Shown: positions 1 through 36,981 of the stretch, in pieces
How the letters are laid out: the number at the start of each line of letters is the position of its first letter
Position numbering within the stretch: position 1 is the stretch's first letter
Assembly (NCBI RefSeq): GCF_026196735.1
Contig: NZ_JAPHUF010000018.1
Coordinates: 1 to 36,981 of the forward strand
Reading direction: 5' to 3'
From: Sulfurimonas sp.
Lineage (GTDB): Bacteria > Campylobacterota > Campylobacteria > Campylobacterales > Sulfurimonadaceae
Length of the DNA: 36,981 bases
Made by a program: the position numbers and the translations under genes
The notes under the pieces: model-generated
What the model saw: the letters and a program-made list of their open reading frames with translations, nothing else
What the model was told of the DNA's origin: nothing
Database searches by the model: none

Positions 1-206
1 ATCCCGTAAAAGGAACAAGTCCCTTTTGCTCCGCTGGCGCCGCTGTGGCGACTGAAGAATCTCTTTGAGATGGGAAGTGTCTGTGAAAGTGTTATTTAGG
101 AAAACTGTTGACTTTAACAATTATACTTTAATGAGAAATCATTAAACTCACTCAAATTGACTATTGCAGTCAAGTCTAAGTGCATTTCGATGAATTTAGA
201 CTTGAT
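1..206 (+). other. Structured spacer upstream of 5S rRNA (probable 23S-5S spacer)
   Basis: No open reading frame and no recognisable tRNA. The segment holds several small hairpins: aaaagg/ccttttt-type at about 9-28, ATCTC-TTT-GAGAT at about 58-70, TTGACT/AGTCAA at 157-173, and CAAGTCTAA/TTAGACTTG at 171-204. The last two share bases 171-173 and so cannot both form fully. Because 5S follows at once, this is most simply the spacer after a 23S gene lying outside the window, with stems that serve rRNA processing. I could not match any of it to a 23S 3' end, so the assignment is inference from position. Confidence 0.45.
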
Positions 207-327
207 TGTCTAGGTGGCTATAGAGAGAGGGAAACGCCTGGTCCCATTCCGAACCCAGAAGCTAAGCCTCTCATCGCTGATAATACTTATCCTTTCAGGA
301 TTGGAAATGTAGGTCGCTGCCTAGTTG
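207..327 (+). rRNA. rrf: 5S ribosomal RNA
   Basis: The 5S landmarks are visible: the terminal helix formed by GTCTAGGTGG near the start and GCTGCCTAGTT near the end, the conserved loop text CCCATTCCGAACCCAGAAG at 242-260, GCTAAGCCTC just after it, and GGATTGGAAATGTAGGTC before the closing strand. The length of about 121 nt is normal. The pairing can be extended outward (TTGA at 202-205 with TCAA at 329-332), which probably belongs to the processing stem, so the exact ends are uncertain by a few bases. It is a structural RNA of the large ribosomal subunit and the last gene of an rRNA operon. Confidence 0.93.
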
Positions 328-512
328 GTCAATTTATTCTTACACACACTTTTTCATTTACTTATCGTTACAAAAAAACTCATGTACGAAAGTACACTTC
401 GTTTATTCGTGTCTCAATTAAATAAAAAATTGTATGTAATTAACTTCTTTGTACAAATCAAAAACTAATCTTTAAAATGCTATCATTTTATATATTATAT
501 TTAAGGCATGCA

Positions 513-1025
513 ATGAAATATATATTTACCCTATTGGCTACACTACTATTATTTACAGGATGTGGTTCTACATATACAACTCCAATCCCTAACGGTAAGA
601 TAGAAAATAAAGACATAGTTATTACAGCCAGAGACGGTAGTTTTACAATAAGCGGAGAGTTTGAGACTCCTTTTGTAAGTGAAGTGCATTACCACTCTTT
701 TAACAAAAGTGGAACTAAGCTTATCAAAGGCTATAACCGTGCGCTTGGATTTAATGCTAAGCATGTAATGGTTAAGCTACCTAATAACGATAAAGAGCTT
801 TACGGTGTGTTGGCTTTAGATAATGCTGACAACAGAGGTATTGGAGCCGGAACAAAATCTTATAAAATAATTATTCCGCAAGCATATATTGATGCAGCTA
901 AAGATGGAAAAATATCAGTAGTATATGAGTACTATCATCTTAAAAATGATGAACTTACAGATTTAAGTGAAGTTAAGAAGTACTCTTGGATTCTTTGGTT
1001 CTCCGATGAGGATGTGTTCAATTGA
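513..1025 (+). CDS. Hypothetical lipoprotein
   Basis: A 170-residue product beginning with a lipoprotein signal peptide: Lys2, a hydrophobic run, then LLLFTGC with Cys17 as the lipidation site. The ATG at 513 is preferred over one 36 bases upstream because AAGG (503-506) sits 6 bases before it and only this start gives a clean signal peptide. The mature part is rich in beta-strand-like stretches (for example GSFTISGEF and KISVVYEYYHL) and has no recognisable catalytic motif. Its stop codon overlaps the TTG start of the next gene (TTGA), so the two are probably co-translated. I do not recognise a family. It could be a periplasmic or outer-membrane accessory lipoprotein; the localisation is well supported, the function is not. 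Confidence 0.72.
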   Translation: MKYIFTLLATLLLFTGCGSTYTTPIPNGKIENKDIVITARDGSFTISGEFETPFVSEVHYHSFNKSGTKLIKGYNRALGFNAKHVMVKLPNNDKELYGVLALDNADNRGIGAGTKSYKIIIPQAYIDAAKDGKISVVYEYYHLKNDELTDLSEVKKYSWILWFSDEDVFN

Positions 1026-1339
1026 AAAAGATAATCTTATTTAGTATACTTGCCATCAGTTTAAATGCTGATTTAACTACAGATGACACTACGCGTTTTT
1101 TTGGCGGATATTCGCAAAATGAAGTTAAGTTAATCAAATCAGATACATATACAGCACCTCTAGTAGTGACCGAAGAAGTTTTTAATGCTAAAAGTTCAGA
1201 TGACATAGACAGAGTTGTCCAAGAGCAACAAAAAGCAGATATAGCAAGCGGAAAAACAGCAAAAGAATTTCTACAAGACTCAAGCGGACATCTCTTTGGC
1301 GGTCTCAGTGAAAACAAAATAAATCTACTTGGACAATAA
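1022..1339 (+). CDS. Small secreted protein with a repeated FGG-S-N motif
   Basis: A 105-residue protein starting at TTG (1022), with GAGG at 1008-1011 as ribosome binding site. The N-terminus MKKIILFSILAISLNA is a Sec signal peptide, probably cleaved before Asp17. The mature chain of about 89 residues is bracketed by two copies of one motif: FFGGYSQNEVKLI at residues 26-38 and LFGGLSENKINLL at 91-103, with a charged, probably helical middle (DDIDRVVQEQQKADIASGK). It has no cysteine and no enzymatic motif. It overlaps the preceding lipoprotein gene by four bases, which suggests a shared envelope role. The family is unknown to me. Confidence 0.66.
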   Translation: MKKIILFSILAISLNADLTTDDTTRFFGGYSQNEVKLIKSDTYTAPLVVTEEVFNAKSSDDIDRVVQEQQKADIASGKTAKEFLQDSSGHLFGGLSENKINLLGQ

Positions 1340-1702
1340 ACTTAGCCCTAAATTAAGGCATTGTCTAAGTAGTACACTTCTAAAGACTCTTTGCATATCA
1401 ATATAACACAGATTTATAACAAAAGTGTTACAGAACTACACGATGTTATATTTTTATCACAAATCGTAATCTCAAGCCTACATAACGATAATAATTTTTA
1501 AATATAGAAATTACTTATAAAATCAGCCTTATTTGCCTATATTATATGTAATTATTATTTTATTTATATTTTTTATTTATATTTATAGCTGTTTTGATAA
1601 TACTATTTAGTTTTTCTTATGGCTGCTAACTATTCGTTTAAGATTTAGTTAAAAATTAACCACCTATAATACTTCTATTCTAAAATACTCGTAGGAGAGA
1701 AA
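1340..1702. other. AT-rich intergenic region before the FadL-family gene
   Basis: About 360 bases with no supported gene on either strand. It includes an extremely AT-rich tract at about 1545-1590 in which TTTATTTATATTT occurs twice, and it ends in the promoter of the downstream outer-membrane protein gene. No convincing terminator hairpin for the upstream pair was found; a weak imperfect stem (GCCcTAA/TTAaGGC) lies near 1345-1360. Confidence 0.6.
1648..1670 (+). promoter_or_regulatory. Promoter with inverted repeat upstream of the FadL-family gene
   Basis: A perfect -10 box TATAAT at 1665-1670 puts transcription start near 1677, 26 bases before the start codon. Just upstream lies the inverted repeat GTTAA-AAA-TTAAC (1648-1660), which would sit between the -35 and -10 positions, where a repressor could block polymerase. 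The -10 is clear; the operator role is inference. Confidence 0.55.
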
Positions 1703-2983
1703 ATGAAAAGAACAATTAAATTAGCAGTGGTAGCTGCATTAGCTTTAGGTGCAACTTCTGCATTTGCAACAAACGGTTCAACAATGATAGGAATCGGTGC
1801 TAAGTCTCGTGCAATGGGTGGTGTTGGTATAGCTACTGGTTTTGGTGCTGAATCAGGCATCAATAATCCGGCTTTAATTACTACTATTAAAGGTGATAAT
1901 GAAGTATCATTTGGTGGTACTGTTTTTATGCCAGATATTGAAGTTCAAGCTAGTACAACTAACCTACCTAGTGGATCTGTTGGTGCTGAACAAACTAGTG
2001 ATTCAGACTTTTTTGTTATTCCAACTGTATCTTTAGCTAGTAAGATTAATGATAACTGGTACTGGGGTATCGGTATGTGGGGTACTGGTGGTTTAGGTGT
2101 TGATTATAGAGATGTAACAGAAAATACATTTAGTATGGTAACAGCACTTCAAACTATGCAATTTGGTCTACCAATAGCATATACTAATAGCGGTTTTAGC
2201 ATTGGTGTTACGCCGATTGTTCAATACTCATCATTAGATATTCAATATACTCAACCAGCTGATTTTATAATTCCTGGTGATGATGGCGAGATTGGTTCTG
2301 GTGTTGCTCAAGATATAGCTTTAGGTTTAAATCTTGGTGTAGCTTATGAAACAGATGGTTTAACTTTTGGTGCTATGTATAAATCTGAAATCAAGTTCGA
2401 TACAAAAGATGTAATGAATACTGCATTGGATGGTTTTGGTGTTGGACCTTCTTCTGGTGGTACTACAATCAATGAAATGGCTACACCGGCAGAAATGGGT
2501 GTAGGTGTAAGTTATACAATGAACGAGCACACAGTAGCGCTTGACTATAAAAATATTAACTGGGAAGATGCTGAGGGTTATAAAGATTTTGGTTGGGAAG
2601 ATCAAGATGTAATTGCAATCGGTTATGAGTATGCAACTGATGGTTGGGCTCTTCGCGCAGGTTACCAATATGCTGAGTCCGCTGTTCAAGATAATAGTGG
2701 AAAAAATTTAGCAATTGATGCAACTCATGCTACAGCTATGGCTGGAATGGGTATTACTGGAACTTCTTTAACAAACACATTTAACCTACTTGGTTTCCCT
2801 GGCACTCAAGAGTCTCACATATCTTTTGGTGGCACTTATGCATTTAATGAGACACTGTCTATGGATTTAGCTGTAGTATATGGTTTAGAAAACACTGAAA
2901 CATTTAAAGGCTTTACGGGTGAAGATATTAAAAGTACTCACTCTGAGCAAAGTTACAGTGTTCAAGTTAACTACGCTTTCTAA
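1703..2983 (+). CDS. OMPP1/FadL/TodX-family outer-membrane transport protein
   Basis: A 426-residue outer-membrane beta-barrel of the family that carries long-chain fatty acids or other hydrophobic compounds across the outer membrane. It has a Sec signal peptide cleaved after ATSAFA (about residue 22), then the FadL-type mature N-terminus NGSTMIGIGAKSRAMGGVG with the following NNPA segment, the typical plug region. The rest is alternating beta-strand text ending in VNYAF, with the terminal Phe used by the BAM machinery. The length is normal for the family. The start is set by GGAG at about 1693-1696, and the gene has its own promoter and terminator, so it is monocistronic. The substrate cannot be read from sequence; hydrocarbons, fatty acids or elemental-sulfur-linked hydrophobics are all possible. 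Confidence 0.88.
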   Translation: MKRTIKLAVVAALALGATSAFATNGSTMIGIGAKSRAMGGVGIATGFGAESGINNPALITTIKGDNEVSFGGTVFMPDIEVQASTTNLPSGSVGAEQTSDSDFFVIPTVSLASKINDNWYWGIGMWGTGGLGVDYRDVTENTFSMVTALQTMQFGLPIAYTNSGFSIGVTPIVQYSSLDIQYTQPADFIIPGDDGEIGSGVAQDIALGLNLGVAYETDGLTFGAMYKSEIKFDTKDVMNTALDGFGVGPSSGGTTINEMATPAEMGVGVSYTMNEHTVALDYKNINWEDAEGYKDFGWEDQDVIAIGYEYATDGWALRAGYQYAESAVQDNSGKNLAIDATHATAMAGMGITGTSLTNTFNLLGFPGTQESHISFGGTYAFNETLSMDLAVVYGLENTETFKGFTGEDIKSTHSEQSYSVQVNYAF

Positions 2984-3007
2984 GAAATTTATTTCTTAAT
3001 TTCTACA

Positions 3008-3037
3008 TGTCGTCCTTTGGGACGGCATATTTCTTTC
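3008..3037 (+). terminator. Rho-independent terminator of the FadL-family gene
   Basis: An 8-bp stem (3008-3015 with 3020-3027, including CGTCC/GGACG and one G-U pair) closes a 4-nt loop TTTG and is followed by the T-rich tail TATTTCTTT. It begins 25 bases after the stop codon. Confidence 0.8.
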
Positions 3038-3039
3038 AA

Positions 3040-3094
3040 AAAACAATCAAATTATACTTTTGGCTATTTAAAATAACAAAACAATCAAATTATA
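3040..3094 (+). repeat. 17-bp direct repeat pair
   Basis: AAAACAATCAAATTATA occurs at 3040-3056 and again, identical, at 3078-3094, offset by 38 bases. It lies between the FadL terminator and the promoter of the DUF302-like lipoprotein gene. It might be a pair of regulator sites or only AT-rich slippage. Confidence 0.6.
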
Positions 3095-3161
3095 AGTTAA
3101 AACAATACTTCTATATATACCAATTTAAGCTGAGAGTGCTTAATAAATCCTAATAATTCAG

Positions 3162-3218
3162 ACAAATTACAGATTTGTATGATATAATTATTCAGATTTT
3201 TGTGATAATTGTATCACA
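3162..3218 (+). promoter_or_regulatory. Promoter and operator cassette, copy A (DUF302-like lipoprotein)
   Basis: Three elements in order: the inverted repeat ACAAAT-N5-ATTTGT (3162-3178), the -10 box TATAAT (3183-3188, inside TTGTATGATATAAT), and the dyad TGTGATA-N4-TATCACA (3201-3218). With transcription starting near 3195, the dyad lies at about +7 to +24, so it could be a road-block operator or a hairpin at the 5' end of the mRNA. A near-copy stands at 3942-3999 before the next transcription unit. The repetition is seen; the regulator is unknown. Confidence 0.7.
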
Positions 3219-3245
3219 CGATTAAGTTAAATCAAAAGGAAACTT

Positions 3246-3827
3246 ATGTTAAAAAGAATACTAATAGGATTGTCTCCTATTTTAATTGCAACTATGTTTA
3301 GTGGTTGTACGATGATGAAAATGGGTGTAGCGTATATGGGGTTTCCATCAGAGGCACAAACTGCTTATGCGGAAATGATGGGCAATCTGTCTAAGACAGG
3401 TGATCCGGCTCAAGCTATGATGAAAGAGTGGAAAGTTGCTGATGATGTTAGCGAAGAAGATGTATTTGAAGCTATGAGAGAGTATGCCGGTGAATACAAC
3501 ATGAGATTTGTTGGCGAGAAAAACATGTTTACAATCGAAAATGGAAAACCTGATGAAATAGTACACGCTAGAATCGGTGAATTTTGTTCTTTAAGTATTG
3601 CTAAGAAAATGTTCAACCACTCTCGTTATTATGGTGGTTTTATGCCATGTAGAATTGTGTATGTAGAGTATGGAAATGGTGATAGATATCTTATCTCTAT
3701 GGATATGACACTTGCGCTTTACGGTGGAACAGATAAAAAACCAATTAGTCCAGATTTACTTGAAGATATGAAATCTGTTAAAACGGCTATGGAAGAGATT
3801 CCACGCATGGCTGCAGCAGGTGAGTAG
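3246..3827 (+). CDS. DUF302-like lipoprotein
   Basis: A 193-residue lipoprotein: signal peptide with lipobox TMFSGC (Cys21), a short linker, then one domain over about residues 65-190. The text FCSLSIAKK (Cys114), GGFMPCRIVYVEYGNGD (Cys135) and a following beta-strand resembles the DUF302 pattern, where a hydrophobic strand with a PC motif precedes a charged turn and another strand. The assignment is by eye. The start ATG has AAAGGAA 5-10 bases upstream. The gene is a single transcription unit with its own promoter cassette and terminator, but it shares that cassette with the two-gene unit downstream. A role in binding a ligand or protein in the periplasm is possible; none is established. Confidence 0.72.
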   Translation: MLKRILIGLSPILIATMFSGCTMMKMGVAYMGFPSEAQTAYAEMMGNLSKTGDPAQAMMKEWKVADDVSEEDVFEAMREYAGEYNMRFVGEKNMFTIENGKPDEIVHARIGEFCSLSIAKKMFNHSRYYGGFMPCRIVYVEYGNGDRYLISMDMTLALYGGTDKKPISPDLLEDMKSVKTAMEEIPRMAAAGE

Positions 3828-3868
3828 CAACTAGCTAACCTGTCATTTTAAGAATTCTCCCTGTTATA

Positions 3869-3896
3869 TTTTCACGCTTTTGCGTGAAAATCTTCT
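3869..3896 (+). terminator. Rho-independent terminator
   Basis: TTTTCACGC (3869-3877) pairs perfectly with GCGTGAAAA (3882-3890) around a TTTT loop, followed by TCTTCTT. It ends the DUF302-like lipoprotein transcript before promoter copy B. Confidence 0.82.
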
Positions 3897-3941
3897 TATA
3901 TCCCACTTTAATCAAAAAAAATAATTTAAATAATTAATATT

Positions 3942-3999
3942 ACAAATTATAAACTTGTATGATATAATATTTACAGATTCTTTGTGATAAAAGTATCAC
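3942..3999 (+). promoter_or_regulatory. Promoter and operator cassette, copy B
   Basis: A near-copy of the cassette at 3162-3218: imperfect ACAAAT-N5-ACTTGT (3942-3958), TTGTATGATATAAT (3955-3968, 14 bases identical to copy A), and GTGATA-AAAG-TATCAC (3984-3999). The similarity continues through TTTAAATCA and AAAGGAA to the ribosome binding site. The dyad arms are the same as in copy A while the four central bases differ (AAAG against ATTG), which suggests the arms are under selection. Confidence 0.7.
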
Positions 4000-4028
4000 G
4001 CGATGAATTTAAATCATAAAGGAACAGC

Positions 4029-5042
4029 ATGCTCAAAATAGTTATGAAAACAGCGGTTTTATTATCGTTAACTGTAACGATGGCATTTGCTTATGAAGCT
4101 ATCAGATTAAATGTATCTGAGGGAGATGTAAAAGAGAGAAATGCTGCATTTAACGAAATCTTGGAAGTTGACTTAGAAGATGCAGGTTTTACACCAAAAG
4201 ATATTCACCCTGGTATTGAGTTTTGGTATGGTAAATTTTATGGTACAAAACTATTAGACAACGGTAAAGCAAATCCTCAATTTAAAGATGACTATGTTGC
4301 CAATTTGGACAACCTTGGATTTATCACAATTTCAAATGAAGAGGCTATGCTTCCTCTACTTTTAAAGGAACCAAAGCTTGGCGGTTTTGCTCCACTTAAT
4401 TATCTTATTTATAAAAAAAAGAGTGAAAATAAGACTTATGTCGGTACTTTAACTCCTCAAGCTATGTTAGATATAACCGGTGTTAAAGATCCAGAGGTAA
4501 GAAAATCTTTTACTAAAATGATTGATGCTTTATCTGATGCTACTGATGAGGGTATGGGCGGGGAAGTTGAGTATATTGAGATAGATAAACTTAATGACAA
4601 GACTATGATGGAGTTTGAAATTCCCTTTGACAGAGGTAATGATATTTTATATGCTAAATTTGATTTTATGGATAAATTTGAAAAAGCATTTGAGAATGAA
4701 GAGTATATCATTGCCGGCAAAAGAGACTTTGTTGAGTATTGGGATGATGAAGATATGGAGCATGATAGATTTGATGCTTATTGGGTTTATTCTCTTTGTC
4801 ATTTTACATTTTCGTACACAGTATTTAATGTATGGCAGTATCCAGTGCTAGGTGTTTCTGCTCCATGTTCAATGTACATGTATTTAGAAAAAGATTCTAA
4901 TACTTTAAAAATTGGTATGCCAAGCGTAAATAACTGGATAACATTTGGAAAAATTACAGATCCAAAGAAAATTAAATTTATAAAAGCTATGGACGATAAA
5001 ATAAGAGAAATAATGATTAGTTTAGGAGCAAAAGAGGTATGA
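4029..5042 (+). CDS. Periplasmic protein with two DUF302-like modules
   Basis: A 337-residue protein with a Sec signal peptide, probably cut after AFA (residue 21), and no lipobox. Two halves look alike. Residues about 85-170 contain NLGFITISNEEAML, GGFAPLNYLIYKK and YVGTLTPQAMLDITG. Residues about 195-335 contain SLCHFTFSY (Cys257), VSAPCSMYMYLEKDSNTL (Cys280) and a final amphipathic helix. Both fit the DUF302 layout (helix, strand, P-rich hydrophobic strand, charged turn, strand, helix). The Cys257/Cys280 pair is spaced almost like Cys114/Cys135 of the preceding lipoprotein. The start has AAAGGAA 8 bases upstream. It overlaps the next gene by ATGA, so the two are translationally coupled. 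The function is unknown. Confidence 0.74.
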   Translation: MLKIVMKTAVLLSLTVTMAFAYEAIRLNVSEGDVKERNAAFNEILEVDLEDAGFTPKDIHPGIEFWYGKFYGTKLLDNGKANPQFKDDYVANLDNLGFITISNEEAMLPLLLKEPKLGGFAPLNYLIYKKKSENKTYVGTLTPQAMLDITGVKDPEVRKSFTKMIDALSDATDEGMGGEVEYIEIDKLNDKTMMEFEIPFDRGNDILYAKFDFMDKFEKAFENEEYIIAGKRDFVEYWDDEDMEHDRFDAYWVYSLCHFTFSYTVFNVWQYPVLGVSAPCSMYMYLEKDSNTLKIGMPSVNNWITFGKITDPKKIKFIKAMDDKIREIMISLGAKEV

Positions 5043-5887
5043 AAAAATTATTGACAGCTTTTTTTGGTGTAATGATTTTAACTTTTTTTGGTTGCACTAC
5101 TAAAAGCGCTAGTGTTCAAGCTGTTAGTGAGCCAACAGGTGATTCGTTTACATACTTTCAAGGTGCGTACATTGATGCCGATACAGCAGCTTCAAAACTT
5201 GAAGCAGCAGGGTTTGAGATAGTGGCAAGCTATAAGTCGATTGAAAAAGCCAAAACAATAATTTTTACATGCCCAACATTAAAAGCTGAAGCTGCTAGAC
5301 CCGGTCGTGCTTATGCTGCTGTTATGCGTATGTTTATAGATGAGAAAGAACAAACTATCAGTATTACCAATCCGGTTTATTTTGCAAGAGCATATATGCA
5401 GGAGTATTATAATCATGCTAAGTTTTCTGCAGTAGCAGATAAAATAAAGTCTGTCTTTAGCGGACTTAAAAACTCTCCTGATAAAATGAAGTATGCAGAT
5501 TTGGCAAATTTTCATTTTTCAATCGGTATGCCTAAATACAAAGACCAAGAAGTTATTGGCAGGGGATCAAATGCTGATTTGCTTGCCAAAGCTAAAGCAT
5601 ACAAAAAAGGTAAAAACTTTGTGTTTGAACTTAAACTTTCTGAGACATCAACACTTATCGGATATGCTCTTGGCAGCGGTACTACAAGATTTCCTAAAAA
5701 GATTGGACGCGCAAATGCCGGACTATTACCTTGGAGTATATCTATAGAAAATTCAAAAGCTAAGATTTTAAAAGGCGAATACTATATCGCTTTAAACTAT
5801 CCATTACTTGATATGGATGGATTTATGGGGATTATGAGTACACCGGATTCTGTTATCAAAGATTTAACAAAACCTTTTAAGAAGTAG
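5039..5887 (+). CDS. Lipoprotein with one clear and one weaker DUF302-like module
   Basis: A 282-residue lipoprotein with lipobox LTFFGC (Cys19). Module one (about 40-145) has the DUF302 hallmarks: a helix ending in LEAAGFEIVASY, a strand with FTCP (Cys78), and AAVMRMFIDEKEQTISITNP followed by an aromatic helix. A second, Cys-free region (about 172-280) has GYALGSGTTRFPKKIG, a LPWSISIE strand and a terminal helix, and may be a diverged second copy. It starts inside the stop of the preceding gene (ATGA overlap) and so belongs to the same mRNA as the periplasmic two-module protein. An envelope complex of the three products is plausible but unproven. Confidence 0.72.
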   Translation: MKKLLTAFFGVMILTFFGCTTKSASVQAVSEPTGDSFTYFQGAYIDADTAASKLEAAGFEIVASYKSIEKAKTIIFTCPTLKAEAARPGRAYAAVMRMFIDEKEQTISITNPVYFARAYMQEYYNHAKFSAVADKIKSVFSGLKNSPDKMKYADLANFHFSIGMPKYKDQEVIGRGSNADLLAKAKAYKKGKNFVFELKLSETSTLIGYALGSGTTRFPKKIGRANAGLLPWSISIENSKAKILKGEYYIALNYPLLDMDGFMGIMSTPDSVIKDLTKPFKK

Positions 5888-5917
5888 TTAGCGCGGAGCA
5901 ATAAAGTCTAAATAGAG

Positions 5918-5938
5918 TGTAATGACTATATCATTACA
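5918..5938. terminator. Possible bidirectional terminator between convergent genes
   Basis: TGTAATGA (5918-5925) and TCATTACA (5931-5938) form an 8-bp stem with a 5-nt loop, spanning the purM stop codon and lying 31 bases after the plus-strand lipoprotein gene. No good U-tract follows on either strand, so this is a weak call. Confidence 0.35.
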
Positions 5939-6924
5939 ACTTCTCTATCTCCCTCTTTTATCTCACCTATTAGGTAAGAACCTTCTGCTTTGCCTAAAAC
6001 AGTATCAACATTTCTATCCTCAACTACAAGTACCATACCGACACCCATATTGAATGCTCTAAACATTTCATCAGGATCTACATGTTTACTCATTAGCTCA
6101 AAGATAGGAAGAACTTTTATAGCATCTTTTTTGACCTCTGCCATTAAATTCTCAGGAAGAACGCGAGGCAAGTTTTCGATAATTCCGCCACCGGTAATAT
6201 GCGCCATTGCTACAATCTCGTTTTTTAAGGCTTTAAAAGTTTTAACATAAATGTTTGTAGGTTCTAAAAGAGTTTCTATTAGAGGTTTACCATTGAAATC
6301 ATCTTGAAATTTCATAGCCATTTTTTCAAAGAGAACCTTTCTAGCTAGAGAGAAGCCATTTGAGTGAAGTCCAGAACTTGGAAGTGCTATAAGCTTGTGT
6401 CCGGCACGAACTAATGAAACTCTATCCATCTCAGATTTCTCAGCTACTCCCACAGCAAAGCCTGCAAGGTCATAATCATCTTCTGAGTACATTCCAGGCA
6501 TTTCAGCAGTTTCACCGCCGATAAGAGCACATTCGCTTCTTATGCAACCCTCAGCTATGCCTGCAACTACATTGGTAGCCACATTAACATCAAGTTTACC
6601 GGTAGCATAGTAGTCTAAAAAGAATGAGGGAGTACCAAAGTTACAAAGTAAATCATTAACGCACATAGCAACTAAGTCAATTCCTACAGTATTATGAATG
6701 CCGGAGTCAATTGCTAGTTTTAGTTTTGTGCCAACACCATCGGTTGCGGCAAGCATTACAGGCTCTTTGAATCCGGTAGGAAGTTCAAATGCACCGGCAA
6801 ATGATCCTATACCACCTAAAACACCCGGAATTTTTGTAGATTTTACTAATGGTTTGATGTTTTCAACAAAACTGTTACCGGCATCTATATCGACACCGGC
6901 ATCTTTATAACTAATTTGGCTCAT
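5926..6924 (-). CDS. purM: Phosphoribosylformylglycinamidine cyclo-ligase
   Basis: AIR synthetase, which closes the imidazole ring in step five of purine synthesis (FGAM + ATP to AIR) in the cytosol. The 332 residues are close to the normal length. Visible PurM signatures are ISYKDAGVDIDAGN at the N-terminus, PVMLAATDGVGTKLKLA, VGIDLVAMCVNDLL, ALIGGETAEMPGMY and AHITGGGIIENLPRVLP, all expected for the ATP-binding PurM fold. The start ATG is supported by GGAG 7 bases upstream. It has its own TATAAT promoter (7039-7044) and an unusually structured leader of about 108 nt. It is downstream of the sulfide dehydrogenase gene on the same strand, but the internal promoter suggests separate control. 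Confidence 0.97.
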   Translation of the reverse strand: MSQISYKDAGVDIDAGNSFVENIKPLVKSTKIPGVLGGIGSFAGAFELPTGFKEPVMLAATDGVGTKLKLAIDSGIHNTVGIDLVAMCVNDLLCNFGTPSFFLDYYATGKLDVNVATNVVAGIAEGCIRSECALIGGETAEMPGMYSEDDYDLAGFAVGVAEKSEMDRVSLVRAGHKLIALPSSGLHSNGFSLARKVLFEKMAMKFQDDFNGKPLIETLLEPTNIYVKTFKALKNEIVAMAHITGGGIIENLPRVLPENLMAEVKKDAIKVLPIFELMSKHVDPDEMFRAFNMGVGMVLVVEDRNVDTVLGKAEGSYLIGEIKEGDREVVMI

Positions 6925-7034
6925 TTAATGGCTCCATACTATTTTTATCTCATAAAGTTCGAGCAAAGTCCAAACCTTATTCAGTCACTAAAGCTTCACC
7001 TACGGTGAGATAAAGTTCTACTAACTTTTTAGTG
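6925..7034 (-). promoter_or_regulatory. Structured 5' leader of purM, candidate cis-regulatory RNA
   Basis: Read on the minus strand, the leader can fold as a three-way junction. The closing helix is UUUAUCU/AGAUAAA (7008-7014 with 6946-6952, extendable to 9 bp). Inside it are a CACC-GUA-GGUG hairpin (6997-7007) and a GUUUG/CGAAC hairpin (6957-6975). Competing pairings exist: CACUAAA (7028-7034) with UUUAGUG (6986-6992), and a local UUUAU-GAG-AUAAA hairpin that uses the 3' arm of the closing helix. Mutually exclusive helices before a purine gene suggest a switch, but it matches no riboswitch class I know. Confidence 0.4.
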
Positions 7035-7038
7035 TGGA

Positions 7039-7044
7039 ATTATA
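7039..7044 (-). promoter_or_regulatory. purM promoter -10 box
   Basis: TATAAT on the minus strand, with ACTTGA 17 bases upstream (7062-7067) as a poor -35. The predicted start of transcription is near 7032, giving a leader of about 108 nt. Confidence 0.6.
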
Positions 7045-7067
7045 TCTTATTGGAGCATAAATCAAGT

Positions 7068-8405
7068 TTAGGAATTTTTATCTCCAAACATGTCATAGTA
7101 TAAAGCTGTTGCCCAGCCGTATATAGAATTCCCATTTGTTTTACCGTCTTTTTTCCAGTCTTCACTGCTTAGTGTTCCGGCAAAATCAAATGCTTTAGTC
7201 TTTTTGTCATATGAGTATTGAGTATAAATGTAGATAGCTTTTTCAGGTGCGGTAGATATGGCTGAAAAACAGGTTGTGGTTGGAGGTTCCCAAGCTAATA
7301 CAGCTGTTTTGTTGATTCTTTGTGCAATGTTTTGAGCGACGATTAAGCCTTCAGAGTTTGCAGTGTTTCCTGACTTTGAAAAGCCCATTGGGCGAGCATC
7401 GCCGGTAATGAAAACATTTTTTGCACCAACGGCTTCATATGTTAAAGGGTTGATATTTCCTTCCATCATATTTTTAGCATCTTTTGCTAAGCCAACTCTC
7501 TCTAAGATTTTAGCACCTCTTACATGTGGATAAAAAGATGCATCTTCAAACTCAAACTCGTCAAATTCGGTATATACGATTTTATTATTTAAATCAATTT
7601 CATTGATAGGAGAGCTAGGAAGATATTCAAGATAATCAGCATAAAGCTCATCAAATGCACTTTGAAAACCTTTCTCTTTAATAGTAATTGTGTTGTTCTC
7701 ATCAAGTAAAATAACTTTACCTTTTATCTTGTTTTGTTTAAAGTACTCAGCAACTATGCAAGCTCTTTCATATGGAGCAGGAAGGCATCTGTAATTTCCA
7801 GAGGGAACAGTCATTATAAAATTTCCACCTTTGAAGTTTAAAATTTTATTTTTTAATGTAATATGCTCAGAACCTGGAATAAAACCAGCCGGATACTCAT
7901 GTCTGAGTCTATTTTCAAAAGCTATATCTTCTGTCCACCGAGAGTAATCATAGTCAATTCCCGGAGCAAAAACCAGGTAATCATATTTTATATTTCCATT
8001 ACTAGTTTGTAAGATTTGTTTTTCTTTGTCAAGTCCGATTGCCGTTGCTTGAAAGTAAGTATAGTTGTAGTTTCTAGCAGCTTGGAGGTAATCATGTTTT
8101 AAAAACTCAAGCTCAACCTTATCTACTAACCATAAGTTACTGACAGGGCATGATGTGAATTCATGTCTTTGTTCCACTAGGATTACTTCTGCATCCGGAG
8201 CAAATACTTTTGTGTTCTTTGCAATTGACAGCCCGGACCACCCACCACCTACAACCACCACTCTAGGTTTATCTGTGTCAGGCAGAGGTGCTTTGTAGTC
8301 AGTATCTTGTTTTGGAGTGCTCAAGCTATCGTTATTACCGGCAAAAGCGGAAGTCGCTACTGCTAATCCTGATAACGCCAAAACTTCTCTTCGTGAAATA
8401 GCCAT
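7068..8405 (-). CDS. Flavocytochrome c sulfide dehydrogenase-type flavoprotein (FccB/SoxF-like)
   Basis: A 445-residue FAD protein of the sulfide dehydrogenase family, which oxidises sulfide in the periplasm and passes electrons to a c-type cytochrome. The N-terminus carries a twin-arginine signal (SRREVLALSGLA), so it is exported folded with its cofactor. VVVVGGGWSGL (about 49-59) is the FAD Rossmann motif. TSCPVSN (Cys86) matches the FccB cysteine that binds FAD covalently. YRCLPAPYERA (Cys207) and TTTCFS (Cys379) match the redox-active cysteine pair, and FITGDARPM is the second FAD motif. All three key cysteines are present, so activity is likely. No cytochrome subunit gene is adjacent; a small DUF2892 membrane protein lies directly upstream in the same unit. 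Confidence 0.88.
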   Translation of the reverse strand: MAISRREVLALSGLAVATSAFAGNNDSLSTPKQDTDYKAPLPDTDKPRVVVVGGGWSGLSIAKNTKVFAPDAEVILVEQRHEFTSCPVSNLWLVDKVELEFLKHDYLQAARNYNYTYFQATAIGLDKEKQILQTSNGNIKYDYLVFAPGIDYDYSRWTEDIAFENRLRHEYPAGFIPGSEHITLKNKILNFKGGNFIMTVPSGNYRCLPAPYERACIVAEYFKQNKIKGKVILLDENNTITIKEKGFQSAFDELYADYLEYLPSSPINEIDLNNKIVYTEFDEFEFEDASFYPHVRGAKILERVGLAKDAKNMMEGNINPLTYEAVGAKNVFITGDARPMGFSKSGNTANSEGLIVAQNIAQRINKTAVLAWEPPTTTCFSAISTAPEKAIYIYTQYSYDKKTKAFDFAGTLSSEDWKKDGKTNGNSIYGWATALYYDMFGDKNS

Positions 8406-8462
8406 GATAAAGCCTTATATATAATTTGTGATTATATTATCATTTTAAGTCTTACCAATTGC

Positions 8463-8645
8463 TTATTTAGGAGAACACTTCTTACTGATTATGCAGATTG
8501 GACAGAATTTAACAAGCCCCGCAATTAGAGGAATTACTCCTAAATAAAACCATGCATTGTCCCAGATAACTGCTACAGCAATGAGTGCTAAGCCTAGTAC
8601 AATACGAAATTTACTACAAAAGCTTCTTATTTTGTCATAATTCAT
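8463..8645 (-). CDS. Small DUF2892-like membrane protein
   Basis: 60 residues with two predicted membrane segments (about 13-29 and 31-46) separated by a tight turn. The C-terminal FCPICIISKKC has Cys48, Cys51 and Cys57, with a further Cys10 near the N-terminus. The layout resembles DUF2892, the membrane part of YgaP-type rhodanese proteins, which is often found beside sulfur-transfer genes. AAGGAAG six bases before the ATG supports the start, and TATAAT at 8669-8674 is its promoter. It lies 57 bases upstream of the sulfide dehydrogenase flavoprotein gene on the same strand, so they probably form one transcript. A link to sulfur handling is inference from context. Confidence 0.75.
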   Translation of the reverse strand: MNYDKIRSFCSKFRIVLGLALIAVAVIWDNAWFYLGVIPLIAGLVKFCPICIISKKCSPK

Positions 8646-8668
8646 TTTTCTTCCTTTTATTTTTTGAA

Positions 8669-8705
8669 ATTATATCTATTATTACATGAAATTAATAGAC
8701 TATTA
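8669..8705 (-). promoter_or_regulatory. Promoter and palindrome for the DUF2892/sulfide dehydrogenase unit
   Basis: On the minus strand, TATAAT at 8669-8674 lies 23 bases before the DUF2892 start codon. A perfect 13-bp palindrome TAATAG-A-CTATTA covers 8693-8705, exactly the -35 position. It is a candidate operator for control of the sulfide oxidation genes. Confidence 0.5.
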
Positions 8706-8736
8706 TCAATTAAGGCTTAAATTAATGTAATATTTC

Positions 8737-8773
8737 AGCTTTTTAAAGCTTTTTAATCCAAATATGCTAAAAT
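8737..8773 (+). promoter_or_regulatory. speE-coaE-dapF promoter
   Basis: An extended -10, TGC-TAAAAT (8765-8773), is preceded by a perfect tandem 10-bp repeat AGCTTTTTAA (8737-8756). Helical-turn-spaced T-rich blocks in place of a -35 box are typical of the vegetative promoter of this phylum. The box also rules out translation from the ATG at 8764, which it overlaps. Confidence 0.62.
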
Positions 8774-8805
8774 CCATTTTAATTAATAAAATAGGAAATT
8801 TGAAA

Positions 8806-9351
8806 ATGAAAGAATTTATTTATCCAGAAATGATGATACATGTTCCAGTATGTACAAGTAAAGAAGCAAACGATATTTTAATTATTAGTGATAATGCAGA
8901 TTTATTAAGTGTAGAGGCAGCTAGACACAGCGAGACCAATGTAAAAGTAATCACATGTAGTTTGAGTGAAATAAGTGCACTTGAAGATAATGCATATGAT
9001 GTCATAGTATCTGAGATGGCAAGTGATCCAGCACTGTTTTCACAAGTAAACCGTGTTTTAAGAGATGATGGACAGTTTGTCACAACTCATCCTTCTTTAG
9101 ATGAGGTGGAAGAAAATAAAAACATAATGAAAATGCTTGGAAATTATTTTAAAGTGATTATGCCGTACAATTTAGGCAATGGCTCTACTGCATTACTATC
9201 TTCAAAAGAGTATCATCCAACAGCAGATATAAATCTTCATCGTGCGGATATGCTTGATGGATTAAGCTACTACAATTGTGACATTCACCCTGCTGCATTT
9301 GCTATGGGTAATTATATAAGAAAAGCTTACTTAGGCAGTATTAAAAACTAA
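8806..9351 (+). CDS. speE: Spermidine synthase-like protein, short and degenerate
   Basis: 181 residues against about 260-290 in classical spermidine synthases. It keeps the aminopropyltransferase outline: ILIISDNADLLSVEAARH where the SAM-binding loop normally stands, YDVIVSEMASDP, a VLRDDGQFVT strand, and the C-terminal GLSYYNCDIHPAAFAMGNY, which matches the family's YYN-H-AF region. The usual GGGDG loop has been replaced and the N-terminal strand domain is cut short. It may be a bona fide enzyme of the short form found in this phylum or a non-catalytic relative. The start at 8806 is chosen because AGGA (8793-8796) precedes it and the -10 box lies upstream. Its stop shares one base with coaE. 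Confidence 0.72.
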   Translation: MKEFIYPEMMIHVPVCTSKEANDILIISDNADLLSVEAARHSETNVKVITCSLSEISALEDNAYDVIVSEMASDPALFSQVNRVLRDDGQFVTTHPSLDEVEENKNIMKMLGNYFKVIMPYNLGNGSTALLSSKEYHPTADINLHRADMLDGLSYYNCDIHPAAFAMGNYIRKAYLGSIKN

Positions 9352-9944
9352 TGGCATTTAAGTATGCTATCGCTTTAACCGGAGGAATTGCTACAGGCAA
9401 AAGTACCGTAGCATCCCTTCTTGCACTAAATGGTATGAGAGTAATAGACGCAGACAGCATATCTCATGAAATTTTAGATGCTTCTGCTTCTTGGGTAAAA
9501 GAAAATTTTGGTGATGAATACATTAACGGTTCAAAAGTTGATAGAGCTAAACTTGGTAGTTTGGTTTTTTCAAATGTTGAGGCCAAAAAGAAACTAGAAG
9601 AGTTTTTGCATCCTAAAATAAGAGACGAGATAGAAAAAAGAAGTGTAAAACAGGACAAATTTAAGTTCCCTTACCTTATTGATATACCCTTGTTTTTTGA
9701 AAATGGTGCATATGATATAAAAGAGTGTGTGGTTGTTTATACTCCAAGCGAGATTCAGCTTGAGCGGTTTATGAAGAGAAATGGCTACTCAAAAGAGGAA
9801 TCCTTAAATAGAATAAACTCACAAATGTCTATAGAAGAGAAGAAAAAAAGAGCTACCTGGGTTATAGATAATTCTAAAGATTTAAAGCATCTACAACAAG
9901 AGGTTGAAGATTTCGTTGAAAAAATTAAGGCCAAATATTTATGA
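9351..9944 (+). CDS. coaE: Dephospho-CoA kinase
   Basis: Catalyses the last step of coenzyme A synthesis, phosphorylating the ribose 3'-OH of dephospho-CoA. The 197 residues are the usual size. The P-loop is LTGGIATGKST (residues 9-19), followed by the CoaE text VIDADSISHEIL, LEEFLHPKIR, YLIDIPLFFENGAYD with the acidic substrate-site residues, and RFMKRNGYSKEESLNRINSQ in the lid. The ATG overlaps the stop of speE by one base (TAATG), and dapF follows 10 bases after its stop, so the three genes form an operon. Confidence 0.96.
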   Translation: MAFKYAIALTGGIATGKSTVASLLALNGMRVIDADSISHEILDASASWVKENFGDEYINGSKVDRAKLGSLVFSNVEAKKKLEEFLHPKIRDEIEKRSVKQDKFKFPYLIDIPLFFENGAYDIKECVVVYTPSEIQLERFMKRNGYSKEESLNRINSQMSIEEKKKRATWVIDNSKDLKHLQQEVEDFVEKIKAKYL

Positions 9945-9954
9945 GGTGCTGTTA

Positions 9955-10704
9955 ATGAAAATAGAGAAATATAGTGCAAACGGAAATGATTTTGTAATTT
10001 TTCATTCAGATGTTAAAGAAGATAGAAGTGATCTTGCAAAAGAGATTTGTCATAGACAAAATGGTGTTGGAGCTGATGGGTTAATAGTAATAGTTCCTCA
10101 CGATAAATGTAATTTTGAATGGCAGTTTTATAACTCTGACGGAAGCAGTGCTGAGATGTGCGGAAATGGAAGTCGTGCTGCTGCTCATTATGCATATAAA
10201 CATAAACTAGCGCCCAAAAAAATGAACTTTTTAACGCTAGCGGGTGTAATTAGTGCAGAAGTTGACGAAAATATGGTTTTAAGTGAACTAACTCCTCCAG
10301 AAGTTTTAGAAACCGAGATTGAGCATAATAATAAATCTTGGTGGCTTGTAAATACAGGTGTACCTCACTTGGTAAATATTACAGATAATATAGAAGATTT
10401 TGATATCAATGAAGCAAGAGAGCTTAGATATAAATATAATGCAAATGTAAACATAGTTTTTGTTGATGAAAATAAAAATATTAAAGTTAGAACTTATGAA
10501 CGCGGTGTTGAAGATGAGACTCTAGCATGCGGAACAGGAATGGCGGCAGGCTTTTACAGAGTATATATGGAAAAAAAAGTTGATAATAATATAGAAGTCT
10601 ATCCAAGAAGCGGAGATACTCTTTATTTGGGTATGAATGATAAAACGATTACTTTTCGTGGAGAAGTTAGAAATACTTTTTCAGCAGAGTACAATCCCGA
10701 ATAA
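9955..10704 (+). CDS. dapF: Diaminopimelate epimerase
   Basis: Converts LL- to meso-diaminopimelate for lysine and peptidoglycan synthesis, without a cofactor, using two cysteines. Both are visible in their motifs: Cys69 in EMCGNGSRAAAHY and Cys192 in LACGTGMAAG. The N-terminal KYSANGNDFVIF is also diagnostic. The chosen ATG (9955) has GAGGT about 7 bases upstream, overlapping the coaE stop, and gives 249 residues. An upstream in-frame ATG at 9904 would extend the protein into coaE and lacks support. It ends in a hairpin shared with convergent prfA. Confidence 0.97.
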   Translation: MKIEKYSANGNDFVIFHSDVKEDRSDLAKEICHRQNGVGADGLIVIVPHDKCNFEWQFYNSDGSSAEMCGNGSRAAAHYAYKHKLAPKKMNFLTLAGVISAEVDENMVLSELTPPEVLETEIEHNNKSWWLVNTGVPHLVNITDNIEDFDINEARELRYKYNANVNIVFVDENKNIKVRTYERGVEDETLACGTGMAAGFYRVYMEKKVDNNIEVYPRSGDTLYLGMNDKTITFRGEVRNTFSAEYNPE

Positions 10705-10713
10705 ATCGGGATT
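10693..10713. terminator. Bidirectional terminator between dapF and prfA
   Basis: AATCCCGA (10693-10700) pairs perfectly with TCGGGATT (10706-10713) around ATAAA. The hairpin covers the dapF stop and reaches into the prfA stop, serving two convergent operons. U-tracts are poor on both sides. Confidence 0.6.
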
Positions 10714-11779
10714 AAAGACCGGCAGCCTCAACTATTTTTCCTTGATGGTCTGCAATAAGAGGTTCTATAACTTCATCAAGAAGTCCACCATGCATAATCT
10801 CATTTAGTCTGTATAGTGTTAGAGTAATTCTATGGTCACTAATACGATTTTGTGGATAATTGTATGTACGAATTCTTCCACTTCTGTCTCCCGTTCCAAC
10901 TTGAGCAGAGCGCTGAGCACTATCTTTTGCTTGTGCTTCTTGCATCTCTAAGTCATAAAGTCTGGCTTTTAGAACTTTCATGGCTTTTTCTCTGTTTTTA
11001 TGTTGAGATTTTTGGTCTTGATTTGTTACAACCAAGCCAGTTGGCAAGTGAGTTATACGAACAGCAGAATCTGTAGTATTTACACTCTGTCCTCCACAGC
11101 CAGATGAACGCATAACATCGATTTTAAGGTCATTCTCATTTATTTCAATTTCTACATCATCAACTTCAGGCATAACCGCAACAGTAATTGCTGAGGTATG
11201 GACACGCCCTTGTGATTCTGTTGCCGGAACACGCTGCACTCTATGTGTTCCGCCTTCATATTTCAACCTGCTATAGACCTGATCACCTTTTATAAGCGCA
11301 ATAACTTCTTTAAAGCCGCCAGCATCTGATGGAGAAGTACTCAAAAGTTCAACTTTCCAGCCTTTAACATCAGCATAGCGAGTATAAGCATCAAAAAGGT
11401 CTCCGACAAAAATAGCAGCTTCATCACCACCGGCACCGGCACGAAGCTCAACAATAATATTTCTATCATCGTTGGGATCTTTTGGTAGAAGAAGAAGCTT
11501 TATCTCTTCTTCGAGCAGTGGTTTTTTAGGCTCAAGTTCTTTTAACTCTTCTTTTGCCATTTCGCCCATTTCAGGGTCACTAAGCATCTCTTTAGTATCA
11601 GCGATATCAGCAATTAAAGCTTTATATTCTTTTGCTTTTTCAACGATTGGTAAAAGTGAAGATTGTTCTTTTGAAAGTTCTGTCATCCTTTTGATGTCAG
11701 AAGTTATGTCAGGAGAACTTAGCAGTTGGCTAAGTTCATTATAACGGGTGATAAACGGGGTAAGTTTATCGGCTAACAT
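10712..11779 (-). CDS. prfA: Peptide chain release factor 1
   Basis: Recognises UAA and UAG in the ribosomal A site and triggers release of the finished peptide. 355 residues, full length. The stop-codon tripeptide PAT is in [18 protein letters not shown], and the catalytic GGQ is in [21 protein letters not shown] (Cys where many bacteria have Ala before GGQ). The PAT tripeptide separates it from RF2. The gene starts 12 bases after the stop of rpsT and is co-transcribed with it. The Gln of GGQ is normally methylated by PrmC; no prmC gene is in the window. Confidence 0.97.
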
Positions 11780-11791
11780 TAACTGTTAACC

Positions 11792-12052
11792 TTATATTGC
11801 GTTTACAGCTCTGTGTAGACGACTTATTTTTCTAGCAGCAGTCTCTTTTTTCAAGATACCTTTGCTTACAAATTTTTGAATTTGTTTGTTTGCTACTGTC
11901 ATTGCTGATGTAGCGTCTTCTTTGTTCCCTGCTTCAACTGCAGAACGAACATCCTTAACGATGTTTTTAAGACGAGTTCTATAGAAACGATTACGCTCTG
12001 TACGAACGATAGTTTGGCGAATTCTCTTAATTGATGACTTGTGATTTGCCAT
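11792..12052 (-). CDS. rpsT: 30S ribosomal protein S20
   Basis: An 86-residue, strongly basic, all-helical protein that binds 16S rRNA at the base of the body. [21 protein letters not shown] is the standard S20 start, and the C-terminal [14 protein letters not shown] is typical. GAAGGA lies about 8 bases before the ATG, with a possible TAATAT -10 at 12086-12091. It is the first gene of an rpsT-prfA unit, divergent from glmM. Confidence 0.97.
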
Positions 12053-12161
12053 GTATGAGTCCTTCTCATAAAAATTTAGTGCAGAATATTAGCTTAAATA
12101 TAATTAAAATTAAGTTAAAGCCAAGGTAAATAGCAATAATTTCAACTTAATGAATTAATTA

Positions 12162-12170
12162 TGTTAAAAT
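12162..12170 (+). promoter_or_regulatory. glmM promoter, extended -10
   Basis: TGT-TAAAAT matches the TGn-TAAAAT form seen before speE. Predicted transcription start near 12177. It overlaps an in-frame ATG at 12161, which therefore cannot be the translation start. Confidence 0.58.
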
Positions 12171-12196
12171 ACAGGACTTTAAATTATGGAATATGT

Positions 12197-13537
12197 ATGA
12201 AATTATTTGGAACTGATGGAGTTAGAGGCGAAGCCGGTACTTTTTTAACAGCCGGACTTGCAATGAAAGTTGCAATGGCAGCGGGGATTTATTTTAAAGC
12301 TCATTCTAAAACTAATAAAATTTTAGTCGGAAAAGATACTCGCAGAAGCGGCTACATGATAGAAAATGCTATAGTCAGCGGTTTAACTGCTATTGGCTAT
12401 GATGTAATTCAGATAGGACCTATGCCTACACCTGCAATTGCTTTTATTACAGAAAATATGCGTTGTGATGCCGGTATTATGATCAGTGCATCCCATAACT
12501 CTTATGAAGATAACGGAATAAAGTTTTTTGACGGTTGTGGAGATAAGCTCTCAGAGAGTGTCGAAAAAGAGATAGAAAATATTTATCTTAATGAAGACAA
12601 ACTTCTAGAAGCACAAACAAGAGCAAAAAATATTGGTAAAGCTAAAAGAATCGATGATGTTGTCGGTCGTTATATAGTTCAACTTAAAAATTCATTTCCC
12701 AGAGATATTTCTCTTGCAAATATGCGAATAGTTTTAGATACTGCAAATGGTGCAGGATATATTGTGGGACCGACAGTATTGGAAGAACTAGGTGCAGAAG
12801 TTATAGTGTTGCACAATAAACCAGACGGTTTCAACATAAATCAGGATTGTGGAGCCCTTCATACAAAAGATTTGTGTGAAAGTGTGGTTAAATATAGAGC
12901 AGATTTGGGGATAGCACTTGATGGCGATGCAGATAGGCTTGTTATAGTTGATGAAAATGGTGAGGTTGTTGATGGAGATCAGCTTCTTGGTGCACTCGGC
13001 TCATATATGAATGATGTCGGCACTTTAAAGGGCGGCGGTATCGTTTCAACCGTTATGAGTAATCAAGGTTTAGAAGATTTTATGAAAGAAAAAGGTTTGA
13101 AGCTGTTTCGTTCAGATGTTGGAGACAAAAATGTTCTGCAAATTATGAAAAAAGAGAGCATAAACTTTGGTGGTGAACAGAGCGGACATGTAATCATAAG
13201 TGATTATGCAAAAACCGGAGATGGCCTTGTATCTGCGCTTCAAACATTAGCACTTTTGATAAAAACAAATCAAAAAGCATCTCAGGCTCTTCGCCCGTTT
13301 AGCTTATACCCTCAAAAACTAACCAACATAAATATAAAAACCAAAAAACCACTTAGTGAAATAGAGGGACTGGATAAAAAATTAAAAGAATTAGATGAAA
13401 AAGGTATTCGCCATCTTATTCGTTACTCTGGAACAGAAAACAAACTAAGAGTTTTGTTGGAGTGTAAAGATGCCAAAGAGATGAATCTACATATGGATGA
13501 TATGATAGAGTTTTTCAAAAAAGTTTTAAATGCATAA
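12197..13537 (+). CDS. glmM: Phosphoglucosamine mutase
   Basis: Interconverts glucosamine-6-phosphate and glucosamine-1-phosphate, feeding UDP-GlcNAc for peptidoglycan and lipopolysaccharide. 446 residues. Domain order is standard: [15 protein letters not shown] at the N-terminus, the phosphoserine loop [16 protein letters not shown] (active Ser99), the metal loop LDGDADRL, the sugar loop NFGGEQSGH, and the phosphate-binding [12 protein letters not shown] at the C-terminus. The start at 12197 is chosen because the longer form would begin inside the -10 box. It overlaps lspA by 8 bases and starts the long plus-strand run. Confidence 0.97.
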
Positions 13538-13988
13538 AAATAAAACTCTTCGCTTGGTAGTAATACTGTTTTTTACAATAGCAGGTGTTTTTATTGTTGA
13601 CCAAAACATTAAAACACTTTTTGTGGATGGCTGGAGATACTATACTGATTGTATTGACTTGATTTTGGTTTATAACAAAGGTGTAGCATTTTCGATGTTT
13701 GCATTTTTAGATGAGTGGTTGAAATATATCCAGTTGGTACTAATAGCAGGTGTGTTGATATATGTTTTATACCTAAAAGAGGTGTGTTATGCGTTTCCGG
13801 CAGGGCTTATGCTCGGTGGTGCTTTTTCAAATGTATATGACAGATTTATTCACGAAGGTGTTGTAGATATGGTCTATTGGCACTGTGGATTTGATTTTGC
13901 AGTATTTAATTTTGCGGATGTTATGATTAATGTGGCTGTTGTCTGGTTTTTAATACTACATTTCAAACCAAAACTTTGTAAAAATTAA
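13530..13988 (+). CDS. lspA: Lipoprotein signal peptidase (signal peptidase II)
   Basis: An inner-membrane aspartyl protease that cuts prolipoproteins before the lipidated Cys, so it matures the several lipoproteins in this window. 152 residues with four membrane segments. The conserved blocks are VDQNIK (Asp24), [28 protein letters not shown] with catalytic Asp113, and [11 protein letters not shown] with catalytic Asp130. It overlaps the end of glmM, a pairing common in this phylum and probably translationally coupled. Confidence 0.97.
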
Positions 13989-14080
13989 GCCTAAAGATAG
14001 ATAAAAGCAGATTTTGGGTAATATTGCTAAAAATAATAGTTAAATAACAGTGTAGTTAAAAACACAAATAAAGGAAATTG

Positions 14081-15382
14081 ATGGAAATCAAAACAAATAA
14101 AATTGACGGTGCTAATGCTGAGATAGAAGCAGCAATCCCAAGAGAAGCAATAGATGCAAACTTAGAAAAAATAGCTAAAGAGTTAGCAAAAACAGCTTCA
14201 GTTCAAGGTTTTCGTAAAGGCAAAGTTCCTGTATCTGTAGTAAAAAAACAGTATGGTGAAAAGCTTGTTCAAGATGCAGAAGCAGAAGCTCTTCGTGCGG
14301 TTTTAAACAAAGGTCTTGATGAGTTGAAAATTGCAATGGAATCATTAATCGGTGAGCCGAATATCTCTAAATTTGTAAAGAGTGATGATAAAATCGATGT
14401 TATTGTAAAAGTAGCTCTTAGACCACAAATAGATCTAGGTAAGTACTCTGAAATGGTTGAAGAATTTGATAAGCCAGCAGTAAGTGATGAAGATGTTGAA
14501 AAAAGACTTGAGCAGTTAGCTGATTCTCAAGGCAAGTTTGTTGATCTTAAAAGAAAAAGAATGGCAAGAGAAGGCGATAGTGTAATTCTTGATTTTGAAG
14601 GTTCAATCGATGGTGAACTATTTGAAGGCGGAGCAGCTAAAGAGTTTGCATTAGTTCTTGGTTCAGGTCAGTTTATCCCAGGTTTTGAAGATCAGGTAAT
14701 CGGCATGAAAATAGGTGAAGAGAAAATTGTAAAAGTTACTTTTCCTGAGAATTACGGCGGAGAGAAGCTAGCTGGTAAAGATGCTGAATTTAAAGTAACT
14801 GTTCATAATATCCAAGAAAAAACAAAAGTAGAGATTGATGACGCTCTTGCTGAGAAAGTGCTTGCAGGACAAGACAATCCTACACTAGAGAACCTAAAAG
14901 CTCAAATAAAAGCTCAACTTCAAGCAGAAGCAGTTGCTAAACTTTACAACGAGGATTTAAAACCGGCACTTTTAGAGACTTTTGTTTCTAAAATCAACTT
15001 TGATTTACCGGAGTTTGTTGTAGACCAAGAGATAGATGTTTCACTTAACAAAAAAGCTAGCACAATGAGTGAAGAGGAGATACAAGAGCTTCGTGATAAC
15101 AACGATAAACTAGAAGCACTTCGTGAGACTTTCAGAGATGAAGCGCAAAAAAGTGTAAAAGCAACATTTATCATTGACGCATTAGCTTCTGCAGAGAGCA
15201 TTAAAGTTGAAGATAATGAAGTAATGCAGACTATTTACTATGAAGCAATGCAGATGGGTCAAGATCCAAAAGAAGCATATGATAAGTACAAAGAAGCTGG
15301 TTATTTACCTGCTATTCAAATGTCAATGGTTGAGGATAAAGTTCTTACTCAGATCCTTAACTCAAAGATGAAAGAAGCATAA
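14081..15382 (+). CDS. tig: Trigger factor
   Basis: A ribosome-bound chaperone and prolyl isomerase that meets nascent chains at the tunnel exit. 433 residues in the usual three parts: the N-terminal ribosome-binding domain with the signature QGFRKGKVPVSVV, the FKBP-type isomerase domain (DSVILDFEGSIDGELFEG through GSGQFIPGFEDQVIGM), and the helical C-terminal chaperone arms. The ATG at 14081 has AAGGAAA 4-9 bases upstream; the TTG at 14078 is less likely. clpP starts 4 bases after the stop, the common tig-clpP pairing. A likely promoter region with TGCTAAAAA lies at about 14025-14033. Confidence 0.96.
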   Translation: MEIKTNKIDGANAEIEAAIPREAIDANLEKIAKELAKTASVQGFRKGKVPVSVVKKQYGEKLVQDAEAEALRAVLNKGLDELKIAMESLIGEPNISKFVKSDDKIDVIVKVALRPQIDLGKYSEMVEEFDKPAVSDEDVEKRLEQLADSQGKFVDLKRKRMAREGDSVILDFEGSIDGELFEGGAAKEFALVLGSGQFIPGFEDQVIGMKIGEEKIVKVTFPENYGGEKLAGKDAEFKVTVHNIQEKTKVEIDDALAEKVLAGQDNPTLENLKAQIKAQLQAEAVAKLYNEDLKPALLETFVSKINFDLPEFVVDQEIDVSLNKKASTMSEEEIQELRDNNDKLEALRETFRDEAQKSVKATFIIDALASAESIKVEDNEVMQTIYYEAMQMGQDPKEAYDKYKEAGYLPAIQMSMVEDKVLTQILNSKMKEA

Positions 15383-15386
15383 TTAG

Positions 15387-15983
15387 ATGAGTTATATTCC
15401 TTATGTAGTTGAGAAAACAGGTCGTGGTGAGCGTTCTTACGATATTTATTCTCGTCTTTTAAAAGATAGAATTATTATGCTTAGCGGCGAAGTTAACGAC
15501 GCAGTTGCTTCATCAATAGTAGCACAGATGCTATTTTTAGAGGCAGAAGATCCGGAAAAAGATATCTATTTCTACATAAATTCTCCAGGTGGAGTCGTTA
15601 CTGCCGGAATGGCAATATTTGATACTATGAACTATATCCGCCCGGATATAGCAACAATATGCATAGGCCAAGCTGCATCAATGGGAGCATTCTTGCTTTC
15701 AAGCGGTGAGAAGGGTAAAAGATATGCTCTTCCACATGCTAGAATTATGATTCATCAGCCTCTTGGCGGTGCCCAAGGTCAAGCAACAGATATCGCAATT
15801 CAGGCTAAAGAAATTCTTCGTATGAAAGAGGAACTTAACGCTATTTTAGCTAAAAATACAGGTCAAAGTATTAAGCAAATCGAAAAAGATACCGATAGAG
15901 ATAACTTCATGAGTGCTGAAGAATCTGTAAAATATGGTATGATTGATGAAGTATTAGTTAAAAAAGTTAAAAGTAAAGATTAA
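15387..15983 (+). CDS. clpP: ATP-dependent Clp protease proteolytic subunit
   Basis: The tetradecameric serine peptidase chamber that works with ClpX or ClpA. 198 residues. The catalytic triad is complete: Ser98 in [11 protein letters not shown], His123 in [11 protein letters not shown], and Asp172 in [23 protein letters not shown] is the oxyanion-strand motif. It sits directly after tig and is followed, 9 bases on, by a GGDEF-like gene with AAGGAG as its ribosome binding site. Confidence 0.98.
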
Positions 15984-15992
15984 GGAGTTGAT

Positions 15993-17039
15993 ATGGCAGG
16001 AGCTTTAAGAAGCAGAACGCGTCGAACAAATAAAGATGCAGATACTTCAAATGGTGTAGACCAAGAGAGTACTATTGATCCTGAAAGTGATTTAGAGGCT
16101 TATTCAAAAGAAGTCTTGGCTGCATTAATAAAAGACGGCCTGCCAGCAACACCGAATAATTTTTCACTTTACTTTGATAGACATCTAGAAGATAAAAGCC
16201 AAAATACTCGTCAAGAGATAGTCTCGATACTTGAGCTTGAAGAGAGTAATGAAGATGAAAATAGTATTATTTTAGAACAAAATCTTAAAAAAGGTTTTTC
16301 ATCAGTTAAAAATATTTTGGGAGTTACGGCTAACCTTTATAAAAACATATCTTTAATGACAAAAATACTTGATAAACGAAAGCAAGAGCTTAATGATGAT
16401 TCACAAAACAAAGATGCAAGAAGTATAGTAGATTCTCTCGAAGCTGATATCTCAAAATTGAGCGGGATTTTGAAAAAGCAAAGCTCTAGCATGAAAATCA
16501 TGTATGATGAGACTGCGCAAATTGTCAAAAATGTAGAAAATGAGACAATATTTGATAATCAATATGGAGTTTTCAATAAACGAAATCTACTGACAAAAAT
16601 TGAACAAGAGATAGAACTTATTGGCAAATATAAACACAAAAGTTCTTTGATAATGATAGAGCTTGCTCGTGATCTTAGAGATAGTGTAAATAATGAAAAA
16701 GCTATTGCGCTTATGACTAAAACTATTGCTAGACTCCTTCTCAAAACATCAAGAAGAAGTGACATAGTTGCTCATTATGGCGGCGGCGTTTTTGCGATGC
16801 TTCTGAAGCACACTGATATTGACAGTGCAAAAAAAGCTAGTGAGAGACTTTGCGAGCTGGTCTCAAATAGTAACTTCTTTTTGGGTGACAGAGAGATACA
16901 ATTGAAGATTTCTATAGGTATTACAGATATTACAGAGAACAATTCAGTTGAGGAAATTGTTGTTAGTTCGATTGATGGTATTGAAAAAGCATACGAAGAC
17001 CCAAAAATAGACTTTGCAGTTTTACTTAGAAACACTTAA
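15993..17039 (+). CDS. Degenerate GGDEF-domain protein with intact I-site
   Basis: A 348-residue soluble protein. The N-terminal part of about 180 residues is acidic and helical with coiled-coil-like heptads (about 95-170) and no membrane segment. The C-terminal part is a GGDEF domain: YGVFNKRNLLTKIEQEIE is its opening helix, and HYGGGVFAML stands where RYGGDEFAVL is expected, so the catalytic Asp and Glu are lost. The c-di-GMP-binding RxxD I-site is kept: RRSD precedes the GG motif by exactly five residues, as in active cyclases. It is therefore more likely a c-di-GMP receptor than a cyclase. It lies between clpP and def, which suggests co-regulation with protein quality-control genes. Confidence 0.85.
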   Translation: MAGALRSRTRRTNKDADTSNGVDQESTIDPESDLEAYSKEVLAALIKDGLPATPNNFSLYFDRHLEDKSQNTRQEIVSILELEESNEDENSIILEQNLKKGFSSVKNILGVTANLYKNISLMTKILDKRKQELNDDSQNKDARSIVDSLEADISKLSGILKKQSSSMKIMYDETAQIVKNVENETIFDNQYGVFNKRNLLTKIEQEIELIGKYKHKSSLIMIELARDLRDSVNNEKAIALMTKTIARLLLKTSRRSDIVAHYGGGVFAMLLKHTDIDSAKKASERLCELVSNSNFFLGDREIQLKISIGITDITENNSVEEIVVSSIDGIEKAYEDPKIDFAVLLRNT

Positions 17040-17059
17040 GAGGTTGATAGAAAATATAT

Positions 17060-17587
17060 ATGCAGTTAAATATAGTAGAGTATCCAGATAGTAGATTAAG
17101 AGAAAAATCAAAGGCCGTAGAGAAGTTTGATAAAGATTTGCATGAACTTTTAGATGCAATGTATACAATTATGATGAAATCAAATGGAATCGGACTTGCA
17201 GCTATTCAAGTTGCACATGCAAAACAGGTTTTGATACTCAATATACCAGATGAAGAAGATGAACAATCAATAGATGACTTAATTGAGATGGTTAACCCTG
17301 TTATAACGCATAAAGCCGGGGAAACAACATACCAAGAAGGCTGCTTAAGTGTTCCTAGTTTTTATGAAGATATAAATAGGTTTGAGACTATTACGGTAAA
17401 CTATCAAGATAGAGACGGTAACACAAAAATCATTGAAGCCAATGGCTTACTTAGTATTGCTATCCAACATGAAATAGACCACTTAAACGGCATACTGTTT
17501 ATAGATAAACTTTCATACTCTCGCAGAAAAAAGTTTGAAAAAGAGTATAAAAAAGCTCAAAAAGAGAAAAAACTCCAAAATAAATAA
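17060..17587 (+). CDS. def: Peptide deformylase
   Basis: A metalloenzyme that removes the formyl group from the initiator Met of new proteins. 175 residues. All three motifs are present: GIGLAAIQ, EGCLSVP (metal Cys) and QHEIDHLNG (two metal His and catalytic Glu). MQLNIVEYPDSRLREKSK is the usual start. AGAGG lies rather far upstream (about 15 bases). The gene follows the GGDEF gene by 20 bases in the clpP operon. Confidence 0.97.
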   Translation: MQLNIVEYPDSRLREKSKAVEKFDKDLHELLDAMYTIMMKSNGIGLAAIQVAHAKQVLILNIPDEEDEQSIDDLIEMVNPVITHKAGETTYQEGCLSVPSFYEDINRFETITVNYQDRDGNTKIIEANGLLSIAIQHEIDHLNGILFIDKLSYSRRKKFEKEYKKAQKEKKLQNK

Positions 17588-17594
17588 CTTCTTT

Positions 17595-17616
17595 TATGAC
17601 AAAATGTCATATTCTT
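17595..17616 (+). terminator. Weak terminator after def
   Basis: TATGAC (17595-17600) and GTCATA (17606-17611) form a 6-bp stem with an AAAAT loop, followed by TTCTTT. It is short and AT-rich, but well placed 7 bases after the def stop. Confidence 0.4.
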
Positions 17617-17638
17617 TCACATGTCAAAATTAAAATAG

Positions 17639-17644
17639 TAAAAT
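17639..17644 (+). promoter_or_regulatory. Possible comM promoter -10 box
   Basis: TAAAAT, the same hexamer as before speE and glmM but without a clear TG extension, 28 bases before the comM start codon. Confidence 0.4.
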
Positions 17645-17672
17645 ATTAGCAACTTAAAAATAGGTTGCAATC

Positions 17673-19184
17673 ATGAAGATGGTCACATGCGCCACATACG
17701 AAGGCATAGATGCTAAAGTTGTACATGTAGAGTCAACTCTCACAAAAGGTTTGCCGTCATTTAGTGTTGTAGGAATGGCAAGCGCGTCCATTAACGAAGC
17801 CAAAGAGAGAGTAAAATCTGCACTGCTGAGTAATGATTTTTCATTTCCTCCAAAAAGAATAACGATAAATTTAGCACCCAGTGATATAAAAAAAGAAGGC
17901 TCACAATTTGACTTGAGTATGGCTTTGCTTATTGCGTTGGATTATTTACAAAATGATTTGAGTGAATGGTTTGTTTTTGGTGAGTTGGGACTTGACGGAG
18001 TCGTTAAAGAAAATATACAACTATATCCGCTTATACTTTCCCTTGCAAATCAAAAACGAATTCAAAAAGCGATGGTTCCGTTTGACTCTCTTGAAAAACT
18101 CTCAAAGATTCCGGATGTTGAGTTTTACGGAGTTAAAACTCTTGATGAAGCAATTGAGCTGCTTAAAAATCAAGAGAGTGCCACACCAAATCTGCAACAC
18201 TCCAAGATAGATTATCCATCCTACATGTCAAACAATGAAGAGTACTATTTTGATGATAAATACACAGAAGATTTTTTGGATGTTAAAGGACAAGAAATCG
18301 CTAAAAGAGCAGCTCTTATATCTGCTGCAGGGTTTCATAATATACTTCTTGAGGGAAGTCCCGGTTGTGGCAAAAGTATGATTGCTCAGAGACTCAGATA
18401 TATATTGCCGCCATTAAGCAGTGATGATATTTTGGATATTGCAAAACTTGATGCACTTGAAGCAAAAGAGCCTGAGTTTAAGCCTCTTCGCTCTTTTCGC
18501 GCCCCTCATCACTCCTCAACAAGTGCAAGTATATTTGGAGGTGGAAGTCATAAAGCCCGTATTGGAGAAGTTGGTTTGGCACACAGAGGGATTCTGTTTT
18601 TCGATGAACTGCCGCACTTTTCCAAGGGTGTCTTAGAAGCTCTCAGAGAACCTCTGCAAGATAATAAAATAAGAATATCCAGAGTAAATGCAAAGGTTGA
18701 ATACCCCGCAGATTTTCTTTTTGTAAGTGCTATGAACCCATGTCCTTGCGGCAATCTCTTAAATGATGCTAAGGAGTGTAGATGTAGTGAGTTAGAGATT
18801 CAAAGATATAAAAACAGACTCTCTGATCCATTTCTAGATAGGATAGATTTGAGCGTTGTAATGCAACATGTAAATTCAAACGACACAGCCGGCATAAGCT
18901 CAAAAGAGATGCACGAAAAAGTTATAGAAGTTCACAAAAGAGTGAAAAACAGAGGACAAAGAAATTTTACAGCAAAGCTGTGTGATGCTGATATAGAGAA
19001 GTTTTGTATGCTAAATTCTGAGGCACAAGATGTTTTAGATATAGCAGTTGATAGATTTGCACTCTCTTTTAGAAGTATAAAAAAGATTCAAAAAGTAAGC
19101 AGGACTATCGCTGATTTAGATAACAGCGAAATAATAGAAAAAAGTCATATTTTAGAGGCTTTGAGTTATAGAAGAAGAGGTTAG
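17673..19184 (+). CDS. comM: YifB/ComM-family Mg-chelatase-like AAA+ ATPase
   Basis: A 503-residue ATPase of the ComM/YifB family, a hexameric helicase that drives branch migration during natural transformation in other bacteria. N-terminal Lon-protease-like fold (about 1-170) with the text VVGMASASINEAKERVKSAL and ITINLAPSDIKKEGSQFDL. The ATPase core has Walker A EGSPGCGKSM (228-235 for GSPGCGKS), Walker B GILFFDELPHF, and the Cys pattern AMNPCPCGN, then CRCS. A C-terminal lid ends ILEALSYRRRG. Full length, so natural competence is possible in this organism. It has its own promoter, separate from def, and shares a terminator with the convergent yceI gene. Confidence 0.94.
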   Translation: MKMVTCATYEGIDAKVVHVESTLTKGLPSFSVVGMASASINEAKERVKSALLSNDFSFPPKRITINLAPSDIKKEGSQFDLSMALLIALDYLQNDLSEWFVFGELGLDGVVKENIQLYPLILSLANQKRIQKAMVPFDSLEKLSKIPDVEFYGVKTLDEAIELLKNQESATPNLQHSKIDYPSYMSNNEEYYFDDKYTEDFLDVKGQEIAKRAALISAAGFHNILLEGSPGCGKSMIAQRLRYILPPLSSDDILDIAKLDALEAKEPEFKPLRSFRAPHHSSTSASIFGGGSHKARIGEVGLAHRGILFFDELPHFSKGVLEALREPLQDNKIRISRVNAKVEYPADFLFVSAMNPCPCGNLLNDAKECRCSELEIQRYKNRLSDPFLDRIDLSVVMQHVNSNDTAGISSKEMHEKVIEVHKRVKNRGQRNFTAKLCDADIEKFCMLNSEAQDVLDIAVDRFALSFRSIKKIQKVSRTIADLDNSEIIEKSHILEALSYRRRG

Positions 19185-19199
19185 GGTCTTGCCCTAACC
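19179..19199. terminator. Bidirectional terminator between comM and the YceI gene
   Basis: GGTTAGGG (19179-19186) and CCCTAACC (19192-19199) form a perfect 8-bp stem around TCTTG, covering the comM stop codon. The flank is pyrimidine-rich on the minus side (CTCTTCTTCT), so it could end both convergent transcripts. Confidence 0.6.
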
Positions 19200-19220
19200 G
19201 AAAAATAGCTGCTTTATAGA

Positions 19221-19802
19221 CTAAAAATCATCTTCTGATTTTAAGATACCTTGTATCTCTATATTTAGTTTTACTATTTCGCTAACAACAACTCCGCCTG
19301 CTTCTAACGCTTGATTCCAAGTGATATTGTAATCTCGTCTGTCAATTTTTCCGCTTAGGCTAAGACCTGCTCTTTGTTTTCCCCATGGGTCTGTCACTGT
19401 ACCGCCAAATTCATACTCAAGCTCAACATCTTTTGTTATGCCTTTTATGGTTAATTTTCCATAGGCTTTATCACCTTTGACTCTATCAAGAACAAAAGTA
19501 ACTTGCGGGTACTCCTCAGCATTGAAAATTTCACTTGATTTTAGGTGTGCATCTCTTCTTTCAATATTTGTATTTATTGACTCAACATCCATCTCTCCAC
19601 TTAAAGCTACAAGTTTGTTTGTCTCATCTTCTAACTCAAAACTTCCCTCAAAGCTCTGAAACTCTCCATTTACGGTACTAATCATCATGTGTTTCACAGA
19701 AAATGTAACATTAGTGTGAGAAGGGTCAACTTTATACTCACCACCAAACAACGAACTTGCTCCTAAGAGCATCGATACAATTATCAGTTGCAACTTTTTC
19801 AT
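19221..19802 (-). CDS. YceI-family periplasmic protein
   Basis: 193 residues with a Sec signal peptide ending at LFGG, then the YceI lipocalin-like beta-barrel: EYKVDPSHTNVTFSVKHMM, ESINTNIERRDAHLKSSEIF, FNAEEYPQVTFVL and LTIKGITKDVEL are family hallmarks. YceI proteins bind isoprenoid-type lipids in a closed barrel; the exact ligand and role here are unknown. AAGGA lies 7 bases before the ATG, and an extended -10 TG-TATAAT is at 19830-19837 on the minus strand, so the gene has its own promoter downstream of metH. Confidence 0.93.
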   Translation of the reverse strand: MKKLQLIIVSMLLGASSLFGGEYKVDPSHTNVTFSVKHMMISTVNGEFQSFEGSFELEDETNKLVALSGEMDVESINTNIERRDAHLKSSEIFNAEEYPQVTFVLDRVKGDKAYGKLTIKGITKDVELEYEFGGTVTDPWGKQRAGLSLSGKIDRRDYNITWNQALEAGGVVVSEIVKLNIEIQGILKSEDDF

Positions 19803-19829
19803 CTTTCAATCCTTCATTTTGTTTAAATG

Positions 19830-19837
19830 ATTATACA
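19830..19837 (-). promoter_or_regulatory. Promoter of the YceI gene
   Basis: Minus-strand TGTATAAT, a perfect -10 box with a TG directly before it, 28 bases upstream of the start codon. Confidence 0.6.
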
Positions 19838-19861
19838 ACTAAACTACACAAATAAAGTGTT

Positions 19862-19886
19862 AACTTTGTCAACTAATGACAAAGTT
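19862..19886 (-). terminator. Terminator of metH
   Basis: AACTTTGTCA and TGACAAAGTT form a perfect 10-bp stem with a 5-nt loop, about 20 bases after the metH stop on the minus strand. It is followed by AACACTTTATTT, a weak T-rich tail. Confidence 0.6.
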
Positions 19887-19905
19887 TAAGAAGTATTACA
19901 AAAAG

Positions 19906-22900
19906 CTATATATTGTAATAAGTTGCATTTGGATGGTAAACAACTAATGCACTTGTAGACTGCTCAGGATGAATCTGAAAAGTCTCACTTAGTTCAATCC
20001 CGAATTCTTCGGGTTTTAAGAGATTAAACAGAGGACGATTTAGTTCCAAATCAGGGCAAGCTGCATAACCAAAGGAGTAGCGACTTCCTTGGTACTTGTT
20101 CATCTGCACATCACTTAGTTTACTGCCTTCGCCTTCAGAGATGTTTAAATCGAGTCTTATTTGTTTGTGAGCTATCTCGGCTAAGGCTTCAGCTAGCTCA
20201 ACACCAAGTCCGTGAAACTGATAATATTCCGTATAGTCGCCTCTGTCATATATCTCTCTCTCAGCATCACTCAGCTTAGCTCCAGCGCTTACACATGTTA
20301 AAGCTATAACATCATGTCTGTCAGAGTGAAAAAAGTCGCTCAGTGCGCGGTGAGGCTGTTTGGACTGTCTAGGGAAAGTAAACTGCTCTCTTGCTCTGCC
20401 AATGACATGTTCAAGATGCTCACGGTTGATTTCATCAGCCGAGTTATAACCTTCACTCTCGTCAAAAATAAGAAGTGTATTGTCATCACTTCTACATGGC
20501 CAGTAACCGTAAAGCACAGTCGGTTCAAAAAGTTTTTCATCGATAAATTGCGCTTTTAGTTTGTGATACGCTGGCCATACGACTTCATCAAGCTGTTTTT
20601 CATAAGCTTCCTTACTCATACCTTTTGAGCTGTAACCCCAACGAGATTTAAAAAGAAGTTTATGATTTATCCACTCAAAAGCCATTTCTATTTGAGCATC
20701 TGTAAGTTTTATCTCGCGTCTGCCCCAAAATGGAGGAGTTGGAACAGTTACATCGCGAGACGGCATTTTCAACTCAGAAAACGGAGGGATAATGATTTCT
20801 TTTTTCTCTTTAACTACTTTTTCTTCGCCTTCTTTACCATGAATATCAGTATCAAAGTTACCGGCTTCTATACGGCTCATAGCAGTTACACCGTCAAAAG
20901 CATCTTTACAGTAAAAGATTGGACCGTCATAAAAAGGACGACAAAAATCATCAACAAAGCTACGAGTAAGCGCTGCTCCGCCAATTAAAACAGGAATGTT
21001 AATTCCCTCTTCTTTTAAAAGTTTGAAGTTTTCTTGCATCACTTGTGTTGATTTAACCAATAAACCGCTAAAACCAAGAGCTGAGATATGAGAATCTTTC
21101 ATAGCTTGTATAAACTCATCAAGTTCAACCTTGATACCAAGGTTAACAACTTTAAAGCCGTTGTTGGAGAGGATGATATCTACAAGATTTTTACCGACAT
21201 CATGAACATCACCTTTTACTGTTCCTAGGGCAAGTGTTGTGTCTACGCTTTTTTCAACCTTTGGCAGATAAGGATTGAGGTGGTCAACTGTCTTTTTCAT
21301 AGTCTCAGCAGATTGAAGTACAAAAGGAAGCTGCATCTGACCGGAACCAAAAAGTTCACCCACGACTTTCATAGCATCGATAAGAATCTCATTTACAATT
21401 TTTTCAGGAGCAATCCTATGGCGAGCCTCTTCAACCAATGGTATCATCCTGTCTTTGTCGCCGTCCATAAGAAGTTTAGCGATTTTTTCTTCGTCATTCA
21501 TGGCTAAGTATGCTTCATCTACAGCATCGTTGTCAACAGCCTCTTTTGAGCTAAAATGCTCAATAAAGTTAAAAAGTGCTTCGCCGTTTGGTTTACGGTT
21601 GAAGATAAGATCATCACATATATCTTGGTCTATTTGAGGAATCTTATTTAGCGGTATGATATGTTTTACATTGATGATAACTGATGTCAAACCGGCTTGC
21701 ACACAGTGGTGTAAAAACATTGAGTTTAAGTAAGGTCTTGCATCTTTGTCAAGACCAAAAGATATATTTGAGAGGCCCAGTATCGCTCCAACCTCAGGAT
21801 GCTTAATGCGTAGTTGTCTTATGGCTTCGATGGTGTTTATGCCAGCTTCAAAGTACTCAGCGTCACCGGAACCGAGTGTAAATGTAAGTACATCAAAAAC
21901 TAAATCTTCTTTTTTAATCCCGTGTCTATTGGTGGCTAAGTCTATGATTCTATCTGCAACTTTGAGTTTATCTTCTATGCTCTTTGCCATTCCAGCCTCA
22001 TCGATTGTAAGACAAACAAGACTTGCACCGTATTTTTTAGCTAACTGACACACTTCATCAAACTTTGGCTCGCCGTCTTCAAGGTTGACAGAATTTAAGA
22101 TTGGCTTGCCGCCGATGTTTTTTAAAGCAGTCTCAAGCCCTGTAGTTTGAGTGGAGTCGGGCATAAGAGGAAGAGCGATTTTTTGAGCATACATCTTCAT
22201 AACCGCATTCATATCTTTAGTCTCATCACGACCTGCAAAACCGACATTTACATCGATAACATGCGCTCCTGCACGAACTTGCTGTTGAGCTACACTTAGT
22301 GTGCCTTCATAGTTTTCTTCTAAAAGCAGTTCACGAAAAGCTTTTGAGCCTGTAGCATTAGAGCGCTCACCGACTAGAAGCGGAGCAGGCTCTTGCATAA
22401 GAGGTACTGTGTTGAAAAGTGAAGCAATTGAGTTTTTGTGAGAACCAGAAGCAGGTTTAGGTGCTATGTTTGTAACTCTGTCAGTCAGTACACGAATATG
22501 TTGAGGTGTAGTCCCGCAACATCCGCCTAAAAATGAGACTCCGTCAAATTCAAGAAATTTCTCTTGTTGCTGGGTAAATTCATCGGGACCCATTGGATAG
22601 TAAGTATATCCACCACGGTTTTGAGGAAGACCTGCATTTGCATGGATAGAGATAGGTTTGTGCCATACCTCGCTTAGAGTTTTTACATGCTTTAGTACCT
22701 GCTCAGGACCTGTTCCACAGTTAAAGCCAAGACTTAAAATATCAAAAGGCTCTAAAATTGTAGCAATTGTCTCGGCATCTGTTCCGATAAGCATAGTACC
22801 GCTAAGTTCTATGGTTACAGAGACCATAATAGGAATCTCAACTTCTTTTACTCTGCAAGCCTCCTCACACGCATGAAGGGCTGCTTTTATCTGAAGAGGG

Positions 22901-23397
22901 TCCTGACATGTCTCTAGTAAAAAGACATCAACACCTCCGTCAATTAGTGCCTTACAAAACTCTGTATAACCCTCATACATCTCATCATAAGTTATATGTC
23001 CAAGAGATGGGAGTTTAGTTCCGGGTCCAACTGAACCTAAAACAAATCTAGGATGCTGGGGAGTGCTAAATTTGTCACACTCTTTCTTTACAATCTCGGC
23101 TCCGGCTTTTGTTAATTCGTATGCGCGATTTCCTATTTTGTACTCATCTAAAACCCAAGAGAAAGAGCCGAAGGTATTTGTTGTTATAAAGTCAGCACCG
23201 GCAGTCAAATAGGCACTAAAGATTTCACTAAGAACTTCAGGGCATGTAACATTTAAAAGTTCGTTACAACCCTCATTTGCCTCCCACGCCTCTTTAGGAA
23301 TTTGCTCATCTCTTTGTTGCAGTTGAGTGCCCATGGCTCCGTCTATGATCAGCGGACGATTTTTAATAGTGTTTAAAATATATTCTTTTGTTGACAT
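19906..23397 (-). CDS. metH: Cobalamin-dependent methionine synthase
   Basis: Transfers a methyl group from methyl-tetrahydrofolate through cobalamin to homocysteine. 1163 residues with all four modules. The homocysteine-binding barrel has zinc Cys227 (LGFNCGTGP) and Cys293/Cys294 (LGGCCGTTP). A folate barrel carries VGERSNATGSKAFREL and HVIDVNVGFAGRDE. The B12 module has the His-ligand motif DVHDVGKN (His732). A C-terminal reactivation domain binds SAM (RYSFGYAACPD). The start at MSTKEYIL is preferred over one 54 bases upstream because the extension is not conserved-looking and lies in the promoter region. The gene is monocistronic and divergent from ccoG. It implies a cobalamin supply by synthesis or uptake. 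Confidence 0.97.
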   Translation of the reverse strand: MSTKEYILNTIKNRPLIIDGAMGTQLQQRDEQIPKEAWEANEGCNELLNVTCPEVLSEIFSAYLTAGADFITTNTFGSFSWVLDEYKIGNRAYELTKAGAEIVKKECDKFSTPQHPRFVLGSVGPGTKLPSLGHITYDEMYEGYTEFCKALIDGGVDVFLLETCQDPLQIKAALHACEEACRVKEVEIPIMVSVTIELSGTMLIGTDAETIATILEPFDILSLGFNCGTGPEQVLKHVKTLSEVWHKPISIHANAGLPQNRGGYTYYPMGPDEFTQQQEKFLEFDGVSFLGGCCGTTPQHIRVLTDRVTNIAPKPASGSHKNSIASLFNTVPLMQEPAPLLVGERSNATGSKAFRELLLEENYEGTLSVAQQQVRAGAHVIDVNVGFAGRDETKDMNAVMKMYAQKIALPLMPDSTQTTGLETALKNIGGKPILNSVNLEDGEPKFDEVCQLAKKYGASLVCLTIDEAGMAKSIEDKLKVADRIIDLATNRHGIKKEDLVFDVLTFTLGSGDAEYFEAGINTIEAIRQLRIKHPEVGAILGLSNISFGLDKDARPYLNSMFLHHCVQAGLTSVIINVKHIIPLNKIPQIDQDICDDLIFNRKPNGEALFNFIEHFSSKEAVDNDAVDEAYLAMNDEEKIAKLLMDGDKDRMIPLVEEARHRIAPEKIVNEILIDAMKVVGELFGSGQMQLPFVLQSAETMKKTVDHLNPYLPKVEKSVDTTLALGTVKGDVHDVGKNLVDIILSNNGFKVVNLGIKVELDEFIQAMKDSHISALGFSGLLVKSTQVMQENFKLLKEEGINIPVLIGGAALTRSFVDDFCRPFYDGPIFYCKDAFDGVTAMSRIEAGNFDTDIHGKEGEEKVVKEKKEIIIPPFSELKMPSRDVTVPTPPFWGRREIKLTDAQIEMAFEWINHKLLFKSRWGYSSKGMSKEAYEKQLDEVVWPAYHKLKAQFIDEKLFEPTVLYGYWPCRSDDNTLLIFDESEGYNSADEINREHLEHVIGRAREQFTFPRQSKQPHRALSDFFHSDRHDVIALTCVSAGAKLSDAEREIYDRGDYTEYYQFHGLGVELAEALAEIAHKQIRLDLNISEGEGSKLSDVQMNKYQGSRYSFGYAACPDLELNRPLFNLLKPEEFGIELSETFQIHPEQSTSALVVYHPNATYYNI

Positions 23398-23551
23398 GTA
23401 AAAAATCTTTTGATATAAAATAATGATCGGTATTTTATCAAACTTGAGCATAAAATAGGCTTTTTCATTTTATTACTCATATATTTTAAAATAATAAAAA
23501 TAATAATGAGTTATAATTAATATTATAATTGTTGATTAATAGTTTTTTTGA

Positions 23552-23557
23552 TACAAT
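23552..23557 (+). promoter_or_regulatory. ccoG promoter -10 box
   Basis: TACAAT, 31 bases before the ccoG start codon, in an AT-rich divergent region (23398-23588) shared with metH. Confidence 0.42.
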
Positions 23558-23588
23558 TGCGTAATTAAACATATATTTGGAGTAATTT

Positions 23589-25010
23589 ATGAGCGATTTT
23601 AAAGCGCCAACAGCTTGGAGAATATATAGATATTATTTCTTTGCTTTTTTAACGGTATTGGCTTTAGTTATACCTTGGATACAAGTAAATGACAGTTATT
23701 TTTTCCTACTTAGTTTTGACAAACTAAAACTTCATCTTGCATTTGTTCAGTTTGATATGCAGGAGTTATATCTTTTACCATTTTTACTGATGATACTCTT
23801 TTTAGGTATTTTTGGGATGACTGTTATGGGTGGTCGTGTGTTTTGTGGATGGGTATGTCCACAGACGATATTTCGTGTAATCTACCGTGATTTGATTGAG
23901 ACAAAAATGTTGCGTCTTAGAAAACGCATAAAAAACAAACAGCTTGAACCTGACATGAGCAAGTTTGAAAACAAGGTTAAAAAAACTATTGCAATTATTA
24001 TATGGATAGCACTTTCTTTATTGGCTAGCGCTAACTTAATTTGGTTTTTTGTTCCGCCTGAGGATTTTTTTGAGTATTTGCAAAATCCGATGGATCATAC
24101 AATTCTTTTTGGAACAGTTATTTTTTCAGCACTTTTTCTTATTTACGACATAGTATTTTTACAAGAAGACTACTGTATTTATGTATGTCCATACTCAAGA
24201 GTTCAGTCAGTTTTATATGATGATAACACAGTCATGGCTCTTTATAATACCAATAGAGGCGGACATATTTATGATGAACATAAAGAGAAGCAGTTTACCT
24301 CTCAAAAAGATCTTCAAGTAAATGAACCACATGCCGAATGTACTGCTTGTGAGAGTTGTGTAACGGTTTGTCCTACTCATATCGACATCAGAAAAGGTCT
24401 GCAGTTAGAGTGTATAAACTGTCTGGAATGTGTTGATGCCTGTACAGTTGTTATGGGTAAGCTGGGCAAGCCTTCTCTTGTTACTTGGTCAAGCGATTAT
24501 GAGATTATAGATCAAAAAGGCAAAACTAAATATTTCCGCCCTAAGATTCTTCTTTATATTGCTCTTTTAGTAGGACTTACCGTTGGTATGGCTGTTATGG
24601 GAAGTAAAAAAGAGCATATGCTTCTTAATATAAACAAAGAAAATCGTCTCTATTCTGTAAAAAAGATGAGTGACGGTAGAGTAAGAGTAGACAATGCATA
24701 TGAATTCTTAGTGCAAAATACTCAAAACGATACCATGAAGTTCTTTTTTGAAGTTATTTTACCTAAAGACATGAAGGGCAATGTAGAAATAGCCAAGCCT
24801 AAAAAAGAGTTTACTATAGTTCCGGGAATAAAGAAAAAGAAAATTGTTGTCTTAAGAACTTATGACATGTTGGCAAATGATGCTAGACATGACAGTGTAA
24901 TTCCAATCACAATAAGAGTTTATGCTTTGGGGCATGAAGATAAGATTGTGGTGTTTAGAAAGTCAACTTTTACATACCCTCGTTCAGACATTATTGAAGA
25001 GGCAAAATAA
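23589..25010 (+). CDS. ccoG: Cytochrome c oxidase accessory protein CcoG (FixG/RdxA)
   Basis: A 473-residue membrane iron-sulfur protein that helps mature cbb3-type cytochrome oxidase, in other bacteria by reducing copper for the active site. The N-terminal half has several membrane segments with the paired motifs VFCGWVCPQ (Cys86, Cys90) and YCIYVCPYSR (Cys196, Cys200). A ferredoxin domain with two 4Fe-4S sites follows: Cys251/254/257/261 and Cys275/278/281/285. The C-terminal periplasmic Ig-like domain is full length. It is not next to cco structural genes here. GGAG at about 23580-23583 supports the start. Confidence 0.95.
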   Translation: MSDFKAPTAWRIYRYYFFAFLTVLALVIPWIQVNDSYFFLLSFDKLKLHLAFVQFDMQELYLLPFLLMILFLGIFGMTVMGGRVFCGWVCPQTIFRVIYRDLIETKMLRLRKRIKNKQLEPDMSKFENKVKKTIAIIIWIALSLLASANLIWFFVPPEDFFEYLQNPMDHTILFGTVIFSALFLIYDIVFLQEDYCIYVCPYSRVQSVLYDDNTVMALYNTNRGGHIYDEHKEKQFTSQKDLQVNEPHAECTACESCVTVCPTHIDIRKGLQLECINCLECVDACTVVMGKLGKPSLVTWSSDYEIIDQKGKTKYFRPKILLYIALLVGLTVGMAVMGSKKEHMLLNINKENRLYSVKKMSDGRVRVDNAYEFLVQNTQNDTMKFFFEVILPKDMKGNVEIAKPKKEFTIVPGIKKKKIVVLRTYDMLANDARHDSVIPITIRVYALGHEDKIVVFRKSTFTYPRSDIIEEAK

Positions 25011-25031
25011 TTTTATTTTAAAAAACAATAG

Positions 25032-25066
25032 GATAGACTAAAGTATAAAAGCTTTAGAGGTCTATC
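25032..25066 (+). promoter_or_regulatory. Hairpin masking the ribosome binding site of the DUF748 gene
   Basis: GATAGAC (25032-25038) pairs with GTCTATC (25060-25066), and TAAAG (25039-25043) with CTTTA (25052-25056), around an 8-nt loop. The only Shine-Dalgarno-like text, GAGG at 25057-25060, falls in the bulge and inner end of the 3' arm, and the ATG follows two bases later. Folding would hide the ribosome binding site. No U-tract follows, so it is not a terminator for ccoG. Confidence 0.55.
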
Positions 25067-25067
25067 T

Positions 25068-28000
25068 ATGTTTAAAAAAATTGTACTCTCATTTTTAGTA
25101 CTGTATATTTTATTTGGTTTTTTTGTACTTCCGCTTATTGTAAAATCACAAGTCATAAAGATTGTTGAGCAAAAAACAAATGCCAAACTCTTTATAAATG
25201 ATGTCTACTTTAATCCTTTCATATTTAACTTGGAACTCTCCGGCATAAAATTAAAGGACTTAAATAATGAACATTTAGCATCTCTTAAGTCCTTGGAAAT
25301 TGATGTGGAGTTATACTCTCTGCTAAGGGCTGCAATACATGTAAATAGTATTGTCATTGATAAACCTAAAATTTCCGTTATTTATAACAAAGATAAAACA
25401 CTTAATTTCTCTACACTGCTTAAAACAGAAGAAGATAAGAGTGTAGATGAGGTAGAAAAAGAAGAGACTCAGATACCAAGAGTAATAGTAGATGTAATCA
25501 AAATAAGCGATGGCGGCGTAGATTATGAAGATTTTACAAACAGCAAAAAGTTTGATTTTTCGCTACGCTCAATAGGCTTCGAGCTTAGGGACATAGACAC
25601 AAACGACTTTAATTCCAGCGATGCAAACCTTAGGTTCTATTCAAATTTAGAAGATGGCGGTTTTGTTGATTTTAGAAGTGAAATTGTAGGATTTAAGCCT
25701 TTTAAACTACAAGGCAGCATAAAATTTGAAGCAAGTAAACTTTATACTCAGTGGCGATATATACAAGATATGATAGGTTTTGAAGTAGCAAACGGAAAGT
25801 TGTCCTTTGGTGCTGATTATCATCTAAATGTAGATGATTTAAACTCTACAGCTATTGAAAATCTACATGTTAGTTTGGAAAATCTAAGAATCAAACCCAA
25901 AACCAAAGATCATGATATATTGAATATGAAAGCTTTACATGTAGGCGGAGTGACGATTAAGCCTATGCAACAAGATGTACATGTAGAGTTTATTAGACTT
26001 AATTCTTTAGATGCAAAAGTTTTAAGAGATGAGCAGGGAGAGATAGATTGGCTAGGGTACTTAAAAGACCCAAGAGTCGGTAATGAGAAAGAAAAAACAC
26101 AAAGTGTTGAGGTACAAAAAGCTGACAGTAATACCACTCCATGGAGTGTGGCACTGGATAACATCTCTTTAGAAAAAATCTCCCTCACTGTTGATGATGC
26201 TAGTGTAAAACCAAATGTCAAAACAAGTCTGAATGAGTTAAACATAAATCTAAAAGATGTGACTTTAGCCGGTGAAAAACCATTTTTATATGAGATGGAT
26301 TTAATGTTAAATGATAATTTTAAATGTACTTCAAACGGTGATGTAAAACATAAAAACATTGTGCTAAATACTTATCTTACATGTCAAGGTTTTGATCTTA
26401 TTCACTATAAACCTTACATTGACCAGATAGCATCAAATGAGCTAAAGACTTACAACCTTGAACTTAAAAATGCAATTGCAAACTTTGATGTTAATGCAAC
26501 TCTAAAAGATGAAAACTCAACAATCAATGCTTTTGTAAAAAGAGCAAATTTTTCCTTAGATAAATTTGTACTAAACAGAAAAGATACAGATGAAAAATTA
26601 GTAGATTTTAAAAATTTTAATATCAATGGCGTAAGAGTAGACACTAAGATAAAAGATGTGAATATAGAAAAAATAGCTCTAAATAATCTTGGAGTATATG
26701 CTAAAAAAAATAAAAACGGTGCGATAAACCTTGAGGGATTAGTAGAAGCTAAAGAGATGGCTAAAACAGAGAATATTAGCAAGAAAAGTGAGACCGCACA
26801 AGAGGAGAAATCCTACAGGGTAAAACTAAAACACTTTGATGTAAATTCTGCAAAGCTAGCCTTTAAAGATGACAGCCTCCAAAGCGTTGCGACAAGCAAG
26901 ATAGACAAAATAAACATAAATGCCTATGATATAGATTCAAATGAGAAAAGCTGGCTGAAGTATGACATGTCACTGAGGGTGAATGAAAAAGGCTCAGTCT
27001 CATCAAAGGGCAGTGTTAGACATACTCCTCTTAAACAAAAAGGAAGCATTTCACTCAATAGAATCTCATTAAAAGAGATTACTCCATATCTTGGGGAGAG
27101 TCTGTTTGTACAGATTGATGATGGATACCTAAGTTTAGAGAGCAAATTAGAATATAACAAAGATGATAAAAAAGCAGACCTCTTTGTTAATGGCGGATTG
27201 AAAATAGAGAAGTTTAAATTATCTGACAGCAGAAGCCATACTCCTTTGATCACATTTGCTAAGACAGAGTTAAAAACATTTAACTTTGAGATGTTTCCAA
27301 ATAGTTTGTATATTGATACGGTAGAACTTGATAAGTTTTATGTTGATGCACAAATAGATGAAAAAAAACAGATGAACTTTGCCAAATTATCAAAGCTTAA
27401 AGATGATAGCAACTTGACAAAAACAGAAGATTTGAATACTTCAAAAATTGCTAAAGAAGAGAAGTTTCCAATGAAGATCATGAGACTACATGTAACAAAC
27501 GGGAAGGCAAATTTTGCTGATTATTCTTTGCCTATAAGATTCAAGACATCCATACATGATTTAAATGGAGATATTTATGCTATTTCTACAAAGAAAGGCG
27601 AGGTAAGTTACATAGATATTGATGGAGAAGTTGATGAGTATGGTTCTACAAAATTAAAGGGGAGCATAGAGGTATCTGACATAAAATCATTTACGGATAT
27701 AGGATTTAGCTTTAAAAACTTAAGTCTTGATTCATATAGCGGCTACAGTGCACAATTTGCGGGGTATAAAATAGATAAAGGCAAGTTGTTTTTAGATTTA
27801 AATTATAAAATCCATGATTCAGAGTTACTTGGAGAGAACAGTCTTGTTATAAAGAGCATAGAGCTAGGTGATGAGATAGAAGATGAAAATATTACGAAAC
27901 TGCCGCTTGGTTTTGCTATTGCTTTACTTGAGGACAGTGACGGAGTAATAGACATCGATATGCCTGTTGAAGGAAACTTGGATGCACCTGACTTTAAGTA

Positions 28001-28634
28001 TGGCGCATTGGTTTTGAAAACTTTTGCAAACTTGATAATAAAAGCAGTAGCTTCACCGTTTAACTTTTTAGGTGCAGCAATGGGGATAAACGGGGATGAC
28101 TTGAAATATGCAGAGTTTGATGCCTCTGAGCATAGTATTCTTCCTCCTGAAAAAGAGAAGCTCGACAATATTGTAAAAATACTGCTAAAAAAACCTAGGT
28201 TGGCTTTGGCAATCGCACCAAGCTATAACAAAGAGTTGGATAAAAAGGCAATACAGGCAAAAAAACTGCAGCTGCAAGTATTGAAAAAAAGTGATGGCAA
28301 AGGTGTTGCGACAATAGATATACTTGAAGATATATATGAAAAATCAGTTGGCGAGAAAGCTTTGGATGCCCTTGAAAAAGAGTTTGAAAAGAGATACACA
28401 AAAGATGAGATATTTAAAATAGAGTATACAAAAGAGTTACTTGCTAGATGCAGGGATATCCAAACTGTCTCAATTGACGAACTAAAAGCTCTAGCGACCA
28501 CAAGAGCTGCTAAACTTCAAGAGTATCTTGTTTTAACAAAAAATATAGACTCATCAAGGGTGGTGATGCATGAAATTGAAGAGCTTGAAGAGGATGATGG
28601 GATAAAAACAGAACTTAAAATAATAGTAAAATAG
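25068..28634 (+). CDS. DUF748 / AsmA-like giant envelope protein
   Basis: 1188 residues, one N-terminal membrane segment (about 5-25), then a very long periplasmic chain of repeated beta-strand units typical of DUF748 and AsmA-like proteins. Text such as INDVYFNPFIFNLELSGIKL and SLEIDVELYSLLRAAIHV is the usual N-terminal DUF748 module, and this pattern recurs about every 250-300 residues. The C-terminal part has LLKKPRLALAIAPSYNKELD, the OmpA-like tail often found in this family. AsmA relatives form grooves that carry phospholipids between membranes; that role is inference here. Its start codon is preceded by a hairpin that masks the ribosome binding site. It lies 57 bases after ccoG. Confidence 0.87.
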   Translation: MFKKIVLSFLVLYILFGFFVLPLIVKSQVIKIVEQKTNAKLFINDVYFNPFIFNLELSGIKLKDLNNEHLASLKSLEIDVELYSLLRAAIHVNSIVIDKPKISVIYNKDKTLNFSTLLKTEEDKSVDEVEKEETQIPRVIVDVIKISDGGVDYEDFTNSKKFDFSLRSIGFELRDIDTNDFNSSDANLRFYSNLEDGGFVDFRSEIVGFKPFKLQGSIKFEASKLYTQWRYIQDMIGFEVANGKLSFGADYHLNVDDLNSTAIENLHVSLENLRIKPKTKDHDILNMKALHVGGVTIKPMQQDVHVEFIRLNSLDAKVLRDEQGEIDWLGYLKDPRVGNEKEKTQSVEVQKADSNTTPWSVALDNISLEKISLTVDDASVKPNVKTSLNELNINLKDVTLAGEKPFLYEMDLMLNDNFKCTSNGDVKHKNIVLNTYLTCQGFDLIHYKPYIDQIASNELKTYNLELKNAIANFDVNATLKDENSTINAFVKRANFSLDKFVLNRKDTDEKLVDFKNFNINGVRVDTKIKDVNIEKIALNNLGVYAKKNKNGAINLEGLVEAKEMAKTENISKKSETAQEEKSYRVKLKHFDVNSAKLAFKDDSLQSVATSKIDKININAYDIDSNEKSWLKYDMSLRVNEKGSVSSKGSVRHTPLKQKGSISLNRISLKEITPYLGESLFVQIDDGYLSLESKLEYNKDDKKADLFVNGGLKIEKFKLSDSRSHTPLITFAKTELKTFNFEMFPNSLYIDTVELDKFYVDAQIDEKKQMNFAKLSKLKDDSNLTKTEDLNTSKIAKEEKFPMKIMRLHVTNGKANFADYSLPIRFKTSIHDLNGDIYAISTKKGEVSYIDIDGEVDEYGSTKLKGSIEVSDIKSFTDIGFSFKNLSLDSYSGYSAQFAGYKIDKGKLFLDLNYKIHDSELLGENSLVIKSIELGDEIEDENITKLPLGFAIALLEDSDGVIDIDMPVEGNLDAPDFKYGALVLKTFANLIIKAVASPFNFLGAAMGINGDDLKYAEFDASEHSILPPEKEKLDNIVKILLKKPRLALAIAPSYNKELDKKAIQAKKLQLQVLKKSDGKGVATIDILEDIYEKSVGEKALDALEKEFEKRYTKDEIFKIEYTKELLARCRDIQTVSIDELKALATTRAAKLQEYLVLTKNIDSSRVVMHEIEELEEDDGIKTELKIIVK

Positions 28635-28653
28635 AGATAAATATCTTTTTTGA

Positions 28654-28659
28654 TATAAT
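28654..28659 (+). promoter_or_regulatory. yeiH promoter -10 box
   Basis: TATAAT, 27 bases before the yeiH start codon and 19 bases after the DUF748 stop. Confidence 0.55.
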
Positions 28660-28686
28660 TCTCACATTATTTTGCTAAGGATTTAA

Positions 28687-29751
28687 ATGCCATTTTCACT
28701 CGATAACAGGAAGGGCACTATCAACGGTGTTATATTTGTAGCTATTTTTGCAGCAGCAGCTACAATGATTTCAGATATAGAGTTTATTAAATCTCTTGGA
28801 ATCTCTCCTCTTGTTATTGGTATAGTTATGGGCATATTCTATGCAAATACACTTCATAATCAAACACCAACAGAGTGGGCTGGCGGGATTACTTTCTCTG
28901 GTAAAAAGATATTGCGTTTTGCAATTGTGTTTTATGGTTTTCGTATCACATTTCAAGAAATTGCTGAGGTTGGGATAGAAGGCTTTTTGGTCTCTCTTAT
29001 CATGCTCTCAACTACATTTATACTTGGGACTTGGGCTGGAAATAGACTCTTTGGTATGGAAAAAGACACATCAATGCTTATATCTTCCGGTGCTGCTGTT
29101 TGTGGTGCGGCAGCGGTTTTAGCAACTGAACCTGTTTTAAAAGCGCAAGAACATAAGACCGCTATTGCAGTCTCTATGGTTGTTCTTTTTGGAACCATCT
29201 CGATGTTTTTATACCCGGTTTTATATACTACTATTATTGAACCCGCACAGGGCTTTTTACACATGAGTCCTAAAGAGTTTGGTATATATGTCGGTGGAAC
29301 TATTCATGAGGTTGCACAAGTTGTAGCAGTCCCTGCTTCAGTCCCCGGAGCTCCTGATGATATGGCAAATTCCGCTGTAATTGTTAAAATGACTCGCGTT
29401 ATTATGATAGCTCCGATGCTTATAGTTTTAGGTATTTATTTGTCTTACACTGCTAAAAATACAGGTACACAAACTGGTGTTGTTAAACTTGTTATACCTT
29501 GGTTCGCAGTTTATTTTGTTGGTATGGCTGGATTTAATTCACTTCAGATTGTTCCGCAAAATATAGTAGATAGTATAAATATTATAGATACTTTTTTGCT
29601 TACAATGGCAATGACTGCACTTGGAATGGGTACACGATTTGCAAAATTTAAAGGACTGGGTCTAGCACCTGTTTATACAGCGGGATTACTTTTTATATGG
29701 TTGGTTTTAGGCGGATTCATTGTAACTAAATTTATTATGAATACATTCTAA
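28687..29751 (+). CDS. YeiH/UPF0324-family membrane transporter
   Basis: 354 residues with about ten membrane helices. Family text includes GIVMGIFYANTL, ILRFAIVFYGFRITFQEIAEVG, SSGAAVCGAAAVLATEPVLKA and FGIYVGGTIHEVAQVVA, the typical YeiH core. Relatives are annotated as sulfate exporters and are linked to taurine or sulfolactate breakdown in some bacteria. In a sulfur-oxidising Campylobacterota, export of an oxidised sulfur compound would make sense, but the substrate is not shown by the sequence. AAGGA lies 6 bases before the ATG. It has its own promoter. Confidence 0.92.
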   Translation: MPFSLDNRKGTINGVIFVAIFAAAATMISDIEFIKSLGISPLVIGIVMGIFYANTLHNQTPTEWAGGITFSGKKILRFAIVFYGFRITFQEIAEVGIEGFLVSLIMLSTTFILGTWAGNRLFGMEKDTSMLISSGAAVCGAAAVLATEPVLKAQEHKTAIAVSMVVLFGTISMFLYPVLYTTIIEPAQGFLHMSPKEFGIYVGGTIHEVAQVVAVPASVPGAPDDMANSAVIVKMTRVIMIAPMLIVLGIYLSYTAKNTGTQTGVVKLVIPWFAVYFVGMAGFNSLQIVPQNIVDSINIIDTFLLTMAMTALGMGTRFAKFKGLGLAPVYTAGLLFIWLVLGGFIVTKFIMNTF

Positions 29752-29786
29752 TATATTGTTTAATAAAACTATATAAAGAAAAACTA

Positions 29787-29792
29787 TATAAT
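29787..29792 (+). promoter_or_regulatory. Promoter of the 29825-33494 operon
   Basis: TATAAT, 32 bases before the first gene. The five genes that follow abut or overlap, so this is probably the operon's main promoter. Confidence 0.55.
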
Positions 29793-29824
29793 AGAGTCAA
29801 AAATCTGTATATAGGAGCCAAAAG

Positions 29825-30292
29825 ATGTCACACTTGCCAAATACACTTAACTCTTTTTGGCTCTGGAGAGAAGTCTCTTCTAAATTAGGAGTCTCAAATC
29901 CAGCATATAAATATTGGAAGAACACGCCTAATTTAAAACTAAACAACAAGTATGTTTTTGTTCAGAAAAACACCCTGCCCGAGAAACACGAACATGTAGA
30001 AAAAATACTAACAGACCTTTCAGGACATCTTCCTATAAAATATGCTTCAGATAAACTACATGTAAATGAACATATATTCTCATACGACAAGATGAAATTA
30101 TATAAAGAATTTGAGTATAAATTTGTTGAAGATATAAAGTTTGTAAATATCAAAAAATTCTTCATAGAGTTTGGAATAAAGGTAAACAAGAACTCTATCA
30201 TCCAACTGGCAAAGATGAAAGATTTGGAGATAACAGCGGACTCAACATTTTATAATCTCAAAAATGACTACGGTATAGTGGTGTATGACTAA
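29825..30292 (+). CDS. Hypothetical protein, first gene of the LapB-like/rnhA/rnc/aroC operon
   Basis: 155 residues, soluble, basic and aromatic-rich, with no cysteine, signal peptide or membrane segment. TAGGAG at about 29811-29816 supports the start. The N-terminal stretch LWREVSSKLGVSNPAYKYW reads like a helix-turn-helix (helix, short turn at LGVSN, second helix), and residues about 65-95 might form a second such unit (IKYASDKLHVNEHIFSYDK). DNA or RNA binding is therefore possible but weakly supported. Its stop codon directly abuts the ATG of the LapB-like gene, implying tight co-expression. I recognise no family. Confidence 0.72.
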   Translation: MSHLPNTLNSFWLWREVSSKLGVSNPAYKYWKNTPNLKLNNKYVFVQKNTLPEKHEHVEKILTDLSGHLPIKYASDKLHVNEHIFSYDKMKLYKEFEYKFVEDIKFVNIKKFFIEFGIKVNKNSIIQLAKMKDLEITADSTFYNLKNDYGIVVYD

Positions 30293-31339
30293 ATGAATGT
30301 TTTTTTTATAGAGTTTAGAGACCCGCTTTTTGGGATTATAGTCTTTTTTGTACTTGTTTTTGTGATAACATTTTTCTCATATTGGCTGGCAAGGTTTAAA
30401 AGAAAAGAGGACCATAGGCACCTAGATAAGTTTTTAAAACAGTTCAATACTCTTCCATCTCAAAGTGAGTTGAAAGTTTTAATCACAAAAGGGGAACTCT
30501 CTGAAAAGTCTTGGCTTTTGCTTGCTCATTCATACGCAAAAAACGGCAACTATGAAAAAAGTATAGAGATATACAATGAACTGCTAAAAGTCGGCGACAA
30601 AGCAAACTACAGAGACACGATGTTTTTGCTCGGAAAAACATACTTTAAAGCAGGTTTTCTCGAACGGGCAAGACAAATATTTTTAGAGATACTTAAAAAC
30701 AATCCAAGAACACCACAAGCACTGAATTATCTTCTTTTAGTATATGAATATATGAGAGATTATCCAGCAGCTCTGGAAATATTAGAACCACTAGAAGAGT
30801 TAAAAAAAGATATAAAAACTGATAGTGCTTATTTGAAATCTTTGATACTTTTAAATGATTTAGATATGTCTACGGATGTGAAAGTTCAAAAATTACTTGA
30901 AATATATAAACAAACCAATCAACTGACATATCTTATTTTTGAGTATATTTTTCGTGTTAATCCTAAGCTTGCATGGGAAAATTTTGATATCTCTAAGGCT
31001 GAGTTATTGGTAGATATATTGTGGAATATCGATAAAAAAGATTTGAATTTTGATATAATAATGCAAAATAGCTATTTAAGGGAACTTTACACGGCTAAAG
31101 GCTACATACAAAAGGCTGATAAAAGCTCTACTTTTGAACTTGATGTGCTTATAAATATAAACAAAAGTGTAAATGCTACACTTAGCTTTGAGTATATTTG
31201 CAACAGTTGTAAACAGGTCTTCCCATTTGCATTTAACCGCTGTAGCAGTTGTCATGCAATAGATACATCAAGAGTTGAACTCTCTCTTGTAAAAGATTAC
31301 CATAAGGATTTCAGTGAAGAAAATAACTCTTTTCAGTGA
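30293..31339 (+). CDS. LapB/YciM-like membrane TPR protein with C-terminal zinc ribbon
   Basis: 348 residues in three parts: one N-terminal membrane helix (about 11-33) followed by basic FKRKEDHRH; TPR-like helical pairs over about 70-280 (for example LLLAHSYAKNGNYEKSIEIY and LLGKTYFKAGFLERARQIF); and a C-terminal rubredoxin-type knuckle with Cys303, Cys306, Cys317 and Cys320 (CxxC-10-CxxC). This is the layout of LapB (YciM), which in E. coli controls LpxC turnover by FtsH and so lipopolysaccharide level. The E. coli protein has, as I remember it, the same Cys spacing. Function in this phylum is inference. It abuts the unknown gene upstream, and its 3' end overlaps rnhA by 26 bases. Confidence 0.8.
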   Translation: MNVFFIEFRDPLFGIIVFFVLVFVITFFSYWLARFKRKEDHRHLDKFLKQFNTLPSQSELKVLITKGELSEKSWLLLAHSYAKNGNYEKSIEIYNELLKVGDKANYRDTMFLLGKTYFKAGFLERARQIFLEILKNNPRTPQALNYLLLVYEYMRDYPAALEILEPLEELKKDIKTDSAYLKSLILLNDLDMSTDVKVQKLLEIYKQTNQLTYLIFEYIFRVNPKLAWENFDISKAELLVDILWNIDKKDLNFDIIMQNSYLRELYTAKGYIQKADKSSTFELDVLININKSVNATLSFEYICNSCKQVFPFAFNRCSSCHAIDTSRVELSLVKDYHKDFSEENNSFQ

Positions 31340-31748
31340 CGGCAGTGCTTTAGGAAACCCTGGTCCTGGCGGCTATGGAGTTATTCTTAGATTTGCAAAC
31401 AAAGAAAAAGAACTCTCTGGCAGCGAAGCTCATACGACAAACAATAGAATGGAACTTTTGGGCGCCATAGAGGGTTTAAGAGCTTTAAAAGAGCCATGCG
31501 AAGTTGAAATTGTGTCAGACTCATCGTATGTTACAAAAGGGATAAATGAGTGGCTAAGCGGCTGGATAAAAAGAGATTTCAAAAAAGTTAAAAATATAGA
31601 TTTGTGGAAGGAATATATAGAAGCCTCAAAGATTCATAAAGTAAAAGCTATATGGGTAAGAGGACATGACGGACATGAAGAGAATGAGAGATGTGACGAA
31701 CTTGCAAGGAGAGAAGCAGAAAAAATGAAAGAGTCATTAAATGAATAA
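31314..31748 (+). CDS. rnhA: Ribonuclease HI
   Basis: Degrades the RNA strand of RNA-DNA hybrids. 144 residues. The four catalytic acidic residues are in place: Asp9 ([14 protein letters not shown]), the Glu of NNRMELLGA, the Asp of [11 protein letters not shown], and the Asp of [11 protein letters not shown], with the catalytic-loop His in [11 protein letters not shown]. It starts at GTG, with AAGGA about 9 bases upstream inside the preceding gene. It overlaps the TPR gene by 26 bases and rnc by 8 bases, so translational coupling is likely. Confidence 0.95.
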
Positions 31749-32421
31749 AAATATAGAAAAGTTAGAGAAAACTTTAGGCTATAAGTTTAAAAACGAGAAG
31801 CTCATTATTGAAGCGCTGACACATAAAAGTCATAAGCAGCCCTACGATAATGAGCGCTTAGAGTTTTTAGGTGATGCTGTTTTGGATTTGGTTGTTGGTG
31901 AATACCTGTTCAATAAATTTCCTAACTCGGCTGAAGGGAAGCTTTCAAAAATCAGAGCATCTTTGGTAAATGAGGAAGGTTTTGATAAGTTGGCTCGTTC
32001 AATCAATCTTGGTGAGTGTATATATCTTTCAAACGCTGAAGAGAACAATGGTGGGCGAGAAAAACCATCTCTTTTATCAAATGCTTTTGAAGCTGTAATA
32101 GGCGCAATATATCTTGAATCAGGTTTGAAAAAAGCAGAAGAGATAGCTATCTCTTTAATTGAGAAGAATCATGAGGAAATCTCATTGGATTTTCTGTTTA
32201 GAGACTTTAAAACTACCCTTCAGGAGTTGACACAAGCTAGGTTTGGAGAGACACCAGAATACAGAGTCATTGCAAGTCGTGGACCGGACCATCAAAAAGA
32301 GTTTGAAGTAGCTGTAATAATCGAAGACAAAGAGTACGCAAGAGCAGTTGGAAAAAGTAAAAAAATAGCTCAACAGGTCGCAGCACAAGAGGCAGTAGAA
32401 ATGTTAAAGAAGGAAAAATAG
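31741..32421 (+). CDS. rnc: Ribonuclease III
   Basis: Cuts double-stranded RNA, including rRNA precursors. 226 residues: the endonuclease domain with signature [15 protein letters not shown] (Glu41, Asp45), the second metal-site segment [15 protein letters not shown] (Glu117), and a C-terminal double-stranded-RNA-binding domain ([19 protein letters not shown] through [17 protein letters not shown]). An oddity: Asn114 stands where E. coli has Asp114. The other catalytic acids are kept, so activity is expected. It overlaps rnhA by 8 bases and shares one base with aroC. Confidence 0.95.
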
Positions 32422-33494
32422 TGAATAGTTTTGGTCAAAAATTAAGATTTAGTACCTTTGGAGAGTCTCACGGAAAAGCCATAGGGTGTATTCTTGATGG
32501 CGTTCCTGCAGGACTTGATATAAATGAAGAGTATATTCAGAGTGAGCTCGATAGAAGAAAACCGGGAAAGAGTGAGTTTGAAACTGCAAGAAAAGAAGCA
32601 GATGAAGTAGAGATATTGAGCGGTGTATTTGAAGATAAAAGTACCGGCACACCGATCGCCATGGTTATTTATAATACAAATCAAAAGTCAAAAGACTACT
32701 CAAATATAAAAGATGTGTTTCGCCCCGGACATGCTGATTTTACTTACTTTCATAAATACGGTATTAGAGATTATCGCGGTGGCGGAAGAAGCTCAGCAAG
32801 AGAGACAGCAGCAAGGGTTGCAGCAGGGGCTATAGCTAAGTTAATGTTAGCAGAACTTGATATTGAAGTATTTAGCGGTATCAGTGAAATAGCCGGGATA
32901 AAATCAAATGTATATGATTATGAAGCGGCTAAAAAAAGTATTATTTACGCACTTGATTCTAAAGTTGAGCAGACACAAAAAGATGCAATACTAAAAGCAA
33001 AAAATGAGCATGATTCTGTTGGCGGCGTTTCGCGTGTTCTTGTAAAAGGTGTCCCGGCTGGCTTGGGTCAGCCGCTTTATTACAAGATGGATGCTGTTTT
33101 AGCAGATGCTATGATGGGTATAAATGCTGTTAAAGCGGTTGAGATTGGCGATGGAATACTTAGCGCATCAATGCTGGGTTCGCAGAACAATGATGAGATT
33201 CGTGCTTCTGGTTTTGAGAGTAATCATGCCGGCGGTATTCTTGGCGGCATAAGCAACGGTGATGATATTGTTATGAATGTATATTTTAAGCCGACGCCGT
33301 CTATATTTAAAGAGCAGCATACAGTTACAACTACAAATGAAGAGGTTGATTTTGCTTTAAAAGGCAGACATGACCCCTGTGTAGCGATTAGGGGAACAGT
33401 CGTCTGCGAAGCAATGACAGCACTTGTGATCGCTGACATGTTACTTTTAAATATGGGCTCAAATATGAGCGGAGTCAGTAAATATTATAAATAA
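32421..33494 (+). CDS. aroC: Chorismate synthase
   Basis: Makes chorismate from EPSP, the last step of the shikimate pathway, using reduced FMN. 357 residues. Signatures: GESHGKAIGCILDGVPAG at the N-terminus, RRKPGKSEFETARKE, FRPGHADFTYFHKYG, DYRGGGRSSARETAARVAAG (active region), and GILGGISNGDDI. GTG start sharing its G with the rnc stop (TAGTG), with AAGGAAAA just upstream. It is the last gene of the operon and ends in a strong terminator. Confidence 0.97.
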   Translation: MNSFGQKLRFSTFGESHGKAIGCILDGVPAGLDINEEYIQSELDRRKPGKSEFETARKEADEVEILSGVFEDKSTGTPIAMVIYNTNQKSKDYSNIKDVFRPGHADFTYFHKYGIRDYRGGGRSSARETAARVAAGAIAKLMLAELDIEVFSGISEIAGIKSNVYDYEAAKKSIIYALDSKVEQTQKDAILKAKNEHDSVGGVSRVLVKGVPAGLGQPLYYKMDAVLADAMMGINAVKAVEIGDGILSASMLGSQNNDEIRASGFESNHAGGILGGISNGDDIVMNVYFKPTPSIFKEQHTVTTTNEEVDFALKGRHDPCVAIRGTVVCEAMTALVIADMLLLNMGSNMSGVSKYYK

Positions 33495-33515
33495 GCAAAA
33501 AGAGCTTATTTTTTT
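33489..33515 (+). terminator. Rho-independent terminator of aroC
   Basis: AAATAAGC (33489-33496) pairs with GCTTATTT (33504-33511) around an A-rich 7-nt loop, and T's continue through 33515. The hairpin spans the stop codons of both aroC and the convergent minus-strand gene. Confidence 0.82.
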
Positions 33516-34564
33516 GTATCGATTACATCTTTAGCTGATTTTATAGCATTCTCAAGTGCGGACTTTGCAACACCTAAAGCCTGAATGCCCATTCTTTTTG
33601 CTTCCTTGGCTGTCTCAGAGTTAAGGGCAGTATCAGCTTTTTTAACAGCTGTTTTTGCCAGTTCGGAGAATCTATTTTTCAGCACTTGGGCTGTTTCTTT
33701 GGACATATGAACCAGCTCTTCAAGATCATGATGCATTTTTTGGTTAAGTTCAACAAGAATTTTTCTCGTACTTGGACTACTTTCATTTGCCTGAGTCTGA
33801 ACAACTTGTAAAAACAGAGTGTCTGTCTGAGCCAAATCTTCCATAATAGTGTCATAATCTTCTATTAAAATATGCTTCGCTTCAAGCGGCATATAAGCCA
33901 ATCTCTTTTTAAATCTGTCAATAGAGTGTATAAGTCCCGCTCTCATCCCTTTTAGTGTCGATCCTAAGATGTTTTTTGACATATTTGGTGAAGCCTCCGC
34001 AATATCTATAGAGGAGCTGAGTATAGTCGATAGAATTTTTCTAACACGGATAGTGTTAAGTGTTCCCTCTTTGATAGTTTGATATGTCAACTCTTTTATA
34101 ACTTCTTCTATTGTCTCATTGGCTTCAGAGTCTTTGGATTTTTCTAAAGCTGTAATAATCGCAGATTCAACAGTTTCACTAAGCAAATCAAATAGATCGA
34201 TAGTCTGAAGTTTTGCTTGGTGAAGTTTAGATATAGTCAGTGTATCGTCTTTGTTTATGGTTGATTCAATAGTATTAAAAACACTGTACTTTGTTTCTTG
34301 AAGTTCATGTAGTTTTTTCGTTAAATCTCTCTCGAGCTTCTCTTTTTGTGCCATTAATATTTCAAGTTCATCATGTAACTTTTTTGTTTCTAAGTTAACA
34401 ATTGTTGCTGAAAGAGTTTTTACTTCATGAAGATTTAGTTTATCTAAATGAATGTCTTTTTCATTGGCAACTACTTCGATAACAGAAGTTACTCTTTTTT
34501 CTAAACTTCTAAATTTATTATTATATAGGCTTTTAAAACTATCTTGTAATTCTTCTAAGTTCAT
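33506..34564 (-). CDS. Hypothetical long helical (coiled-coil) protein
   Basis: About 352 residues, almost entirely helical: leucine-rich heptads over about 50-110 (ETKKLHDELEILMAQKEKLE), a middle region with many Thr/Ser, and an Ala/Lys-rich amphipathic tail (TAVKKADTALNSETAKEAKR). No signal peptide, membrane segment, cysteine or enzymatic motif. The start at 34564 is preferred to the adjacent ATG at 34567 because AGGA then sits 6 rather than 3 bases away. It follows the DUF493 gene by about 20 bases and is the last gene of a moaC-led unit. The Ala/Lys-rich tail resembles apolipoprotein- or phasin-like amphipathic helices that bind surfaces or lipid, but this is only a resemblance. Confidence 0.75.
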   Translation of the reverse strand: MNLEELQDSFKSLYNNKFRSLEKRVTSVIEVVANEKDIHLDKLNLHEVKTLSATIVNLETKKLHDELEILMAQKEKLERDLTKKLHELQETKYSVFNTIESTINKDDTLTISKLHQAKLQTIDLFDLLSETVESAIITALEKSKDSEANETIEEVIKELTYQTIKEGTLNTIRVRKILSTILSSSIDIAEASPNMSKNILGSTLKGMRAGLIHSIDRFKKRLAYMPLEAKHILIEDYDTIMEDLAQTDTLFLQVVQTQANESSPSTRKILVELNQKMHHDLEELVHMSKETAQVLKNRFSELAKTAVKKADTALNSETAKEAKRMGIQALGVAKSALENAIKSAKDVIDTKK

Positions 34565-34583
34565 CATAAATCCTTTTGTTATT

Positions 34584-34853
34584 TTATAGCACCATCTTTA
34601 TGTTTTGATGTTGCTTTAGTGCTTCATAGATAAAATTTCTATCATCTTCGTTGTGTACGAGCATATCAAGATTCATGCTAACATACTTGCCGCCCTTGGA
34701 GTTTTTTGAGTGAGTCAGTTTATGTTCTCTCTCATCAATCACATCATATATTGCTTTTTCTAAGGCTTCTCTCTCGCTGGCTATTAGTTTATAAGACCAG
34801 GAGCATGGGTAAGTAAGCTCCAGTTTTTCATCTCTAGCGTTTATAATCTCCAC
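34584..34853 (-). CDS. DUF493 (YbeD-like) protein
   Basis: 89 residues, a small ferredoxin-fold protein of the DUF493 family (E. coli YbeD, H. pylori HP0495 type). The text [17 protein letters not shown], the central [18 protein letters not shown] and the closing [15 protein letters not shown] fit the family. Its function is not established; an ACT-like regulatory fold has been suggested. It uses a GTG start with a perfect AGGAGG (34859-34864) five bases upstream, inside the end of moaC, with which it overlaps by 20 bases. Confidence 0.88.
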
Positions 34854-35304
34854 TTTTGCCTCCTGATTTTGTTTCTAGTTGTACATGTCGAATTACCATG
34901 CCTTTATCAATCGCCTTAACCATGTCATAAATCGTTAAAAGACCTATGCTTGTTCCTGTTAGTGCTTCCATCTCAACACCGGTTTGTCCGGTTAGTTTAG
35001 CTGTTACTGTTAGTTTAAATCCTGGAAGCTCTGCCAGCTCCTCCACATCACAATTGATGCCGCTTAAGTTAAGCGGATGACACATTGGAATCAAATCACT
35101 CGTTTTTTTAACTCCCATTATCGCAGCGATTACTGCTGTTTGGAGTACTGGACCTTTTTTTGTTTTTTCACTAACAATAGCGTCGTATGCATCTTGGCTC
35201 ATCTCTATTATACCACTGGCAACTGCTACTCTTGTTGTCTGATTTTTGTCTGATACATCAACCATTTTTGGTCTTTGGTTTTCATCAAGATGTGTTAAAT
35301 TCAT
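34834..35304 (-). CDS. moaC: Cyclic pyranopterin monophosphate synthase
   Basis: Turns the MoaA product into cyclic pyranopterin monophosphate, the first molybdopterin intermediate. 156 residues. Signatures: [32 protein letters not shown], and [26 protein letters not shown] with the active-site Asp and Lys. It has its own promoter, TATAAT at 35335-35340 on the minus strand. mobA lies upstream on the same strand, so the cofactor genes are clustered but interrupted by an unrelated gene with its own terminator. Confidence 0.96.
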
Positions 35305-35334
35305 AATTGTTTTCTCTTTAATTTGTATTTTATT

Positions 35335-35340
35335 ATTATA
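35335..35340 (-). promoter_or_regulatory. moaC promoter -10 box
   Basis: Minus-strand TATAAT, 30 bases before the moaC start codon. Confidence 0.55.
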
Positions 35341-35388
35341 GCAGAAGTAAAGTAATTAATTTTATGGAGTAAAGTGGTGATTTTGCCA

Positions 35389-35425
35389 GATAAAAGACCG
35401 GCTTAACAGATATAAGCTAGTCTTT
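35389..35425 (-). terminator. Terminator of the 35417-35851 gene
   Basis: On the minus strand, AAAGAC pairs with GTCTTT, and GCTTA with TAAGC, separated by a 2x2 interior mismatch and a 7-nt loop. A T-run continues off the 3' arm. It overlaps the stop codon of the gene it ends. Confidence 0.68.
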
Positions 35426-35851
35426 GGTTTGTTTTTTTTCTTTTCTAAATAAATAATATTTAGATTTTTTTAGAGCTTTATCCACAAGATACTGAGGACA
35501 CTCGTTTACATTTCTCCAAATTCCTGAAGGGCATCTCAACTCTAATATGTCTTTATCTTTATATTTGAGAATCTGTTTTTCAGACATAACTTTGTGAGCC
35601 GGCTGTATATCGATATCGCCCAAATTAATGTCTTTTTCATAAAATACCGTTTGGCAGCAACCGTCTTGTGAAGACCAATTGGGCATGCCATCAATTGTAT
35701 AGTGTACTCTTTGATTATTTTTATACTCAGCAGCAAAGACAAAAAAACCATCCAATCTGTGCTCTTTAGGTAAAGCAAAGACAACTACTCCTTTGCCGTA
35801 TATGAGACTAAATACTTCTTGACCGAGTTTTACTTTGTTGAAGTAGTGCAT
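35417..35851 (-). CDS. Hypothetical protein with an SH3-like N-terminal segment and four cysteines
   Basis: 144 residues, soluble, no signal peptide. The first 75 residues (VKLGQEVFSLIYGKGVVV, then a charged turn and VHYTIDGMPNW) have the pattern of small SH3-like beta domains that also occur in many phage proteins (a GxVxxxxYGxGxV start and a YTxDG strand). Cys65, Cys66, Cys107 and Cys118 could bind a metal. The basic C-terminus (KALKKSKYYLFRKEKK) might contact nucleic acid. AAGGA about 7 bases upstream supports the start. It stands alone between mobA and moaC with its own terminator. I recognise no established family. Confidence 0.72.
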   Translation of the reverse strand: MHYFNKVKLGQEVFSLIYGKGVVVFALPKEHRLDGFFVFAAEYKNNQRVHYTIDGMPNWSSQDGCCQTVFYEKDINLGDIDIQPAHKVMSEKQILKYKDKDILELRCPSGIWRNVNECPQYLVDKALKKSKYYLFRKEKKQTKD

Positions 35852-35924
35852 TACAATCCTTTATTTGTTTAGATATTAAATTTTTTATTATATTACATGT
35901 ATATTACAATAGCAATACAGTACG

Positions 35925-36497
35925 CTAAAGAAGCTTTAATGCTTCTTGATATTCATGTGGATGGTTTAAATTTAAAAATGGTTTTTCATCATTAAATTCT
36001 ACAAAGTTTGTTTTTGAGGATTTTAGTAAAAATCCAAGTTTATGATTATTTTCTTTTAACATGTCAATAAACCTGTTTTCTAATGAACGGTGATAGATTC
36101 CGCACATTGGTTGAATGCCAGTTGAAGTCCTTGCAATAGTTGCATCACAACCACTCTTATGAGCATCTATGATTTGTCTTATCTCTTTTTCACTTATAAA
36201 AGGGGAGTCCACGCTAAGAGCAAAAAAATTCTCTTCTTGTAAAGTTTGAAATACAGATACAAAACCTGTTGTTGGAGCAAATGTATTGTCACTTTTTATA
36301 TCTTCTATAAAATTTGCTTTAAAATCAAACTTATTTTTGTCTTTACATGAGATATATACTGTTTTAAAAATTTTTCTGAGTCTAATGAGTTGAAATTGTG
36401 TAAGAGTGTCAAAGTCTCCAAAAGGGAGAAGAGCTTTATCTTCTCCCATTCGCGAGCTTTTGCCACCGGCAAAGATGACACAAGGTATGTCAAACAT
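35925..36497 (-). CDS. mobA: Molybdenum cofactor guanylyltransferase
   Basis: Attaches GMP to molybdopterin to make the MGD form used by DMSO-reductase-family enzymes (nitrate, formate, polysulfide and others). 190 residues. The N-terminal nucleotide loop is [19 protein letters not shown] (about 9-27), followed by the acidic metal motif SVDSPF, where many relatives have DMPF or CDxPF, and NLNHPHE near the end. The length is normal. It starts one base after the stop of the OmpA-family gene, an unusual pairing that suggests co-transcription by position rather than by function. Confidence 0.92.
35928..35947 (-). terminator. Possible terminator hairpin after mobA
   Basis: AAGAAGC and GCTTCTT form a perfect 7-bp stem with a 6-nt loop at the end of mobA, overlapping its last codons. 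No U-tract, so the call is weak. Confidence 0.35.
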
Positions 36498-36498
36498 A

Positions 36499-36981
36499 TT
36501 AGTTTTTATTTAATGTAGCTTCAATTCTTCTATTTTGTGCAAGACCATCTGCTGTATCATTTGAAGCTATTGGGTCGCTCTCACCTTTACCGATTGCTGT
36601 AACTCTATTTTCCGCTACACCATATCTGATAATCATATTTCTTACAGCATTAGCTCTATTTTCTGAGAGGATTTGATTGGTTGATTCACGACCAATGCTG
36701 TTTGTATGACCAATGATTTGAGCAGTATAATTAGGACGAGCTTTTAAGAAATTTGCAAATTTTTCAACTCTAAGTTTTGAAGCCTCATCAACAACATAAG
36801 AGTTGTTTTCAAAATTGATATGAAGATTCACTTCTTTTGTACATCCATCACTGTTAACAACATTACCTGCTGGAGTGTTTGGACATCTGTCTTTAGAGTT
36901 TAAAACACCGTCATTATCATCATCGCCGTCTATTTTACATCCAGAAGCATCAACTTTTACTCCTGCTGGAGTATTTGGACA
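36499..36981 (-). CDS. OmpA-family outer-membrane protein with TSP3-like repeats (5' part outside the window)
   Basis: Open to the window edge: 161 codons are visible, about 110 of them after an internal Met that is not the true start. The visible part begins with calcium-binding thrombospondin type 3-like repeats, [20 protein letters not shown] followed by a second CPNTPAG unit, rich in Asp and Cys. Then comes the OmpA C-terminal domain: [21 protein letters not shown], and [18 protein letters not shown] with the NxxLSxxRA motif that binds peptidoglycan. A beta-barrel is expected upstream, by family knowledge. It ties the outer membrane to the wall. mobA follows after one base. Confidence 0.9.

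Follow-up and report, generated by a model that had tools for sequence, protein, structure and literature searches.

The window analysed here, a 36,981-nucleotide stretch of the genome of a sulfur-oxidising Sulfurimonas, carries three consecutive forward-strand genes for predicted envelope proteins, referred to below as P1, P2 and P3. P1 (positions 3246–3827) encodes a one-module DUF302 lipoprotein of 193 amino acids with the lipobox FSGC; P2 (4029–5042) a two-module DUF302 periplasmic protein of 337 amino acids, which bears a Sec-like signal peptide (judged by eye) without a lipobox; and P3 (5039–5887) a lipoprotein of 282 amino acids with the lipobox FFGC. The P2 and P3 genes overlap by 4 bases. 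The order of lipoprotein, periplasmic protein and lipoprotein, which an earlier note on this DNA had proposed, was thus borne out. The three genes lie in a slot between a gene for a FadL/OmpP1-type outer-membrane channel of 426 amino acids upstream on the same strand (1703–2983; PF03349, 112.4 bits against a Pfam cut-off of 29.7) and a convergent purM homologue, named from its sequence, on the reverse strand of the far side (5926–6924). The earlier note had overlooked both the channel and the conserved cysteine pair described below. Terminator-like stems follow fadL (3007–3028) and P1 (3868–3891) on the forward strand; the pattern scan that detected them counted three stems in this region where shuffles gave 1.5, which makes them weakly consistent with two transcription units.

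Each of the two putative units is preceded by a promoter-like sequence recognised by pattern match, CAGACA-18-TATAAT for P1 (3159–3188, forward strand) and ATTACA-18-TATAAT for P2-P3 (3939–3968, forward strand), both with TG before the -10 box and both containing the extended -10 sequence TATGATATAAT (at 3178 and 3958). Each unit has, downstream of its -10 box and ahead of the ribosome-binding site, a copy of a palindrome, TGTGATA-N4-TATCAC, at 3201–3217 in the P1 leader and at 3983–3999 in the P2-P3 leader. Promoter and leader of the two units are identical at 77 of 94 aligned positions (82%), with an alignment score of 50 against 7.7 ± 2.4 (maximum 18) for 1000 mononucleotide shuffles, and a 23-base pattern derived from both copies matched twice in the window and never in 100 shuffles. 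The near-identical promoters and the shared control claimed previously therefore stand.

All three proteins had been suggested to share a DUF302-type layout, and at least one DUF302-type module is indeed recognised in each, by Pfam in P1, by family-wide Pfam matches and predicted fold in P2, and by predicted fold in P3. P1 scored 28.6 bits against DUF302 (PF03625), above the Pfam cut-off of 23. The P2 of the window reached 20.7 bits, below the same cut-off, and all 31 aligned P2 proteins matched the family at E ≤ 1 (best, 1.6e-8). In the predicted model, residues 190–333 of P2 superimposed on 1q9u with a Z score of 13.3 (rmsd 2.2, 128 residues aligned); this C-terminal module gave a Z score of 12.0 with 1j3m, and the first other fold reached only 6.1. 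As none of the 34 aligned P3 proteins had a DUF302 Pfam match, we call P3 DUF302-like by fold and not a member of the family: its residues 36–144 aligned with 1j3m and 1q9u at Z scores of 9.4 and 9.1, respectively, over 105–108 residues (first other fold, 6.0). A DUF302-like fold, on which the proposal had been staked beforehand, is thus predicted for both P2 and the N-terminal module of P3. The two models, built from shallow alignments of 9 and 8 sequences, are weak overall (mean pLDDT of 54.7 for P2 and 67.2 for P3), and one module dominates the VIA-align fold list of each, where missing other folds are uninformative. Foldseek alone placed 1q9u at the top for P2 (E = 1.8e-4) and gave no match at E ≤ 0.001 for P3, whose top two rows were RdgC with an rmsd of 19–21. 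A second module in P3 is probable from one feature, namely that the elements recur in the same succession in its modelled C-terminal half, a region in which pLDDT is low in parts; profile comparison of the two P3 halves was weak (prob 23, P = 0.00087), the sole clear case among the parts being that of the two P2 modules (prob 84.8, P = 6.6e-6). Because whole-family profile-profile comparison of P1, P2 and P3 yielded no usable similarity, the shared architecture rests on Pfam and fold. A PDB sequence search with P1–P3 found nothing significant, 1q9u being the top row for P1 (E = 0.76) and P2 (E = 0.2); PHROGs gave no match at E ≤ 0.01, and none of the three proteins exceeded a cut-off in NCBIfam.

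Mature P1 and P2 contain exactly two cysteines each, arranged as Cys-x(~20)-Pro-Cys. The P2 pair (C257 and C280) lies in the C-terminal module; the N-terminal module of P2 and P3 are DUF302-like without the pair, and a conserved cysteine pair was seen in 0 of 34 P3 proteins. C114 and C135 of P1 are kept in 19 of 19 P1 proteins. Likewise, the pair is present in all 31 P2 proteins, in all 15 close P2 proteins outside the genus, in 22 of 23 rows of P2-like proteins and in 15 of 15 rows of further P1-like proteins. It could be a structural disulfide instead of a working site.

P3 matches were obtained in 72 of 135 genomes, and the best 30 Sulfurimonas loci, leaving aside weaker P3-like matches, were analysed for gene order. 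All 30 have P2 immediately before P3 and purM after it; fadL is found within the flank in 22, and P1 stands in between in three more. Among the best 20 P1 loci, 11 occupy the fadL-purM slot and only four of these also carry P2-P3; the other nine have no fadL, P2 or purM in the flank, some of them being at contig ends. Judged from gene order, P2-P3 is a fixed pair and P1 is either an optional addition to the slot or an alternative to the pair, and by the same token the FadL-type channel is a recurrent neighbour of the DUF302 genes. On these counts, the three genes of the earlier note do not form an obligatory trio.

Outside Sulfurimonas, we inspected 15 genomes with a close P2. P2 and P3 are adjacent in seven (L157–L161, L168 and L170) and fused in five, i.e., adjacent or fused in 12. 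The fusions comprise P2-P3 proteins of 701 (L165) and 708 amino acids (L169) and P2-P2-P3 proteins of 1040 (L162), 1070 (L164) and 1064 amino acids (L166); the L165 fusion gave nothing in Pfam at E ≤ 0.01 and was identified from tblastn matches of P2 and P3 to its parts. No P3 was seen beside P2 in the remaining three genomes (L163, L167 and L171), of which L171 is at a contig end. Adjacency, overlapping genes and fusions make it very probable that P2 and P3 form a complex. The idea of a complex is thereby retained for the P2-P3 pair, which is backed by the gene fusions; P1 is not an obligatory partner. A FadL gene adjoins P2-P3 or a fusion in three of the 15 genomes (upstream in L157, downstream in L164, with a Pfam score of 108.5 bits, and in L166), a count in which two other loci sit at contig edges. 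A FadL match occurs in 13 of 17 genomes with a close P2 (one scoring below the cut-off) and is absent from the other four, against 93 of 149 genomes overall, an enrichment that is not convincing. On balance, FadL is probably linked functionally to P2-P3. HlyD, RND-type and apolipoprotein-like genes were noticed by eye near the fusions in L162, L165, L166 and L169; those tested with Pfam were HlyD in L162 and ACR_tran in L166, and the apolipoprotein match in L162 fell below the Pfam cut-off. In L157/L173 and L161/L174, P2-P3 lies beside a rhodanese and a Mo-oxidoreductase set, of which the rhodanese was Pfam-tested in L157 only and the Mo enzyme is our own reading.

More distant relatives of P2 are found among sulfur genes. 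Of the 44 distant P2-like matches, 30 lie within 10 kb of soxZ, against ~1% expected for a random gene; these matches come from related genomes and hence are not independent, and one sub-cut-off SoxZ row (G275) was excluded. Pfam-tested neighbours of these paralogs include SoxY, SoxZ, DsrE, thioredoxin and MBL-fold proteins. Only one of the 21 matches in the close P2 clade lies near soxZ, and SoxZ is unmatched in seven of the 17 genomes involved. Neighbours were inspected by eye for five P1-like loci outside the slot, and of these L132 alone clearly has sulfur genes next to it. In the literature, a DUF302 gene is reported between soxA and soxB in sox clusters of Acidithiobacillia (PMC5037610), between soxF and soxH in Sulfitobacter (PMC11034169) and in a metal-resistance cluster (PMC7760498), and six DUF302 genes are placed outside the sox operon of Thiobacillus thioparus (PMC5248467). 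The Campylobacterota P2-like paralogs near soxYZ resemble the sox-cluster genes of Acidithiobacillia and Sulfitobacter; unlike them, the locus described here adjoins fadL, lies outside a sox cluster and includes P2-P3 as a pair. Among the literature matches listed for DUF302, none links it with FadL and none gives it a demonstrated function. The membrane proteins carrying S0 into sulfur oxidisers are stated to be experimentally unconfirmed (PMC10045233).

We propose that the locus specifies an outer-membrane/periplasm module, in which DUF302 proteins would receive what the FadL-type channel admits. Beneath FadL, P3 would tether P2 to a membrane; binding and assembly would fall to the modules that lack cysteines, namely P3 and the N-terminal module of P2, and the working site would be the P2 C-terminal module or else P1 by itself. 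Less certainly, the cargo would be zero-valent sulfur or polysulfide, held on the cysteine pair as a persulfide or thiol adduct and delivered to periplasmic sulfur oxidation. We assign a probability of roughly 0.4 to the reading as a whole, in which a hydrophobic compound, with zero-valent sulfur or polysulfide as the likeliest candidate, is imported by the module and processed on the two cysteines; the sulfur nature of the cargo is tentative to the same degree. That the locus amounts to an undescribed outer-membrane sulfur-uptake system, its FadL barrel importing S8 or polysulfide and a DUF302 carrier, either P2-P3 or just P1, holding it as a persulfide on the C-x(~20)-PC pair for delivery to periplasmic oxidation, is somewhat unlikely as it stands. 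The working likeness we have in mind is SoxYZ, the two-protein carrier of the periplasm that binds sulfur through a cysteine. The C-terminal cysteine arm of SoxYZ-type carriers is GGCGG; unlike SoxYZ, P2-P3 has no such arm, its cysteines lying inside a DUF302 module, and no detected homology, as P1–P3 gave no SoxY or SoxZ Pfam match at E ≤ 1 and the three proteins end in ...AAAGE, ...LGAKEV and ...PFKK. By sequence, P1 and the P2 relatives belong to the DUF302 family (PF03625), whose fold (1q9u, 1j3m and, by fold, 7tj1) is that of the P2 C-terminal and P3 N-terminal modules. The locus departs from that family in its two-module P2, a cysteine-free P3 outside the Pfam model, the P2-P3 and P2-P2-P3 fusions, the FadL linkage and a near-private promoter element. 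The upstream gene is by sequence a member of the FadL/OmpP1/TodX transporters (PF03349), for which we know of no dedicated DUF302 partners. Were such an uptake system real, it would assign a function to DUF302 and provide Campylobacterota with a way of taking in insoluble sulfur. The family has solved structures but no established function that we could find, and the locus makes the fold testable in a defined envelope system: the fixed pair, fusions, cysteine site, channel partner and promoter element lend themselves to genetic and biochemical tests that reach both the function of DUF302 and the entry of S0 into sulfur oxidisers.

FadL channels pass hydrophobic molecules, and the module might accordingly handle organics or lipids, with FadL admitting them, DUF302 proteins binding them and, in relatives, RND pumps removing them. 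The HlyD, RND-type and apolipoprotein-like genes near the four fusions and the seven SoxZ-free genomes suit such a role, which we nevertheless regard as unlikely: a purely hydrophobic pocket would need no cysteine pair, yet the pair is invariant in the close P2 proteins outside the genus, SoxZ-free genomes included, and the P2-like paralogs cluster with sox genes. The invariant cysteine pair would also suit DUF302 proteins that act on other envelope proteins as thiol-redox or assembly factors (e.g., in FadL biogenesis or repair), sulfur being incidental; thioredoxin-like genes adjoin P2-like paralogs, and in L044 P1 directly follows fadL after a gap of 20 bases. Given the C-x(~20)-PC spacing, which differs from the CxxC redox motif, and the four genomes that have a close P2 but lack any FadL match, we consider this improbable. 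Of the two roles entertained in the earlier note, small-ligand binding fits the proposed uptake module, and we found nothing pointing to protection of envelope proteins. Finally, functionally unrelated DUF302 genes may have been kept together merely by descent, as gene order is inherited within Sulfurimonas and extends to purM, whose retention has no obvious functional explanation. This is very improbable, since P2 and P3 remain neighbours, and become fused, in differing flanks and a near-private promoter element is common to P1 and P2.

Regarding that element, the palindrome looks like a protein-binding operator nearly private to the FadL-DUF302 locus, and would serve a DNA-binding protein with TTGTGA half-sites. 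The alternative, an RNA hairpin near the mRNA 5' end that sets stability or translation, draws on 22 clade-A leaders folding better than shuffles on average (mean z -2.0) and on a few leaders (L046, L056, L006 and L045) in which G-U or outer-pair changes leave the pairing intact. Apart from these, the stem core shows no sequence variation, and in clade-B leaders the hairpin is lost (mean z -0.56, n = 15), yet TTGTGA is kept in 10 of 17 of them, five having the direct repeat TTGTGA-N5-TTGTGA. These counts exclude the P1 leaders of L044, given its 20-base gap after fadL, and of L055, where the match begins at residue 12, together with any leader too short for the length analysed. We hence hold the hairpin to be doubtful and favour a candidate operator, with some reserve. 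CRP and Rex sites were set aside as its identity because their half-site spacing differs, and by eye no regulator gene was recognised among the ORFs of 1–12 kb. In its own genome, GTGATA-N4..8-TATCAC has one further site, before a porin-like gene. Across 80 genus genomes, TGTGATA-N4-TATCACA was found in 14, with eight sites in P1/P2 leaders, five elsewhere and one ~257 bases upstream of a slot fadL (L033, G091). As a reversed control pattern occurs in five of the 80, sites outside the locus are at chance level, and a wider regulon was rejected. Two of the five outside sites precede a gene for flavocytochrome c sulfide dehydrogenase, in loci that resemble each other (L028 and L030); we treat them as chance, and they may reflect a real link.

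The locus comprises a FadL-type channel gene (fadL, 1703-2983; PF03349, 112.4 bits), P1 (3246-3827, with a lipobox), P2 (4029-5042, with a plain signal peptide) and P3 (5039-5887, with a lipobox), and then a purM homologue in convergent orientation (5926-6924, identified by eye). The P2 and P3 genes overlap by 4 bases. Because pattern matching detected stems resembling terminators after fadL and after P1, as well as an extended -10 promoter ahead of each of P1 and P2, fadL, P1 and P2-P3 appear to be three separate units. Two genes past the locus lies a gene for a flavocytochrome c sulfide dehydrogenase-type flavoprotein (7068-8405, minus strand; PF21706, PF09242), which is also retained beyond purM in L004-L006 and L008. 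Similar, spurious-looking ORFs sharing RERETPGPIPNPEAKPLIADNT occur 5' of fadL in two species (window 180-425; locus L145, 5666-6037), and may mark where an rRNA operon ends.

P3 had matches in 72 of the 135 genus genomes. In all of the best 30 P3 loci, P2 is located immediately 5' and purM 3' of P3. FadL was seen in 22 of them and P1 in between in three others; neither was seen in five, in which the flank is short. P1 had matches in 73 genomes, and 11 of the best 20 P1 loci occupy the slot between fadL and purM, only four of these 11 carrying P2-P3. The other nine showed no fadL, P2 or purM in the available flank, some lying at contig ends. As few slot P1 loci carry P2-P3, and P1 starts 20 bases past fadL in L044, P1 is an alternative or additional occupant of the slot, and the trio is not fixed. 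The earlier note had proposed a three-gene DUF302 locus with shared control, suggesting one periplasmic system, and had named co-occurrence of the three genes in related genomes as a check. The DUF302 genes and shared control are real, and co-occurrence holds for P2-P3, but not for P1 as an obligatory member; the interpretation is partly supported, and the system is better drawn as fadL together with P2-P3, P1 being an optional member.

When 149 genomes of the order were searched with the P2 alignment, 21 close matches (>200 bits) came from 17 genomes, of which 15 lie outside the genus; a further 44 matches were more distant. Among these 15 genomes, seven have P3 as a separate gene just 3' of P2. 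In five the two are fused through Pro-rich linkers, giving P2-P3 proteins of 701 and 708 aa and P2-P2-P3 proteins of 1040, 1070 and 1064 aa, and in three (L163, L167, L171) no P3 was seen at P2. FadL adjoins P2-P3 in three of the 15 (before it in L157, after the fusion in L164 and L166), two other loci being at contig edges. These neighbourhoods are not simply an inherited Sulfurimonas arrangement, because gene order differs. Judged by score and profile range, FadL matches in the 149 genomes apparently fall into two groups, split roughly at 106 bits; the window FadL and those adjoining P2-P3 (76-101 bits in this search) belong to the lower. Near the fusions in L162, L165, L166 and L169 there are genes for a split RND-type pump, for an HlyD adaptor and for a helical protein resembling apolipoproteins (partly by eye).

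The DUF302-type layout ascribed to all three proteins was borne out by different routes. P1 exceeds the Pfam cut-off; window P2 falls slightly under it, and all 31 aligned P2 proteins match DUF302. None of the 34 P3 proteins has a DUF302 Pfam match, and Foldseek alone gave no P3 match at E<=0.001. AlphaFold models of P2 and P3 are weak overall with clear confident parts: against 1q9u (titled DUF302), 1j3m and 7tj1 (titled fluoride transporter, taken as DUF302-like by fold only), P2 190-333 gave Z 12.0-13.3 (next row 6.1) and P3 36-144 gave 8.7-9.4 (next row 6.0). P2 is therefore a two-module protein, its N-module placed by Pfam (106-143) and its C-module by fold; P3 has one DUF302-like module according to its model, and probably a second. 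Two more DUF302 genes occur in the 2.19 Mb own-genome assembly (C17:36689-36874 and C4:106444-106635; 69.2 and 43.8 bits), both matches being longer than that of P1.

Mature P1 (19/19) and P2 (31/31) each have two cysteines and no more, arranged as C-x(~20)-PC; in P2 the pair is confined to the C-terminal module. The pattern recurs in 15/15 of the close P2 loci from beyond the genus, in 15/15 rows of further P1-like proteins (L145 sitting in the slot, L147 and L148 repeating L049 and L057) and in 22/23 P2-like rows (L131 counted twice, two rows from the close clade; exception L154). It is found in 0/34 P3 proteins.

The near-identical promoters described earlier agree at 77 of 94 aligned cassette positions, and the observation of a three-protein locus with shared architecture and control is confirmed. 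GTGATA-N4-TATCAC occurs in 17 of 22 clade-A leaders (those of slot P1, two excepted, and those of P2 with at least 58% identity; 0.0 expected from mononucleotide shuffles); of the other five, L065 and L045 have one base changed, and the motif is missing from both G006 leaders and the G087 P2 leader. The palindrome is found in none of 17 clade-B leaders, of which 10 carry TTGTGA and five TTGTGA-N5-TTGTGA. Hairpin folding beats shuffles in clade A only (mean z -2.0 vs -0.56 in clade B). Half-sites that are largely invariant and switch from inverted to direct repeats are more readily explained by a DNA-binding protein than by an RNA fold. A survey of 80 genus genomes found the strict palindrome almost only at this locus. 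The sole further GTGATA...TATCAC site in the own genome (C13:239978-239994, L001) lies ~20 bases 5' of a 417-aa porin-like gene (by eye).

As suggested by gene organisation, P2 and P3 would form a complex linked to FadL. FadL would let a hydrophobic compound in, to be taken up by P2-P3 (or P1). P3 would be a binding partner anchored in the membrane, and the module that bears the cysteines would be the working site, for a presumed chemistry. Zero-valent sulfur or polysulfide appears the likeliest cargo, given that paralogs are linked to sox genes, that the cysteines come as a pair and that the genus oxidises sulfur; the chief alternative is a function with lipids or solvents. Of the 44 distant P2-like matches, 30 (in 24 of 33 genomes) have a SoxZ gene no more than 10 kb away, ~1% being expected for a random gene. 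Their Pfam-confirmed neighbours include SoxY, SoxZ and MOSC (L135), DsrE, thioredoxin and an MBL-fold protein (L122), and a 5'-nucleotidase-type protein, read as SoxB (L127). In L157/L173 and L161/L174 the direct neighbours of P2-P3 itself include a rhodanese gene (Pfam-tested in L157) and a set of molybdenum-oxidoreductase genes (named by eye). Papers on other bacteria place DUF302 genes inside sox clusters of Acidithiobacillia, with speculation on trithionate (PMC5037610), and of Sulfitobacter (PMC11034169), and mention a relative in a Synechocystis sqr operon (PMC5061849).

Against sulfur, only one of the 21 close P2 matches lies within 10 kb of SoxZ, which is missing in seven of the 17 genomes with the close clade; only one of five listed P1-like loci outside the slot clearly adjoins sulfur genes; P2-P3 fusions also lie near RND/HlyD genes; and DUF302 has also been reported in a metal-resistance cluster (PMC7760498). 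The locus is assembled from known parts, and its interest is that it renders DUF302 testable.

Among the P2-like loci, L172 (6646-15167) has three matches at an exact 3883-base spacing, with a P2-like DUF302 gene, a DsrE-like gene and two that resemble cytochrome genes (by eye); this is either a triplication in tandem or an artefact of assembly. In L151 and L152, soxZ and MOSC-like genes (by eye) are followed by a tandem of two different P2-like DUF302 genes, one being nearer P2 (38% vs 32% identity).
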